Below are positions 1 through 56,537 of a stretch of 56,537 nt of DNA, piece after piece. Every line of letters starts with the position of its first letter. Position 1 is the first letter of the stretch. The stretch lies in the NCBI GenBank assembly GCA_003820645.1, contig RPOR01000009.1:1-56537 (forward strand), given 5' to 3'. Below the pieces are notes generated by a model, which searched no databases, was not told where the DNA came from, and saw nothing but the letters and a program-made list of their open reading frames with translations. The position numbers were made by a program, and so were the translations under genes. This DNA comes from Betaproteobacteria bacterium. Lineage in GTDB: Bacteria; Pseudomonadota; Gammaproteobacteria; Burkholderiales; SG8-41.

Positions 1-138
1 CCAGCGCTGCCCGAGCAATGGCGACTGCCGCATCATCCACACGCCACGCACCACGAACAATGCGTAACTCGTGACCACGCAGCTCACATGGATCAGCTTG
101 AGAGCTGCGTAGTCGATCGGCCTGCCCCGATACAACAA
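1..138 (-). CDS. SirB2-family membrane protein, 3' part cut off by window edge
   Basis: This is the N-terminal 46 codons of a small membrane protein; the rest lies beyond base 1. The visible stretch has a first hydrophobic helix containing VVTSYALFVVRG, which resembles the first helix of the SirB2 family (about 130 residues, function poorly known). There is no ATG in this frame. The TTG at 138 is the first candidate after the carbonic anhydrase stop at 149-151, and a second TTG follows directly, so the start is uncertain. It lies 10 bp after the carbonic anhydrase gene on the same strand and is probably co-transcribed with it. The family call rests on pattern resemblance only. Confidence 0.55.
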   Translation of the reverse strand, partial: MLYRGRPIDYAALKLIHVSCVVTSYALFVVRGVWMMRQSPLLGQRW

Positions 139-148
139 GCGATGCCAC

Positions 149-811
149 TCATGGCAACAGATTGACTCCGGCGAGCGGATCGTTTGCCCGCGCCGCCTGG
201 AGGGCTGCATCGAACGGTTCGAACAGTCCGCTTTCGACATCCAGCACCAGCACCCTGCCCTCTTCGATCAGATAGTGCCAGCCGCGCAGGTACAGGCGTC
301 CCTCCTCCACCCGTCGCCGCACCATCGGATAGTCCATCAAGCGCTCGAGCTGCAAGGCCACCGACCGCTGTTCGGTGCGCCGCAGCGCCTCCTCGGACAA
401 GGTCACCGGGAGTACCGCATCGCGACCAAGATCCAGCCATTTCGCCATGTGATTGGCTTCGGCCGGAAGATCGGTATAGAGCGCGCGCACCGCACCGCAG
501 TGATTGTGGCCGCAGACAATGATCTCGCTGACATCCAGATTGAGAACGGCAAATTCCACCGCTGCAGCAGTGCCATGATAGCCGTGGGACGCGTCGTAAG
601 GCGGCACGAAATTCCCGACGTTGCGCACGATGAACAGCTCGCCCGGCCCGCTGTCCAGGATCAGGTAAGGCAGAACCCGCGAGTCCGAGCAACCGATGAA
701 CAGCACCGTGGGGCGCTGCCCTTGTTCCACCAGGTCGCGGAACTGGCTGCGCAGCCGCGGAAAATAACGCGTCTGGAAACGCCGCAGCCGTTTGACAATT
801 TCGTCGGGCAT
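149..811 (-). CDS. beta-class carbonic anhydrase
   Basis: A 220-residue enzyme that interconverts CO2 and bicarbonate in the cytoplasm. The beta-class zinc site is complete: Cys41-Ser-Asp43-Ser-Arg45, with the Asp/Arg dyad, then His102 and Cys105 in CGHNHCGAV. The motif GNFVPPYD and the following Gly-rich segment match the family core. Length is normal (200-230). It is the second-last visible gene of the long minus-strand run that begins with the nitrate respiration genes. About 6 bp separate it from a possible small peptide gene. No signal peptide is visible. The subfamily was not determined. Confidence 0.93.
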   Translation of the reverse strand: MPDEIVKRLRRFQTRYFPRLRSQFRDLVEQGQRPTVLFIGCSDSRVLPYLILDSGPGELFIVRNVGNFVPPYDASHGYHGTAAAVEFAVLNLDVSEIIVCGHNHCGAVRALYTDLPAEANHMAKWLDLGRDAVLPVTLSEEALRRTEQRSVALQLERLMDYPMVRRRVEEGRLYLRGWHYLIEEGRVLVLDVESGLFEPFDAALQAARANDPLAGVNLLP

Positions 812-817
812 GCTGAT

Positions 818-931
818 TCAGTTCTGACTCGCGGGTATTACCGTCGCGATGTTAAAGTCCATTGCGGCAAGCGGCATCACGCATCCGCACAAAGTCATGC
901 CGATCGCCTTGCTGTTGACAAGCATGCTCAT
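818..931 (-). CDS. possible 37-residue peptide translationally coupled to the thioredoxin-fusion gene
   Basis: A short frame whose ATG overlaps the stop of the preceding gene as ATGA (928-931), with GGAGA about 11 bases before the ATG (inside the preceding gene). The peptide has one moderately hydrophobic stretch with CGC (TLCGCVMPLA) and no recognisable family. The coupling geometry is the main reason to list it. It fills most of the gap between two clear genes and could equally be chance. No homology can be claimed. Confidence 0.3.
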   Translation of the reverse strand: MSMLVNSKAIGMTLCGCVMPLAAMDFNIATVIPASQN

Positions 932-1632
932 TGCGCAATCTCCGTCTCCCTGATCGAACCGCCTCTTGCGGTTGCCGGCCACAGCACCGGCAACACGCGC
1001 CAAGAGTAAATGGCGAGGGATAACCATAGCAGCATTCCTCCCATGATCATCAGCCATCTGATATCAGCGGTTAATGCAGCTATGAACAGCAGCACCCCTG
1101 CACAGTGGCTTGCGAACTGTACCCACGCCAACACCCCCGCGACAATGGGCTTTGACGTGAATCTCGGCAACATGTGTGCACCCAATCCATAGATCAGGGA
1201 TTGCACGAAACCGGCGCCAAAGAGATGCAGACCGATCCCGCGCAGGGGACCGCTCGCCACAATGGCCCCATGCCATGCAAACCAGGCGCCGCTCGCAATG
1301 AGGCACAGCATTGCGGTCGACACAAACCAGCGGTTGTCCAATGAAAGCATCATCCCGGCATGACGCGGCGATGCGCGGTGCCGCACTGGTGACGCAGCGA
1401 CCATCAACAACGCCTCTGCAGTGCTCTGCACTCCGACCGCCTTCAGCTCGCCATCGATCACGATCGCCGGGATCGTACGCACGCGCAACCGGTGTGCCAG
1501 CTCCCGCCCTTCCTGCTGCGCGAGATCAATGACCGCGAATTCGAATTCTCTTTCTGCGGCAACCACACTCCAGACCCGTTCCGCCTGCGGACAGGTCGGA
1601 CACCATTCCGAAACCAGCAGTTCGACTTTCAT
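928..1632 (-). CDS. thioredoxin-fold domain fused to CcoN/NnrS-like membrane domain
   Basis: A 234-residue two-part protein. Residues 1-80 form a thioredoxin/glutaredoxin-like fold with Cys11-Pro-Thr-Cys14 and a cis-Pro loop at TIPAIVIDGE (Pro55). Residues 100-220 hold about four transmembrane helices with a His (His136) and a GLGAHMLPRF motif (His153). The same His-plus-HxxPRF arrangement occurs in the neighbour at 2107-2508 and resembles heme-ligand helices of heme-copper oxidase subunit I. With no signal peptide, the thioredoxin part is probably cytoplasmic. It sits 18 bp after the GcvH-like gene in the NnrS cluster. Inferred role: thiol-linked electron transfer to a membrane heme or metal. 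The specific reaction is unknown. Confidence 0.7.
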   Translation of the reverse strand: MKVELLVSEWCPTCPQAERVWSVVAAEREFEFAVIDLAQQEGRELAHRLRVRTIPAIVIDGELKAVGVQSTAEALLMVAASPVRHRASPRHAGMMLSLDNRWFVSTAMLCLIASGAWFAWHGAIVASGPLRGIGLHLFGAGFVQSLIYGLGAHMLPRFTSKPIVAGVLAWVQFASHCAGVLLFIAALTADIRWLMIMGGMLLWLSLAIYSWRVLPVLWPATARGGSIRETEIAQ

Positions 1633-1650
1633 GGCTTACGACCCATGGAT

Positions 1651-2103
1651 TCAGTCCGAGCAGCGCATGCACTGCACATCGTAGCGGTCTATCCAGGCCT
1701 TGAGCTGCTCCACCGCATCGCTGCCGGTAACAAGATGCTCCAGCGCGCGCCCGGGATCATCAGGTCGGACCACCACCAGCCAGGCGGCGGTGTAAGGCGC
1801 AATGTTGACCAGATCGGGGCGATCAAGCACCTGCTGGTTGCGCTCGACGATGACCCCGTCGAACGGTGCTGGTATTCCCCCAGCCCATTTGCCCGATTCC
1901 AGGCTGGCCAGAGGCTTTTTCCAGCGACGATGGGTGCCCACCCGCCTGATCGAAACATGCTGTATGCGCCCGGCCATAGTCTGCGAAGGATCGGTGATAC
2001 CGATGCGATAAAGCCCGTCGGGCTCCGGCCTGACCCAGATATAGTCGAGGTCGTACCACAGGTCTTCCGGCAACTCGCAACCACGATACTCGCTGATGGC
2101 CAT
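1651..2103 (-). CDS. GcvH-like lipoyl-carrier protein
   Basis: A 150-residue protein resembling glycine-cleavage H protein. The segment LASLESGKW places Lys72 at the lipoyl-lysine position, followed by PAPFDGVIVERN and PDLVNIAPYTAAWL, which parallel the H-protein barrel. Unlike standard GcvH (about 125-130 residues) it has a C-terminal extension ending in a Cys145-x-x-Cys148 pair. GAGGTGA stands before the ATG, and the gene starts 3 bp after the CcoN-like gene. No other gcv gene is nearby, and the neighbours are NnrS and redox membrane proteins. A role in glycine cleavage is therefore unlikely; a lipoyl-dithiol carrier in nitrosative or thiol redox chemistry is inferred. LbpA-type lipoate proteins of sulfur oxidisers are precedents for non-gcv use. 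Confidence 0.75.
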   Translation of the reverse strand: MAISEYRGCELPEDLWYDLDYIWVRPEPDGLYRIGITDPSQTMAGRIQHVSIRRVGTHRRWKKPLASLESGKWAGGIPAPFDGVIVERNQQVLDRPDLVNIAPYTAAWLVVVRPDDPGRALEHLVTGSDAVEQLKAWIDRYDVQCMRCSD

Positions 2104-2106
2104 CGC

Positions 2107-2508
2107 TCACCTCGGATCGAGCGGAGACCGCCAGCGCACCGTCAGCAGCATATTGATGCCAAACAAGGTCATCGCCATGACCGAAAGCGCGCCGCCCAGC
2201 GCCACCAGCCAGTCTGCGTAAAGGAGCCACCCCCCTATCATCAGGGGCAGCCCGGCGTTGGCAAGCCAGAACTGGATGGATGCAACCAATTCAGAGCGCA
2301 GCGGATATCCGCCAAAGCGCGGAATGACATGCAGACCCACGCCGTAGATCGTCATCAGCACAAAACCCAGCAGCATCATGTGGCCGTGGATGCGCAGCAC
2401 GTTACCAGGGACAAACTGCGGATCGATCAGCCTGAAGATCATCAGCAGACCACCCAGCAGGCCATAGATCAGACCGACGGTGACGTAGAGCCGGTTACGC
2501 TTGTGCAT
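2107..2508 (-). CDS. CcoN-like small membrane protein (heme-ligand-type histidines)
   Basis: A 133-residue protein with about four transmembrane helices. HGH (His41, His43) is followed by YGVGLHVIPRF (His60), a pattern like helices of cbb3-type oxidase subunit I. It is far too short to be an oxidase (about 470 residues). A similar protein is often annotated as a cbb3 subunit I-like protein near nnrS. The chosen ATG at 2508 overlaps the upstream gene by 14 bp. A longer frame exists upstream but lies entirely inside the preceding gene. Inferred to bind heme in the inner membrane as part of the NnrS-associated set. Confidence 0.68.
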   Translation of the reverse strand: MHKRNRLYVTVGLIYGLLGGLLMIFRLIDPQFVPGNVLRIHGHMMLLGFVLMTIYGVGLHVIPRFGGYPLRSELVASIQFWLANAGLPLMIGGWLLYADWLVALGGALSVMAMTLFGINMLLTVRWRSPLDPR

Positions 2509-2818
2509 CGTTTGATCCAGCCGGTGCGGCCTGAGGGAGCGCAGCCAAGGTTCCCAGTATCCGGCGCGCACGGTCCTGCATTGCGCGATAACTGCGCTCC
2601 CATCCATCATTGTGCGGTGTTGTGCCGGCAATCATTCTGAGACCTGCGATCAGGACATCAAGCCGGTGGTGCGCTTGCTCCAGTTTGCCGACAACTTCGT
2701 CGTATTCGGCGGCATATACGAACTCCGCCTTGCGGTCCTGACAGATCCCAATGCAGGGCTGCGCCCCCTCGATCCGCCCGCAGCCGATGCACTGCCACGC
2801 CACCATGCGTTCGGTCAT
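2495..2818 (-). CDS. small Cys-rich (zinc-ribbon/rubredoxin-like) conserved protein
   Basis: A 107-residue protein with four cysteines near its N-terminus, spaced CIGC-x8-CIGIC (Cys10, 13, 22, 26), then a mostly helical C-terminal half. The spacing suits one zinc or iron. No catalytic family is recognised. I recall similar short proteins beside nnrS in denitrifying betaproteobacteria, but cannot verify this here. The ATG at 2818 follows a GGGGAC. A longer start at 2923 would overlap the nnrS stop by 17 bp and add a poorly conserved-looking leader. The 3' end overlaps the CcoN-like gene. Confidence 0.6.
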   Translation of the reverse strand: MTERMVAWQCIGCGRIEGAQPCIGICQDRKAEFVYAAEYDEVVGKLEQAHHRLDVLIAGLRMIAGTTPHNDGWERSYRAMQDRARRILGTLAALPQAAPAGSNDAQA

Positions 2819-2906
2819 CGCGCTAGTCCCCGCCTGTACCCAGCCGCTGCATATGCACCGTTCGAGGGGTTCCGCGTCATTACCGGCAACTTTTTCATTA
2901 AAACAG

Positions 2907-4055
2907 TCAGCCCGGCTTGCCATCCAGCCGTGGTCGCGTCAGCACCGGCCAGTAACGCACGGCGTAGATGCCGAAAGCGGCGGCCCACAGCACGCCCGAT
3001 GCCTGGATGCTCGGCAGATACCACGCAGCGGACACCATGACGCCGAATACACGCGCCACTGCCGCCCCCTGGATCAGCAGGAAGCAGGTCAATTCAAACC
3101 CGTCCGCCACCAGCGGCCGCGCGGTGTGGCCCCGTGCAGTGCGGGTCATCATGCCCAGCGTCAGACCGCCGATCGCGCCGGTGGTCAGCGCGTGTATCGC
3201 ATAGGATTCGGGCAGCCAGCCCGGTCCCGACAGTGCGCGCAATGCGAGGTAGATCACGATCCAGGCATAGGCCGCATGCAGTATCCATACCAGCGGTGTC
3301 GACAGGGTGCGCCAGGAGCGCCAGTAATACAGGCGCAGGCCATGCGCAAGGGCAGCGCCCAGCGCGATCACGGCGACGATCGCGGACGGCCACTGCAGCA
3401 AATCCGCCATAAACAACAACAGCACCGAACCCAGCGCCAGCTTCTCCAGCCAGGCATGGCGCGTCGCACCGGCGCCGGGCACCCCGTTGTTGGTGAACAT
3501 CGGAATGACCCGCCCGCCCATGACCACCATGATGAACAGCATCACGTCCAGCCCGAGCACCAGGCTCAGACGTGGCGGCAACTCAAAAATACCCAGCAGG
3601 GCAAGGTGCAGCAGGGCAACCAGGGCGCCCATCAGCAGCAGCAGACCGACGAAGAAATAATTGCGGACATTGCGTGACTGCCAAAGCGGTATGGCGATTG
3701 CCGCGGCCAGCGCCACCGGGAATGCCGCGTTCACGATGGCCGACAGCGCGCCCAGTGGCGTCAACATCAGCATGCGTCCCGCCACCCACAGCGCCGCCAG
3801 GGCCATCAGTGGCGCGCCGACCGGCGTTGGCTGGCCGGTCCAGGCGCGCACCGCCGTCAGCAGAAAACCGGCGACGACGGCCAGCGTGTAGCCGAACAGC
3901 AATTCGTGGCCGTGCCACAGCGGCCCTTGCAGATAGGCGGCCGGCAGCCAGCCCGAGTATTGCGCCGCCCACAACAGTACGCTGACGGCACTGAATACAC
4001 TGGCGAGCAGGTAAAACGGGCGAAAACCCAGATTCCACAGCGCGAAGCCGGCCAC
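2907..4055 (-). CDS. nnrS: NnrS family heme-copper membrane protein
   Basis: A 382-residue polytopic protein with about 12 helices. It opens with LWNLGFRPFYLLA and WHGHELLFGY, and carries the hallmark HALTTGAIGGLTLGMMTR. NnrS proteins bind heme and copper in the inner membrane, occur with denitrification genes, and protect against nitric oxide stress. Length is typical. Translation starts at GTG 4055 behind GAGG, 9 bp after the preceding gene. Its place directly behind narGHJI fits NO handling during nitrate and nitrite respiration. The exact biochemical activity of the family is unsettled. Confidence 0.92.
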   Translation of the reverse strand: MAGFALWNLGFRPFYLLASVFSAVSVLLWAAQYSGWLPAAYLQGPLWHGHELLFGYTLAVVAGFLLTAVRAWTGQPTPVGAPLMALAALWVAGRMLMLTPLGALSAIVNAAFPVALAAAIAIPLWQSRNVRNYFFVGLLLLMGALVALLHLALLGIFELPPRLSLVLGLDVMLFIMVVMGGRVIPMFTNNGVPGAGATRHAWLEKLALGSVLLLFMADLLQWPSAIVAVIALGAALAHGLRLYYWRSWRTLSTPLVWILHAAYAWIVIYLALRALSGPGWLPESYAIHALTTGAIGGLTLGMMTRTARGHTARPLVADGFELTCFLLIQGAAVARVFGVMVSAAWYLPSIQASGVLWAAAFGIYAVRYWPVLTRPRLDGKPG

Positions 4056-4064
4056 GGCCAGGCC

Positions 4065-4469
4065 TCAGTTGATCAGCACGGGGTTGCCCTGCCGGTCGAA
4101 TGGCATGAATGAACCGAAGGCGCCGGTCTTGACGGCTTCAATCATGCGCTGCAACGACTGGTCCGCCTCGTCGCTCGTCGGCGCGCGGCCGCCACGCCCG
4201 GACAAGCCCGCCACAAACACGATGGCCCAGTCCCGCCCGAACTGCCGCGACTCTTCAACCAGCGCAGCAAATGTGTCCAGCTCCTCAGGCCGCTTGTCCA
4301 CCGATATCAACGGGATCAACGCACCGCCCTCGCCCAGTTCAAAGCGGGCACGCTGTTCGGTAGTGGCATCTTCAGGCAGCGCGGCATCGGCAAATACGAA
4401 CAGCAGCCGCTGTGGCTCGGGCTGCGCGCGTGCGGCGCGCAGCAGGTCGTCAAAACTAGAAATATTCAT
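4065..4469 (-). CDS. conserved hypothetical protein of the nitrate reductase cluster
   Basis: A 134-residue soluble protein starting NISSFDDLLRAA and containing PEPQRLLFVF, GGALIPLISVDK and VFVAGLSGRGG. Closely similar proteins in betaproteobacterial nar clusters are usually labelled ribonucleotide reductase subunit alpha. I see no glycyl-radical, cysteine or nucleotide-binding feature of a reductase, so that label looks like a propagated misannotation. GGAGAATAC precedes the ATG. It lies between the PpiC gene and nnrS, suggesting a role in maturing or protecting the nitrate reductase. Confidence 0.75.
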   Translation of the reverse strand: MNISSFDDLLRAARAQPEPQRLLFVFADAALPEDATTEQRARFELGEGGALIPLISVDKRPEELDTFAALVEESRQFGRDWAIVFVAGLSGRGGRAPTSDEADQSLQRMIEAVKTGAFGSFMPFDRQGNPVLIN

Positions 4470-4513
4470 GATTGTATTCTCCGGAATATCAGGCGGGGCC
4501 TGGCAACGCGCAA

Positions 4514-5302
4514 TTACTGCACCAGCGGTGTATCGGCCGCCTCGAGATCCACACCGATGACAACAGCCTGGCCTGCCAGCAGCTGCAAATACTGGCGCAC
4601 CGCCGTCATATAGGTCTGCTGGCGCAGCGTATTCGCCACCGCACCCTGCACCGACGCGAAGGGCTGCACCAGACCCGGCTCGCGCTCCAGCACCTCCACC
4701 ACATGCAGGCCGAAGCGGCTGTGCACGAGGCGCGGCAACACGCCGACCTCAGCATGCCCGAACAGTTCGCGGGCCAACTCCGGCGCACAATCCGCAGCGC
4801 TGAGCCAGCCGAGATCGCCACCTGCAGCCGCACTGGGGCAATTCGACAACTCCCGGGCGGCGCTGGCAAAAACCCCGGACGCATTCCCGTCATGGCAGCG
4901 CACATCCAGCAAGGCGATCTCGGCGCGCTTGCGCAACGCCACCACATCCACGCCCGGGGTGACTGCAAACAGGATATGCCGCATGCGAACACGCTCCCCG
5001 GTGCGGTAGCTGCCTTCATGCGCCGCGTAGTGGCGACGGCAATCCTCCAGCGACGGCTCCGGAACGGGAAGGCTGCGTTCAAGCAGCGCTTCAATGGCGG
5101 CCGCTGCGGCCTCGCTGATCACGCCATCAGCCGCAGCAGGGTCATCCGCCGCCAGCAAACCGGCGGACTGTGCCGCCTGGCGCAGCAGTTCGGTACAGGC
5201 ACGCTGACGCAACTCTGCCGCGGGCAGGGTTTCATCGCGCTGGCTCAGGGCCACGCCGTTGATACTGGCCACGGCACAGTCGAGGGCAGACTCGGTATTC
5301 AT
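4514..5302 (-). CDS. PpiC-type (parvulin) peptidyl-prolyl isomerase of the nar operon
   Basis: A 262-residue parvulin-fold protein. The rotamase core runs from VRMRHILFAV through GGDLGWLSA to RFGLHVVEVLERE, preceded by an N-terminal helical region. There is no clear signal peptide, so it is probably cytoplasmic. The ATG at 5302 is preferred over 5317 because GGAG lies 8 bases before it. PpiC genes directly after narI are typical of betaproteobacterial nar operons, where they are thought to help fold or assemble the nitrate reductase. Substrate inferred from position only. Confidence 0.88.
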   Translation of the reverse strand: MNTESALDCAVASINGVALSQRDETLPAAELRQRACTELLRQAAQSAGLLAADDPAAADGVISEAAAAAIEALLERSLPVPEPSLEDCRRHYAAHEGSYRTGERVRMRHILFAVTPGVDVVALRKRAEIALLDVRCHDGNASGVFASAARELSNCPSAAAGGDLGWLSAADCAPELARELFGHAEVGVLPRLVHSRFGLHVVEVLEREPGLVQPFASVQGAVANTLRQQTYMTAVRQYLQLLAGQAVVIGVDLEAADTPLVQ

Positions 5303-5323
5303 GATCGCCGGCTCCATGATTGT

Positions 5324-6058
5324 TCAGACGCCGGTGCCGGGCTGTTGCGGCTGGTTGTGGCCGACCGGCACATTCAGCCGGCGGCTGCGCACCACCTGCT
5401 GCGGACGAAAGAGGTAAGCCAGCGTCGCAAACCCGCTCCACACATGCACCAGCCGGCTGAACGGGAACAGCAGGAAGATGGTCATACCGAACACCAGGTG
5501 GACCTGGTAAGGCCAGGGCAGCACTGCCAAAGCACTGGCGTCTACCGGCCGCAACGTGATGATGCGTTGCGCCCAGTCTGCCAACAGCACCATGACGCTG
5601 CCGTCGGCGTGGGCAAGCGAGTACGGCAGGGTAATCAGTCCCAGCGTCAATTGCACCCACAGTATGATCAGGATGGCGAGATCAGTACGGTGACTGGTCA
5701 GGCGGATGCGCGGGTCGAAGATGCGCCGGTAGAGCAGCAGCGACAGACCGACGAAACACAGCAGCCCCGCAAACCCGCCCGCCACCACGGCGAGCAGCTG
5801 CTTGGTTGCCGCGCTGATGAAGATTCCGTACAGGCTGTGGGGCGTGAACAGGCCGACGAGATGCCCGATGAACAAGAACAGAATGCCAAAATGAAAAAGA
5901 TTGCTGCCCCAGCGCAAGGTTCCGGCCCGCAGCAGCTGTGAAGAATCGCTCTTCCAGCTGTACTGGTTCTGGTCGAAACGGATCAGGCTGCCCACCACAA
6001 AAACCACCAGGCAGATATAGGGATAGACCTGGAAAAGAAAACCATGGACGCCGTTCAT
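5324..6058 (-). CDS. narI: respiratory nitrate reductase gamma subunit (cytochrome b)
   Basis: A 244-residue membrane subunit with about five helices that oxidises quinol and passes electrons through two b hemes to NarH. It begins FLFQVYPYICLVVFVVGSL. Histidines are present at the expected places: FHFGILFLFIGH for the helix-II pair, and PYQVHLVFGM plus RLVHVWS near the C-terminus. Length is close to the E. coli subunit (225). Its ATG overlaps the narJ stop as ATGA, giving translational coupling. It anchors NarGH to the cytoplasmic face of the inner membrane. Confidence 0.96.
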   Translation of the reverse strand: MNGVHGFLFQVYPYICLVVFVVGSLIRFDQNQYSWKSDSSQLLRAGTLRWGSNLFHFGILFLFIGHLVGLFTPHSLYGIFISAATKQLLAVVAGGFAGLLCFVGLSLLLYRRIFDPRIRLTSHRTDLAILIILWVQLTLGLITLPYSLAHADGSVMVLLADWAQRIITLRPVDASALAVLPWPYQVHLVFGMTIFLLFPFSRLVHVWSGFATLAYLFRPQQVVRSRRLNVPVGHNQPQQPGTGV

Positions 6059-6750
6059 GACGATACTCCTTGTCTGGCATTGATCCCGCGGATGATGCGT
6101 ATGGGTTGCGGCTGACCGGGCCGGGCCTGTCCTTGCGACGAGCAGCCGTCAAACACGGGGGGTTCGGCCCAGGTATCGTCCAGCGGCGGTTCAACTGCGA
6201 GCTTGACCGGCCGCGCCTGCTCTCCCGCCAGTTCGAGCAGCGCGCCGAGGACGCTGGCGTACGGGGATGCACGTTCCTGCAACGCATTGAACAAGGCATT
6301 GAATATGTGCGCCATCTCGCCGAGGAAAGCGCGCGCCTCGCCTGGCGGCTGCGTCGACACGAACTCCAGTACCGCCGGCAGATAGTCGGGCAACTCGCCC
6401 GGCGCCAGATGCAAACCCGCTTTTTCGTAGGTCTGCGCCAGATCGATCATGGCCGGGCCACGATCGCGCGAATCACCGTGCACATGCTCGAACAGGTGCA
6501 GCGAAGTGGCACGGCCGCGATCGAACAGTTCCACATATCTCGCTTCCGTATCCAGTGCATCGGCACTTGCGAGTGCGGCAATCAGTGCCTCCAGTTCGAT
6601 CAGCCGGCCTGCCGACAGCGCAGCCTCACGGCCCAGTAATTCACGCATCTCCGGCAGGTAACCGCGCATTTCCGCATCGGGATAGGTCAGCAGCGCTGCC
6701 AGCACACGCAGGCTGCCGGGTGAAGACACGAGTTTTGAGAATCCCAGCAT
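6055..6750 (-). CDS. narJ: nitrate reductase molybdenum cofactor assembly chaperone
   Basis: A 231-residue soluble chaperone needed for cofactor insertion into NarG and for membrane attachment of NarGH. The start LGFSKLVSSP, the TYPDAEMRGYLPEM segment and FEHVHGDSRDRGPAMIDL are characteristic of NarJ. The ATG at 6750 lies two bases after the narH stop and has a strong GGAGG overlapping the narH 3' end. A longer frame upstream is inside narH. It overlaps narI by 4 bp. Confidence 0.95.
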   Translation of the reverse strand: MLGFSKLVSSPGSLRVLAALLTYPDAEMRGYLPEMRELLGREAALSAGRLIELEALIAALASADALDTEARYVELFDRGRATSLHLFEHVHGDSRDRGPAMIDLAQTYEKAGLHLAPGELPDYLPAVLEFVSTQPPGEARAFLGEMAHIFNALFNALQERASPYASVLGALLELAGEQARPVKLAVEPPLDDTWAEPPVFDGCSSQGQARPGQPQPIRIIRGINARQGVSS

Positions 6751-6752
6751 GA

Positions 6753-8276
6753 TCAGACCTCCAGTTTGATGGGAATGGTGCGCTTCTTCTCGCCACCGAA
6801 GAGGCTGACCTCGCTGGTACCTTCCGAGCAACCGTTGCCAAACGAGAAGCCGCAGCCGCCGCGCAAGTTGAAGGTGTTCTCGGCGTACTCGCGATGGGTG
6901 CTGGGGATCACAAAACGGTCCTCATAGTTGGCAATCGCCATGATGTGGTACATCTCCTCGACTACGGCCTGGCTGAGGCCGACCTGCTGCAGCACCGCGG
7001 TGTTGATGCGCTGATCGACGTGCTTTTCGCGCTGGTAGGCACGCATGGCCAGCATGCGTTCGAGTGCGCGGATCACCGGCACCGTGTCACCGGCGGTCAG
7101 CAGGTTGGCCAGGTATTTGACGGGGATGCGCAGCTGGTTGACGTCGGGTATTTGACCGTTGGCACCGACATGGCCGGCATTCGCGGCGGCGCTGATCGGC
7201 GACAATGGCGGCACATACCAGACCATCGGCAGCGTGCGGTACTCCGGATGCAGCGGCAGTGCCACTTTCCATTCCACCGCCATTTTGTAGACAGGACTGT
7301 TGCGCGCCGCCTCCATCCACTTGTCCGGGATGCCATCGATGGCAGCCTGGGCGATGACCTGTGGATCATGCGGGTCCAGGAATATGCCCAGTTGCGCCTG
7401 ATACAGGTCGCGGTCATGCTCGACGCCGGCGGCCTGCTGGATGCGATCCGCATCATAGAGCAGCACACCCAGGTAACGGATGCGGCCAACGCAGGTTTCG
7501 GAGCACACCGTCGGCTGGCCGGCTTCGATGCGCGGGTAACAGAAAATGCACTTCTCGGCCTTGCCGCTCTTCCAGTTGTAGTAAATCTTCTTGTACGGGC
7601 AACCGCTGACGCACATCCGCCAGCCACGGCATTTGTCCTGGTCGATCAGCACAATGCCGTCTTCCTCGCGCTTGTAAATCGAGCCCGACGGACAACTCGC
7701 CACGCATGCCGGATTCAGGCAGTGCTCGCACAGCCGGGGCAGGTACATCATGAAGGTGTTCTCGAACTGCCCGTAGATGTCCTTCTGGATGTCATCGAAA
7801 TTCCGGTCTTGCGAGCGCTTGCTGAACTCGCCACCGAGGATTTCCTCCCAGTTCGGCCCCCAGACGATTTTGTCCATCTGCTTGCCGGTGATCAGGCTGC
7901 GCGGCCGCGCGGTCGGCGCGGCACGCATTTCGGGCGCGCTCTGGAGGTGGCCGTAGTCGAAGGTGAATGGCTCGTAATAATCATCGATCTGCGGCAGGTT
8001 GGGGTTGGCAAAAATGCGCATCAGCAGCTTCCACTTGGCGCCTTGCCGCGGTTGCAGGGAGCCATCGCCCTTGCGCACCCAGCCACCGTGCCACTTGTCC
8101 TGGTTCTCCCACTCCTTGGGATAGCCGATGCCGGGCTTGGTTTCGACGTTGTTGAACCACGCGTATTCCATGCCGGGCCGGCTGGTCCAGACGTTTTTGC
8201 AGGTCACCGAACAGGTGTGGCAGCCGATGCACTTGTCCAGATTCAGCACCATGCCGATTTGTGCGCGAATTTTCAT
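6753..8276 (-). CDS. narH: respiratory nitrate reductase beta subunit (iron-sulfur)
   Basis: A 507-residue electron-transfer subunit (E. coli 512). Cysteine motifs are present for three [4Fe-4S] clusters and one [3Fe-4S]: CIGCHTCSVTCKN, CEHCLNPACVASCPSG, CRGWRMCVSGCP (Trp replaces a Cys, as in all NarH) and CIFCYPRIEAGQPTVC. It relays electrons from NarI hemes to NarG at the cytoplasmic side. The gene appears intact. A GC-rich hairpin lies between it and narG, and narJ follows after 2 bp. Because narG is interrupted, NarH may lack its partner unless the narG stop is an artefact. Confidence 0.97.
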   Translation of the reverse strand: MKIRAQIGMVLNLDKCIGCHTCSVTCKNVWTSRPGMEYAWFNNVETKPGIGYPKEWENQDKWHGGWVRKGDGSLQPRQGAKWKLLMRIFANPNLPQIDDYYEPFTFDYGHLQSAPEMRAAPTARPRSLITGKQMDKIVWGPNWEEILGGEFSKRSQDRNFDDIQKDIYGQFENTFMMYLPRLCEHCLNPACVASCPSGSIYKREEDGIVLIDQDKCRGWRMCVSGCPYKKIYYNWKSGKAEKCIFCYPRIEAGQPTVCSETCVGRIRYLGVLLYDADRIQQAAGVEHDRDLYQAQLGIFLDPHDPQVIAQAAIDGIPDKWMEAARNSPVYKMAVEWKVALPLHPEYRTLPMVWYVPPLSPISAAANAGHVGANGQIPDVNQLRIPVKYLANLLTAGDTVPVIRALERMLAMRAYQREKHVDQRINTAVLQQVGLSQAVVEEMYHIMAIANYEDRFVIPSTHREYAENTFNLRGGCGFSFGNGCSEGTSEVSLFGGEKKRTIPIKLEV

Positions 8277-8294
8277 ACGGCCTCCTGAAGGACC

Positions 8295-8327
8295 GCCCCG
8301 AAGGGGGCAGACGCCCCCTCGGGGGGC
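8295..8327. repeat. GC-rich intercistronic hairpin between narG and narH
   Basis: An almost perfect stem: CCCCGAAGGGGGC (8296-8308), AGAC loop (8309-8312), GCCCCCTCGGGG (8313-8324), with one bulged A. It is followed by GGGCAGCGA and GAGCGTGGGGG, a tail that I recall beside similar hairpins dispersed through Burkholderiales genomes. No T-run follows, so it is unlikely to be a simple terminator. It could stabilise narG mRNA or tune narG:narH stoichiometry. The family attribution is from memory. Confidence 0.6.
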
Positions 8328-8352
8328 AGCGAACCAATGTGAGCGTGGGGGT

Positions 8353-9249
8353 TCATGCTACTTCTCCATGCGCCTGCACAGGGCGTATCAGTTCATCGGC
8401 GACCGGCGTATCCAGCCAGTCGACCTTGTCCATCTTGCGCACCACCACGAATTCGTCACGGTTGGTGCCGACGGTGCCGTAGTAGTTGAAACCGTAGCTC
8501 TGCTGGGCATAGCCGCCGATCATGTGCGTGGGTTTGAGCACGATACGTGTGACCGAGTTATGGATACCGCCGCGCGCGCCGGTGATTTCGGACCCGGGCG
8601 TGTTCACGATTTTTTCCTGTGCGTGGTACATCATCACCATGCCGGGATTGACGCGCTGGCTCACCACCGCCCGCGCCGCGATCGCGCCATTGATGTTGAA
8701 CAGCTCCACCCAGTCGTTGTCGACAATGCCGGCGCGCTGCGCATCGTCTTCGGAGAGCCAGACGCACGGTCCGCCGCGGCTCAGGGTGAGCATCAGCAGG
8801 TTGTCGGTGTAAGTCGAGTGGATGCCCCACTTCTGGTGCGGCGTGATGAAGTTAAGCAGGATCTCGGGGTTGCCGTTACCCTTCACGCCATGGATGCCGG
8901 CAGTGGTCTTCAAATCCACCGGCGGGCGGTAGCTGGCGAGTCCTTCTCCAAAAGCCCGCATCCACGGGTGGTCCAGGTAGAACTGCTGGCGGCCAGTGAG
9001 TGTGCGCCACGGAATCAGCTCATGCACGTTGGTATAGCCGGCGTTGTAGGAGACGGTCTCGCTCTCGATGCCGCTCCAGGTCGGCGAGGAAATGATCTTC
9101 CGCGGCTGCGCCTGGATGTCCCGGAAACGGATTTTCTCGTCCTCCCGGTGCAGGGCGAGATGGGCGTGCTCGCGGCCGGTCTGCCTGCCCAGCGCCTGCC
9201 AGGCCTTGACGGCGACATGGCCGTTGGTCTCGGGGGCGAGCGGGAGCAC
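8353..9249 (-). CDS. narG: narG C-terminal part, separated from the rest by an in-frame TAA
   Basis: A 299-codon frame that continues the NarG sequence in the same frame directly after the stop at 9253-9255. It holds the conserved LAPETNG, FRDIQAQPRKIISSP, YNAGYTNVHELIPW, GIHSTYTDNLLMLTL and THMIGGYAQ segments of the molybdopterin-binding C-terminal domain. GTG 9249 could act as a restart codon 3 bases past the stop, but no good ribosome site precedes it. No further disruption is visible, so the damage is recent or artefactual. If made separately, this piece could not bind the cofactor alone. Confidence 0.85.
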   Translation of the reverse strand: MLPLAPETNGHVAVKAWQALGRQTGREHAHLALHREDEKIRFRDIQAQPRKIISSPTWSGIESETVSYNAGYTNVHELIPWRTLTGRQQFYLDHPWMRAFGEGLASYRPPVDLKTTAGIHGVKGNGNPEILLNFITPHQKWGIHSTYTDNLLMLTLSRGGPCVWLSEDDAQRAGIVDNDWVELFNINGAIAARAVVSQRVNPGMVMMYHAQEKIVNTPGSEITGARGGIHNSVTRIVLKPTHMIGGYAQQSYGFNYYGTVGTNRDEFVVVRKMDKVDWLDTPVADELIRPVQAHGEVA

Positions 9250-9252
9250 GAC

Positions 9253-9255
9253 TTA
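9253..9255 (-). other. in-frame TAA stop codon inside narG
   Basis: Minus-strand codons read GAT GCC TGC TAA GTC GTG CTC. In NarG proteins I know, this position lies in a segment like IDAAEMILALAPETNG, so TAA most simply replaces a Glu codon (GAA to TAA, one base). The reading frame is unchanged on both sides, which rules out an indel here. Confidence 0.85.
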
Positions 9256-12171
9256 GCAGGCATCGATGTCGGTTTCGATCTTCGGCATGCCGCAGGTTGC
9301 GCCCTCGGCGGTCACCAGGCCGTTGAGTTCGCCGAGTTGCGCCACTTCGGTCTGGGTATTCCAGCCGATGCCCTTGCCGGCGTTGCCCAGCTTGTTCATC
9401 AGCGGGCCCAGCGCGGTGAATCGCTTGTAGACATTGGGATAATCACGTTCGACCACGGTCATCTGCGGCGCGGTCTTGCCCGGGATCAGATCGACCTCTC
9501 CGCGCTTCCAGTCCTTCACGTCAAAAGCCTGCGCCAGCTCGGCCGGCGTGTCGTGCATCAGCGGGGTCAGCACCAGTTCCTTTTCCGTGCCGAGATGGCC
9601 GACGCACACTTCGCTGAATTTCCTGGCAAAACCCTTGTAGATTTCCCAGTCACTGCGCGCTTGCCAGGCCGGATCCACTGCAGTCGACAGCGGATGGATG
9701 AACGGGTGCATGTCGCTGGTATTGAGGTCATTTTTCTCATACCAGGTGGCGGTGGGCAGCACGATGTCGGAATAGAGGCATGTGGTGCTCATGCGGAAGT
9801 CGAGCGTGACCAGCAAGTCGAGCTTGCCTTCCGGCGCCTGATCGTGCCAAACCACCTCCTCCGGCTTCGCATCGTCGACGCCCAGGTCCTTGCCCTGCAC
9901 GCCATGGCTGGTACCCAGCAGGTGCTTGAGAAAATATTCATGCCCCTTGCCGCTGGAACCCAGCAGATTGGAGCGCCAGACGAACAGGTTGCGCGGCCAG
10001 TTGGCCTGATGGTCAGGATCCTGGCAGCTCATTTGCAATGAACCATCCTTCAGCGCCCTGACCGCATACTCCTTCGGATCCATGCCCGCGGCCTGCGCGT
10101 CGCGCACGACCTGCAGCGGATTGGTCTTCAGTTGCGGGGCCGAAGGCAGCCAGCCCATGCGCTCGGCGCGCACGTTGTAGTCGATCATGCTGCCGCCGAA
10201 CTTCTGCTTGTCGGCCAGCGGTGACAGCACTTCGGCCATGCCCAGCTTCTCGTAGCGCCATTGATCGGTATGGGCGTAGAAAAAACTGGTGCTGTTCTGC
10301 TGGCGCGGCGGGCGTATCCAGTCGAGCGCAAAAGCCAGCGCCGTCCAGCCGGTTTGCGGCCGCAGTTTTTCCTGACCGACGTAATGCGCCCAGCCGCCGC
10401 CGCTTTTGCCGATGCAGCCGCACATCATCAGCATGTTGATGATGCCGCGGTAGTTCATGTCGCTGTGATACCAGTGGTTCATCGCCGCACCGATGATGAC
10501 CATCGACCGGCCCTGCGTTTTCTCGGCATTTTCGGCAAACTGGCGGGCGACGGTGATCACCTGGTCCCGTGGCGTGCCGGTGATGCGCTCCTGCCATGCC
10601 GGGGTGTACGGCGTGTCATCGTCATAGCTGTCGGCAGCCAGTTCGCCGGGCAAACCCCGGGCAACGCCATAGTTGGCGGCCTGCAGATCGAACACGGTCG
10701 CGACCAGCACCTCGCTCTGCTCCCCGGCTTTGCCGAGTGCGATGCGCTGCACGGGGACCGTGCGTACCAGCACGTCTGCGTTCTCGCCGTTCAGCGCATT
10801 GTTCTGGAAATGTTCACTGACGATGCCGCCAAAATAGGGGAAACCGACCCTCGCGGTTTCCAGGGAGGGCTGGCTGCCTTCGAGCAACGACAGCTTCAGT
10901 CTGACGTCATTGCCATGCTGCGCGTCCTTCGCTTCGAGGTTCCACTGCCCCTGGTCGGCACGACCATCGGGGCCCCAGCGAAAACCGATGGCGCCGTTGG
11001 GCAGCACCACTTTGCCGTCCTCACCCAATGCCACGGTTTTCCATTCCGGATTGTTGGTCTGGCCGAGCTGACCCGCGAAATCGGCGGCACGCACATAACG
11101 GTCGGGCACCATGACCTTGTCGCCGTTAGGCAAGGTGTGTGCTTTGAGCATCACCAGCATCGGCAGGTCGGTGTAGCGGCGCGCGTAATCGTCAAAGTAC
11201 GCGCTGCGTTTCTTGAAGTAGAACTCCGTGAGGATCACATGGCCCATGGCCATGGCCACCGCGGCATCCGTGCCCTGCTTGGGATGCAGCCAGATATCGG
11301 CAAGCTTGGCGACTTCGGAGTAGTCCGGGGTCACCGCCACGGTTTTGGTGCCCTTGTAACGCACCTCCGTGAAGAAATGCGCGTCGGGCGTGCGGGTCTG
11401 CGGTACATTCGAGCCCCAGGCGATGATGAAACTGGAGTTGTACCAGTCCGCGGATTCAGGCACGTCGGTCTGCTCGCCCCAGACCTGCGGGCTGGCCGGC
11501 GGCAGGTCGCAATACCAGTCATAAAAACTCATGCAGACGCCACCGATCAGGCTGAGATAACGGCTGCCGGCGGCATAGCTGACCATGGACATCGCCGGAA
11601 TCGGCGAGAAGCCGATGACCCGGTCCGGACCGTACTTCTTGATGGTGTAGACATTGGCCGCGGCGACGATCTCGTTGACCTCGTCCCAGCTGGAACGCAC
11701 GAAGCCGCCCATTCCGCGCACGCTCTGGTAGTCGCGCCGCGTCGCGTCGGATTCGACGATCGAGGCCCAGGCTTCGACCGGACCCTTGCCCTGGCGCGCC
11801 ACACGCCAGCTCCGCAACAGCCGGCCGCGCACCAGCGGGTGCTTCACGCGGTTAGCGCTGTACAGATACCAGCTATAGCTGGCACCGCGCGAACAACCGC
11901 GCGGCTCATGGTTGGGCATGTCCCAGCGCGTACGCGGATAGTCGGTTTGCTGGGTTTCCCAGGTAACGATGCCGCCCTTGACGTAAATCTTCCACGAACA
12001 CGACCCGGTGCAGTTCACGCCGTGCGTCGAGCGCACGATCTTGTCGTGCGCCCAGCGATTGCGGTAGCCGTCCTCCCAAGTCCGGTCTTCGCCGTTGGTG
12101 ACGCCGAAACCGTCGGCAAAGGATTCCCGCGGGCTCGCGAAATAATTCAGTCGGTCGAGAAAGTGACTCAT
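9253..12171 (-). CDS. narG: respiratory nitrate reductase alpha subunit, N-terminal 972 residues, truncated by a stop
   Basis: The catalytic Mo-bisMGD subunit that reduces nitrate to nitrite in the cytoplasm. Visible features are the His/Cys site for the FS0 cluster (STHGVNCTGSCSWK and the later CSRGAS) and the Asp Mo-ligand region GEQTDVPESADWYNS, followed by a well-conserved core. Together with 8353-9249 the coding region spans 1272 sense and stop codons, normal for NarG (about 1250). AAGGAG precedes the ATG. narK2 lies 97 bp upstream. The in-frame TAA removes the last 300 residues, so the protein as read would be inactive. An error in the assembled sequence cannot be excluded. Confidence 0.93.
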   Translation of the reverse strand: MSHFLDRLNYFASPRESFADGFGVTNGEDRTWEDGYRNRWAHDKIVRSTHGVNCTGSCSWKIYVKGGIVTWETQQTDYPRTRWDMPNHEPRGCSRGASYSWYLYSANRVKHPLVRGRLLRSWRVARQGKGPVEAWASIVESDATRRDYQSVRGMGGFVRSSWDEVNEIVAAANVYTIKKYGPDRVIGFSPIPAMSMVSYAAGSRYLSLIGGVCMSFYDWYCDLPPASPQVWGEQTDVPESADWYNSSFIIAWGSNVPQTRTPDAHFFTEVRYKGTKTVAVTPDYSEVAKLADIWLHPKQGTDAAVAMAMGHVILTEFYFKKRSAYFDDYARRYTDLPMLVMLKAHTLPNGDKVMVPDRYVRAADFAGQLGQTNNPEWKTVALGEDGKVVLPNGAIGFRWGPDGRADQGQWNLEAKDAQHGNDVRLKLSLLEGSQPSLETARVGFPYFGGIVSEHFQNNALNGENADVLVRTVPVQRIALGKAGEQSEVLVATVFDLQAANYGVARGLPGELAADSYDDDTPYTPAWQERITGTPRDQVITVARQFAENAEKTQGRSMVIIGAAMNHWYHSDMNYRGIINMLMMCGCIGKSGGGWAHYVGQEKLRPQTGWTALAFALDWIRPPRQQNSTSFFYAHTDQWRYEKLGMAEVLSPLADKQKFGGSMIDYNVRAERMGWLPSAPQLKTNPLQVVRDAQAAGMDPKEYAVRALKDGSLQMSCQDPDHQANWPRNLFVWRSNLLGSSGKGHEYFLKHLLGTSHGVQGKDLGVDDAKPEEVVWHDQAPEGKLDLLVTLDFRMSTTCLYSDIVLPTATWYEKNDLNTSDMHPFIHPLSTAVDPAWQARSDWEIYKGFARKFSEVCVGHLGTEKELVLTPLMHDTPAELAQAFDVKDWKRGEVDLIPGKTAPQMTVVERDYPNVYKRFTALGPLMNKLGNAGKGIGWNTQTEVAQLGELNGLVTAEGATCGMPKIETDIDAC

Positions 12172-12268
12172 TTTTGCTCCTTGGTTGCAGGTAAGCAGTT
12201 CGCAGTCAGCGACAAGCGGATGGTCAAAGGCACGGTCATCACCGCTTCCCGCTCACCGCTGCTTGAAT

Positions 12269-13714
12269 TCAGCACGGCATTTCCGCGCTCTTGCGCGAGT
12301 AATACCACCAGGTCAGCGCGATGCAGGTGAGGTAGAAGACGACGAATACATACAGTGCCGCTTCCGGACCCCCGGTTGCCGTAATCGACGTCCCGTAGCT
12401 CTTCGGAATGAAGAAGCCGCCGTAAGCAGCCATGGCCGACGTGAAACCAAGCACGGCCGCCGCCTCCTTGTTTGCATCCTTGATGGCCTGCTCCTTCGCC
12501 TGCTCACCTTTGCCCTCCGCATCGCGCAGGCGTTCGGTCATGAATATGACCGGAATCATGCGGAATGTGGATCCGTTGCCGATGCCGGTGGTCAGGAACA
12601 GCAGCATGAACATCGCCAGGAAGCCGTAGAAATTCCCCTGCGCCGGCCCCCACGGCAATGCCATCGCGCTGCCCGCGCCCTTGGGCAGGAAATAGAGCAC
12701 GCCGATCACGGCCAGCGCCATGACGATGAAATTCCAGAATGTCACCGGCGCTCCGCCCAGTTTGTCGGAGAGCCAGCCGCCAAAAGGCCGGATTACCGCA
12801 CCCACCAGTGGACCCAGAAAGGCGTACGTCAGCGCGTTGACTTCCGGAAACTGGGATTTGATCAGCAGCGGGAAACCGGCCGAGTAGCCGATGAAGGAAC
12901 CGAAGGTACCCAGATACAGCCAGCACATCAGCCAGTTGTGCTTGCGTTTGAAGATCACCGCCTGGTCGGCAAATGAGGCGCGGGCACTGGCAATGTCATT
13001 CATGCCGAACCATGCAGCCAGCATCGATATCAGGATGAACGGCACCCAGATGAAGCCGGCATTCTGCAGCCACATCTGCCGCGTCTCCGCACCCTTGGTC
13101 CAAACCTGCGGCTCACCACCCAGCGCGCCGAACACCCCGGCGGTAATCACCAGCGGCACGACGAACTGCACCACCGAGACGCCGAGATTGCCGAGGCCGG
13201 CATTGAGTCCCAGCGCCGAGCCCTTGCGCTCCTTGGGGAAGAAAAAGCTGATGTTGGCCATGCTCGAGGCGAAATTGCCGCCGCCGAAACCGCAGAGCAG
13301 TGCGAGCACGACAAAGGTCGGATAACTGGTGGTCGGATCCTGCACCGCAAAACCGATGCCAAGTGCCGGCAGCAGCAGCGATGCGGTGGACGCGGCAGTC
13401 CACTTGCGGCCACCGAAGATCGGCACCATGAACGAGTAGAAGATTCGCAGTGTCGCGCCGCACAGCGCCGGCAGTGCCGCCAGCCAGAACAGCTGGTTGG
13501 TGGTGAACTTGAAGCCGATGTTGGGCAGGTTGACGATGACCACGCTCCACACCATCCATACCGCGAAGGACAGCAGCAGTGCCGGTATCGAAATCCACAG
13601 ATTGATGTTCGCGATCGCGTTGCCTTCCCGCGCCCAGAACGCCTTGTCCTCCGGCGTCCAGATCTGCAGCACGCTGCCTATCCTGGGCTTGGTTGAGACT
13701 GTCGGGTTGTTCAT
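12269..13714 (-). CDS. narK: nitrate/nitrite transporter, NarK2 type
   Basis: A 481-residue MFS protein with 12 helices. The NarK nitrate signature is clear in GFGGGNFASSMANISFFFP and in TGIGNGSTFRMIPVIF. The long cytoplasmic segment with RLRDAEGKGEQAKEQ is typical of the NarK2 (nitrate/nitrite antiporter) half of NarK1K2 pairs. It is preceded by narK1 with a 30 bp gap and followed by narG. Imports nitrate and exports nitrite for the cytoplasmic reductase. The type assignment is by order and motif resemblance. Confidence 0.93.
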   Translation of the reverse strand: MNNPTVSTKPRIGSVLQIWTPEDKAFWAREGNAIANINLWISIPALLLSFAVWMVWSVVIVNLPNIGFKFTTNQLFWLAALPALCGATLRIFYSFMVPIFGGRKWTAASTASLLLPALGIGFAVQDPTTSYPTFVVLALLCGFGGGNFASSMANISFFFPKERKGSALGLNAGLGNLGVSVVQFVVPLVITAGVFGALGGEPQVWTKGAETRQMWLQNAGFIWVPFILISMLAAWFGMNDIASARASFADQAVIFKRKHNWLMCWLYLGTFGSFIGYSAGFPLLIKSQFPEVNALTYAFLGPLVGAVIRPFGGWLSDKLGGAPVTFWNFIVMALAVIGVLYFLPKGAGSAMALPWGPAQGNFYGFLAMFMLLFLTTGIGNGSTFRMIPVIFMTERLRDAEGKGEQAKEQAIKDANKEAAAVLGFTSAMAAYGGFFIPKSYGTSITATGGPEAALYVFVVFYLTCIALTWWYYSRKSAEMPC

Positions 13715-13744
13715 GAGAGATCCTTGTTTAAGGTCCTGCGGATT

Positions 13745-15010
13745 TCAGGTGAAGTGCGTCGGTTCGGGGCGCTTCCGGCTCTGTTCCGCGCTCAGTGGCC
13801 GCACCTCGGTGAAATACATCCACATCAGCGACACCCAGACGATGCCGAACATCAGCATGAAGGCGGAGGAACGCACGCCCGTCAGATCGACCAGCGCGCC
13901 GAACATGATCGGCAGGATGAAACCGCCCATGCCGCCGGCCAGGCCGACCACACCAGAGACGACGCCGATGTTGTGCGGGTAATCATCCGAGATGTACTTG
14001 AATACCGAGGCCTTGCCGATGGCAAAGGCAATCCCCATCGTGAACATGATCACGGTGAACAGGATCGGCCCCAGTCCGATATGGAAGGTCTTGGGTCCCG
14101 ACACCGTCAGAATCGTGAACTGGGTCTGCGGATAAGACAGAAAGAACAGGCAGACCAGCGAGATCCACAGCACCCACCAGGTGATGAAATGCGCGCCGTA
14201 TTTGTCCGAGAACCAGCCGCCGACAGCCCGCAACACACCGCCGGGTATGCTGAAACCGGCGGCCAGCAGCGCGGCGAGCTGAATGTCGAAGCCGTATTCG
14301 GAGATGTAATATTTGGTCATCCACAGCGACAGCGCAACGTAGCCGCCGAAGACGATCGAGTAGTACTGGCTGTAGCGCCATACCGTCGGATCCTTCAGCA
14401 CCTGCAATTGCTCCCTGACCGTCACCGTCGCGGCCCCGGTGGCGTGCTCCTCATCGGTGAAGGTGAAAAACCAGAACAGGATCGCGGTCACCAGCATCAT
14501 TACGGCGTAGACCTTGGGCACCGTGGCCCAGCCGTAGGCCACGACGATGGTTGGTGCGACCAGTTTGGTGACCGCCGCACCGGTATTGCCCATGCCGAAA
14601 ATGCCCATCGCGAATCCCTGGCGGTGGCGCGGGAACCAGCGCGCGCAGTAGGCAATGCCGACCGTGAACGACCCGCCCGCCACGCCGACGAACAGGCCGG
14701 TGACCAGAAAGTGCCAGAACTCCGTGGCAACGGAAATCATCCAGATCGGCACCACTGTGGACAGCATCAGGATGAAAAATACGATGCGCCCGCCGAAGCG
14801 GTCGGTCCACATGCCCAGCGGCAGGCGGATCAATGAACCGGTGAGCACCGGCAAGGCCACCAGCACGCCGAACTGCGTTTCGTTGAGGCCGAGATTCTGT
14901 TTGATCGGAATGCCGATCACGGCAAACATCATCCACACCATGAAGCACACCGTGAATGCGGTGGTGCTCGCGGTCACTACCGACCACTGCTTGTATTGTT
15001 GCGATGCCAT
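13745..15010 (-). CDS. narK: nitrate/nitrite transporter, NarK1 type
   Basis: A 421-residue MFS transporter with 12 helices. The first nitrate signature is GVAGGSFTVGIAYCARWFP and the second GLAGGMGGFILPIMFG. It begins QQYKQWSVVTASTTAFTVCFMVW, as in NarK1 proteins, which act as nitrate/proton symporters. The ATG at 15010 is preceded by GGAGCGAAGG; a longer frame up to 15097 lacks support. It is the first gene of the structural nar run, so the 199 bp before it should hold a promoter controlled by NarL and probably FNR. Confidence 0.93.
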   Translation of the reverse strand: MASQQYKQWSVVTASTTAFTVCFMVWMMFAVIGIPIKQNLGLNETQFGVLVALPVLTGSLIRLPLGMWTDRFGGRIVFFILMLSTVVPIWMISVATEFWHFLVTGLFVGVAGGSFTVGIAYCARWFPRHRQGFAMGIFGMGNTGAAVTKLVAPTIVVAYGWATVPKVYAVMMLVTAILFWFFTFTDEEHATGAATVTVREQLQVLKDPTVWRYSQYYSIVFGGYVALSLWMTKYYISEYGFDIQLAALLAAGFSIPGGVLRAVGGWFSDKYGAHFITWWVLWISLVCLFFLSYPQTQFTILTVSGPKTFHIGLGPILFTVIMFTMGIAFAIGKASVFKYISDDYPHNIGVVSGVVGLAGGMGGFILPIMFGALVDLTGVRSSAFMLMFGIVWVSLMWMYFTEVRPLSAEQSRKRPEPTHFT

Positions 15011-15109
15011 CCTTCGCTCCGGTTGATTCCTGCGAACGAAAATACCGGTCCCGCATGGCATGCACCATTCGGCTGAAGGCTGACCACGGCTCGGCAAATG
15101 GCCGGGCGC

Positions 15110-15131
15110 GACTAGTCAATTCGGACTAGTC
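15110..15131. promoter_or_regulatory. tandem palindrome GACTAGTC upstream of narK1
   Basis: Two identical 8-bp palindromes, GACTAGTC at 15110-15117 and 15124-15131, are separated by AATTCG and centred 14 bp apart. They lie about 100 bp before the narK1 start in the narL-narK1 intergenic region. The arrangement suits binding of two regulator dimers. It does not match the NarL heptamer or FNR consensus, so the factor is unknown. Confidence 0.4.
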
Positions 15132-15209
15132 CTGGCTGCAGGACGGGCACCATCAGTGGCAAGGCGCACTGCGAAACCGCCGCAAGGCCGGCGTACAGAA
15201 ATTATATAA

Positions 15210-15875
15210 CTACTTGTTTTTAATGTTATTTTTTGAAATTCCATGCTCGACGGCGTAGACCGCCGCCTGCACCCGGCTGTTCAGCTTGAGCTTGCGCAGG
15301 ATGTTCTGCACATGGATCTTCACCGTGCTTTCGGCGAGGTCGAACTCGCGCGCAAGCTCCTTGTTGCTGGCCCCGCGCGCGAGTGCAGCGAGCACTTCAC
15401 GCTCGCGCGCGCTGAGCGGGTCCTTCTCCGGCATCGGCGCCGCTGCCCCGCGCTTCAGGCCGGCGACCAGCTTGCCCGTCATCTCCGGCGATACCACCGA
15501 ATCACCGGCCGCGGCACGCCGTATCGCATCGACAAAATACTCGGCATCGATGTTCTTCAGCAGGTAGCCTGCGGCACCCGCGTGCAGCGTATCGAGCAGA
15601 TCATCGGCGTCCTCCGATACCGTCAGCATCAGCACGCGCGTCCCCGGCAAGTCCTCGGCCAGCGCCTTCACCGCTTCGCGGCCGCTGACCCCGGGCATGT
15701 GCAGATCGAGCAGGATGACGTCCGGCCGCAGCTGTCTGGCCTGTTGCACGCCGTCGAGGCCGTCGGCCGCCTCACCCACGACCTCGATATCGGCCTGGCG
15801 CGCCAGCAGCGCCTTCACGCCACTGCGAAACAGCTGGTGATCATCGACCAGCAGCACCCGTAATTTCCCGCTCAT
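15210..15875 (-). CDS. narL: nitrate/nitrite response regulator NarL
   Basis: A 221-residue regulator. The receiver domain (1-120) has DD at 11-12 and the phospho-Asp in VILLDLHMPGVSG. The C-terminal LuxR-type helix-turn-helix is LSAREREVLAALARG with NKELAREFDLAESTVKIHVQNILRKL. Phospho-NarL activates narK/narG transcription in nitrate. Its ATG overlaps the narX stop (ATGA, 15872-15875). The last codons are unusually AT-rich (SKNNIKNK) and overlap an AT-rich repeat-like stretch described separately. Confidence 0.95.
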   Translation of the reverse strand: MSGKLRVLLVDDHQLFRSGVKALLARQADIEVVGEAADGLDGVQQARQLRPDVILLDLHMPGVSGREAVKALAEDLPGTRVLMLTVSEDADDLLDTLHAGAAGYLLKNIDAEYFVDAIRRAAAGDSVVSPEMTGKLVAGLKRGAAAPMPEKDPLSAREREVLAALARGASNKELAREFDLAESTVKIHVQNILRKLKLNSRVQAAVYAVEHGISKNNIKNK

Positions 15876-17848
15876 GCGTGTACCTCGCGTCCTTGCCTGA
15901 CGGAGTGCCCGGCACTTTGTACCGCGGGCAGCGTAAACGTCACCACCGTCCCTGCACCGGGCTGCGAATGCACTTCGATCTGCCCGCCGATGCGCTGCGC
16001 GCGCTCGCGCATGATACGCAGGCCGATATGCGCCTCGGCAGCATCGGGCGCAGCCTGCGCATCGAAGCCACGTCCGTCATCACTCACGGTGAACCGGTAG
16101 ACCGCATCACGGTGCAGCGTCAGCGCAACGCGGGTGGCACCGGCATGCTTGCGCACATTCGACAGTGCCTCCTGCAGGATATGCAGCACCTGCAGCTGAC
16201 TCTCGGCATGCAGCGGCACGCCGGTTCCGGAATCAGCAAACTCCGTCGCAAGGCCCGCCTGTGCAGCGAAGCGCGCCAGCATCTTCTGCAAAGCGACGCC
16301 GATGTCCTCTTCCTGCTTTACCCGGGCGCGGAAATGGGTCAACAGCTCGCGCACATCGTCGTAGCTTTCCTGCACGCCCTCGCGGATACGGCCGAGCACT
16401 TCGGCAATTTCGCCGCGCGCGTCGCGTGCCAGCGAATCTTCCAGCATCTGCACCTGGATGTTGAGAAAGGCCAGCGCCTGCGCAATCGAGTCGTGCAGTT
16501 CCCGGGCGAGCAGGCTGCGCTCCTCATAGACCGCGAGCTCACGGTCGCGCGAGGCAAGGCGCTGGTTTTCGATGGCAACACCGAGATTCTGGCCCAGCGC
16601 CTCGAGCAGCTGGCGATCCTCCCGGCTGATGGGGTGCGGCATCGTAAAATACAGATTGAAAATCCCCAGCAGTTCGCGTTTCAGGCGGATCGGAAAGATG
16701 CCCACGGTACGATAGCCCGCCACGCGGCAATCGACAGCCACATCCGGCGCAATACCGTCGAGTACATCCACCTCGCTGCGGTTGGCCTGCGCCGCCACGC
16801 CGCACAGGCATTCGCCCATGTCGACGCAGCGCTCCTCGCTGGCAAACCCGGCCGACAGCCCCTCGTGCGCATAGAGATGCAGGCTGCGCGTGCCGGAGTC
16901 GAGCAGCCGGACCGCGCCGCCCGCTGCGCCGTGCAGCGCCATCATACGGCGCAGAAAACTGCGGCACAGCTCCTCGGGCATGGCCGGCTCATTGAGCAGT
17001 CGCGCCACCTCGTACAGCGCTGCCAGTTCTCGGTTGCGCGCACCCAGATCGCGGGTCTGGTCGGCGACGCGCTCCTCCAGCGTGGCGTACAGGTTCTGCA
17101 GCCGGCTCGCCATGCGATTGAAACCTTCCGCCAGTTCGCCGAACTCGTCGCGGGTCTCCACCGGCAGCCGCGCACCGAATTCACCTGCGGTCATGCGCTG
17201 CATGCCGTCGGCAAGGCTCGCCACCGGACGCACCACCAGCAGGAACATCAGGTAGATCAGGGCGACGGTGCCCACCAGCGCCAGGGCGACCAATCCGAAC
17301 TGCATGTAACGCAGGATCGCGATATTGCGCGCGTTGTTGGCCTCGACCAGGCGCACCACCCGATCGATGCTGCCGACGAACACGTCGATCTCTGTACGCA
17401 ACGCACCCATCTGCTCGGCACGCAGCGCAGTGCCGCCGGCGATCGCCCGCTCGAGCAGCGGCTTCACGCGACCCAACCAGTTTTTTTCGACCGCATCGAG
17501 TTCGGCGAGGATGTCCCGGTCGCGGGGCAGCACCAGCGGCCGCGCCGGATCCCCCGATTTCAGTCCCGCCAGCACCTCCTCGAAACGGCGCATCTCGGCG
17601 CGGATCTCCTCCCGCGCAGCGGTATCCGGATTGCGCAGGCTGTCCGCCAGCAGATAGGCCATGCGATAGGAACGCATGCGCTCGCTGCCCATGTCGTTGA
17701 TGACCGCAGCGCCGCCCTCGAGCTTCCAGGATTCATACAGCGTGAAGCCGACGGCCGTCAGCGCCACGGCAAGAAAAGCAATGGCCATCCAGAACAGTTT
17801 TCCGCTCAGGCGCGGCCGTGACCGATTGGCCGGGCCGTTGCGGTTCAC
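15872..17848 (-). CDS. narX: nitrate/nitrite sensor histidine kinase NarX
   Basis: A 658-residue membrane kinase. Order: N-terminal transmembrane helix (about 17-37), periplasmic sensor with the P-box MGSERMRSYRMAYLL for nitrate, second helix (about 180-205), HAMP, GAF-like cysteine-containing central module, then HisKA_3 (ELHDSIAQALAFLNIQ) and HATPase with DDGRGFD and GLRIMRERA. Start is GTG 17848 behind GGAGG. It phosphorylates NarL, whose gene overlaps. Length is longer than E. coli NarX (598), mainly in the middle. Confidence 0.95.
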   Translation of the reverse strand: MNRNGPANRSRPRLSGKLFWMAIAFLAVALTAVGFTLYESWKLEGGAAVINDMGSERMRSYRMAYLLADSLRNPDTAAREEIRAEMRRFEEVLAGLKSGDPARPLVLPRDRDILAELDAVEKNWLGRVKPLLERAIAGGTALRAEQMGALRTEIDVFVGSIDRVVRLVEANNARNIAILRYMQFGLVALALVGTVALIYLMFLLVVRPVASLADGMQRMTAGEFGARLPVETRDEFGELAEGFNRMASRLQNLYATLEERVADQTRDLGARNRELAALYEVARLLNEPAMPEELCRSFLRRMMALHGAAGGAVRLLDSGTRSLHLYAHEGLSAGFASEERCVDMGECLCGVAAQANRSEVDVLDGIAPDVAVDCRVAGYRTVGIFPIRLKRELLGIFNLYFTMPHPISREDRQLLEALGQNLGVAIENQRLASRDRELAVYEERSLLARELHDSIAQALAFLNIQVQMLEDSLARDARGEIAEVLGRIREGVQESYDDVRELLTHFRARVKQEEDIGVALQKMLARFAAQAGLATEFADSGTGVPLHAESQLQVLHILQEALSNVRKHAGATRVALTLHRDAVYRFTVSDDGRGFDAQAAPDAAEAHIGLRIMRERAQRIGGQIEVHSQPGAGTVVTFTLPAVQSAGHSVRQGREVHA

Positions 17849-17881
17849 CGGGATGCCTCCATGAAGCGGATCCGGCCTATG

Positions 17882-18034
17882 CTAATGCTCGCGGTCGTCG
17901 TCATCCATCAATATCCGGTGTGCGGGACCTTCGAGATCATCGAACTGGCCGCTGCGCAGCGCCCACCAGAACACCCCGCCGATCGCGAACACCAGCACCA
18001 CGCTCAGTGGAATCAGCAGGTAGAGAATTTCCAT
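17882..18034 (-). CDS. ccoS: cbb3-type cytochrome oxidase assembly protein CcoS
   Basis: A 50-residue single-helix protein: MEILYLLIPLSVVLVFAIG, then FWWALRSGQFDDLEGP, which is the family signature, and an acidic tail (LMDDDD). CcoS is needed to put heme and copper cofactors into the cbb3 oxidase. It follows ccoI, as in most proteobacteria. The ccoNOQP oxidase genes are not in this window. A longer frame upstream is a shadow. Confidence 0.95.
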   Translation of the reverse strand: MEILYLLIPLSVVLVFAIGGVFWWALRSGQFDDLEGPAHRILMDDDDREH

Positions 18035-18122
18035 GGTTTCGTGCCCTCGTACGTCACCGGGCTGGCACGCGCCAGCGCGAGTACCGCAGCAACATCTGTA
18101 ATGCAGGCTACCATGTTCCGCA

Positions 18123-20624
18123 TTATCGCTGCTGCACGGCGGCTGTGCCGGCAACCGCCGGACGCAGCAGCCGCAGCGCGTTCGCCACCACCAGCAGCGA
18201 ACTGGCCGACATGCCGATCGCGGCAACCAGCGGCGTCACCAGGCCCGCCATCGCCAGGGGCAACGCCACCGCGTTGTAGACCACTGCCCAGGCAAGGTTC
18301 TGGCGGATCACGCGCAGCGTGCGCCGCGACGCCCGCACGGTTTCAGCCAGCGTATCCAGCCGGTCCGCCATCAGGATGATGTCGGCGCTGATCTGCGCCA
18401 GCTCGGTTCCACCGCCCAGCGCAATCGACACCTGCGCCTGCGCCAGTACCGGCGCGTCGTTGACGCCATCGCCGACCATTGCCACGATGGCGCCCTGCGC
18501 CTGCAGCTCTCTGACCCAGGACAGCTTGTCGGCAGGTGTCGCGCCGCCACGATATTCAGCGATGCCGAGTTCAGCCGCGGTGTGCGCGGCGCGCTGCGGA
18601 CGATCGCCCGAGAGCAGCGCAAGCTGCAGACCGTCGGCGGCAAGCGCCCGGATCATCGCCGGGGCATCATGGCGCACCACGTCGTCGAGCATGAACAAGG
18701 CGATCCAGCCGCGTTCATCGCCCAGCGCCACCATGCTCACCGCATCCGCAATGCAGTCGAGTTCCGGCGGCAATGCCTGGCGATGCAGTTCGGCGACGAA
18801 TGGCGGTTTGCCGATCCGCAGCAATCGGCCACTGACCACCCCTTCGACGCCCTGCCCGGCGACCGTGCGCACACCGCTCGCGACCGGATGCACGCCCTGT
18901 GCCGCAGCCACCAGTGCGCGCCCGACGGGATGCTCGGACCAGGATTCAAGGGCTGCGGCATGCGCTAAGCTCTGCGCGCGCGTGTCAACCGACAGCAGCT
19001 TCACACCGGCGAGCACCATATGCCCGCTGGTCAGGGTTCCGGTCTTGTCAAAGACGAAATGGGTTGCCCGCGCCAGCGTTTCCAGGGCCGTACCCCGCGT
19101 CACCAGGACGCCGGCACGGTAAGCGGCACCGGTGGCCGCCGTCAGCGCCGCCGGCGTCGCCAGTGACAAAGCACAGGGACAGGTCACCACCAGCATGGCC
19201 ACCGCGACCCATAGCGCCCGCGCCGGTTCGATCTGCCACCACACGGCAAAAGTGATCGCGGTGAGCAGCAGCAGAATGGCGACAAACCACTGGGCGACGC
19301 GATCAGCCGCAAGTGCGATGCGCGGCTTCTCCGATTGCGCGCGATCCATCAGCCGCACAATTCCCGCAAGTACCGTATCTTCACCGACCCGCCTCACGCG
19401 CATGGTGATCACACCATCGAGGTTGACAGCACCCCCGGTCAGCAGGTCGCCCGGACCCTTGGCAACGGGATGCGACTCCCCGGTGAGCAGTGATTCGTCT
19501 GCCGTGCTGACCCCGTCCACCACGACGCCATCGGCAGGTATCGCACCACCCGGGCGCACGCGCACCAGGTCATCCGGTTGCAGCGATGCGACTGCGACCC
19601 GCTCCGTCGCGCCAGCGCCGTCTTTCATCAACCGCTCTGCGGTAGCCGGCACCAGGCGGACCAGCTGCTCCTGCGTCTGCACCGCCCTGGCGCGCCCCGC
19701 CATCTCGAGAAAACGTGCCGCCAGCAGCAGGAACACGAACATCGACACCGAATCGAAATACACCTCGCCGGCGGCATTCCAGGTGGCACCGACGCTGGCC
19801 GTAAATGCGATCACGATACCCAGCGCCACCGGCACATCCATGCCGACGCGCCGGCTGCGCAGATCGCGCCAGGCACCGGTATAGAACGGCACGGCCGACC
19901 ACAACGCCACCGGCAAGGTCAGTACCAGGCTGGCAATACGCATCAACTGTTCGATATCGGGCGTCATCGCACCGCCGGCGATATACACCGGGATCGCGTA
20001 CATCATCACCTGCATCATGCTGAAGCCGGCGATGAACAAGCGCCACAACAGCACGCTGCGCTCGCGGCGCAGGCGTTCCTCGGCACGGCCGCTGTCATAC
20101 GGGTGTGCGTTATAGCCGAGATCCGCAACGGCGCGCAGGATCGTGCTCAACGCAGTGACCTGCGTATCCCAGCGGATCCGGGCGCGCCGCGTCGCGTAGT
20201 TCAGCGCCACCGCCCGGACTCCGGGGAGGCGCGCCAGGCGTTGTTCGATCAGCCACACGCAGGCGGCACAGGTCACGCCGTCGATCAGCAGCGACGCCTC
20301 TTTTTCATGCACAGCCGCCGGTGCATCGCGCACGAAATTGCGCTGCACCTCGGGCATGTCATAGACGCCGAGTTCGGCCGGTACGCCGCCGCTGCTCCGC
20401 GCAGACGGAGCCGGCGCCGTACGGTTGCGGTAATAGGCACCCAGCCCGTTGTCGACGATGGTCTGTGCGACAGCCTGGCAGCCGCGGCAGCAGGTGTCGT
20501 GTTCGATGCCGTCCAGCGTGACGGGAAACACTGCCGCATCCAGCGGCAGACCGCAATGAAAACACCCCGCGGCGGTATCCTTCGCGGGGTGCCTGGGCCC
20601 TGAGACCGGCGTTATCGCCGTCAT
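18123..20624 (-). CDS. ccoI: copper-translocating P-type ATPase CcoI/FixI
   Basis: An 833-residue CopA2-type ATPase that exports copper for cbb3 oxidase assembly. N-terminal CFHCGLP and CCRGCQAV cysteines, then a heavy-metal domain with GVTCAACVWLIEQ (about 110-125), eight helices with CPC (VTCPCALSLATP), phosphorylation site DKTGTLTSG and hinge GDGVNDAP. The extra N-terminal cysteine segment distinguishes CcoI from ordinary CopA. It is followed by ccoS after 88 bp and preceded by ompW after 16 bp, so it may share the FNR-controlled ompW promoter. Confidence 0.96.
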   Translation of the reverse strand: MTAITPVSGPRHPAKDTAAGCFHCGLPLDAAVFPVTLDGIEHDTCCRGCQAVAQTIVDNGLGAYYRNRTAPAPSARSSGGVPAELGVYDMPEVQRNFVRDAPAAVHEKEASLLIDGVTCAACVWLIEQRLARLPGVRAVALNYATRRARIRWDTQVTALSTILRAVADLGYNAHPYDSGRAEERLRRERSVLLWRLFIAGFSMMQVMMYAIPVYIAGGAMTPDIEQLMRIASLVLTLPVALWSAVPFYTGAWRDLRSRRVGMDVPVALGIVIAFTASVGATWNAAGEVYFDSVSMFVFLLLAARFLEMAGRARAVQTQEQLVRLVPATAERLMKDGAGATERVAVASLQPDDLVRVRPGGAIPADGVVVDGVSTADESLLTGESHPVAKGPGDLLTGGAVNLDGVITMRVRRVGEDTVLAGIVRLMDRAQSEKPRIALAADRVAQWFVAILLLLTAITFAVWWQIEPARALWVAVAMLVVTCPCALSLATPAALTAATGAAYRAGVLVTRGTALETLARATHFVFDKTGTLTSGHMVLAGVKLLSVDTRAQSLAHAAALESWSEHPVGRALVAAAQGVHPVASGVRTVAGQGVEGVVSGRLLRIGKPPFVAELHRQALPPELDCIADAVSMVALGDERGWIALFMLDDVVRHDAPAMIRALAADGLQLALLSGDRPQRAAHTAAELGIAEYRGGATPADKLSWVRELQAQGAIVAMVGDGVNDAPVLAQAQVSIALGGGTELAQISADIILMADRLDTLAETVRASRRTLRVIRQNLAWAVVYNAVALPLAMAGLVTPLVAAIGMSASSLLVVANALRLLRPAVAGTAAVQQR

Positions 20625-20640
20625 CCGGGGGTTACCTTCA

Positions 20641-21237
20641 TCAGAATTTCATCCCCAATCCGAGGCCCACTATAATCGGGTTGATCTTGAAATTTGCCAC
20701 GGTGGCGCCCGTTGCCGCCAGCTTGACGTCAGTGTCAATCCAGATTTTCTTGATGTCAATGTTGACGAAGAACGTCTTGTTGATCGGGAAATCCGCGCCG
20801 ATCTGCAGCGCACCACCCCAGCTGCTGTTGTCCACTGTCGCCGCACCGCCCAGCAGGTTGATGTCGTAGAACTTCGTGTAGTTGATACCCGCGCCGACAT
20901 ACGGCCGGAACGAAGCGCTGTCCGGAGCAAAGTGGTACTGCAGCGTCAGTGTCGGCGGCAGCAGGGATACATCGCCGATCGGCGCACCGGCCGAGGTGAT
21001 TTCATGCTGCTTGGTCGCCAGGATCAGTTCCATTGCCAGGTTGCCGGTCAGAAAATAGCTGAAGTCCAGTTCCAGCGTAGTCTCCGTGCTCGCATCCAGA
21101 CTCAGCGCCGATGAACTCGCATCCGGACTGATGTTGATGACGCGTGCGCGTCCGAGCCAGTCTCCCTGTGCTGCACTTGCGATGCTGCTTGCCAGCCCGA
21201 TTGCCAACGCCACCGCTACCCATAACCGCCGTTTCAT
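20641..21237 (-). CDS. ompW: OmpW-family outer membrane protein
   Basis: A 198-residue beta-barrel precursor. The signal peptide ends around residue 22 (IASAAQG). OmpW hallmarks are PTLTLQYHFAPD, FRPYVGAGINYT and a C-terminal aromatic Phe (GLGMKF), recognised by the Bam complex. OmpW forms a small eight-stranded barrel with a hydrophobic channel and is induced under low oxygen in several proteobacteria. A class II FNR site stands upstream. It is the first gene of the long minus-strand run. Confidence 0.93.
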   Translation of the reverse strand: MKRRLWVAVALAIGLASSIASAAQGDWLGRARVINISPDASSSALSLDASTETTLELDFSYFLTGNLAMELILATKQHEITSAGAPIGDVSLLPPTLTLQYHFAPDSASFRPYVGAGINYTKFYDINLLGGAATVDNSSWGGALQIGADFPINKTFFVNIDIKKIWIDTDVKLAATGATVANFKINPIIVGLGLGMKF

Positions 21238-21263
21238 GAGCTTCTCCTTGTGATTGAATTGCG

Positions 21264-21312
21264 CCAGGCGATGCTAGGACAGCAACCAGCGACGGGATTT
21301 GACCCATATCAA
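21264..21312 (-). promoter_or_regulatory. FNR-type promoter of ompW
   Basis: TTGACCCATATCAA at 21299-21312 matches the FNR/ANR consensus TTGAT-N4-ATCAA at 9 of 10 positions. On the minus strand a TAGCAT -10 element lies at 21271-21276, predicting a start near 21264. The FNR box centre is then 41.5 bp upstream, the classic class II activation distance. Leader to the ompW ATG is about 27 bases. The box also lies 32 bp before the aat ATG on the other strand and might affect that gene. Confidence 0.75.
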
Positions 21313-21343
21313 ATACCGTTCATGCAATCAGGGGCGGTTTAGA

Positions 21344-22051
21344 ATGACCGGCATGATTCCCTGGCTGGAAAACGGCGACCCTTTCCCCCCGGTCGAGCGT
21401 GCCCTGGACAAACCCGGCGGCCTGCTGGCAGCAGGCACTGACTTGTCACCGGCACGGCTGCTCACGGCTTACCGTAACGGCATCTTCCCCTGGTACAGCG
21501 CCGGGCAGCCGGTGCTGTGGTGGAGCCCCGACCCGCGGATGGTGCTGTTCCCTGCCGAATTCCGCATGCCGCGCTCGCTCGCCAAGCGGCTGCGCCGGCG
21601 CGATTACGAAATCCGCGTCGATACTGCTTTCGAAACCGTGATGCGGGCGTGCGCCGCGCCGCGTGATGACGCCGCTGGCACCTGGATCACGCCGGAGATG
21701 ATTGCCGCCTACTGTGAATTGCATCGCCTCGGCCATGCGCACTCGGTCGAAACCTGGATCGCCGGCGAGCTTGCCGGCGGACTCTACGGCGTCGCGCTGG
21801 GCCGGATGTTCTACGGCGAGTCGATGTTCACCCGGGTGCCGGATGCCTCGAAAATCGCACTGGCTCACCTGGTGCGCCAGCTGGAGCGCCGAGAGTTCGG
21901 CATGATCGACTGCCAGATGAACACCGCGCACCTCGCACGCTTCGGTGCGCGGGAGCTGCCGCGCACCGCGTTTTCGCGGCGTCTGGCGGAATTGGTAAAC
22001 TACCCCACGTCCGCCGATGTCTGGCGCTTTGACAACGACCTGATGACTTGA
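21344..22051 (+). CDS. aat: leucyl/phenylalanyl-tRNA-protein transferase
   Basis: A 235-residue cytoplasmic enzyme that adds Leu or Phe from aminoacyl-tRNA to proteins with N-terminal Arg or Lys, marking them for ClpS/ClpAP. Family motifs: [76 protein letters not shown] and [12 protein letters not shown] 21344 is taken; ATG 21353 (MIPWLE) is an equally common start in the family. The next gene, bpt, begins 10 bp after the stop. Confidence 0.96.
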
Positions 22052-22061
22052 GCCCTTAGCG

Positions 22062-22787
22062 GTGACCAACCTCTCCGAATTTCCGCTGTCAGTGCTGCAG
22101 TTCTACGCCACTGCGCCGTATCCGTGCAGCTACCTGCCGGAGCGCATGGCCCGTTCGCAGGTCGCCACGCCCAGCCATCTGATTGACAGCCCCATCTACA
22201 GCGAACTGGTCCGCGCGGGATTCCGCCGCAGCGGCGCGTTCACCTACCGCCCGCACTGCGACCACTGCCGCGCCTGCGTCCCGGTGCGCGTGGTAGCCGA
22301 AGATTTCCGGCCGAACCGCACCCAGCGCCGTACCGCACAACGCCACGCCGCACTGGAATCGCAGATACTGGAACTCAAATACCACCCTGAACACTATGCG
22401 CTGTACCTGCGCTACCAGGCGATGCGCCACGCCGGGGGCGGTATGGACCAGGACAGCCGTGAACAGTACCGGCACTTCCTGCTGCAAAGTAATGTCGACT
22501 CCCGGCTGGTCGAATTCCGCGAAGACGGCGTGCTGCGCATGGTCAGCATCCTCGACCAGTTGCAGGACGGGCTGTCGTCGGTATATACATTCTTCGATCC
22601 CGAAATATCGGGCGCCAGCTTTGGCACTTACAACATCCTGTGGCAGATAAAACTCTGCCGCCAGCTTGACCTGCCGTATCTCTATCTGGGCTACTGGATC
22701 GCGCAGAGCAGGAAAATGGCCTACAAGATCCAGTTCCAGCCGATGGAAGGCCTGCGCAACGGCCGCTGGCAGCCGCTTGCGGGCTGA
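22062..22787 (+). CDS. bpt: aspartate/glutamate leucyltransferase
   Basis: A 241-residue enzyme that attaches Leu to N-terminal Asp or Glu, the second branch of the bacterial N-end rule. Characteristic segments are [13 protein letters not shown], the cysteine-rich [24 protein letters not shown], and [17 protein letters not shown] near the end. The start is GTG 22062. aat and bpt form a pair here. The response regulator gene follows after 14 bp and may be in the same transcript. Confidence 0.95.
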
Positions 22788-22801
22788 AGGCCCGCCTTGC
22801 C

Positions 22802-23482
22802 ATGCGCATCCTGATCATCGAAGACGACGCGACCATCGCAGCGAACCTCTACGATTTCCTCGAAGCGCAGGGACACCACGTCGATGCCGCCGGCGACGGC
22901 ATTACCGGACTGCATCTGGCGGTGACGCAGGCATTTGACGCCATCGTGCTCGATGTCGGGCTGCCCGGGATGAGCGGTCTGACACTGGTGCGCAAGCTGC
23001 GCGACGAGGCGCACGTGGACACGCCGGTTCTGATGCTGACCGCGCGCGACACGCTGGATGACAAGCTCGAGGGCTTCGCACGCGGCGCCGATGATTATCT
23101 GGTCAAGCCGTTTTCGCTGAAGGAGGTCGAGGCCCGGCTGACCGCGATGTACAAGCGCGGCAGCGGACGCGTCACCACGCGCCTGCTGCAGGCCGGCACC
23201 CTGGTACTGGACCCGAAAACCATGACCGTACGCTTCGCCGGCAATGAAGTGAAGTTGCCGCCCAAGTGCCTGCGCATCCTGGAGTTGCTGCTGCGTGAAC
23301 CGGGGCGTGTCATCAGCCGCGACGAAATCGAGCGCCTGGTCTGGGGCGAAGTGCAGGAAACCAGCGATACGCTGCGCAGCCATCTGCATACGCTGCGCCG
23401 CGCATTGACGGCGGCCGGCGGCTACGATCCCGTGGAAACGCTGCACGGCGTCGGTTACCGCGTGCGGACCGCCGACGCATGA
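22802..23482 (+). CDS. OmpR/QseB-type response regulator
   Basis: A 226-residue regulator. The receiver domain has DD at 8-9, phospho-Asp51 in IVLDVGLPGMSG, Thr in MLTARD and Lys in LVKPF. The C-terminal winged helix (about 130-223) includes ISRDEIERLVWG and RSHLHTLRRAL. It is followed by its kinase with a 4-bp overlap. The 11-bp repeats at 24758-24799, in front of the next operon, are the natural candidate target. Signal unknown; the closest overall type is QseB/TctD. Confidence 0.9.
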   Translation: MRILIIEDDATIAANLYDFLEAQGHHVDAAGDGITGLHLAVTQAFDAIVLDVGLPGMSGLTLVRKLRDEAHVDTPVLMLTARDTLDDKLEGFARGADDYLVKPFSLKEVEARLTAMYKRGSGRVTTRLLQAGTLVLDPKTMTVRFAGNEVKLPPKCLRILELLLREPGRVISRDEIERLVWGEVQETSDTLRSHLHTLRRALTAAGGYDPVETLHGVGYRVRTADA

Positions 23483-24741
23483 AAACGCCGGACCTTCGGG
23501 TACGGGTTGCCGCAGCGGTCGCAATTACCTGCATCGCCGTTGTCACCGCGCTTGCACTGACGTTGTATACCGCCTCCGAAGATCTCGAGGAATCACTGGT
23601 CGACCAGATCGTCGGCGAGGAAATGACCTATCTCGTCCGGCATCATCTTGACAACCCGCACATCCTGGTCCGGGAGCCGGGTCCCAATCTGCAGTATTAC
23701 GTCGTGCGCAACGATGCCGACATCGCACGCCTGCCCACATCGCTGCGCGCATTGCCGGTCGGCCACCACGAAATCGGCACCGGCATTGACGAACAACATG
23801 TTGCAATACGTGAGGTCAACGGCACGCGATTCATCGTTGCCTATGATGCCGGCCCGCATGAACTGCGCGAGCAGCAGTTCAAACGCCTGCTGCTGTTCGC
23901 GCTGGCCACCGTGACCGTCATCGCCGCAGCGCTCGGCTACTGGATTGCCGGCCTGATCACCCGCCAGATCACCGACCTCTCCGCGCGGGTCGCGACGCTT
24001 GACCCCGGAATGCGTCGAGCCCCGCTGGCGCGGCAGGGGCAGGACGCGGAAGTGTCAGCACTGGCCCGCGCATTCGACCAGTATGAAACGCGAATCCGTG
24101 AACTCATCGCGAGGGAACAGGAGTTCACCGGCAATGCGAGCCACGAATTGCGAACCCCCCTGACCGCGATCCGCACCAGTTGCGAACTGCTGGAAGCAGA
24201 GCCCGGGTTGCCGGACAAGGTGAGGGCGCGTATCAGCGGAATCGCCACTGCCGCACAACGCATGACCGGCCAGATCGAAACCCTGCTGTACCTTGCCCGG
24301 GCACAGGTGGCAGGCACCAAGGAAGCAGTGCCCATCGCGGAATGCGTAAAGGATGCAGTACAGCCTCTGCTTCAGGAAATTGCCCATAAGCAGATCACCT
24401 TCGCCAGCACCATTCCCGGGGATGCCATACTGCTGGTGAACCGGCAGGCTCTCGATATCGTCATTGCCAATCTGCTGCGCAACGCAGTGATGTATACCGA
24501 ACGCGGCCACATCCGGGTCAGCCTGGATGGCGACTGGCTGACGGTTGCCGACACCGGCATCGGCATTCCGGCCGACCAGTTGCCGCACATTTTCGGGCGA
24601 TTCCAGCGGGGCGGCGATCAGGGCGAAGGTTTTGGACTCGGCCTCGCCATCGTCAAGCGGATCTGCGACCACCACGGCTGGCGCATCGAAGCACAGAGCA
24701 TCCCGTCCCAGGGCTCCACGTTCCGCCTGAAACTGTCGTGA
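23479..24741 (+). CDS. sensor histidine kinase
   Basis: A 420-residue inner-membrane kinase. Helix 1 lies at about 8-30 and helix 2 at 135-160, enclosing a periplasmic sensor of about 105 residues. A HAMP-like linker follows, then the HisKA box with His222 in GNASHELRTPLTAIR, the N box (IVIANLLRNAVMYTERG), G1 (VADTGIGIP), and G2 (GEGFGLGLAIVKRI). ATGA overlap with the regulator gene shows they are a pair. It stands directly before the hemolysin-family operon, implying control of that operon. The sensor domain has no recognised ligand motif. Confidence 0.9.
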   Translation: MKTPDLRVRVAAAVAITCIAVVTALALTLYTASEDLEESLVDQIVGEEMTYLVRHHLDNPHILVREPGPNLQYYVVRNDADIARLPTSLRALPVGHHEIGTGIDEQHVAIREVNGTRFIVAYDAGPHELREQQFKRLLLFALATVTVIAAALGYWIAGLITRQITDLSARVATLDPGMRRAPLARQGQDAEVSALARAFDQYETRIRELIAREQEFTGNASHELRTPLTAIRTSCELLEAEPGLPDKVRARISGIATAAQRMTGQIETLLYLARAQVAGTKEAVPIAECVKDAVQPLLQEIAHKQITFASTIPGDAILLVNRQALDIVIANLLRNAVMYTERGHIRVSLDGDWLTVADTGIGIPADQLPHIFGRFQRGGDQGEGFGLGLAIVKRICDHHGWRIEAQSIPSQGSTFRLKLS

Positions 24742-24757
24742 CCGGCCCGGCCGGGTG

Positions 24758-24815
24758 TTCCTCACAGATTCTTCACGGCCAGCACACAATTTCCTGACAC
24801 GGGCGTCCCTATCCT
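24758..24815 (+). promoter_or_regulatory. 11-bp-phased direct repeats and promoter of the hemolysin-family operon
   Basis: TTCCTCACAGA (24758), TTCTTCACGGC (24769) and TTCCTGACACG (24791) are spaced by exactly 11 and 22 bp, with a degenerate unit at 24780. This phasing is typical of OmpR/PhoB-family operators. The last repeat takes the place of a -35 element, and TATCCT at 24810-24815 is a plausible -10, predicting a start near 24822. It would be activated by the response regulator encoded at 22802. The site starts 16 bp after the kinase stop. Confidence 0.55.
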
Positions 24816-24929
24816 GCAGGCATGCGAGAAATTGCCGCGCGCCGCCTGCTGCCTGCCTACCGGATCGACCGGACACCGGGGTGGACCGCCGCTGCAATCC
24901 GCAACGGTTCACTTTGCAAAGGTCAGAAC

Positions 24930-25559
24930 ATGCTCGCAGAAACTGCAGCCCTTTCCCCGCTTTACGGCGACAACAAGGGCGCATCCCGTCCCCGCTGGCA
25001 TTTCGGTCCGGCGAGCGGCAAAGCGCGCGGCACCGTCGAGCAATTCATCGCCGCCGGATTCCTGAAGGCTTACCAGGCGCGCCTCACCGAGTTCATGCCG
25101 GAACTGATGGGGCTCTACCAGGACGCCGCGTTGGTCGCCGCCTGCGGCCTGCGCGGGGCAGCGACCGGACCACTGTTTCTGGAGCAATATCTCGATCATT
25201 CCGCCGACGTTGCACTGAGCCGCCTGATCGGCGCACCCGAGGATCGCAGCAGGATCATCGAAGTCGGCAACCTGTCGGTGTCGCGGCCCGGTTACGCGCG
25301 CCATTTTGTCGCCTGGCTCACGTCGCATCTCCACAGTGCCGGAATGCACTGGGCGCTGTTCAGTGCCGTGCCCGCACTGCGCAACAATTTTCGGCGCCTT
25401 GGCATTCCGATGATCACGCTGGGGCCCGCCGACCCGGACCGTCTGGCCCGCCATGTCCGCGCCAGTTGGGGGACCTATTACGACCAGCAACCGCAAGTGA
25501 CTGCGGTGCACGTCGCAACCGCGTTCGAAACCCTGGGCCTCACCCGATGCCGGCAGTGA
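24930..25559 (+). CDS. thermostable hemolysin family protein (GNAT-related)
   Basis: A 209-residue protein of the T_hemolysin family, named for the Vibrio delta-hemolysin; the fold is related to GNAT acyltransferases. Matching segments are RIIEVGNLSVSRPGYARHF, ALFSAVPALRNNFRRLG and WGTYYDQQPQVTAVHV at the end. There is no signal peptide, which argues against a secreted toxin. An acyl-transfer role in the operon is my inference. ATG 24930 has AAAGG before it; an upstream ATG (24822) coincides with the predicted transcription start. It overlaps the next gene by 13 bp. Confidence 0.85.
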   Translation: MLAETAALSPLYGDNKGASRPRWHFGPASGKARGTVEQFIAAGFLKAYQARLTEFMPELMGLYQDAALVAACGLRGAATGPLFLEQYLDHSADVALSRLIGAPEDRSRIIEVGNLSVSRPGYARHFVAWLTSHLHSAGMHWALFSAVPALRNNFRRLGIPMITLGPADPDRLARHVRASWGTYYDQQPQVTAVHVATAFETLGLTRCRQ

Positions 25560-27058
25560 TAGCGGCGCTGGCCAGGCATGCCGCTGTGCAGCCGGCACGG
25601 TGCGCGATTGCTGACGGCCGGCAGTCCCTCGATTACGGCAGCGTGCATGCCATGGTCAGCGCCGCCGCAGCGCGATTACGCAGAACCGTCCGCGGCACCG
25701 TCGCGCTGGCGCTAGAAAACAGTCCGGCGTGGGTTCTTGGCGACCTTGCCGTGCTCGCCAGTGATCTGCCCTGCGTCCCGCTGCCCCCTTTCTTCACGCC
25801 GGCACAACAGGCACATGCTTTGCGCAATGCCGGCGCCGGCTGGCTGCTCACCGACCGCCCGGATTTCTACGACAGGCTGCTGCGGCAACAATCGATCCCT
25901 GCCGTGCATGTCGATGACATCGAACTCGGCGGTCGCACGATTGCACAGTTTTCCCTGGCCACTCCGCCGGTTCTGCTGCCGCAGGGTACCGCGAAAGTAA
26001 CCTATACCTCCGGCACCACCGGCAGCCCCAAAGGCGCCTGCGTGTCGGCTGCAGCGATGGACAACGTGGCGTACGCGCTTGCCAACGCCACGCAGATGAC
26101 AGCAGCCGACCGCCACGTCTGCCTGCTGCCGCTTGCCACGCTGCTCGAGAACATCGGCGGCATTTATGCACCGCTGCTGTCCGGCGCGTGCGTAGTGCCT
26201 GCAGCAGGACGCGAGGACACCGACGCCTCCACCATCGCCGGAAACTACGGGGAAGCGCTTGCCGGCATGCTTGAAGCTGCACGCGCCTCGACGGCCATCA
26301 TCATCCCCCAGATGCTGCAAGCGCTGGTCGCCGCCGTCGAGGCAGGCACGCCACGGCCGGCGGCATTGCGCTTCGCCGCCGTGGGCGGTGCCCGGGTCCC
26401 AGGATCGCTGCTGCGGCGCGCCGCGAGCGCCGGCCTGCCGGTTTTTGAAGGCTACGGGCTGTCCGAGTGCGCATCGGTGGTCACACTGAACACGCCCGGC
26501 GCCAACCGGCCCGGCAGCGCCGGACGACCGTTGCCGCATGTCGGCATTGCGATCGCGGAGGACGGCGAGATCCTGGTTCGCGGCGCCACCTTCCTCGGCT
26601 ATGCCGGCGATGCCGCCACCACGGGCGAACCCTGGCATACCGGCGATCTTGGCCATCTTGATGCGGAGGGCTTCCTGCACCTCACCGGTCGCAAAAAGGA
26701 CCTGTTCATCACCACTTTCGGACGCAACGTATCGCCGGACTGGATCGAAAGCGAACTTGCGCTGCAGCCGGCCATCACCCGGGCATGGGTCCACGGTGAG
26801 GCCCGGCCGTGGAACACGGCGGTCGTGGTCGCGCGCCCCGGGGCGACAGCGCAGGACGTCAGCACTGCGATCACGGCGGCGAACCGCAACCTGCCGGGTT
26901 ATGCCCAGGTACGACACTGGCTGCCTGCCGACGAACCGTTCAGCCTTGATAACGGCGAACTCACGGCCAACGGCCGCCTGCGGCGCAGCGTCATCGCCGC
27001 ACGCTACACACCCCGTATTGACCAGATCTACTTGGAGCATGCCTGTGAACTTTCATGA
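25547..27058 (+). CDS. AMP-dependent acyl ligase (ANL superfamily)
   Basis: A 503-residue adenylate-forming enzyme that would activate a carboxylic acid, probably a fatty acid, as acyl-AMP. Motifs: TYTSGTTGSPKG for ATP, YGLSECASVVTLN, and TGDLGHLDAEGFLHLTGRKKD with the hinge. At the A10 position the usual catalytic Lys seems replaced: the sequence reads ELTANGRLRR, with Arg where GK is expected. It could still ligate to a partner, or use another Lys. It is shorter than long-chain acyl-CoA ligases. It overlaps both neighbours. Substrate unknown. Confidence 0.88.
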   Translation: MPAVIAALARHAAVQPARCAIADGRQSLDYGSVHAMVSAAAARLRRTVRGTVALALENSPAWVLGDLAVLASDLPCVPLPPFFTPAQQAHALRNAGAGWLLTDRPDFYDRLLRQQSIPAVHVDDIELGGRTIAQFSLATPPVLLPQGTAKVTYTSGTTGSPKGACVSAAAMDNVAYALANATQMTAADRHVCLLPLATLLENIGGIYAPLLSGACVVPAAGREDTDASTIAGNYGEALAGMLEAARASTAIIIPQMLQALVAAVEAGTPRPAALRFAAVGGARVPGSLLRRAASAGLPVFEGYGLSECASVVTLNTPGANRPGSAGRPLPHVGIAIAEDGEILVRGATFLGYAGDAATTGEPWHTGDLGHLDAEGFLHLTGRKKDLFITTFGRNVSPDWIESELALQPAITRAWVHGEARPWNTAVVVARPGATAQDVSTAITAANRNLPGYAQVRHWLPADEPFSLDNGELTANGRLRRSVIAARYTPRIDQIYLEHACELS

Positions 27059-27731
27059 TCAGTTACTGGCGGCAACCGCCGCCGAACGTACCGCACTCCT
27101 TGCCATCCCGTTCATCCGGGACGGCGCAGCCGGCAAACTGCGACGCGAGGATTACGTGGCCTTTCTCGCCGAGGCCTACCATCACGTCAAGCACACGCTG
27201 CCGCTGCTGATGGCCTGTGGCGCACGCCTGCCGGAACGGCTGGAGTGGCTGCGCGCAGCGATGGGCACATACATACAGGAAGAAACCGGGCATCAGGAGT
27301 GGATACTCAACGACATCCGCGCCTGTGGCGGAGATGCCGAGGCCGTCCGCAACGGCCGGCCCGACCTGCCGGCGGAACTGCTGGTCGCCTATGCCTACGA
27401 CACGATTGCACGCAGCAATCCCGTGGCCTTCCTCGGCATGGTGCTGGTGCTGGAAGGCACCAGCACGGAGGTGGCGCTGCAGGCCGCCGCTGCGCTGCAA
27501 CGATCGCTGGCGCTGCCGCCGCAGGCGCTCACCTACCTCACCTCGCACGGCGCACTCGACCAGGAACACACCCGCTTTTACGCCACCCTCGTCAACCGCA
27601 TCGTCGATGCCGGTGACCGCGCCGCGCTGGTTCACGGCGCCAAGGTGTTCTACCGGCTCTATGGCGACGTGTTCCGCGGGCTCGACGCCGCGCGCAACCG
27701 CGACCTGGACCTGGCGAGGAAATGCGCATGA
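27045..27731 (+). CDS. TenA/heme-oxygenase-fold iron-dependent oxidase-like protein
   Basis: A helical protein of 228 residues in the TenA/heme-oxygenase-like superfamily, often labelled iron-containing redox enzyme. Possible metal ligands: EAYHHVKHTLP (Glu and His), EETGHQEW (ExxxH) and DQEHTRFY (DxxH). This is the pattern of heme-oxygenase-like diiron oxidases, a group that includes the alkene-forming UndA. The thiamin-salvage TenA cysteine was not seen. GTG 27045 is chosen because GGAG lies 7 bases before it; ATG 27039 is one base from GGAG. It overlaps the ligase gene. Inferred to oxidise the acyl product of the ligase. Confidence 0.8.
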   Translation: MNFHDQLLAATAAERTALLAIPFIRDGAAGKLRREDYVAFLAEAYHHVKHTLPLLMACGARLPERLEWLRAAMGTYIQEETGHQEWILNDIRACGGDAEAVRNGRPDLPAELLVAYAYDTIARSNPVAFLGMVLVLEGTSTEVALQAAAALQRSLALPPQALTYLTSHGALDQEHTRFYATLVNRIVDAGDRAALVHGAKVFYRLYGDVFRGLDAARNRDLDLARKCA

Positions 27732-28570
27732 ATCTCGAGGGATGCCGCACCCTGCTCACCGGCGCCGGCAGCGGCATCGGTCGCTGTCTGGCGCTCGCCC
27801 TCGGTGCGCGTGGCGCAAGGCTGGTATTGGTCGGACGCAACGCGACGCGCCTCACCGAGGTCGCCCGGGAAATCGTCCGCGCCGGCGGTTACGCCCTGGC
27901 AGTGGCGCACGACCTGAGTGCCCCCGCTGGTCATGACCAGTTGGTGCTGTCAGCGACGAACCGGCTGGGCGGCATCGATCTGCTGATCAACAATGCCGGT
28001 GTTGCAGGTTTCGGCGAGTTTGCCACGGAAGATCCGGCAGGCATCGACAACCTCATCAACACCAACATTACTGCGCCGCTGCTGCTGACGCGCGCCGTCC
28101 TGCCAGCCATGCTCGAATCCGGAACCGGCCGCATCGTCAATGTCGGTTCGATCCTGGGTTCCATCGGCTTTCCGCATTTTGCCGCGTACTCCGCCAGCAA
28201 ATTCGCGTTGCGGGGATTCTCTGAGGCGTTGCGTCGCGAACTGGCCGGTAGCGGCATCGGCGTCACTTACGTCGCGCCGCGCACCACCCGCACCACGCTC
28301 AATTCCGACACGCTCTACGAACTGTCTGCCGCCAGCGGCACCGCGGTTGACGACCCCGCGACCGTCGCCGCCATCATCGTCGAGGCCATCGCCGCGGACC
28401 GCGACGAGATTTATATCGGCTGGCCGGAGAAACTGGCCGTGCGGCTGAACGCCTTGCTGCCGCGCCTGATCAGCCTCGCCATCGGCAAGCAGGTTGCCGC
28501 GGCACGACAACTGCTGCGCACCACCGGACCGCGACCGGCGACAGCGCCAAGTATCGACAAATATGAATAA
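27728..28570 (+). CDS. short-chain dehydrogenase/reductase (SDR)
   Basis: A 280-residue classical SDR with TGAGSGIG (about 12-19) for NAD(P), NNAG in the second strand, a catalytic Ser in VNVGSILGSIG and the YSASK active site. It has a C-terminal extension with a hydrophobic and basic end, as in membrane-lipid-associated SDRs. ATG 27728 is 7 bases after GAGGA and overlaps the oxidase stop as ATGA; ATG 27722 is the alternative. Within the operon it would reduce or oxidise a keto or hydroxy lipid intermediate. Substrate unknown. Confidence 0.88.
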   Translation: MNLEGCRTLLTGAGSGIGRCLALALGARGARLVLVGRNATRLTEVAREIVRAGGYALAVAHDLSAPAGHDQLVLSATNRLGGIDLLINNAGVAGFGEFATEDPAGIDNLINTNITAPLLLTRAVLPAMLESGTGRIVNVGSILGSIGFPHFAAYSASKFALRGFSEALRRELAGSGIGVTYVAPRTTRTTLNSDTLYELSAASGTAVDDPATVAAIIVEAIAADRDEIYIGWPEKLAVRLNALLPRLISLAIGKQVAAARQLLRTTGPRPATAPSIDKYE

Positions 28571-30485
28571 AAACAAATACTTATATAAAACCGGAGACAG
28601 CCGCTACGGCTTGCTGGCGACGCTTGCAGGCTTCTACCTGGTGGTCTCCGGTCTGACGCGCCTGGCGCTGGCGGGTCAGGCATTGGCAGCACACCAGGCG
28701 CAATGGCTGGACCTGCCGCGCGTGCTGCTGCTCGGCCTCGGCTATGACCTGGTGACCTCGGTCTATCTGACGGCGCCGCTGGCCGTCTATCTGCTGCTGG
28801 TGCCGCAGCGCCTGTTTGCCACGCGCATGCATCGCGCACTGGTCTGGAGCGGCTTTGCCGCGCTTTGTTTCGGGCTGGTCTATCTCGCCGCAGTGGAATA
28901 TTTTTTCTTCGACGAGTTCAATGCCCGATTCAACTTCGTCGCGGTCGAATATCTGATCTATCCGCACGAGGTTTTCGTCAACATCTGGCAATCCTACCCG
29001 GTGGGCAAGGCACTCGCCGCCAGCGCCGCGATCGCCGCTTTCGTCATCTGGCGCACGCGCCATCGGGTCCGCAGCGTGCTGGCGACCGAGACGCGGTTCA
29101 GGCAACGGCTGCGCCCCGCGTTGCTGCTGATCGCGGCGCTGCTGCCGCTGAATTTCTGGATCGATGCAACATCCGCCCACACCGGGCAGAACCGCGTCGC
29201 CGATGAACTGGCGGGCAACGGCATCTATTCCTTCTTCAGCGCGGCAGCCAACAGCCGCCTCGATTATGACCGGTTCTATCTGACGTTGCCGGGTAACGAG
29301 GTGATCGCACGCACGCAGCGCCTGGTCATGCAGGACAACACGCAACTCATCGCAAACGCCGCGAGTCCGCTCGCACGCCACGTCACCCACACCGCACCAG
29401 CGAAGCGCCTGCATGTGATCGTGGTGCTCGAGGAGTCGCTGGGCGCGGAATTTGTCGGCGCCTATGGCGCAGCGCAGAGCTTTACACCGAACATCGATCG
29501 CATCGCCGCCAAAAGCGTGCTGTTCACCAACACCTACGCAACCGGCACCCGCACCGTACGCGGCATGGAAGCCGTCACCGCATCATTTCCGCCGGTACCC
29601 GCCGAATCGATCGTCAAACGCCCGCACAACGAGCACATGTTCAACTGGTCTACGGTGATGCACGAGCAGGGCTACAGCCCGACCTTCATCTACGGCGGCT
29701 ACGGCACATTCGACAACATGAACGCGTTCTTCGGCTCGAACGGCTACCGCGTGATCGACCGTACCGATTTCGACACGCCGAAATTCAGCAATATCTGGGG
29801 CGTCAGCGATGAGGATCTGTTCCGCAACGCGCTGCTTGAATTCGACCGCCAGCAGGAGCGCGGCGAACGCATCTTTTCGGTGATCATGACCACCTCCAAC
29901 CACAAGCCGTTCACCTTTCCAGAGGGCATCAACGGCGTAAAACCGCAGGGCGGCGGTCGCGAGGCCGGCGTGCGTTACGCCGACCACGCACTGGGCCGGT
30001 TCATCAATGACCTGGAAAAACGACCCTATTTCGAAGACACGATGCTGGTGATCGTCGCCGATCATGGCGCACGGGTTTACGGCCGCGAGGATATCCCGGT
30101 GCCGACATACGCAATACCGTTTCTCGTCTACAGCCCGCGGCACGTGGCACCGCGCACGGTCACCGCGCCGGTCAGCCAGATCGACGTTGCCCCCACCGTG
30201 CTCGGTCTTCTCAATTTCAGCTATGACAGCGCCTTCTTCGGACGTGATGCGCTGGCCGGCGGCGATTCGTACATCCCGCTCAACCACAACCGCGACATCG
30301 CGCTCTACCGCAACAACGCACTTAACCGGATCGGATTCCGCAAAAGCACCGGCACACTGCGCTATGACGCGACCACGCATCGCCAGCATACGGCAACCGA
30401 CGACCGCGACGGCCAGCACGACACGGCCAGCGTGTTTCAGCTCGCCCACACGCTGTACGCCGAACGCCGTTACCGTGTCCACTGA
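28563..30485 (+). CDS. LTA-synthase-like membrane sulfatase family protein
   Basis: A 640-residue protein with five N-terminal helices (to about 210) and an extracytoplasmic alkaline-phosphatase-fold domain. Metal and nucleophile motifs: VVLEESLGAEFVGAYG, the presumed nucleophilic Thr in YATGTRTVRGMEA, TTSNHKPFTF and VIVADHGARVYG. Family members move phosphoglycerol or phosphoethanolamine groups onto envelope polymers or lipids (LtaS, OpgB, EptA relatives). The first codons are very AT-rich (NKNKYLYK). It overlaps the SDR gene by 8 bp, so it belongs to the operon. The group transferred is unknown. Confidence 0.88.
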   Translation: MNKNKYLYKTGDSRYGLLATLAGFYLVVSGLTRLALAGQALAAHQAQWLDLPRVLLLGLGYDLVTSVYLTAPLAVYLLLVPQRLFATRMHRALVWSGFAALCFGLVYLAAVEYFFFDEFNARFNFVAVEYLIYPHEVFVNIWQSYPVGKALAASAAIAAFVIWRTRHRVRSVLATETRFRQRLRPALLLIAALLPLNFWIDATSAHTGQNRVADELAGNGIYSFFSAAANSRLDYDRFYLTLPGNEVIARTQRLVMQDNTQLIANAASPLARHVTHTAPAKRLHVIVVLEESLGAEFVGAYGAAQSFTPNIDRIAAKSVLFTNTYATGTRTVRGMEAVTASFPPVPAESIVKRPHNEHMFNWSTVMHEQGYSPTFIYGGYGTFDNMNAFFGSNGYRVIDRTDFDTPKFSNIWGVSDEDLFRNALLEFDRQQERGERIFSVIMTTSNHKPFTFPEGINGVKPQGGGREAGVRYADHALGRFINDLEKRPYFEDTMLVIVADHGARVYGREDIPVPTYAIPFLVYSPRHVAPRTVTAPVSQIDVAPTVLGLLNFSYDSAFFGRDALAGGDSYIPLNHNRDIALYRNNALNRIGFRKSTGTLRYDATTHRQHTATDDRDGQHDTASVFQLAHTLYAERRYRVH

Positions 30486-31185
30486 TCAGGCGCTGGTCCC
30501 GCGCCTTTGGCTGGGAGCACCGCTGGCACTGATGATTACCCTCGTGCTGCTGGAAGGCACGGACGTTGACCGCATGATCAGTCACTGGTTTTTTGACGCC
30601 GGCTCACAAACCTTCCCGCTGCGTCAGGCCTTTCTGCTCGACACGGTGCTGCATCACTGGGCCAAGTACGCGGTCATCCTCACCACCTGCGTCATTACGG
30701 CAGTATTCGCTTTTTCCTTTCTCGTCCCTGCCCTGCGTCCGCAGCGCCGGGGACTGTTGTTCCTCGCACTGGCAATGACGCTGGCACCGCTCGCGGTCAC
30801 CTCGCTCAAACAGTTCACCGACCGGCCCTGCCCGTGGGACCTGGCTGATTTCGGCGGCGCAGTGCCTTATACCCGCCTGTTCGAAGCCCGCGAGCAACCC
30901 CATGCCCGCGGACTGTGCTTCCCGGCGGGTCATGCCTCCACCGGCTTCGCGCTGCTGGCGTTCTTTTTTGTCGCCCATCGTGAACGCCATCACAAACTCG
31001 CGCGTACGGCATTGCTCGCCGGGACGGCAGCAGGTCTGGCGCTTGGCATCGGCCGTATCGCCCAAGGCGCGCATTTCATGTCGCACGTGCTGTGGTCGGG
31101 GCTGGTGTGCTGGCTGGTCATGGTTGGCCTCTACGCCATGACCTTTGCACCGTGGCCCCGAATCGGAATCGCAGCCGGCGAATAG
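30475..31185 (+). CDS. PAP2-family phosphatase
   Basis: A 236-residue membrane phosphatase with about six helices. The three PAP2 motifs are KQFTDRPCPWD, PAGHASTGFALLAF and GRIAQGAHFMSHVLWS (Arg and His; the family Asp is replaced by Trp-Ser). Related enzymes include LpxE/LpxF lipid A phosphatases and undecaprenyl-diphosphate phosphatases. GTG 30475 overlaps the sulfatase stop by 11 bp. It probably dephosphorylates a lipid on the periplasmic side, linked to the sulfatase-family transferase next door. Confidence 0.88.
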   Translation: MSTDQALVPRLWLGAPLALMITLVLLEGTDVDRMISHWFFDAGSQTFPLRQAFLLDTVLHHWAKYAVILTTCVITAVFAFSFLVPALRPQRRGLLFLALAMTLAPLAVTSLKQFTDRPCPWDLADFGGAVPYTRLFEAREQPHARGLCFPAGHASTGFALLAFFFVAHRERHHKLARTALLAGTAAGLALGIGRIAQGAHFMSHVLWSGLVCWLVMVGLYAMTFAPWPRIGIAAGE

Positions 31186-31187
31186 TC

Positions 31188-31204
31188 ATAACCTGTTGTT
31201 TTTA
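31188..31204 (+). repeat. 17-bp AT-rich repeat, copy 1 (upstream of pyrD)
   Basis: ATAACCTGTTGTTTTTA lies 2 bp after the PAP2 stop and about 50 bp before pyrD, at the head of an AT-rich block (to 31220). An identical 17-mer lies before tldD (46577-46593, minus strand). Both copies point toward the gene they precede. It could act as an UP element or a regulator site. Confidence 0.6.
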
Positions 31205-31257
31205 ATAATTAATATTATCTCTGCTGGCGGCGCGTGGCAGGCCGGTACAATACGGCC

Positions 31258-32283
31258 ATGTACACCCTGCTCCGCCCCCTGCTGTTCGCGCTGGACGCCG
31301 AGTCCGCGCACCACCTGACGCTGACATCGCTGCAACTCGCCGCGCGCACCGGGGTCGTCGGTGCCTGCGTGCCCCTCGCGGACGCCGCGCCGCGCCGGGT
31401 CATGGGTCTTGACTTCCCCAATCCGGTCGGTCTTGCCGCCGGCCTCGACAAAAACGGCGAGTACATCGATGCGCTGGCCGCCCTTGGCTTCGGCTTCCTG
31501 GAAATCGGCACGGTCACGCCACGCCCGCAGCCCGGCAATCCGCGACCGCGGATGTTCCGGTTGCCTGCAGCGCAAGCCGTGATCAACCGCATGGGTTTCA
31601 ACAACCTCGGCGTCGATGCGTTGATCGCCAACGTGCAGCGCGCACGATTTCGCGGGGTACTCGGCATCAACATCGGCAAGAATTTCGACACGCCGCTGGA
31701 ACGCGCAGCCGATGATTACGTCGCTTGCCTGCGCAAAGTCTATCTCCACGCAAGCTATGTCACGGTCAACATTTCCTCACCGAACACCAAGAACCTGCGC
31801 CAGCTGCAGCAGACCGATGAACTCGGTCAGTTGCTGGCGACGCTGCAAACCGAGCGCCAGCGGCTCGCCGACCGCCACGGCAGGCGTGTGCCGCTGGCCC
31901 TGAAAATCGCGCCTGACCTGGACCGGACCCAGGTCGCCGCGATTGCCGAGCTGCTGGTCACGCACAGCATCGATGCCGTGATTGCCACCAACACCACCAT
32001 CGCCCGGGAGGCTGTGGCACACCTGCGGCATGGCGCGGAAACGGGCGGCCTGAGCGGCGCACCGCTGACCCTGCAGGCACAAACGGTGGCCGCGCAACTC
32101 GCCGCCGCGCTTGCCGGTGCAGTACCGATAATCGGTGTTGGCGGCATCATGAGCGGCGCCGACGCGGCGGCACGCGTCGCCGCCGGCGCCAGCCTCGTGC
32201 AGTTGTATACCGGGCTCGTTTATGCCGGTCCCGCACTGGTCAGCGCCTGCATCAACAGCATCCGGGAGAACGCACCATGCTGA
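31258..32283 (+). CDS. pyrD: dihydroorotate dehydrogenase (quinone), class 2
   Basis: A 341-residue membrane-associated flavoenzyme of pyrimidine synthesis that oxidises dihydroorotate with quinone. Motifs: an N-terminal amphipathic extension ([16 protein letters not shown]), [38 protein letters not shown] with the catalytic Ser, and IGVGGIMSG. Length is typical (336-345). ATG 31258 is the second possible start; 31234 would add eight residues. It overlaps ald by 7 bp. Confidence 0.96.
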
Positions 32284-33389
32284 TTGGCATACCGAAAGAA
32301 ATCAAGAATCATGAGTACCGCGTCGGCGCCATACCCGACGGCGTTCAGGCATTGGTCGCGGCCGGCCACCAGGTCGTAATAGAAGCCGGCGCTGGCGCGC
32401 GTAGCGGATTCAGCGATGACGATTACCGCACCGCGGGTGCTGCAATCGCCGCGACTGCCGCCGAAGTCTATGCCGCGGCGCTGATCATCAAGGTCAAGGA
32501 AATCCAGCGCAGCGAATTCCCGCTGATCCGCCCCGGGCAGATCATTTACGGTTACCACCATTTTGCGCCGGATCGCGAACTGCTCGACTCGATGCTCGCC
32601 GCAGGTGCGGCGTGCGTCGCCTATGAAACCATTACTGATGCCGCGGGCCGCCTGCCGCTGCTGACGCCAATGTCGCAGATTGCCGGCCGCCTGGCACCGC
32701 AGGTCGGTGCCTGGGCGCTGCAGATGGCCAACGGCGGCAGCGGGGTCCTGCTCGGCGGCGTGCCGGGCGTTCTGCCGGCACGCGTACTGATCATCGGCGG
32801 AGGCACCGTCGGCGAGAATGCGGCACGCGTCGCACTGGGTATGGGCGCGGATGTCACGCTGCTTGACCGCGGAGCCGACCGGCTCGCCGAGCTGGAAGCG
32901 GTGTTCGGCGCCCGCCTGAAGGGCGCGATAGCAACGCCGCAGCTGCTGCGCGCGCTGCTGCCCGCGCAGGATCTGGTCATCGGCGCCGTGCTGTTGCCGG
33001 GCACGCGTGCGCCACGACTGATCATGCGTAGCGACCTCGCATGCATGCGCCCCGGTTCCGTGATCGTCGATGTCGCCATTGATCAGGGGGGCATCTGCGA
33101 AACCTCGCGGCCAACGTCCCATACCGAACCGCTGTACGTGGAAGAAGGCGTAGTGCATTACTGCGTCACCAACATGCCCTCGGCAGTAGCGCGCACGGCG
33201 ACACTGGCGCTGACCCAGGCCACACTGCCGCACGCGCTGCAGATCGCTACCCAAGGTCTGAAGAATGCCGTCGCCCGGGACGTCCATCTCGCCGCCGGCC
33301 TGCAGACTTATGCCGGCAATGTCACCCATGCCGGGCTCGCACGCGACCTCGGGCTGCCGTTCATCGCACCGGCACAGGCCCTGTCATGA
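32277..33389 (+). CDS. ald: alanine dehydrogenase
   Basis: A 370-residue NAD enzyme interconverting alanine and pyruvate plus ammonium. Motifs: [14 protein letters not shown] at the start, [10 protein letters not shown] with the catalytic His, [21 protein letters not shown] for [12 protein letters not shown] and [14 protein letters not shown]. Length and motifs are normal. It overlaps pyrD at its start and the RnfB-like gene at its end, so the three are co-translated. Confidence 0.96.
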
Positions 33390-34006
33390 ACGCTGCGGCT
33401 GCGCTCGGTAACGCGATTGACGCGCTGCTGCCGCAGACGCAATGCCGGCAGTGCGGCTACACCGGTTGCCGGCCCTATGCCGACGCCATCGCGGCCGGCA
33501 CCGCGCCGATCAATCAGTGCCCCCCCGGCGGCCCCGAGGTGATCGCCGAACTTGCCGCGCTGCTGGGCGTTCCCGCGGTAGCGCTGGATACGACATGCGG
33601 CGCTCCGGCGGCGCCTGCCGCCGCGGTCATCGACGAGTCCGCCTGCATCGGCTGCGCGCTGTGCCTCGCCGCCTGCCCGGTCGATGCCATTGTCGGTGCC
33701 CGCCGGCTGATGCACACCGTGATCGCGGCCGAATGCACCGGATGTGGGCTCTGCGTGCCGCCATGCCCCGTCGATTGCATTGCCATCGTGCCGACCGGCG
33801 TAGCGCGCGACCGCACGGCACAGCAGGCGGCGTCCCGCCGATTGCGCGATCGGTTCATCGCACACCGGCAGCGCATTGCCGCGCGCAGCGCTGCACAGCA
33901 TGTTAATGACATGGCCGTGTCGCGGCACGCTGCTGCGCGCAGACGGGCGGCGATCGACCGCGCCCTGAACCGCGCCCGCGCACGCCTCGCGCGAAACAAC
34001 AACTGA
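33386..34006 (+). CDS. rnfB: RnfB/RsxB-like ferredoxin
   Basis: A 206-residue iron-sulfur protein. An N-terminal four-Cys Fe-S domain ([13 protein letters not shown], later NQCPPGG) is followed by two [4Fe-4S] motifs, [16 protein letters not shown] and [16 protein letters not shown], and a basic C-terminal tail. The membrane helix of true RnfB is missing and no other rnf gene is near, so it is likely a soluble electron carrier. Stand-alone copies near nth are common in betaproteobacteria. ATGA overlap with ald. Confidence 0.9.
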
Positions 34007-34036
34007 GACCGGCACATCACGCCCGGAAGATGGATT

Positions 34037-34074
34037 CAGGCCGGTGCGGCGCATGGGCCGCGCAACCCGGCCTG
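34037..34074. terminator. long hairpin between convergent genes
   Basis: CAGGCCGG (34037-34044) pairs perfectly with CCGGCCTG (34067-34074), with an inner GCGGC/GCCGC stem (34046-34050, 34057-34061). It lies in the 82-bp gap between the convergent RnfB-like and M48 protease genes. It lacks a T-run on either strand, so it may be a weak bidirectional terminator or an mRNA 3' stabiliser. Confidence 0.45.
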
Positions 34075-34088
34075 CGCAGGTTCCAGCG

Positions 34089-35072
34089 TCAGCGGCCGAA
34101 GATACCGCGCAGCAATTGCGACGGATCGATGCCGGTGCCGCCCGCGTCATTGGGCTGCTTCCGCGACGGCTGTGGCTGCTGCGAGGTCAGGCCGCGCGCG
34201 CCTTCTGCCGGCAGGGGTTGTGCGCTGCGCACCGGACCGGCGCTCGCCGCAATGCGGCGAATGTCCAGTTCGCGACCGGGCGGCAGATTCGCCAGATGCG
34301 GAGTCAGTGTATCGCCGAGCCGTTCGAGCCGCTCGCCTGGCGCCGGATGCGTCTTGAACAGCAGCGCCAGGGAACCGTCGCTGGCGCCGCGTGCCTCCAG
34401 CTTGTGCAATACATCCACCAGGCCGAACGGGTTGTATCCGGCACGCGCCGCCAACACCACGCCCATCGCGTCGGCCTCATGTTCTGCGCTCTTGTCGAGG
34501 CCGCGTGCGAACACTTCCGCCCCGCTGCCGATCATGTTGTTGAGCAGTGCCGAGCGGTTGTCGCGCTGCGCGAGCTGCGCGCCTGCGGAAAGCGCGGCGC
34601 TTTTCTGCATCACAGTGACATGATGGCGACGCACGATATGGGCGATTTCGTGCGCCAGGACGCCGCCGAGCTGGGCTTCATTGTCGAGAATTTCGTAGAG
34701 CCCGCGCGTCACCAGTACATAACCGCCGGGCGCGGCAAAGGCATTGATCGACGCGGTGTCAAGCACCGCAAAACGCCAGGGCAGATCGGCCCGTTCGCTC
34801 TGCATGGCCACCCAGCGCCCGACCCGATTGACGTAGCTTTGCAGTGCGGGATCGTCGACCAGGGGGGCTGCGCCGAGCAAGCGCCCGGCAATTTCGCGGC
34901 CCATGGTCCGCTCTTCCTGCTCGCTGACGCCGGCCACCGCGGTCACGGCATCACGGCCGATGCTGAACAGGCGATTGAGGTCGATGGTCTGTGCGCGCCC
35001 CACGCCGCTGCCCGTCACCATCAGAGCCGCTGCGAGCAGCACGCAAACCGGCAGATGGCGTCCGGAGATCAT
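34089..35072 (-). CDS. M48-family metalloprotease
   Basis: A 327-residue secreted or membrane-tethered zinc protease related to BepA and LoiP. An N-terminal hydrophobic signal (about 8-26) precedes the catalytic domain with HEIAHIVRRH (zinc HExxH) and the downstream Glu in EHEADAMGV. The end is proline-rich. Family members do quality control of outer membrane proteins. The ATG overlaps the SH3 gene stop as ATGA, so the two proteins probably act together in the periplasm. Confidence 0.92.
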   Translation of the reverse strand: MISGRHLPVCVLLAAALMVTGSGVGRAQTIDLNRLFSIGRDAVTAVAGVSEQEERTMGREIAGRLLGAAPLVDDPALQSYVNRVGRWVAMQSERADLPWRFAVLDTASINAFAAPGGYVLVTRGLYEILDNEAQLGGVLAHEIAHIVRRHHVTVMQKSAALSAGAQLAQRDNRSALLNNMIGSGAEVFARGLDKSAEHEADAMGVVLAARAGYNPFGLVDVLHKLEARGASDGSLALLFKTHPAPGERLERLGDTLTPHLANLPPGRELDIRRIAASAGPVRSAQPLPAEGARGLTSQQPQPSRKQPNDAGGTGIDPSQLLRGIFGR

Positions 35073-35623
35073 GGATTGCTCCCGGATTCGCCGCTACCGG
35101 CCACCGGCACCGACCCGGTGAAGTAGTCGATCCGGCTCGCGGCCAGCCCCGCATCGGTGGCATGTGCCGCCGACTGCTCCGGCGTAGCCGCAAAACCGTC
35201 GAGCACCTGAATTTGCCCGCCGTCGAACCGCGCCTGCTTCAGGTCCTCCTCGTCCAGCCCGCGTATGCCGATGGTTGCAGTGACATTGACCCGCTGGCGC
35301 GGGCCGAACAGGCGGCCCAGCACTGAACCGCCACCGGCGCCGTCGCCTGCACCAGTGACCGCGCCGAACCGGACATTGAAGGAATACAGCCAGCCGACCA
35401 GCGCGCCCGATTTGACTTGCACCCAGGCCCCCTGCCGCGTCAGTGCATCGCCGCTCGCGCCTTTGGCGAGATTGCCCACTGCAGCAGCATCGGTGCGGGG
35501 CTCCGCCCGCAACACGCTGTCCCGCTCGAGCGTCACCGGCTCCGCGAGTGCCATGGCCGTCGTGGCCGCAACGAGGCTCGCCACCAGCCACCTGCTGAAA
35601 AATCTCCGTCCCCAGCGTCGCAC
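35069..35623 (-). CDS. SH3-domain periplasmic protein
   Basis: A 184-residue protein. The signal peptide ends near ATTAMALAEP. A bacterial SH3 module follows (VLRAEPRTDAAAVGNLAKG to GWLYSFNVRFG), then a region RVNVTATIGIRGLDEEDL seen in M48-linked proteins. GTG 35623 is chosen because AGGGGGGG precedes it and the signal peptide begins there; a much longer frame upstream has no support. Coupled to the M48 gene. Confidence 0.82.
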   Translation of the reverse strand: MRRWGRRFFSRWLVASLVAATTAMALAEPVTLERDSVLRAEPRTDAAAVGNLAKGASGDALTRQGAWVQVKSGALVGWLYSFNVRFGAVTGAGDGAGGGSVLGRLFGPRQRVNVTATIGIRGLDEEDLKQARFDGGQIQVLDGFAATPEQSAAHATDAGLAASRIDYFTGSVPVAGSGESGSNP

Positions 35624-35650
35624 TGCGCCCCCCCTGTAGGTATCGCACCC

Positions 35651-35658
35651 ATTATAAT
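35651..35658. promoter_or_regulatory. shared palindromic -10 element between SH3/M48 operon and nth
   Basis: ATTATAAT reads TATAAT on both strands (35651-35656 for the minus strand, 35653-35658 for the plus strand). It lies 28 bp before the GTG of the SH3 gene and 36 bp before the nth GTG, so one site could serve two divergent promoters. No good -35 match is visible on either side. Confidence 0.45.
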
Positions 35659-35693
35659 CATGCGGCGCAGTCCACACTACGCCGTACCAACCC

Positions 35694-36326
35694 GTGAATC
35701 CCGCCACACGCCGCGCCATTTTTGAGCGCTTCCGGTCCGCCAACCCCGAGCCGCGCGGCGAACTCGAATATGCATCGCCGTTCGAGCTGCTGGTAGCGGT
35801 GATCCTGTCCGCGCAGGCGACCGACAAGAGCGTGAACCAGGCGACGCGGGTGCTGTATCGGAAGGCGAATACCCCGCAGGCGCTGCTGAGGCTGGGGGTG
35901 TCAGGACTGGAACACTACATCAAGAGCATCGGCCTCTACCGCACCAAGGCAACAAACATCATCGCGACCTGCCGCATCTTGCTCGAGCAACACGGCGGCG
36001 AGGTGCCGCGGAATCGCGCCGCACTGCAGGAATTGCCCGGTGTCGGTCGCAAAACCGCAAACGTCGTGCTGAACATCGCTTTCGGCGAACCGACGATCGC
36101 TGTCGATACGCATATTTTCCGCATCGCCAATCGCACCGGTCTCGCCCCGGGCAAGGACCCGTTGGCCGTGGAACTGAAACTGCTGAAGGTGATTCCCGCG
36201 GAGTTCCGACAGCATGCCCACCACTGGTTGATCCTGCACGGACGCTATGTATGCATCGCCCGCAAGCCGCGTTGCGCGCAATGCCTGATCCGCGATTTGT
36301 GCGAGTTTCGCCAGAAAACAGCGTAA
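35694..36326 (+). CDS. nth: endonuclease III
   Basis: A 210-residue DNA glycosylase/AP lyase that removes oxidised pyrimidines. Catalytic Lys lies in the helix-hairpin-helix LPGVGRKTANVVL and the Asp in VDTHIFRI. The C-terminal [4Fe-4S] loop reads CIARKPRCAQCLIRDLC. Length is standard (211 in E. coli). Start is GTG 35694. A bidirectional terminator hairpin follows directly. Confidence 0.97.
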   Translation: MNPATRRAIFERFRSANPEPRGELEYASPFELLVAVILSAQATDKSVNQATRVLYRKANTPQALLRLGVSGLEHYIKSIGLYRTKATNIIATCRILLEQHGGEVPRNRAALQELPGVGRKTANVVLNIAFGEPTIAVDTHIFRIANRTGLAPGKDPLAVELKLLKVIPAEFRQHAHHWLILHGRYVCIARKPRCAQCLIRDLCEFRQKTA

Positions 36327-36327
36327 A

Positions 36328-36355
36328 AAAACCGCGCCGACATTGGCGCGGTTTT
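36328..36355. terminator. bidirectional rho-independent terminator between nth and cytochrome genes
   Basis: AAAACCGCGCC (36328-36338) and GGCGCGGTTTT (36345-36355) form a perfect 11-bp stem with a GACATT loop. A-run before and T-run after make it work for both convergent transcripts. Confidence 0.9.
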
Positions 36356-36371
36356 GTTACGGACAACCCGT

Positions 36372-36692
36372 TCAGTACTTGACGCTGAGGCCGGCCTGTC
36401 GCGAGTAAAAGGCAGCCAGATCCTCAATATCACGCTGCGACAGATTGGCAGCCTGTGGCGCCATGATCGCATTCTTGCGTTCGCCTGCCTTGTAGTCGGC
36501 CAGGGCCTTGACCAGGTAATCGTAGTGCTGCCCGGCAAGACGCGGAAAATCCGCCGCCGCGCTGTTGCCGTCCGGGCCATGACAGGCGGCACAGGTTTTG
36601 GATTTCTCCTTGCCGGCGACCGGATTCGCGGCCAGCACAGGACCACCGGCAAGCAACGCGGCACACCCGGCAGTAAACAGCATTTTCTTCAT
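36372..36692 (-). CDS. small c-type cytochrome (c553 type)
   Basis: A 106-residue periplasmic monoheme cytochrome. Signal peptide ends AGGPVLAANP (about residue 22). The heme site is CAACH and the distal Met is in NAIMAPQAANLS. The single-heme fold matches c553/c4-like electron carriers. It follows a second such gene by 19 bp. The two may be partners or a duplication. Electron donor and acceptor are unknown. Confidence 0.92.
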   Translation of the reverse strand: MKKMLFTAGCAALLAGGPVLAANPVAGKEKSKTCAACHGPDGNSAAADFPRLAGQHYDYLVKALADYKAGERKNAIMAPQAANLSQRDIEDLAAFYSRQAGLSVKY

Positions 36693-36711
36693 CGGTATCC
36701 CCTGAATCCAG

Positions 36712-37053
36712 TTATTTCGACGCCGACAGAACGGCAGCAGAAGCGTAGTAAGCGGCGAGATCCAACATGTCCTGATCGCTGAGGCCGGCGGCGATGGCGC
36801 GCATCGAAGGGTGGGTGCGGTCGCCGCTCTTGTATCCCTGCAGCGCCTTGACGACGTAGGCGGCGTGCTGGCCGCCCAGTTTGGGCACGCTGTAGGTCAC
36901 GGGAAACGCGGTCTTGTAGCCGGGAATGCCATGGCAGCCGGCGCACATCGATGACTTGTTCTTGCCCGCCGCCGCATTGCCGTCCGCCGCCTGGACAATT
37001 CCCGAAGCCAGTGCCACACCGAGGCTGAGGCAGATTGCAGTTATCCGTATCAT
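36712..37053 (-). CDS. small c-type cytochrome
   Basis: A 113-residue periplasmic monoheme cytochrome. Signal peptide 1-22 (SGIVQAADG), heme site CAGCH, distal Met probably in HPSMRAIAAGLS, and LGGQHAAYVVKALQGYKSG resembling the next cytochrome (LAGQHYDYLVKALADYKAG), so the pair arose by duplication. ATG 37053 has AAAGAG upstream; the longer frame has no cytochrome features. First gene of the pair. Confidence 0.92.
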   Translation of the reverse strand: MIRITAICLSLGVALASGIVQAADGNAAAGKNKSSMCAGCHGIPGYKTAFPVTYSVPKLGGQHAAYVVKALQGYKSGDRTHPSMRAIAAGLSDQDMLDLAAYYASAAVLSASK

Positions 37054-37092
37054 GAAGGCACTCTTTCCTTTCTTGAACGACGCAGGGCGCCG

Positions 37093-37098
37093 ATTATA
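37093..37098 (-). promoter_or_regulatory. probable -10 of the cytochrome pair
   Basis: TATAAT on the minus strand, 40 bp before the cytochrome ATG at 37053. No clear -35 is visible at 17 bp. The gap to the divergent SulP gene (37054-37192) holds nothing else I recognise. Confidence 0.4.
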
Positions 37099-37192
37099 GC
37101 CCAAAAAAATCGTTGATCGCCCGGCAAATTTCACTGATTGCCGAGCAATGCCCCGATGATTGATAATCGCTTCAGTCGTCTCGGGAACTCCA

Positions 37193-39004
37193 TTGAAGTT
37201 TTCATTTCTTACTGCGCCCGAACTGAAAGCGTTCGCCGGCCGCATCTTTCCGTTTCTGCGCTGGTGGCCCATGGTCAACCGCCGGACGCTGCGTGCCGAT
37301 GCGCTGGCCGGACTGACGGGTGCCGTTGTCGTGCTGCCCCAGGGCGTGGCCTTTGCGACGATCGCCGGCCTGCCGCCGGAGTACGGCCTCTACGCCGCCA
37401 TGGTCCCGGCCATCGTCGGCGCGCTGTTTGGTTCGAGCTGGCATCTGGTCTCAGGGCCGACCACGGCAATTTCCATCGTGATCTACTCGACGATGAGCGG
37501 CGTCGCCGAGCCCGGCACGCCGGAATACATCCGGCTGGTGCTGATGATGACTTTCCTGACCGGCGTGTTCCAGCTCGCGATGGGGCTCGCGCGGATGGGC
37601 GTGCTGGTCAATTTCATCTCGCATACCGTGGTCCTTGGCTTCACCGCCGGTGCCGGCCTGCTGATCATCAGCACGCAATTGACCCACTTCCTGGGCATTC
37701 CGATGCCGCGCGGCGTTTCTTTTGCGGAAACCCTGCACTACACCCTCTATGGCCTGGACGAAATCAACTGGTATGTCGCATCGGTCGGCATGATCACGTT
37801 GCTGGTGGGCGCCTTCATCAAGCAGCGCTATCGCCGGCTCCCTTACATGATCCTGGCCATGATCGCCGGCAGCCTTTACGCTCTGCTGCTCGGTCTGATT
37901 CCGCAGCTGGATGCGCGCGAGCAGATCCAGACCGTGAAAGCACTGTCCGGGATATTCCCGCAGTTTTCGGCACCGGAGTTCTCGCTGGAGGCGCTGCGCA
38001 AGACGGCTTCCATCGCCGTGGCGGTCACCATGCTGGGACTCACCGAGGCGGTATCGATCGCGAGGGCGATCGCCGTGCGCTCCGAGCAGCGCATCGACGG
38101 CAACCAGGAATTCATCGGCCAGGGCCTGTCCAACATTGCAGGCAGTTTTTTCTCGGCTTATGCGTCCAGCGGCTCCTTCAACCGCAGCGGTGTCAACTAC
38201 GAAGCGGGCGCACGCACTCCGCTCGCCGCGGTGCTGTCGGCCGTATTCCTGCTGCTGATCGTGGTACTGGTCGCCCCGCTGGTGCAATTCCTGCCGGTAC
38301 CGGCGATGGCGGGCGTGCTGTTCATGGTGGCCTGGGGCCTGATCGACTTCCCGCAGATTCGCACCATCATCCGCACCAGCCTTTCAGAGAGCGTGGTCCT
38401 TGCGGTGACGCTGCTGGCCACACTGTTCGTGCAGCTCGAGTTTGCGATTTACGCCGGGATACTGCTGTCGCTGATGCTGTATCTGAAACGCACTTCGCAT
38501 CCGGTCATCCTCGATGTCAAGCCGGATCCTGAAGAAACCAGTTATCACTATTCCGCCGACACCGGTCTGCCGGATTGCCCGCAGGTCAAATGCCTGCGCG
38601 TGAACGGTTCCATTTTTTTCGGAGCCGTTGACCACATGCAGCAGATGCTCCACAAGATCGGCGAACACAACATGCAGAAGCATCTGCTGATCGTGGCCAG
38701 CGGCATCAATTTCGTCGATGTGGCCGGTGCCGAATTTCTGGCGCACGAAGCCAAGCGGCGGCGACGGCTCGGCGGCGGGCTCTACTTTTACCGTCTCAAG
38801 GATGAGGTGGTCCGCCTGCTCAGGCGGGGGGGCTACATGAACGACATCAAGGCCGAAAATGTCTTCCCCGTGAAATTCCTCGCTATCAGCGCCATCTATC
38901 CGAAGCTCGATGTGGCAACCTGCCGCGACTGCAAGTTGCGTATTTTCCGTGAATGTCGCGACCGCCTGCCGGATGGCTCGCCGCGCAACGTCGCCCCCGC
39001 CTGA
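37193..39004 (+). CDS. SulP-family anion transporter with STAS domain
   Basis: A 603-residue SLC26/SulP transporter (sulfate, bicarbonate or other anions). The membrane part has the family start FPFLRWWP, LPQGVAFATIAGLPPEYGLYAAM and GQGLSNIAGSFFSAYASSGSFNRSGVN. A C-terminal STAS domain (about 465-570) includes GINFVDVAGAEFL. A short Cys-containing tail (CRDCKLRIFREC) follows. There is no ATG before the first helix; TTG 37193 with GGGA at 8 bases is preferred, TTG 37160 is possible. A second SulP gene follows after 37 bp. Substrate not determinable. Confidence 0.88.
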   Translation: MKFSFLTAPELKAFAGRIFPFLRWWPMVNRRTLRADALAGLTGAVVVLPQGVAFATIAGLPPEYGLYAAMVPAIVGALFGSSWHLVSGPTTAISIVIYSTMSGVAEPGTPEYIRLVLMMTFLTGVFQLAMGLARMGVLVNFISHTVVLGFTAGAGLLIISTQLTHFLGIPMPRGVSFAETLHYTLYGLDEINWYVASVGMITLLVGAFIKQRYRRLPYMILAMIAGSLYALLLGLIPQLDAREQIQTVKALSGIFPQFSAPEFSLEALRKTASIAVAVTMLGLTEAVSIARAIAVRSEQRIDGNQEFIGQGLSNIAGSFFSAYASSGSFNRSGVNYEAGARTPLAAVLSAVFLLLIVVLVAPLVQFLPVPAMAGVLFMVAWGLIDFPQIRTIIRTSLSESVVLAVTLLATLFVQLEFAIYAGILLSLMLYLKRTSHPVILDVKPDPEETSYHYSADTGLPDCPQVKCLRVNGSIFFGAVDHMQQMLHKIGEHNMQKHLLIVASGINFVDVAGAEFLAHEAKRRRRLGGGLYFYRLKDEVVRLLRRGGYMNDIKAENVFPVKFLAISAIYPKLDVATCRDCKLRIFRECRDRLPDGSPRNVAPA

Positions 39005-39041
39005 CTGCCAACCACCACATGCCTGCGCGGCAAGACCGGTC

Positions 39042-41228
39042 ATGCCTCTGAGGGAACGCTGCTTTCCCTTCCTGCGCTGGCTGCCGATGCAGCGGCCATC
39101 GATCCGCGCTGACGCCATCGCGGGCGCCACCGTCGCCATGGTGTTGATCCCGCAAGCCATGGCCTACGCACAACTTGCCGGCCTGCCGGCCTACTACGGC
39201 CTTTACGCCGCGTTCCTGCCGATCATTATCGGCGCAATGTGGGGATCGTCCCATCAGCTCTCCACGGGACCGGTGGCGATGGTTTCCCTGCTCACCGGTT
39301 CCGCGCTGGCGCAGTTCGCCGCACCCGGCACCGAGCAATTCATCGCATTGGCCATCCTGCTCGCGCTGATGGTCGGTGTCATGGAGCTGTTGATGGGGCT
39401 GTTCCGGCTCGGGGCGATCGTCAACTTCCTTTCGCACCCGGTAATCGTCGGTTTTACCAATGCTGCGGCAATCATCATCGCACTGTCGCAGTTCAACAAA
39501 CTGCTGGGCGTGCACAGCGCGCGCTCCGACCGCTTCCTCGCTGATGTGTGGGATGTGTTGCTGCGGATCGGCGACACGCACTTGCCAACGCTGGCGATCG
39601 GATTGTCAGCCCTGGCAGTCATGATCCTGGTGCGCCGTTATCGCCCGGCATGGCCCGGTGTATTGCTCGCGGTTGCACTGACCACGGTCCTCAGCTGGGC
39701 CATCGACTTCGAACGGAATGCGACGGCGAGTGCCGATGATTTCCGCGATCCGCAGGTGCGCAGCATCGTCGATTCGCTGGTCGCGCTGTCCGCACGCGCT
39801 GGCGAACTGCGCGCGGCATCAGGCGAAAAAATTGCGGAAATCGGCACCCTGCGTGCCGGCAATCCCAGCGATCATCCGCGCCTGATCATGCTGAATGCCG
39901 ACCTCGAGTTCCTGAGCTTGGAACTCAGGGCCGTCGAAGCCGAACACCGCGTGCGTTTCGCCGAACTGCGGCGACTGCGCTTCAAGGGCGTCACTGACCC
40001 CGCCGGCCTCCTCGCTTTCCACCTGGTCAGCACGGTACCGGCAACTGCGGCCACCGACGGCCGGCGGTGGACTGTCGGCGGAATCGCCGACGCGCGCATC
40101 CTGATGACGGGTGGCGGCGAAGTCGTCGGCAAGGTACCGGCCGGCATTCCACAACCGGCAATGCCGAGGATCAGCTGGGATAACCTGGTCACGCTGTTGC
40201 CCACGGCATTGATCATCGCGCTGGTCGGTTTTATGGAAGCCATATCCATCGCCAAATCGATGGCGACGCGCACCAGGCAGCGCATCAATCCGGACCAGGA
40301 GCTGACTGGACAGGGATTGGCCAACATCGTTGGCAGTCTGTTCCAGTCCTTTCCGGTCAGCGGTTCGTTCTCGCGCTCTGCGGTCAACCTGGCGACCGGC
40401 GCGGTCAGCGGCCTGTCATCGGTGGTTGCCGGCGCCATCGTGCTGGTCACGCTACTGCTGTTCACCCCGCTGCTCTACCACCTGCCCCAGGCAGCGCTTG
40501 CCGCGATCATCATGCTTGCCGTCGTCAATCTGGTGAACTTAAAGGCGCTGATCCACGCATGGCGGGCCCACAAGCATGACGGTGTGGCCGCCATTGTGAC
40601 CTTCGTTGCGACCCTGGGTTTTGCACCGCATCTCGACAACGGCATTTTGATCGGCGCCGCACTGGCCATCATCCTCTACCTTTATCGCACCATGCGTCCC
40701 CGGGTTGCCGTGCTCGGCCGCCACCCCGACGGGACGCTGCGCGATGCCCACCTGTTCAATCTGCAAACCAGTGAGCGGGTAATTGCCATCCGTTTTGACG
40801 GGTCACTTTTTTTCGCCAACGTGCCCTACTTCGAGGACGTCATTCTCGATCAGGCAGCACAGCATCCGCAGGCAAATTACATCCTGGTGGTCAGCGACGC
40901 CATCAATGAACTCGACGCCTCTGGCGAGGAAATGATCCGCCACCTGGTGCAGCGCCTGCGGGAAAACGGCATGACCATGGTGTTCAGCGGACTGAAGCGG
41001 CAGGTCCTCGGCGTGATGGAAAAAACCGGACTCTATGCGACGGTCGGCGCACAGCACTTTTTCCGCACCGAGGACATGGCGCTCGAGGCCATTTCACAAT
41101 GGCTGAACGATCCGGCATTTGACGAGAAATTCCTTCCGCCGCGGCGGAACGGCAAGCGCGACTCCAACGCCCCCGCGCCGGCTCCCGCCACGAGTGACTC
41201 GTCTGCCGCGCTCACACCGCCGGCGTGA
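39042..41228 (+). CDS. SulP-family anion transporter with large internal insertion and STAS domain
   Basis: A 728-residue SulP protein. Core segments: FPFLRWLPMQRPSIRADAIAG, LIPQAMAYAQLAGLPAYYGLYAAF and GQGLANIVGSLFQSFPVSGSFSRS. Between two membrane helices, residues about 226-360 form an extra segment of some 135 residues, rich in charged heptad-like helix (LSLELRAVEAEHRVRFAELRR), not present in its upstream neighbour. The loop is probably periplasmic. A C-terminal STAS domain (DAINELDASGEEMI) and a Pro/Ala-rich tail follow. ATG 39042 lacks a strong ribosome site. Substrate unknown. Confidence 0.88.
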   Translation: MPLRERCFPFLRWLPMQRPSIRADAIAGATVAMVLIPQAMAYAQLAGLPAYYGLYAAFLPIIIGAMWGSSHQLSTGPVAMVSLLTGSALAQFAAPGTEQFIALAILLALMVGVMELLMGLFRLGAIVNFLSHPVIVGFTNAAAIIIALSQFNKLLGVHSARSDRFLADVWDVLLRIGDTHLPTLAIGLSALAVMILVRRYRPAWPGVLLAVALTTVLSWAIDFERNATASADDFRDPQVRSIVDSLVALSARAGELRAASGEKIAEIGTLRAGNPSDHPRLIMLNADLEFLSLELRAVEAEHRVRFAELRRLRFKGVTDPAGLLAFHLVSTVPATAATDGRRWTVGGIADARILMTGGGEVVGKVPAGIPQPAMPRISWDNLVTLLPTALIIALVGFMEAISIAKSMATRTRQRINPDQELTGQGLANIVGSLFQSFPVSGSFSRSAVNLATGAVSGLSSVVAGAIVLVTLLLFTPLLYHLPQAALAAIIMLAVVNLVNLKALIHAWRAHKHDGVAAIVTFVATLGFAPHLDNGILIGAALAIILYLYRTMRPRVAVLGRHPDGTLRDAHLFNLQTSERVIAIRFDGSLFFANVPYFEDVILDQAAQHPQANYILVVSDAINELDASGEEMIRHLVQRLRENGMTMVFSGLKRQVLGVMEKTGLYATVGAQHFFRTEDMALEAISQWLNDPAFDEKFLPPRRNGKRDSNAPAPAPATSDSSAALTPPA

Positions 41229-41265
41229 GCCGTCGCGAGTGACTGCTGCCGGACTCGGCAAAAAA

Positions 41266-41295
41266 CAGCGGTTGATTGCTGTTGTGCCGCTTTTT
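41266..41295. terminator. possible weak terminator between SulP and UspA genes
   Basis: AGCGG (41267-41271) pairs with CCGCT (41287-41291), flanked by A-rich and T-rich tracts, in the 65-bp gap between convergent genes. A competing stem AACAGC/GCTGTT exists. The stem is short. Confidence 0.3.
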
Positions 41296-41737
41296 ACCTG
41301 ACCACAATCACCGGGCGGGTGCACCGCGTCAGCACTTCCATGGTCTCACTGCCGAGCAGCACCGCCGTCATCCCTTTGCGCCCGCGTGAGGGCATCACGA
41401 TGGCATCACAATTGCGTGCCCGCGCCGTAGCGATGATTTCCTTGTATGGTCGGTCCGCGCTGGTCATGCGCGTGGCGCAGGTGACGCCGGATTTACCGGC
41501 CAGCACTTCAGCCCGGGCAAGATAGGCCTTGGCACTGTCCCGCGTGGTGCTCTCGTAGTTGTCCATCCAGTCCGGTTCGGGCACGTAGCCTTCGGCAAAA
41601 ATCATCGGATCGAGTCGCGGCACCACATAGAGAAAAGTGACGCGTCCGCCCGACATTTTCGCGACCTTGATTCCGGTCACCAGCGCCTTCCGCGACAGCT
41701 TGGAACCGTCAGTGTAAATCAGGATATGCTTGAACAT
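41294..41737 (-). CDS. universal stress protein UspA family
   Basis: A 147-residue cytoplasmic UspA domain. It begins FKHILIYTDGSKLSRKA and ends with the ATP-binding-type motif MPSRGRKGMTAVLLGSETMEVL then TRCTRPVIVVR. GGAGG lies upstream of ATG 41737; a longer frame (to 41824) is unsupported. A single gene, convergent with the SulP pair. Confidence 0.93.
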   Translation of the reverse strand: MFKHILIYTDGSKLSRKALVTGIKVAKMSGGRVTFLYVVPRLDPMIFAEGYVPEPDWMDNYESTTRDSAKAYLARAEVLAGKSGVTCATRMTSADRPYKEIIATARARNCDAIVMPSRGRKGMTAVLLGSETMEVLTRCTRPVIVVR

Positions 41738-41883
41738 GCCATGGCCTCCTGCTTTTTTTAGGTTCTGCTCCTGCCTCCCGGTCCGGCCATCCGTTTCGGA
41801 CCGTTGTGCATTCGAGATTAACATGCCGTGCCGTGCACTGCACCGGCATGCTTATAATGCAGACACTCCACTGTTGCGACATC

Positions 41884-42438
41884 ATGGCCAACCGGCTTTC
41901 CAAAATCGTAACCCGTACCGGCGATGACGGCACCACCGGACTCGCCTCCGGCGAGCGCGTCGCCAAGGACCACCGGCGCGTCGCCGCGCTAGGTGACGTT
42001 GATGAGCTGAACAGCGCGATCGGCGTGCTGCTGGCCGAATCGTTGCCGACAGACGTGCAGGAGGCATTGTCGGGCGTGCAGCACGACCTGTTCGACCTCG
42101 GCGGCGAATTGAGCCTGCCCGGTCATGCGCTGATCAGCGCGGCGCACCTCGAGCGCCTCGAAAGACTGGTCGAAACCTTCAACGGTGGACTGCCTCCGCT
42201 GCGGGAATTCGTACTGCCGGGGGGCACGCGCGCGGCGGCACTCGCACATGTGGCACGCACCGTCTGCCGCCGGGCCGAACGCACACTGGTCGCGCTGGCG
42301 CACGTGGAAACAATGCCGCCGCTACCGGCGCAATACCTGAACCGCCTGTCCGACCTGTTGTTTGTACTCGCCCGCGCACTCAATCGTGCCGGCGGCAGCA
42401 GTGACGTGCAGTGGCAGCAGGGCCGCAACCGCGGCTGA
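41884..42438 (+). CDS. cob(I)alamin adenosyltransferase, PduO type
   Basis: A 184-residue enzyme that makes adenosylcobalamin from ATP and cob(I)alamin. Motifs: VTRTGDDGTTGLASGERVAKD with the ATP loop, GDVDELNSAIG, and RTVCRRAERTLVAL; the C-terminus has YLNRLSDLLFVLARALN. ATG 41884 is used; TATAAT at 41853-41858 is a likely -10 giving a short leader. It faces the BtuF-like gene, which starts 14 bp past its end in the opposite direction, so two cobalamin-related genes are neighbours. Confidence 0.95.
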   Translation: MANRLSKIVTRTGDDGTTGLASGERVAKDHRRVAALGDVDELNSAIGVLLAESLPTDVQEALSGVQHDLFDLGGELSLPGHALISAAHLERLERLVETFNGGLPPLREFVLPGGTRAAALAHVARTVCRRAERTLVALAHVETMPPLPAQYLNRLSDLLFVLARALNRAGGSSDVQWQQGRNRG

Positions 42439-42452
42439 ATCCGCGCTTCGCG

Positions 42453-43364
42453 TCAGCGACGCAGCGCCCGCGCAGCGTCCAGATTCGCGCACACCAGGCG
42501 CGCCCCCTCCAGCAATCGCGGCGTCGGGCGCTGGATCAGATCGGGCGCAATGTGGTGCGCGGGAACCGCCCCCAGTGGCGGCGGCAACGCCGCCCAGCGC
42601 GCGGCAAATCCGGAGGCGGTCTCCGCCGAGCTGCCCCCCAGCGCAATTTCAGGCCGCGCCGCCAGCAAGGCCTCGCGCGACACCTCCGGTGTCAGTGGCC
42701 GCAACGCACCGAATATGTTGACGCCGCCGCACAGTTCGATCACCTTGCTGATGATGTGCGCACCACTGACAGTCATCAGCGGTTTGGGCCAGATCTCGTA
42801 GAAGACGCGCACCGGATCGGCGTTGCGGGGACGTGCGCGCAATGCCCGCAATCCGGCGCTGAATTCGGCACGGCTGCGTTCGCTCGCCTCCAGCGTCCCG
42901 GCGAGCACTGCAATAACCTCGATGCCACGCGCAATATCCTCCAGCGTGGCGACATCCGTTACGAAAACCGGCAGACCGGCAGCCTCCAGGCGCACCACGG
43001 CGGCGGCCGGCGTGCCGCTTTTCCAGGCAAGCACCAGGTCCGGCCGCAACGCCAGGATCTGCTCGGTGTCGAGCTGCGCGGCGTCGCCGATCACCGGCAG
43101 CCGCGTCGCCGCCACCGGATAATTGCTGAAGCGCGCGACCCCGGCGAGGTGAGCACCGGCACCCGCGGCAAAAGTCAGTTCTGTAAGGTGAGGCGTCAGG
43201 GCAATGATGCGCTGCGCCGGCTGCGTCAGCCGGATTATCGTGCCACGATCATCCACAGCCTGCACGGCCTGCGCAACGGCACGGCTCGCCATGCCGCCAC
43301 CAAGCAGCAGTACCAAACCGATGACGCAGCCGAACGCGCGCATTGCCGTGAACGGAAACACCAT
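42453..43364 (-). CDS. periplasmic substrate-binding protein, BtuF-like
   Basis: A 303-residue secreted binding protein of the metal/cobalamin type. Signal peptide ends around residue 32 (RAVAQAV). Family features: QRIIALTPHLTELTFAAGAG, GDAAQLDTEQILALRPDLVLAW and VTDVATLEDI. The long alpha backbone helix typical of BtuF/FhuD class III proteins is expected in the middle. No permease or ATPase gene is adjacent, so the transporter is elsewhere. The ligand is probably vitamin B12, inferred from the facing adenosyltransferase gene. Confidence 0.85.
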   Translation of the reverse strand: MVFPFTAMRAFGCVIGLVLLLGGGMASRAVAQAVQAVDDRGTIIRLTQPAQRIIALTPHLTELTFAAGAGAHLAGVARFSNYPVAATRLPVIGDAAQLDTEQILALRPDLVLAWKSGTPAAAVVRLEAAGLPVFVTDVATLEDIARGIEVIAVLAGTLEASERSRAEFSAGLRALRARPRNADPVRVFYEIWPKPLMTVSGAHIISKVIELCGGVNIFGALRPLTPEVSREALLAARPEIALGGSSAETASGFAARWAALPPPLGAVPAHHIAPDLIQRPTPRLLEGARLVCANLDAARALRR

Positions 43365-43402
43365 GAATAGGGGGCGCGCAGTGCGCAGCCGCAGCGGGAG
43401 AG

Positions 43403-43945
43403 CTACCGGTTCTCGTCCATTACCCGCAACAGGCGGGCGCTGGTCTGGCGCAGCCGCAACGACAGCATGGTCACCATTTTTATCAGGATCTTCGAGCCGA
43501 GACCGGGATAATCGAGGATTATTTTCGCCATGTTGTCGCGGGTCAGTACGGCGAAGGTGGTCGGTTGCGAAGCCATGCAGGTGGCAAAACGCGGCTCGCC
43601 GTCGATCATCGACATCTCGCCGAGTGTCATGCCGGGCCCGGCGCTGGTCATGTGCTGCTGCTCGGCACGATAGGTTTTTTTCAGGATGTCAATTTCGCCA
43701 TCGACGATCAGCATCATGAAGTCGCCATCGTCACCCTCGCGGATGATGATCTCACCGGGCTGCGCGCGGTATACGTCCATGTAACCGGCAAGGATGGAGA
43801 TATCCTCCTGCGAGAATTCGGCAAAAAACGGCGACTTGCCGACCAACCCGAAAATTTCACCGGCAATGGCGGTACCCGCCCCCACCCGCTCGAGCATGGC
43901 GAGGTTGGTCTGGTCGGTCACTGCGCCGGAATTGTCCTGGGCCAT
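43403..43945 (-). CDS. cyclic-nucleotide-binding-domain protein without DNA-binding domain
   Basis: A 180-residue protein consisting of one Crp-type cNMP-binding domain (about 35-150) with PGEIIIREGDDGDFMMLIVDGEIDI, LGEMSMIDGEPRFATCMA, and a C-terminal helix (LSLRLRQTSARLLRVM). No helix-turn-helix is present, so it probably acts by protein contacts. The phosphate-binding Arg/Ser pair of cAMP sites reads PRFATC here. A class III adenylate cyclase gene is 10 kb away, but no direct link is visible. Confidence 0.85.
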   Translation of the reverse strand: MAQDNSGAVTDQTNLAMLERVGAGTAIAGEIFGLVGKSPFFAEFSQEDISILAGYMDVYRAQPGEIIIREGDDGDFMMLIVDGEIDILKKTYRAEQQHMTSAGPGMTLGEMSMIDGEPRFATCMASQPTTFAVLTRDNMAKIILDYPGLGSKILIKMVTMLSLRLRQTSARLLRVMDENR

Positions 43946-43995
43946 GGTGTCATTGACGATGCAGTCCGCAGTGTAGCTGCATCCCGCATCCCCCG

Positions 43996-45066
43996 CTAAT
44001 CCGCGGCGACGGCTTTGAGCCGGCGCTTGCGCACGCCATCGGCCAGGGTCTCGAGCAGCGTCCGGCTCTCTTCCCAGCCGATGCAGCCGTCGGTGATGCT
44101 GACGCCATAGATCAGCGGCTTGCCGGGCACAAGGTCCTGCCGTCCCGCTTTCAGGTGGCTTTCCACCATGACGCCGAAGATGCGGTCATCGCCGCCGCCG
44201 ATCTGGCGCGCGACATCCTGCCCGACATCCACCTGCCGCTCCGGTTTCTTGCTGCTGTTGCTGTGGCTGAAATCGATCATGATGCGTGCCGGCAGGCCCG
44301 CCTCCGCCAGCCCGCGCGCTGCGGCATCGACGCTGGCGGCATCGTAGTTCGGCTCCTTGCCGCCACGCAGGATCACGTGGCAATCCTCATTGCCGGTCGT
44401 CGCCACGATGGCTGAATGACCGGCCTTGGTCACCGACAGGAAATGGTGCGGTGCATGCGCGGCGCGGATGGCGTCGATCGCGATCTTGATATTGCCGTCG
44501 GTACCGTTCTTGAAACCGACCGGGCAGGACAACCCCGAGGCGAGTTCGCGGTGGATCTGTGACTCGGTGGTACGGGCGCCGATGGCACCCCACGACACCA
44601 GGTCGGCGATGTACTGCGGCGTGATCATGTCGAGGAATTCACAACCCACCGGCATACCGCTCTCATTGAGTTCCAGCAACAGTTCGCGGGCCACACGCAG
44701 GCCTTCGTTGATGCGGAAGCTGCCGTCGAGATTGGGATCGTTGATCAGACCCTTCCAGCCCACGGTGGTACGCGGCTTTTCGAAGTAGACCCGCATCACC
44801 ACAAGCAAGTCAGCGGCGAGTTTGCGCTTCGCGTCGAGCAACTTGCCGGCATATTCCTTGGCCGCTTTGACGTCATGCACAGAGCAGGGTCCCATGATCA
44901 CCAGCAGGCGGTCATCGGCGCCATGCAGGATGCGATGAATATCCTGCCGTGCCTCGAAAGTCGTATCCGCCGCTTTTTCACTCAGTGCCAGTTCGCGCAG
45001 CAGATGCTCCGGTGGCGCGAGTTCCTTGATTTCCTTGATCCGGAGATCGTCAGTGCGGTGCTGCAT
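43996..45066 (-). CDS. aroG: 3-deoxy-7-phosphoheptulonate synthase (DAHP synthase), class I
   Basis: A 356-residue enzyme condensing PEP and erythrose-4-phosphate, the first step of aromatic amino acid synthesis. Motifs: VIMGPCSVHD, VVMRVYFEKPRTTVGWKG, GARTTESQIHRELASGLS, GFKNGTDGN, MIDFSHSNSSKK. Length equals E. coli AroG/AroF. ATG 45066 is behind GGGACAG; the 45093 start adds nine residues. Feedback specificity (Phe, Tyr or Trp) is not assigned. Confidence 0.95.
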   Translation of the reverse strand: MQHRTDDLRIKEIKELAPPEHLLRELALSEKAADTTFEARQDIHRILHGADDRLLVIMGPCSVHDVKAAKEYAGKLLDAKRKLAADLLVVMRVYFEKPRTTVGWKGLINDPNLDGSFRINEGLRVARELLLELNESGMPVGCEFLDMITPQYIADLVSWGAIGARTTESQIHRELASGLSCPVGFKNGTDGNIKIAIDAIRAAHAPHHFLSVTKAGHSAIVATTGNEDCHVILRGGKEPNYDAASVDAAARGLAEAGLPARIMIDFSHSNSSKKPERQVDVGQDVARQIGGGDDRIFGVMVESHLKAGRQDLVPGKPLIYGVSITDGCIGWEESRTLLETLADGVRKRRLKAVAAD

Positions 45067-45120
45067 TTCTGTCCCATCTTTCCATAAAATCAAAGCATTA
45101 TAAACGATTACGGATTTCTT

Positions 45121-46563
45121 CTACACCGTACCGCCGACCGTCAGACCATCGATGCGCAAGGTCGGCTGGCCGACCCCTACGGGCACGCTCTGGCCTTCCT
45201 TGCCACAGGTACCGACACCGGAATCAAGGCGCATGTCGTTGCCGATCAGCGCGACGCGTGTCAGCGCATCGGGACCATTGCCAATCAGGGTCGCACCCTT
45301 TACCGGATAGGTCACCTTGCCGTTCTCGATCATGTAGGCCTCGGACGCCGAGAACACGAACTTGCCGCTGGTGATGTCGACCTGCCCGCCGCCGAAGTTC
45401 ACGGCGTACAGGCCGCGCTCGACCGAGGCGATGATCTCCGCCGGATCGCGGTCGCCATTGAGCATGCAGGTATTGGTCATCCGCGGCATCGGCACGTGCG
45501 CATAGGACTCGCGCCGGCCGTTGCCGGTGGGCGCCACGCCCATCAGCCGGGCATTCAGTGCGTCCTGCAGGTAACCGCGCAGCACACCGTCCTCGATCAG
45601 CACGTTGTGCCGGGTCGGATTGCCCTCATCGTCAACATTGAGTGAGCCGCGGCGCTGCGCGATCGTGCCGTCGTCGACCACGGTGACACCGCGAGCCGCA
45701 ACGCGTTCGCCGACACGACCGCTGAACGCCGAAGTGCCCTTGCGGTTGAAATCACCCTCGAGCCCGTGGCCCACGGCCTCATGCAGCAGTATGCCGGGCC
45801 AGCCCGGCCCGAGTACTACTGTCATGGTGCCGGCAGGCGCCGGGCGCGCATCGAGATTGGTCAGCGCCTGCTGCACTGCCTTCTGCGCATAATCGTCGAG
45901 CACTTCATCAGTGAAGTAGCCGTAGTCGAAGCGGCCGCCGCCGCCTGCGCTGCCCTGCTCGCGACGGCCGTCGGCCTCGACAATGACCTGCAGCGATAAC
46001 CGCACCAGTGGTCGCACATCGGCCGCCTGCATGCCATCGCTGCGCGCGACCATCACCACTTCGTATTCGCCGGCAAGCGACGCCATTACCTGCGTCACCC
46101 GCGAGTCGATGCGCCGCGCGATACGCTCCAGCCGCTCCAGCAGCGCCACTTTTTCCGGGGCACCGAGGCTGGCGAGCGGGTCCTGCGGCGCATACAACGC
46201 CAGCAATTCGCCCTTGCGGGCGACAGCCGTGCTGCCGGCACCACCCTGGCGGCCAATCGCACGCGTCGCCTGCGCCGCGGACTGCAGGGCGTTGAAACTG
46301 ATGTCGTCGGAATAGGCGAAGGCCGTTTTCTCACCGCTGACGGCGCGCACGCCCACGCCCTGATCAATGTTGAAACTGCCCGACTTGACGATGCCTTCTT
46401 CGAGGCTCCATGACTCGCTGCGCGAATACTGAAAATACAGATCCGCGTAGTCGACGCGGTGGGCCATGATCTGGCCGAATACGGCCTGCAGACGACTCTC
46501 GTCCAGCGCATGGGGTACCAGCAATACCGCACTGGCGGTCTCAAAGCTATTCGCAGCTTGCAT
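45121..46563 (-). CDS. tldD: metalloprotease TldD
   Basis: A 480-residue cytoplasmic metalloprotease that works with TldE/PmbA in maturation of microcins and turnover of peptides. The HExxxH motif [20 protein letters not shown] is intact, and the C-terminal segment [31 protein letters not shown] is typical. Length is the same as E. coli TldD. An AT-rich repeat lies 14 bp before its ATG. The partner tldE is not in the window. Confidence 0.96.
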
Positions 46564-46576
46564 ATGAAATACTCAA

Positions 46577-46593
46577 TAAAAACAACAGGTTAT
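46577..46593 (-). repeat. 17-bp AT-rich repeat, copy 2 (upstream of tldD)
   Basis: The minus strand reads ATAACCTGTTGTTTTTA, identical to 31188-31204, in the 72-bp gap between the nitrilase-family gene and tldD, 13 bp before the tldD ATG. Confidence 0.6.
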
Positions 46594-46635
46594 TAAAATC
46601 AGCCTGGTCGCCGACGGCTCCCGGCACCCCGCCCG

Positions 46636-47514
46636 TCAACGGCCCAGGGTGCGGTGCTGCAATGCCGGCAGGCTCTGGCGCAGACGTTGTATATGGGTCC
46701 GGTTCATGCCGGCAACAACCACGCCGGACCCGCGCGGCAGACGGTCGAGCACTACGCCCCACGGATCGACGATCATCGAGTCGCCGTGAGTCTCGCGTCC
46801 GTTGACATGATACCCGCCCTGCGCCGGCGCCAGCACGTAGGCCAGATTCTCGATCGCGCGTGCCCGCAGCAACGTTTCCCAGTGCGCTTTGCCGGTGGTC
46901 TCGGTAAATGCCGAAGGCACCAGTATCAAATCCACTTCGCCCATCGCCCGGTACAGTTCGGGGAACCGCAGGTCATAGCAGATCGACAACCCGATACGAC
47001 CGAACGGCGAGTCGAACGCCACCACCTGCGTGCCGTGCTCAATGGTGCGTTCCTCCGAATAACGCTCCCTGCCCATGGCAAAGCCGAACAGATGGATCTT
47101 GTCGTAACGCGCGACGCAACGCCCCTTGTCGTCGTAGACGAGGCTGGTGTTGAGTACTTTGTCCTTTACGGAAGCCACCAGCGGCACCGAGCCGCCGACA
47201 ATCCAGATGCCGTTCTTGCGCGCCGCTGCCGCGAGAAATTCCTGGATCGGTCCGCTGCCGTATTCCTCGCGTACTGCCACCTTGTCGGTGTCCTTCATGC
47301 CCATGATGCCGAAGTATTCCGGCAGCGCGACCAGTTGCGCGCCTTGCTCGACGGCCATTTCGATCAGCCATCCCGCCTCTTTCAGATTGGCCTCGACGCG
47401 CGGTCCCGAGGCCATCTGCACCGCCGCGATGCGCGTGGTGCCGGTATCGGCCCGCCCCGTATCCTGATTCCTGCCCTTTTTCTGCGTTCTCGTCGATCTC
47501 AGCCTGGTGCTCAT
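46636..47514 (-). CDS. carbon-nitrogen hydrolase (deaminated-glutathione amidase-like)
   Basis: A 292-residue nitrilase-superfamily amidase. Catalytic triad: Glu in LVALPEYFG, Lys in RYDKIHLFG, Cys in LSICYDLRFPELYR. The pattern is nearest to Nit1/YbeM amidases that hydrolyse deaminated glutathione. The first 27 residues are basic and unusual; no better start is visible. It sits between tldD and a small secreted protein, with the YhdP gene upstream. Confidence 0.92.
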   Translation of the reverse strand: MSTRLRSTRTQKKGRNQDTGRADTGTTRIAAVQMASGPRVEANLKEAGWLIEMAVEQGAQLVALPEYFGIMGMKDTDKVAVREEYGSGPIQEFLAAAARKNGIWIVGGSVPLVASVKDKVLNTSLVYDDKGRCVARYDKIHLFGFAMGRERYSEERTIEHGTQVVAFDSPFGRIGLSICYDLRFPELYRAMGEVDLILVPSAFTETTGKAHWETLLRARAIENLAYVLAPAQGGYHVNGRETHGDSMIVDPWGVVLDRLPRGSGVVVAGMNRTHIQRLRQSLPALQHRTLGR

Positions 47515-47537
47515 GGGTAAACGCCCGTTCAGTCAGT

Positions 47538-47861
47538 TCATTCGGTCACGTCGATCCGCAGCGCACCCGCCGCCGACGGATCGGCGCGCAACTGCACCCG
47601 TGCACCGTCGATCGCCAGCGCCACCAGCCACGCCCGCAACTCTTCAGCCTGCAGTTGCGCCTCCTGCCCTGTACCGTGGGCGATCACGATACGCACCGAC
47701 CCGCGCCCCTGGTATGCAGCCACTGCCTGCTGCACGGCGGGCTGCGCCATCACCGTCTGCGCCGAGCGCGGGCGATCCCACAACTCCGCTCCTACATTCG
47801 CCGCCCGCAGCGGTAATGGCATCAGCATCAGCACAACCGCCGTGAGGACGCGCAGCATCAT
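47538..47861 (-). CDS. small secreted protein of unknown function
   Basis: A 107-residue protein with a signal peptide (LTAVVLMLMPLPLRAANV), then a region resembling a fragment of a lipoprotein or OmpA-type end (GSVRIVIAHGTGQEAQLQAEELRAWLVAL). No known family is recognised with confidence. ATGA overlap with the YhdP stop indicates co-translation, so it may act with YhdP in the envelope. Confidence 0.7.
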   Translation of the reverse strand: MMLRVLTAVVLMLMPLPLRAANVGAELWDRPRSAQTVMAQPAVQQAVAAYQGRGSVRIVIAHGTGQEAQLQAEELRAWLVALAIDGARVQLRADPSAAGALRIDVTE

Positions 47862-50800
47862 GGCGTCGCCTCCTGATCCACCTGCGGACGCTCGACTCTG
47901 GTCACCACCGGGTCGGACCAGGTCCCGGTGACGTCGTATTCATAGGCGGCAATCTGGTCCAGCGGGTCCTTGAGCAACTTCTGTGCAATGAACGCCGCAA
48001 CACCGGCGACCGGACCACCGATCAGGGCCCCCGCCACCGACATGGTATCGGACAACTGCGGATTCACCTTGACGTGCAGGGCTTGGGTCTCCCGGGCAAG
48101 GTCCACCCGCCCGCTCATGGTAATGCGCGCAGCCGGGCCGACAATGCGCAGACTGTCGGTGCTCGCCACGCCCCGTACCACCTTGATCGCCGACACGATT
48201 TCGTCAAATGCCAAACCATCGCTGAAAATATCGCGAAAGTCGAGCGTGATCCGCCGCGGCAGCGATTGCAGACTGAGTATGCCGAGCAGCTTGCCAATGC
48301 CAGGCTCCAGCTTCAGGAACTGCCCCTTCGCAGCATCCAGCACAAAATTACCGGTCAGCGTCGGATAATCGAGGCGCTGCGGGCTGCCCGACCACGCCAG
48401 ATTGCCCTCAAGCTTCGCCGTGCCGCGCCGCACGCCTTCCGGATAACCCAGCCGCGACAGCAATCCGCCGATGTCCTTGACCTCCAGTCGGACGTTGGCC
48501 TGCATCCGCGGTTGTGTGAGCCAGGACTGCCAGACGCCGTCGATGTTGAGCTGGCTCTCCGGCGTAACCAGCACCAGGCGGTCAATGCGCCAATCGGCCT
48601 GCTGCGGCGTGGCAATCAGGCCAAGCCGTCCCAGGGTCCGGCCGGCGATCTGCAGTTCATCCACCCCGACATCCAGCGCCGGTAATTCCGGCGTGCGTGC
48701 TTCGGGCACAGACACTGCTGCCGCCGCGCCCGCTTCGGCGGCCGGCAGATTCAACCGGCGCAACCGCACCATCAATTGTCCTTTGCCCTCGCCACGCCAC
48801 ATCAGCGTACCTTCCATGTCACGCGCGCTGACGTTGGCCTGCAATACGCCGGTCTGCTGCGCAGCCTTCAGTACGATGTCGGCAAAACGGCGTTCAAAAA
48901 CCCGCAACTCGCCGATACGCAGGTCGACCGCAGATAACTTCAGGGCACCGCCCGCCCCCGCCTCCCCGCTCAGCGCCAGCCACTCGTTGAAATCCAGGTC
49001 CTTGATGAAACCCGACACGGCAATCCCGTCCTGCACGGGTTCCGCCACCGCACCTTCGCCGAACCGCAGCGTGCCGCGCTCGACCCGCGCGTCGTTGCCT
49101 TCGCCGCGCACATAAAACAGCGCATTGCCCCTGTTGCCGGCAGTCACGGCGATGCGCTGCTGCTGCGGCCCCGTATATCGCCTCTCGACGCGCAGCGGTA
49201 CTGCTTCAACAGCGGTCTTGGCCAACGGCGTCGGCAGGTTGACGGCCAGTCCCTGCAATGTCGAATCGATGACGAGGTCGACGCGTTTGTCGCGCATGGT
49301 CAGGGAGCCGCGCCAGTCAGTGGCGCCCCGCATATGGCGCATCCACGTCGCGCCGCCCGCGCGGCGTACCGCATCCGCATTGATCCTTCCTTGGAACTGG
49401 ATGCTGACCGCCGCGTCGCGCTGGGTACTGGCAGTGACGCTCAAGGGCCCGCCGAGAAACTGCGCACTCGCGTTCGGCATGCGCACACTGGACTCGGTAA
49501 ACTCCAGTCGTCCATTGACCTGCTCCAGCGGCGGCAGCCCTGGTTCCACCACGAGCTGGTTGTTGATGAACTGGTAAGTGCCGCTGACCTTGCTGTTGTC
49601 CATGGCCCGCAGCGGCAGCGTCAATTTCAGGCCCAGTCTGCCCTCGCCCTGGGCGCGCATGCCGTCGGTAAAGCCGTTGATCATCTGGTCCACCGGGCTG
49701 CGCGCGATGAAATCCAGAAAATCCGCGGTCCCGCCCTCGGCCTCGCCGCTGATCTGCAGCAATTCCTCGTCGCGCACCAGATCCGGAATCAGTCCCCGCA
49801 CCTTGCCCAGCCGCACCTTGCCGATCATTGCCTGACGGGCGTTCATTTCCAGGCGCTTGCCGCGGAAGGTGAAATCGCCTTCGATGCCGGTCAGCTGCGG
49901 CCAGCTCTCGCCGTAGTTCACCGTGCCGCCGCTGACTCTGGCCGCGACTTCGAAAATTCCATTGCGGTCTTCCGCGAACGGAAACTCCTGCAAATTCCCC
50001 TTGAGCCGGAACTTGACGTCGTCCGAACTGCCGGCGGTAAAGGCGCGGTCCAGCCACCCCCGGGAACTGCTCGCCACCGACAGTGGCAGATAAGCGGTCA
50101 CGCGTCGCGCCTGCGCCCTGGTCAGGTGCCCGGTGATGTCCGCCACGCCCGGGCCATCAGCCGCCGTCCGGTAACTGCCGAAGAGCGTACCGGCAAGGTC
50201 AGCGTTGGCATAGGCAAAATTGCTGAACCGCAGCTCGGTAGTAGCGGCAAGCCGCGACCAGGCCATCTGGCCGGTCAACGTGTCGAACTGCAGACGCTCG
50301 CGGAACAGCCCCGGCAGCTCCAGCACCGCCTTCTGCGTCGCCACATGCAGAGTACCGCCTTTTTCAGTGCCATCGACATTGCCGCTGAATCCGGAGAATC
50401 CGGGCATCGCGCCGTGCTGCCTGAGCGACAACTCATTGAAACGGCCTCGCACCGTGTAGCTCGCCAGCTGCGGCCAGTTGCCGCTCCAGCGCAGCGACAG
50501 GTCGTAGAGACCGCCTGTGGGTCCGAATACCGCCAGGGATTTCCGCAATTCGGCATCGAGCGGCAGATGGTCGGCGAGCTGCACCAGCGGCGCGAGTTCC
50601 AGCGCATTGGCGTGCAATTCCCCGCGCTGGTAACCATCGGCTCCGGCGCCGCCGAGCCGCAGTTCCAGATCGACCGGCGGCAGCACCAACCGGTCACCGG
50701 TGGTGAATGCGAGTTTGCGCGTCGTAACTTCAAAACCATCGGCCATCCGTTGCCACGTAAAACGCCCGCCCAGCTGCAGCATGTCCAGCTCCGGCAGATC

Positions 50801-51691
50801 CGCGCCCAGCCGCGCCTTGACGTCGTAGAGCTGCGCATCGGCAATTACGCCATCGAGCACGTTGTTGCCGAACCTGAGCCAGGCACGCACGGCGCCGGTG
50901 CCCTGCGGGAAATGCACCGGGAAATCCACCCACTGCCGCCACGCCGCGATATCGACATGATCCACCTGCACGAACACCTGCCCGGTCAGCGCCGCCGACA
51001 GCGCTTCAAAATCCCTCCCGTACAGGTCGCCACGCACATCGAGCGGTGAGGCCAGCGCAGGCGGCGGCACCGCGCGCAAGGCAACACGGTGCCGGGAGCC
51101 CCTGTTGACGATGCGCAACTGCACCCGGTCCAGTTCCAGCACGGGCGCCGCGCGCAATCCATCATCCCAGATCAGCCGTGCATCATGAATCTGGATGTCG
51201 CGCTGGTTGAGTATCCAGCGCGAGAAACCGCCGCCGTCCGCGGCGTCAAGGTTCAGCGCGATGCCGGCAACGGTAATGCCGCCCCGCGCATCGCGGCGCA
51301 CCGTCAGCACCGGACGGAAAATGTCGAGCGCATGGAAATCGATCTGCAGTCGCACCGCTGAACGCCACGACAGCGTGGCATCGACTCGCGGCAACTCCAG
51401 CGCAGGGCGCCCGGCCATATCGTGGACGACCACCTGCGAGAGCGCGAGCTGGGGACGCAGCCCATCCCAGTTCGCACTAATGCCGCCGATGGTGATGCGC
51501 TGCTGCGCCGCATGGCTCAGCGTGCGGGCAATATCGTCACGGTAGGCTGCGATGTCCGGGAGTATCCAGTAGCGCAGCGCAAGTATGGTCGCGCCAAACA
51601 GGAGGCCCGTCGCGAGGATGGTCCAGGTCAGTATGCGATAGATCCACAGCGAGCTGCTGAGGAACGGGTTGCGCGTTGCGACTGGGACCAT
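47858..51691 (-). CDS. YhdP-family AsmA-like envelope protein
   Basis: A 1277-residue protein with one N-terminal helix (about 16-38) and a very long periplasmic part rich in beta repeats, matching the YhdP/TIGR02099 family. YhdP is an AsmA-like bridge-type protein that moves phospholipids toward the outer membrane. A DUF3971-like domain and an AsmA C-terminal segment (TLDFRDIFSDGLAFDEI, GPAARITMSGRVDLA, VSGALIGGPVAG-like) are visible. ATG 51691 follows AGGCAAT; the longer frame is unsupported. It lies divergent from glnE, 79 bp apart. Confidence 0.92.
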   Translation of the reverse strand: MVPVATRNPFLSSSLWIYRILTWTILATGLLFGATILALRYWILPDIAAYRDDIARTLSHAAQQRITIGGISANWDGLRPQLALSQVVVHDMAGRPALELPRVDATLSWRSAVRLQIDFHALDIFRPVLTVRRDARGGITVAGIALNLDAADGGGFSRWILNQRDIQIHDARLIWDDGLRAAPVLELDRVQLRIVNRGSRHRVALRAVPPPALASPLDVRGDLYGRDFEALSAALTGQVFVQVDHVDIAAWRQWVDFPVHFPQGTGAVRAWLRFGNNVLDGVIADAQLYDVKARLGADLPELDMLQLGGRFTWQRMADGFEVTTRKLAFTTGDRLVLPPVDLELRLGGAGADGYQRGELHANALELAPLVQLADHLPLDAELRKSLAVFGPTGGLYDLSLRWSGNWPQLASYTVRGRFNELSLRQHGAMPGFSGFSGNVDGTEKGGTLHVATQKAVLELPGLFRERLQFDTLTGQMAWSRLAATTELRFSNFAYANADLAGTLFGSYRTAADGPGVADITGHLTRAQARRVTAYLPLSVASSSRGWLDRAFTAGSSDDVKFRLKGNLQEFPFAEDRNGIFEVAARVSGGTVNYGESWPQLTGIEGDFTFRGKRLEMNARQAMIGKVRLGKVRGLIPDLVRDEELLQISGEAEGGTADFLDFIARSPVDQMINGFTDGMRAQGEGRLGLKLTLPLRAMDNSKVSGTYQFINNQLVVEPGLPPLEQVNGRLEFTESSVRMPNASAQFLGGPLSVTASTQRDAAVSIQFQGRINADAVRRAGGATWMRHMRGATDWRGSLTMRDKRVDLVIDSTLQGLAVNLPTPLAKTAVEAVPLRVERRYTGPQQQRIAVTAGNRGNALFYVRGEGNDARVERGTLRFGEGAVAEPVQDGIAVSGFIKDLDFNEWLALSGEAGAGGALKLSAVDLRIGELRVFERRFADIVLKAAQQTGVLQANVSARDMEGTLMWRGEGKGQLMVRLRRLNLPAAEAGAAAAVSVPEARTPELPALDVGVDELQIAGRTLGRLGLIATPQQADWRIDRLVLVTPESQLNIDGVWQSWLTQPRMQANVRLEVKDIGGLLSRLGYPEGVRRGTAKLEGNLAWSGSPQRLDYPTLTGNFVLDAAKGQFLKLEPGIGKLLGILSLQSLPRRITLDFRDIFSDGLAFDEIVSAIKVVRGVASTDSLRIVGPAARITMSGRVDLARETQALHVKVNPQLSDTMSVAGALIGGPVAGVAAFIAQKLLKDPLDQIAAYEYDVTGTWSDPVVTRVERPQVDQEATP

Positions 51692-51770
51692 GTATTGCCT
51701 GAAAAAAATATAAAATGCGAAAGTGAAACAAGGGCTTAGCCATTTTAACGCGAACTGACGCGGACCGGCC

Positions 51771-54536
51771 ATGAAATCAAATCTTGCATCGCAACTCGTG
51801 ACCGCCGACTGCGCCATCGCGTTCGCGACGCGATACAGCCGTTACCTGCAGCGCCTGCTGTCAGCCAATCCGGCCGTCCTGTCGACGGTGGAACTCGAGC
51901 AACCCTTCACGACCGCGGAGATGGCGGCGGCACTGGCTGCGATGTCGATCCTCGACGATGCGAGCCTCGGCCGCGCGCTGCGCCGCCTGCGGCAGCGGGT
52001 CATGGCGCGGCTGATTGCACGTGATCTCGGCGGTCGCGCGAGCCTCGATGAAGTCGTCAGCACGGTAACCCAGCTCGCCGAGATCTCCATCCGTACCGCG
52101 GTGGCGCAGCTGCACACAGACCTCGCCGCCATGCATGGCGAGCCGCGCGGCGCAACCGACGGTACAGCACAGCAGCTGCACGTGGTGGGCATGGGCAAAC
52201 TTGGCGGAGCCGAACTCAATGCATCTTCCGATATCGATCTGGTCCTGGTCTACCCCGAGGAAGGCGACACCGACGGCACCCGCAGCCTCAGCAACCACGA
52301 GTTTTTCACCCGGCTGGCACGGCGGCTGATCGGCGCCCTCAGCGAATGGACCGAAGACGGTTTTGTATTTCGCGTCGATACGCGGCTGCGGCCGTATGGC
52401 GACAGCGGGCCGCTGGTCGTCAGCTTCGACATGCTCGAAAATTATCTGATCACACAGGGCCGCGCCTGGGAGCGTTACGCCTGGATCAAAGGCCGTCCGC
52501 TGACCGGCGATCAGCAGGATGCGCTGCTGGCACTGGTGCGCCCGTTTGTGTTCCGCCGGCATCTTGATTATGGCGCCTTCGCCTCGATGCGCGGCCTGCA
52601 CAGCCAGATACGGCACGAAGTCAATCGCCGCGACCGGCTCGACAACATCAAACTCGGGCCCGGCGGCATCCGCGAAATCGAGTTCATCGCCCAGGTATTC
52701 CAGTTGATCCGCGGCGGGCACGAACGCGTGCTCCAGACGCAGTCGACGCTGCCGGTGCTGGCAGCGCTGGGCGCCCGGCAGATCATCGCGCCTGCCGCCG
52801 TTGCCGAACTGCATGCGGCATACGTGTTCCTGCGCAATCTGGAACACCGACTGCAATACCGCGACGATCAGCAGACGCAGGAACTGCCGACGGATCCCGC
52901 GGAACGTGCCCTGCTCGCCGAGAGCATGGGTTACGCGAACGAGACCGCGTTCCTCGCTGCGCTGGTGCAGCATCGGACTGCGGTTTCAGTGCATTTCAAT
53001 GCCATATTTGCCGAAACCGACAGCAACGAGCACCCGCTTGCCGGCCTGTGGCAGGAACAGGCCGGGAGCGAGCATGGCGACAACGCGGCCGCAGTGGAGC
53101 AACTGGCCGCCCTCGGTTTTGCCCGCGCCCCGGAACTGTGCCGGCAGCTGAACCTGCTCCGCAATGGCAGCCGTTACCGCCAGATGCCTGCGGCCAGCCA
53201 GCGGCGGCTCGACCGGCTGGTGCCGGCGGCCATTGCCACAGCGGCCTCCCGCCGTGACCCTGATGCGACCGCGGAACGGCTGCTCGCGCTGTTCGAAAGC
53301 GTCAGCCGGCGGGAAGCCTATCTCGCCCTGCTGCATGAATACCCGCACGCGCTGGAGCGTGTCGCCGACCTGATGAGCGCGAGTGCATGGGTCGCGCAGT
53401 ACATCACGCAGCAGCCGATCCTGCTCGACGAATTGCTCGATGCCCGCACGCTGCTGGCGCCGCCCGACTGGAACGCCCTGCGCAATTCATTGGCGGAAGC
53501 CCTCGCCTCGGCAGCAGGCGACATCGAGCGCCAGATGGACCTGCTGCGGCACTTCAAGCATACGCAGACGCTGCGCTGCGTTGCCCAGGACCTCGCCGGC
53601 ACGCTGCCGCTGGAGACGCTGAGCGACCAGCTGTCGGACCTGGCCTGCGTGATTCTCGAAGAAGTGCTGCGCCTGTCGTGGCAGGGACTGCGGCAGCGCC
53701 ACTGCGCAACGCCGCGGTTCGCCATCGTCGGCTACGGCAAGCTGGGCGGCAAGGAGCTGGGATACGCCTCCGATCTCGACATCGTCTTCGTCTACGACGA
53801 TGCGGCGCCGGAGGCCGCAGAGAACTATGCGCGGCTCGCACAGCGCATCAACCATTGGCTGACCAGCATCACTGCCGCCGGCGTGCTCTACGAGACCGAC
53901 CTGCGGCTGCGCCCGGATGGTGCCGGCGGGCTGCTGGTCACGCCGCTGGAGAGCCTGCGCCGCTACCAGCTGCAGCAGGCCTGGTTATGGGAGCACCAGG
54001 CATTGACGCGGGCGCGCAGTGTGGCCGGTGACGCCGCGATCGGCCGTGCGTTCGAAGAACTGCGGATTACCGTGCTGCGCAAACCGCGCGAGCTGCCAGC
54101 GCTGCGCGAGGGGATCATCGGCATGCGGGCAAAAATGCTCGACGCGCACCCCAACACGAGCAGTCTGTTCGACATCAAGCATGACCCTGGCGGCATCATC
54201 GACGTCGAATTCATGGTGCAGTACCTCGTCCTGGGCCATGCCCATGATCATGCCGAATTGACCGCGAATTCCGGCAATCTCGCGCTGCTGAAAACCGCCG
54301 CCAGCCTGCAGCTGATTCCCGCGACCGACGCGGACGCGGTGCGCACCGCCTACCGCCAGTTCCGCCAGCTGCAGCACCAGCTGCGTCTCGCCGGCGAACG
54401 TTACGCACGGGTGGAACCGCGGAGTGTCGCAACGGCAACTGCCGCAGTCAGGAAACTGTGGAAAATACTGTTCGGGGACGCGCCCGTAACGGCAACCGCT
54501 GCGAGCGGTGCCCCGGGCGGAGCGGCTACAGCGTAG
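51771..54536 (+). CDS. glnE: bifunctional glutamine synthetase adenylyltransferase/deadenylase
   Basis: A 921-residue enzyme that modifies glutamine synthetase according to nitrogen status under PII. Two nucleotidyltransferase domains: the N-terminal adenylyl-removase with GMGKLGGAELNASSDIDLVL and the C-terminal adenylyltransferase with GYGKLGGKELGYASDLDIVF. Each has the Asp-x-Asp metal pair. A four-helix regulatory part lies between. The family length is about 940. The 3' end overlaps the convergent cyclase gene by 11 bp. Confidence 0.97.
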   Translation: MKSNLASQLVTADCAIAFATRYSRYLQRLLSANPAVLSTVELEQPFTTAEMAAALAAMSILDDASLGRALRRLRQRVMARLIARDLGGRASLDEVVSTVTQLAEISIRTAVAQLHTDLAAMHGEPRGATDGTAQQLHVVGMGKLGGAELNASSDIDLVLVYPEEGDTDGTRSLSNHEFFTRLARRLIGALSEWTEDGFVFRVDTRLRPYGDSGPLVVSFDMLENYLITQGRAWERYAWIKGRPLTGDQQDALLALVRPFVFRRHLDYGAFASMRGLHSQIRHEVNRRDRLDNIKLGPGGIREIEFIAQVFQLIRGGHERVLQTQSTLPVLAALGARQIIAPAAVAELHAAYVFLRNLEHRLQYRDDQQTQELPTDPAERALLAESMGYANETAFLAALVQHRTAVSVHFNAIFAETDSNEHPLAGLWQEQAGSEHGDNAAAVEQLAALGFARAPELCRQLNLLRNGSRYRQMPAASQRRLDRLVPAAIATAASRRDPDATAERLLALFESVSRREAYLALLHEYPHALERVADLMSASAWVAQYITQQPILLDELLDARTLLAPPDWNALRNSLAEALASAAGDIERQMDLLRHFKHTQTLRCVAQDLAGTLPLETLSDQLSDLACVILEEVLRLSWQGLRQRHCATPRFAIVGYGKLGGKELGYASDLDIVFVYDDAAPEAAENYARLAQRINHWLTSITAAGVLYETDLRLRPDGAGGLLVTPLESLRRYQLQQAWLWEHQALTRARSVAGDAAIGRAFEELRITVLRKPRELPALREGIIGMRAKMLDAHPNTSSLFDIKHDPGGIIDVEFMVQYLVLGHAHDHAELTANSGNLALLKTAASLQLIPATDADAVRTAYRQFRQLQHQLRLAGERYARVEPRSVATATAAVRKLWKILFGDAPVTATAASGAPGGAATA

Positions 54537-55833
54537 CGTCCCGCAGGTGAGGCGCCAGGTTGATCAGGCGATAGACCTCGATAAGGCCCTTGCCCTTGCC
54601 GGTGACCGTCAGCGGCCCCTCGAACTCGAACTGGCCCTTGGACCGCTTGTAGGTCGTCGCATCGACCAGTATCGCGCCGGAACGCGCTTCGTCGGTGACC
54701 CGGCTTGCCGTGTTGACGGTATCTCCCCACAGATCGTAGATGAACTTGCGGGTCCCGATCACGCCGGCGACCACCGGCCCGGAGCAGATGCCGACATGAA
54801 TGCGCAGGCTCATGCCCTTCTTCTCCGAAAGGTCCTCCATGTAGCGGCGCATCTCCAGCGCGAGCCGCAACATCGCGCCGGTGTAATCCCCCGCATCAAC
54901 CGCGAAATCAATACCTTCATGCTCGACAAGGCCGCCAGCCACCATGTAGGCATCGCCTATGGTCTTGATTTTCTCCAGCCGGTGCGACTCCGCCATCGCA
55001 TCAAATCTTGAAAACACCTCGTTCAGCAGTTCCACCATCACCTTTGGCGGCACTTCCTCGGCAAGGCGGGTGAAGTCGATGATGTCGGCAAACATCACCG
55101 TGACGTCGGCGAAACCGTCCGCAATAATGCCCTGCTGATCCTTCAGCCGCCGTGCAATCGGCGCCGGCAGGATATTGAGCAGCAGCGCCTCGGATTTTTC
55201 CTGCTCGACGCGCAGCAGCCGGTTCTGTTCGTCGACTGCTTCCTGCAGCTTGTCTCGCTGACGCACGAAAAAACTGATCAGCAGGTACATGATGGTGGAC
55301 ATCGCCGCAAAATTGAGCGTAAAGAACACCGCAATGCTCTGCATCGTGACGCCTTGTTCGGCGCCGGCCGTCAGCAAGTAGTCAAACAGGCCGGACACCG
55401 CCGTCAGCACAATGTATGCGGCAAACCACGGCAGCGACTGCCGGGCACCCTGGAAAATCATCACCCCTACCGGCGCCAGCAGCGCCCACAGCGCAACACC
55501 GGAGGAACTGACATAACTGCCGATGCTCCATTGCATGACGAAGGGCATGAACAGGAACAGGCTTACCTGCAGCATGCGGAACATCGCGAAATTGAGACTG
55601 TAGACGTAATAGGCCAGGGAGACCGCCGAAATGGCGAGATAGGCCAAGGGCACGTTCGAGGAGAACTTGATCCCCATGGCCCAGTACAAGGCAAGCCACA
55701 GCACCGAGCCGAAGCTCATCAGGCCGCAGGCGAAAATCAACAGTGTCTTGTTGAGCTTGTCCTGCTCACTGTCCTGCTCGTTGATGACGCGGTCACTCAA
55801 ACCATGGAGCCACGCACGCATGCTTGCCAGCAT
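54526..55833 (-). CDS. class III adenylate cyclase with membrane domain
   Basis: A 435-residue protein with six N-terminal helices (to about 200), a coiled linker, and a class III cyclase domain. Metal Asp residues are in VMFADIIDF. A Lys precedes IGDAYMVAGG and an Asp is in YDLWGDTVNTASR; these fit an ATP-specific cyclase. It is a homodimer type. GGGAGACAGA precedes the ATG. Product is probably cAMP. Its gene ends convergent with glnE by an 11-bp overlap. Confidence 0.92.
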   Translation of the reverse strand: MLASMRAWLHGLSDRVINEQDSEQDKLNKTLLIFACGLMSFGSVLWLALYWAMGIKFSSNVPLAYLAISAVSLAYYVYSLNFAMFRMLQVSLFLFMPFVMQWSIGSYVSSSGVALWALLAPVGVMIFQGARQSLPWFAAYIVLTAVSGLFDYLLTAGAEQGVTMQSIAVFFTLNFAAMSTIMYLLISFFVRQRDKLQEAVDEQNRLLRVEQEKSEALLLNILPAPIARRLKDQQGIIADGFADVTVMFADIIDFTRLAEEVPPKVMVELLNEVFSRFDAMAESHRLEKIKTIGDAYMVAGGLVEHEGIDFAVDAGDYTGAMLRLALEMRRYMEDLSEKKGMSLRIHVGICSGPVVAGVIGTRKFIYDLWGDTVNTASRVTDEARSGAILVDATTYKRSKGQFEFEGPLTVTGKGKGLIEVYRLINLAPHLRDATL

Positions 55834-56132
55834 TCTGTCTCCCGATCAGCCCTGCCGGAGCCCGGCTTGAGCTGCCCCCGTTTTTTGCCAATTTCCTATT
55901 GTAGCCGGTAACCGGAATTTCGAGGCCACGCGCAAGGGAAGGCCGGCAAATTTCTTCGCCAGCATCGGCAGTTCCGGGCAAATCAGCTAAAATGTTCTGC
56001 TGTAGCGCGGAAAGACCTCCGGACAGCGCCGCCTCGGGCTTACGGTTGCGCCCGCGCTGCACAGGCCACAGGCAATTCTACGATCCAATCCATCAATTTC
56101 GGCATACTGCATACAATCGGGAGAACTTAGGC
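55834..56132. other. intergenic region between cyclase and ilvE
   Basis: A 299-bp gap between divergent genes. A TAAAAT at 55988-55993 could be a -10 for ilvE, with only a weak -35-like TCGGCA at 55965-55970. The ilvE ATG has GGGAGA about 11 bases ahead. No other gene or RNA is recognised. Confidence 0.4.
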
Positions 56133-56537
56133 ATGTCCATGGCTGACCGCGACGGGCAAATCTGGTACGACGGGAAACTGGTGCCCTGGCGCGACGCAAC
56201 GACCCACGTCCTGACCCACTCGCTGCATTACGGGCTCGCCGTATTTGAAGGCGTCAGGGCTTACAACACCGAGATCGGCACGGCCATTTTCCGGCTGAAG
56301 GACCACACCGATCGACTGTACAACTCCGCGCACATCTACATGATGAAAATCCCGTACCCGCGGGAAGTCCTGATGGCCGCACAGAAAGAAGTCGTGCGGG
56401 CCAACAAACTGGAATCCTGTTACATCCGGCCGATCGCCTTTTTCGGCTCGGAGAAAATGGGCGTGTCGCCGAAGGGTGCCAGCGTGCATGTCGCGATCGC
56501 CGCCTGGCCGTGGGGCGCCTATCTCGGCACCGACGCA
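56133..56537 (+). CDS. ilvE: branched-chain amino acid aminotransferase, 3' part cut off
   Basis: The first 135 codons of a PLP aminotransferase for valine, leucine and isoleucine. It opens ADRDGQIWYDGKLVPWRDA, then HYGLAVFEGVRAY, a class IV signature, and RLKDHTDRLYNSAHIYMM. The family is about 305 residues; the catalytic Lys lies past the edge. ATG 56133 is used; ATG 56139 is possible. Confidence 0.93.
   Translation, partial: MSMADRDGQIWYDGKLVPWRDATTHVLTHSLHYGLAVFEGVRAYNTEIGTAIFRLKDHTDRLYNSAHIYMMKIPYPREVLMAAQKEVVRANKLESCYIRPIAFFGSEKMGVSPKGASVHVAIAAWPWGAYLGTDA

What the first reader, a model, noticed from the sequence alone, without database searches (positions are those of the whole stretch)
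22802..31185. Two-component system controlling a six-gene hemolysin-family/AMP-ligase/oxidase/SDR/transferase/phosphatase operon
Genes at 24930-31185 overlap each other at every junction, which is strong evidence for one operon. Content: a GNAT-related thermostable-hemolysin protein, an AMP ligase, a heme-oxygenase-fold oxidase, an SDR, an LTA-synthase-like transferase and a PAP2 phosphatase. The first four look like acid activation, oxidation, reduction and acyl transfer; the last two act on envelope lipids in the periplasm. A dedicated kinase-regulator pair stands directly upstream. Inference: this builds and installs a modified acyl group on an envelope lipid or polymer in response to a signal. 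I know of no described product for this gene set.
Basis: partly seen in the sequence, partly recalled or inferred. Interest (0 to 1): 0.82.

Follow-up and report, generated by a model that had tools for sequence, protein, structure and literature searches.

The report
Lipid-making gene cassette under envelope sensor
A widespread but uncharacterised four-gene enzyme set, built around a protein named a hemolysin but shaped like a bacterial signal-molecule synthase, sits inside an older sensor-controlled cell-envelope gene block.

Summary
The genes are real and overlap at all five junctions, but the "six-gene operon" is two modules.

Module 2, LTA-like transferase–PAP2, follows the kinase–regulator pair without the cassette in 7 of 8 same-family LTA loci. 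In this genus the site is empty or holds RR–HK, RR–HK–PAP2, RR–HK–cassette or, in the window only, everything.

A predicted operator (24758-24801) precedes T_hemolysin. It is the window's best site even when learned only from LTA/PAP2 loci, and it precedes an unlinked relative cassette.

Best reading: an envelope regulator driving a cassette that makes an oxidised N-acyl amphiphile. Regulation is well supported; product chemistry is inferred, and ten paper searches found no product.

The parts
21299..22051 (+). aat-like gene (flank of the variable site)
   Evidence: ORF; conserved neighbour in same-genus and same-family loci; gene name recalled
22062..22787 (+). ate/bpt-like gene (flank)
   Evidence: match in 20 of 21 same-genus genomes; gene name recalled
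22802..23482 (+). OmpR-family response regulator
   Evidence: PF00072 + PF00486; no cut-off reached in the 25 NCBIfam models shown, nearest QseB/RppA/PhoB
23479..24741 (+). sensor histidine kinase with periplasmic loop
   Evidence: PF00512 + PF02518; matches at E<=1e-60 in 30 of 74 same-family genomes
24758..24801 (+). predicted response-regulator operator: four direct repeats spaced 11 bp (consensus about TTCNTCACANN), 20 nt before the T_hemolysin ATG
   Evidence: best site of the whole window, both strands, by leave-window-out matrix (37.1 vs next 9.0 bits) and by LTA/PAP2-only matrix (20.0 vs 10.2); binding not tested
24822..25559 (+). T_hemolysin (PF12261): AHL-synthase/FeeM-fold acyltransferase-like protein
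25547..27058 (+). ANL-superfamily (AMP-forming) acyl ligase with Arg in place of the A10 Lys
27045..27731 (+). heme-oxygenase-like diiron oxidase (HDO), candidate ligands E79/E80-H83-E137-H168-D172-H175 (numbering from GTG 27045)
27722..28570 (+). classical short-chain dehydrogenase (SDR)
   Evidence: PF00106; NF006565 294.8 bits over cut-off 238; catalytic S and YxxxK conserved
28563..30485 (+). LTA-synthase/phosphoglycerol-transferase-like membrane protein (separate module)
   Evidence: PF00884; follows RR-HK in sister genera
30475..31185 (+). PAP2 phosphatase, lipid-A-phosphatase-like (separate module)
   Evidence: PF01569; NF028538 99.9 bits, below cut-off 275
31234..32283 (+). pyrD-like gene (flank of the variable site)
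   Evidence: conserved 3' neighbour of the site; gene name recalled

Best explanation
Two modules share one operon under one two-component system. (1) SHOWN by comparison: RR-HK with LTA-PAP2 is the usual arrangement in sister genera, the four-gene cassette (T_hemolysin-ligase-HDO-SDR) is a separate unit, and in this genus the cassette stands behind the same TCS at aat-ate-pyrD, in the window ahead of LTA-PAP2. Insertion of the cassette is the simplest history; loss of parts from an older composite is not excluded. (2) STRONGLY SUGGESTED: the phosphorylated regulator binds 24758-24801 and switches on cassette and LTA-PAP2 together; a relative keeps the operator before a cassette 72 kb away from its TCS. 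(3) INFERRED: the ligase activates a carboxylic acid, probably fatty; T_hemolysin, with the fold of LasI/TofI and FeeM, transfers the acyl group to an amine as AHL and N-acyl-amino-acid synthases do; the HDO oxidises, and the SDR reduces, acid, amine or acyl amide. The product would be a small N-acyl amphiphile, which could explain why a family member without a signal peptide was scored as a 'hemolysin' with activity in supernatant. (4) INFERRED: LTA-like protein and PAP2 remodel envelope phospholipid or lipid A in parallel, in answer to the same signal, rather than using the cassette product.
Against: No product or substrate is known. Profile-profile comparison finds no homology of T_hem with FeeM (0.1%) or AHL synthases (2.4%), while FeeM against AHL synthases gives 91% in the same test. 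The E-x-S-R motif of AHL synthases (recalled) would read E-x-G-N here (register from a non-significant alignment). The ligase lacks the A10 lysine (Arg in 89 of 90), so it may not adenylate normally. Same-family L018 has T_hem-ligase-SDR without HDO and without the operator. The operator is weak in L045, absent in L046, and absent before T_hem in Stutzerimonas although this TCS type lies near the cassette there; L084 and L088 have a 21.6-bit site that is not before T_hem. Operator likeness within the genus is partly by descent; no binding was tested. Fungal-exudate workers read the set as beta-oxidation (PMC8304167). 22 of 40 T_hem loci have no RR or HK nearby.
Confidence: 0.5

Rival explanations
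1. The cassette makes a diffusible signal: T_hem is a new LuxI-type synthase, the ligase supplies the acyl donor, HDO/SDR tailor it, and the neighbouring membrane kinase is the receptor.
For: AHL-synthase fold; RR in 58 and HK in 60 of 80 HDO loci, and both in 18 of 40 T_hem loci; two regulator types coupled to it; very strong co-induction including the RR.
Against: The TCS exists without the cassette in 7 same-genus loci and in sister genera; 22 of 40 T_hem loci have no RR or HK nearby; no receptor binding known; no sequence-profile homology with AHL synthases.
Confidence: 0.13
2. The cassette makes a metal-binding small molecule (for example HDO N-oxygenates an amine that T_hem acylates) used in iron homeostasis.
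Against: All six FTR1 cases in the 40 come from one family, f46; the window locus has no iron gene among the neighbours examined; heme oxygenases score as high as HrmI in the fold comparison (about 22), so that match does not tell N-oxygenation.
Confidence: 0.12
3. The set is catabolic (fatty acid or related acid degradation), as read in P. alcaligenes AVO110.
For: Ligase and SDR families fit; fadD (ligase) told to be needed in fungal exudate (PMC6344628 passage; PMC8304167 passage).
Against: No acyl-CoA dehydrogenase, hydratase or thiolase among the recurrent neighbours that I annotated (these families were not searched for by name); constant company of an acyltransferase-fold protein and an HDO; a TCS operator shared with envelope genes.
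Confidence: 0.1
4. One reading: the cassette builds an acyl group that the LTA-like transferase and PAP2 install on an envelope lipid.
For: Overlapping genes in the window; LTA-PAP2 pair near the cassette also in Stutzerimonas kunmingensis (two loci) and one Methylotenera.
Against: LTA-PAP2 occurs without the cassette in sister genera and the cassette without LTA-PAP2 nearly always; G008 has the cassette and no LTA match at E 1e-20.
Confidence: 0.08
5. T_hemolysin is a pore-forming protein toxin, as its family name says.
For: Haemolytic activity reported for the Vibrio member (as told in PMC4046660).
Against: Acyltransferase fold with a confident model; no signal peptide identified for the Vibrio and Serratia members in that passage; conserved set with three metabolic enzymes.
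Confidence: 0.03

Closest known systems
LuxI/LasI-type acyl-homoserine-lactone synthases and FeeM N-acyl amino acid synthase
   Different: No sequence-profile match; E-x-G-N in place of E-x-S-R (the E-x-S-R motif is recalled); found with ligase, iron oxygenase and SDR; acyl donor and acceptor unknown
dth region of Vibrio cholerae (delta-thermostable hemolysin with DthC VCA1110)
   Same: T_hemolysin beside an AMP-forming ligase (PMC12208996 passages)
   Different: Only the pair is mentioned in the passages seen; the region's sequence was not fetched here; the 2002 paper is not held
P. alcaligenes AVO110 A9179_RS08440-RS08460 cluster
   Same: Ligase, iron-containing redox enzyme, SDR, TPR, response regulator in order, all strongly induced (PMC8304167); P. 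alcaligenes RU38D (L127) carries T_hem, ligase, HDO, SDR, TPR, RR and HK
   Different: Authors read it as beta-oxidation; AVO110 sequence itself not compared here
Serratia ATCC 39006 or1352-5
   Same: T_hemolysin-like or1354 (184-fold in the rsmA mutant), ligase and a TauD-type dioxygenase (PMC4046660 passages)
   Different: TauD branch with a transporter; no HDO or SDR named in the passage
HDO oxidases UndA, CADD, HrmI and Shewanella 3DDE
   Different: 12-23% identity; substrate unknown; fused to an acyl ligase in some relatives
PmrAB/QseBC-type envelope TCS
   Same: OmpR-family RR with a direct-repeat operator (likeness to PmrA/QseB boxes recalled); linked to LTA-like and PAP2 genes
   Different: QseB and PmrA cut-offs missed; signal unknown

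Membership tests
PF12261 T_hemolysin | profile score over curated cut-off | tested here: met
   189.3 vs 27 bits
LuxI/FeeM acyltransferases | AHL-synthase/FeeM fold | tested here: met
LuxI/FeeM acyltransferases | sequence-level homology | tested here: not met
   hhalign probability 0.1% (FeeM, 13 rows) and 2.4% (AHL synthases, 5 rows), while FeeM against AHL synthases gives 91.4% (an earlier run with some rows in wrong frames gave 0.4, 0.1 and 41%)
LuxI/FeeM acyltransferases | conserved E-x-S-R motif (recalled) | tested here: inconclusive
   Glu nearly invariant (E147), then Gly in 86 of 86 and Asn in 82 of 86; register from a non-significant alignment
LuxI/FeeM acyltransferases | N-acyltransfer activity | not testable with these tools
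   needs enzyme assay
HDO (heme-oxygenase-like diiron oxidases) | heme-oxygenase fold | tested here: met
HDO (heme-oxygenase-like diiron oxidases) | six carboxylate/histidine metal ligands | tested here: met
   E79/E80, H83, E137, H168, D172, H175 invariant in 88 of 88; E137, H168, D172, H175 align with CADD's (which residues are ligands in CADD and UndA is recalled); metal binding itself not tested
ANL adenylate-forming enzymes | T-S-G-T/S-T loop, Y-G-L-S/T-E and G-D motifs | tested here: met
ANL adenylate-forming enzymes | A10 catalytic lysine | tested here: not met
   Arg in 89 of 90 rows without a gap, Cys in 1, of 92 rows; Lys seen in the Acinetobacter ligase L014, left out of the count for its internal stop
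Classical SDR | glycine-rich loop, Ser, YxxxK | tested here: met
   NF006565 over its cut-off
PmrA/QseB equivalogs | NCBIfam equivalog cut-off | tested here: not met
   QseB 170.9 vs 345, PmrA 154.7 vs 330
LtaS / phosphoglycerol transferase I equivalogs | NCBIfam equivalog cut-off | tested here: not met
   phosphoglycerol transferase I 62.6 vs 572, LtaS 44.5 vs 970; only the superfamily PF00884 is met
Lipid A phosphatase PAP2 (NF028538) | NCBIfam equivalog cut-off | tested here: not met
   99.9 vs 275; PF01569 met

The most novel reading that the evidence does not exclude
'Thermostable hemolysins' across the phylum are the acyltransferases of an undescribed class of LuxI-fold metabolites: an activated acid is joined to an amine and tailored by a diiron (or alternatively an Fe/2-oxoglutarate) oxygenase and an SDR, giving a lipid that cells either sense through the kinase encoded next door or place in the envelope when an iron- or damage-sensing TCS fires. 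The classical heat-stable haemolysis would then be caused by this small molecule and not by a protein.
Probability: 0.3. Interest if true: 0.85.

Novelty: new variant of a known kind. Interest (0 to 1): 0.62.

Why it matters
PF12261 proteins are annotated "thermostable hemolysin" in public records (for example the plasmids). If they are LuxI/FeeM-fold acyltransferases in a fixed biosynthetic set, that name misleads, and a metabolite encoded by Pseudomonas, Lysobacter, Microbulbifer, Mariprofundus and methylotroph genomes is still unknown. The aat–ate–pyrD site gives an unusually clear view of how one envelope TCS has different target genes in close relatives while keeping its operator, and it offers a regulatory handle for finding the product: lock the regulator on, then compare extracts.

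Tried and rejected
Six-gene conservation: rejected. T_hem against FeeM and AHL-synthase profiles by hhalign: the first run had some rows in wrong frames; the mended run gives a working positive control and no homology for T_hem, so the fold is the only link. PDB sequence search with the T_hem profile: no match at E 1. T_hem in viral contigs: none confirmed. TPR partner elsewhere in the window's genome: only a weak partial match, E 3.5e-4. Rfam: nothing at gathering scores. Consensus sigma-70 promoters and terminators: fewer than in shuffles. LTA enrichment near the cassette: 7 of 80 HDO loci have an LTA-family gene, but four are Stutzerimonas or their kin, four are distant paralogues (28-30% identity), only L084, L088 and L110 have an LTA–PAP2 pair, and the T_hem-centred sample shows 1 weak of 40, so I treat this as weak; the genomes searched for LTA were mostly chosen because they had one near, so no rate can be taken from it. 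A second copy of the window-type RR in G679 (L294): no LTA or PAP2 found beside it. Operator negatives: L046 none; L045 only 4.1 bits near the expected place and 12.3 at an unrelated one; L018, L096, L097, L105 and L110 none before T_hem; five of 117 loci have a site of 15 bits or more elsewhere. The first operator scan looked only 150 nt past HK and missed L042, found later. Best RR match in the L110 genome is poor (106 bits) and on another contig. Kinase periplasmic loop: an acidic E-x-x-E-like stretch is common in the aligned orthologues by eye, not tested further.

Papers: PMC8304167, PMC6344628, PMC4046660, PMC12208996 and PMC13185094 were seen as passages from 'find' only; other papers only as listings; Fallarino 2002 is not held and is known here only through those passages. 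That no paper on the product was found rests on the ten searches; one term was read as 'themolysin' and was useless, and most subscription journals are not held.
Full report
OBSERVATION. The window holds, on one strand, RR–HK–T_hemolysin–ligase–HDO–SDR–LTA-like–PAP2 between aat/ate and pyrD. All frames are intact and all five junctions of the six genes overlap by 8-14 nt. The statement is confirmed.

IT IS TWO MODULES. I compared relatives. In same-genus G008 (L020) the order is aat–ate–RR–HK–T_hem–ligase–HDO–SDR–pyrD with no LTA–PAP2, and G008 has no LTA match at E 1e-20. In other genera of the family the order is RR–HK–LTA–PAP2 without the cassette: of the 8 same-family LTA loci fetched (L041-L046, L049, L051), 7 have RR–HK directly upstream, all but L051, and six of these have ate beside RR. 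I then read the aat–ate–pyrD site in the genus: of 21 genomes, 20 have ate. Their states: 8 empty; 5 RR–HK; 2 RR–HK–PAP2; 1 RR–HK–cassette; 2 RR–HK–cassette cut by a contig end; 1 (window) RR–HK–cassette–LTA–PAP2; 1 cut before the site. So the kinase–regulator pair is not dedicated to the cassette, and the six genes are a composite. Insertion of the cassette is the simplest history, but loss of parts from an older composite is not excluded. In the HDO tree the window groups with G008, G011 and G027 of its own family (100/98), so the cassette was not freshly brought from afar.

THE CASSETTE IS A REAL UNIT. Of 398 genomes of the phylum, 78 had PF12261, at 80 places. I fetched 40 of those places, one or more from each of the 30 genera with a hit other than the own genus and g116, whose only hit was below the cut-off. 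Ligase follows in 38 of 40, HDO in 37, SDR in 33, an exported TPR protein in 33; of the 37 with at least 3.5 kb downstream, 36, 35, 33 and 33. Starting from HDO in the named genome collection, the tool kept the best 80 of at least 541 relatives (a choice biased to close ones): ligase 80, T_hem 77, SDR 77, TPR 71, RR 58, HK 60; in the three without T_hem (L077, L101, L103) the contig begins inside the ligase. Ligase and HDO are one protein in Pseudoalteromonas and Novosphingobium, and lie in one 720-residue frame in L173. In two Streptomyces plasmids and one Acinetobacter plasmid a TauD-type iron oxygenase stands where HDO would be, and Serratia or1352-5 joins T_hem, ligase and TauD too (PMC4046660). 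This points to an iron-dependent oxidation tied to acid activation. Contrary cases: same-family L018 has T_hem, ligase and SDR with no HDO, L143 has T_hem and ligase only, and L161 has T_hem alone with room for the rest.

REGULATION. Between HK and the next gene, cassette, PAP2 and most LTA loci carry four direct repeats spaced 11 bp. A simple periodic-core score, chosen after seeing these sequences, is 4 of 4 in the four same-genus cassette loci including the window, 3 in both PAP2 loci, 3 in L041, L043 and L049, 2 in L044 and L045, 1 in L042 and L046, and 0-1 in the five loci where HK runs straight into pyrD; for scores of 3 and 4, at most 1 of 1000 shuffles reached the observed value. L042 has its site further out (23.1 bits) and L044 scores 25.2 by the matrix. 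A matrix built without the window (8 sites) puts its best hit of the whole window, both strands, at 24758 (37.1 bits, next 9.0); built from five LTA/PAP2 loci alone it still does (20.0, next 10.2). Outside the training set the motif stands before T_hem in L061 (21.9, next 6.9) and L085 (27.0; next 13.9, overlapping), whose TCS is of the same type, and in L019 of G027 (20.5, next 6.8), where the cassette lies 72 kb from the RR–HK–LTA–PAP2 locus. Scanning about 450 nt before T_hem in 117 loci finds it only in L061 and L085 (next 7.7 bits), so it is not a general feature of the cassette. Against a strict regulator-operator rule: Stutzerimonas loci have this TCS type near the cassette yet no such site before T_hem; L084 and L088 show a weak one (10.7) before LTA and a good one (21.6) at 6249 on the other strand. 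The regulator tree separates this TCS from the one usually found downstream of the cassette; it was built only from regulators near these loci. Of five genomes outside the family that carry the cassette and were searched, the genome-wide best match to the window RR is the copy near the cassette in four (two Stutzerimonas, L061, L085) and not in the fifth (L110). In Stutzerimonas kunmingensis that copy also sits beside an LTA–PAP2 pair.

EXPERIMENTAL HINTS IN PRINT. P. alcaligenes AVO110 raises ligase, HDO, SDR, TPR and RR transcripts 389-, 373-, 318-, 107- and 38-fold in fungal-exudate medium; the authors read the set as beta-oxidation and report the ligase gene (fadD) as needed there (PMC8304167 passages; PMC6344628 passage). 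In V. cholerae the ligase is DthC (VCA1110), next to the delta-thermostable hemolysin, and its transposon mutant formed C15:0 but not C17:0 from fed C13:0, as did two other ligase mutants (PMC12208996 passages). The Vibrio protein is told to be haemolytic in lysate and supernatant without an identifiable signal peptide (PMC4046660 passage), which suits a small-molecule product at least as well as a protein toxin.

MECHANISM. Shown: two modules, one TCS, one conserved predicted operator, a predicted acyltransferase fold, a conserved candidate diiron site, oxygenase swap, ligase–oxygenase fusion. Inferred: acid activation, acyl transfer to an amine, oxidation, reduction; the order of the steps; an amphiphilic product; parallel envelope change by LTA–PAP2. 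I put 0.5 on the whole and about 0.9 on the modular part. Rivals are a sensed signal, a metallophore, catabolism, the single six-gene pathway, and a true protein hemolysin.

NOVELTY. Each enzyme belongs to a known kind, and the neighbour pair was noted in Vibrio. The conserved set, its LuxI/FeeM-type fold and its placement under an envelope TCS were not found described in the ten searches listed. I file it as a new variant of a known kind.

Noticed in passing
window 22051-31234 and L182-L197: The aat-ate-pyrD interval is a variable site in this genus: of 19 genomes readable there, 8 are empty, 5 hold the TCS only, 2 TCS plus PAP2, 4 the cassette (one of them the window, two cut by contig ends).
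   Followed up: yes
and L054-L133: 41 of the 78 PF12261-positive genomes in the phylum sample fall in a single unnamed family (f72), and named carriers include Mariprofundus, Gallionella, Sideroxydans and Ferrigenium, iron oxidisers as I recall; an iron link was not tested.
   Followed up: no
L134-L137, L142, L153, L181: A TCS-cupredoxin-FTR1 permease-unknown (c14) block sits on either side of the cassette in some relatives.
   Followed up: partly
L179 10986-14450 and L173 12371-15632: In Novosphingobium the cassette is followed by a methyltransferase, a sigma factor, a FecR-domain protein and a TonB receptor; the two frames after the L173 cassette look like FecR and TonB-receptor starts by eye only.
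   Followed up: no
L143 8183-14747: A T_hem-ligase pair without HDO is followed by two frames that look like PLP aminotransferases and one like an amidase (by eye); Streptomyces sp. Mg1 also has an annotated amidase just before T_hem.
   Followed up: no
ligase family (AMP alignment): The A10 catalytic lysine is Arg in 89 of 90 ligases of the cassette, an unexpected family-wide substitution.
   Followed up: partly
L018 8773-11871: A same-family relative has T_hem, ligase and SDR but no HDO and no operator.
   Followed up: partly
L084 and L088 6249-6292 (-): A good operator-like site (21.6 bits) lies downstream of the PAP2 match on the opposite strand in Stutzerimonas; what it would control was not worked out.
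   Followed up: no
window 18123-20624 (-) and 20641-21237 (-): A heavy-metal P-type ATPase-like gene and an OmpW-like outer membrane protein gene lie just upstream of the site (by eye from the translations).
   Followed up: no
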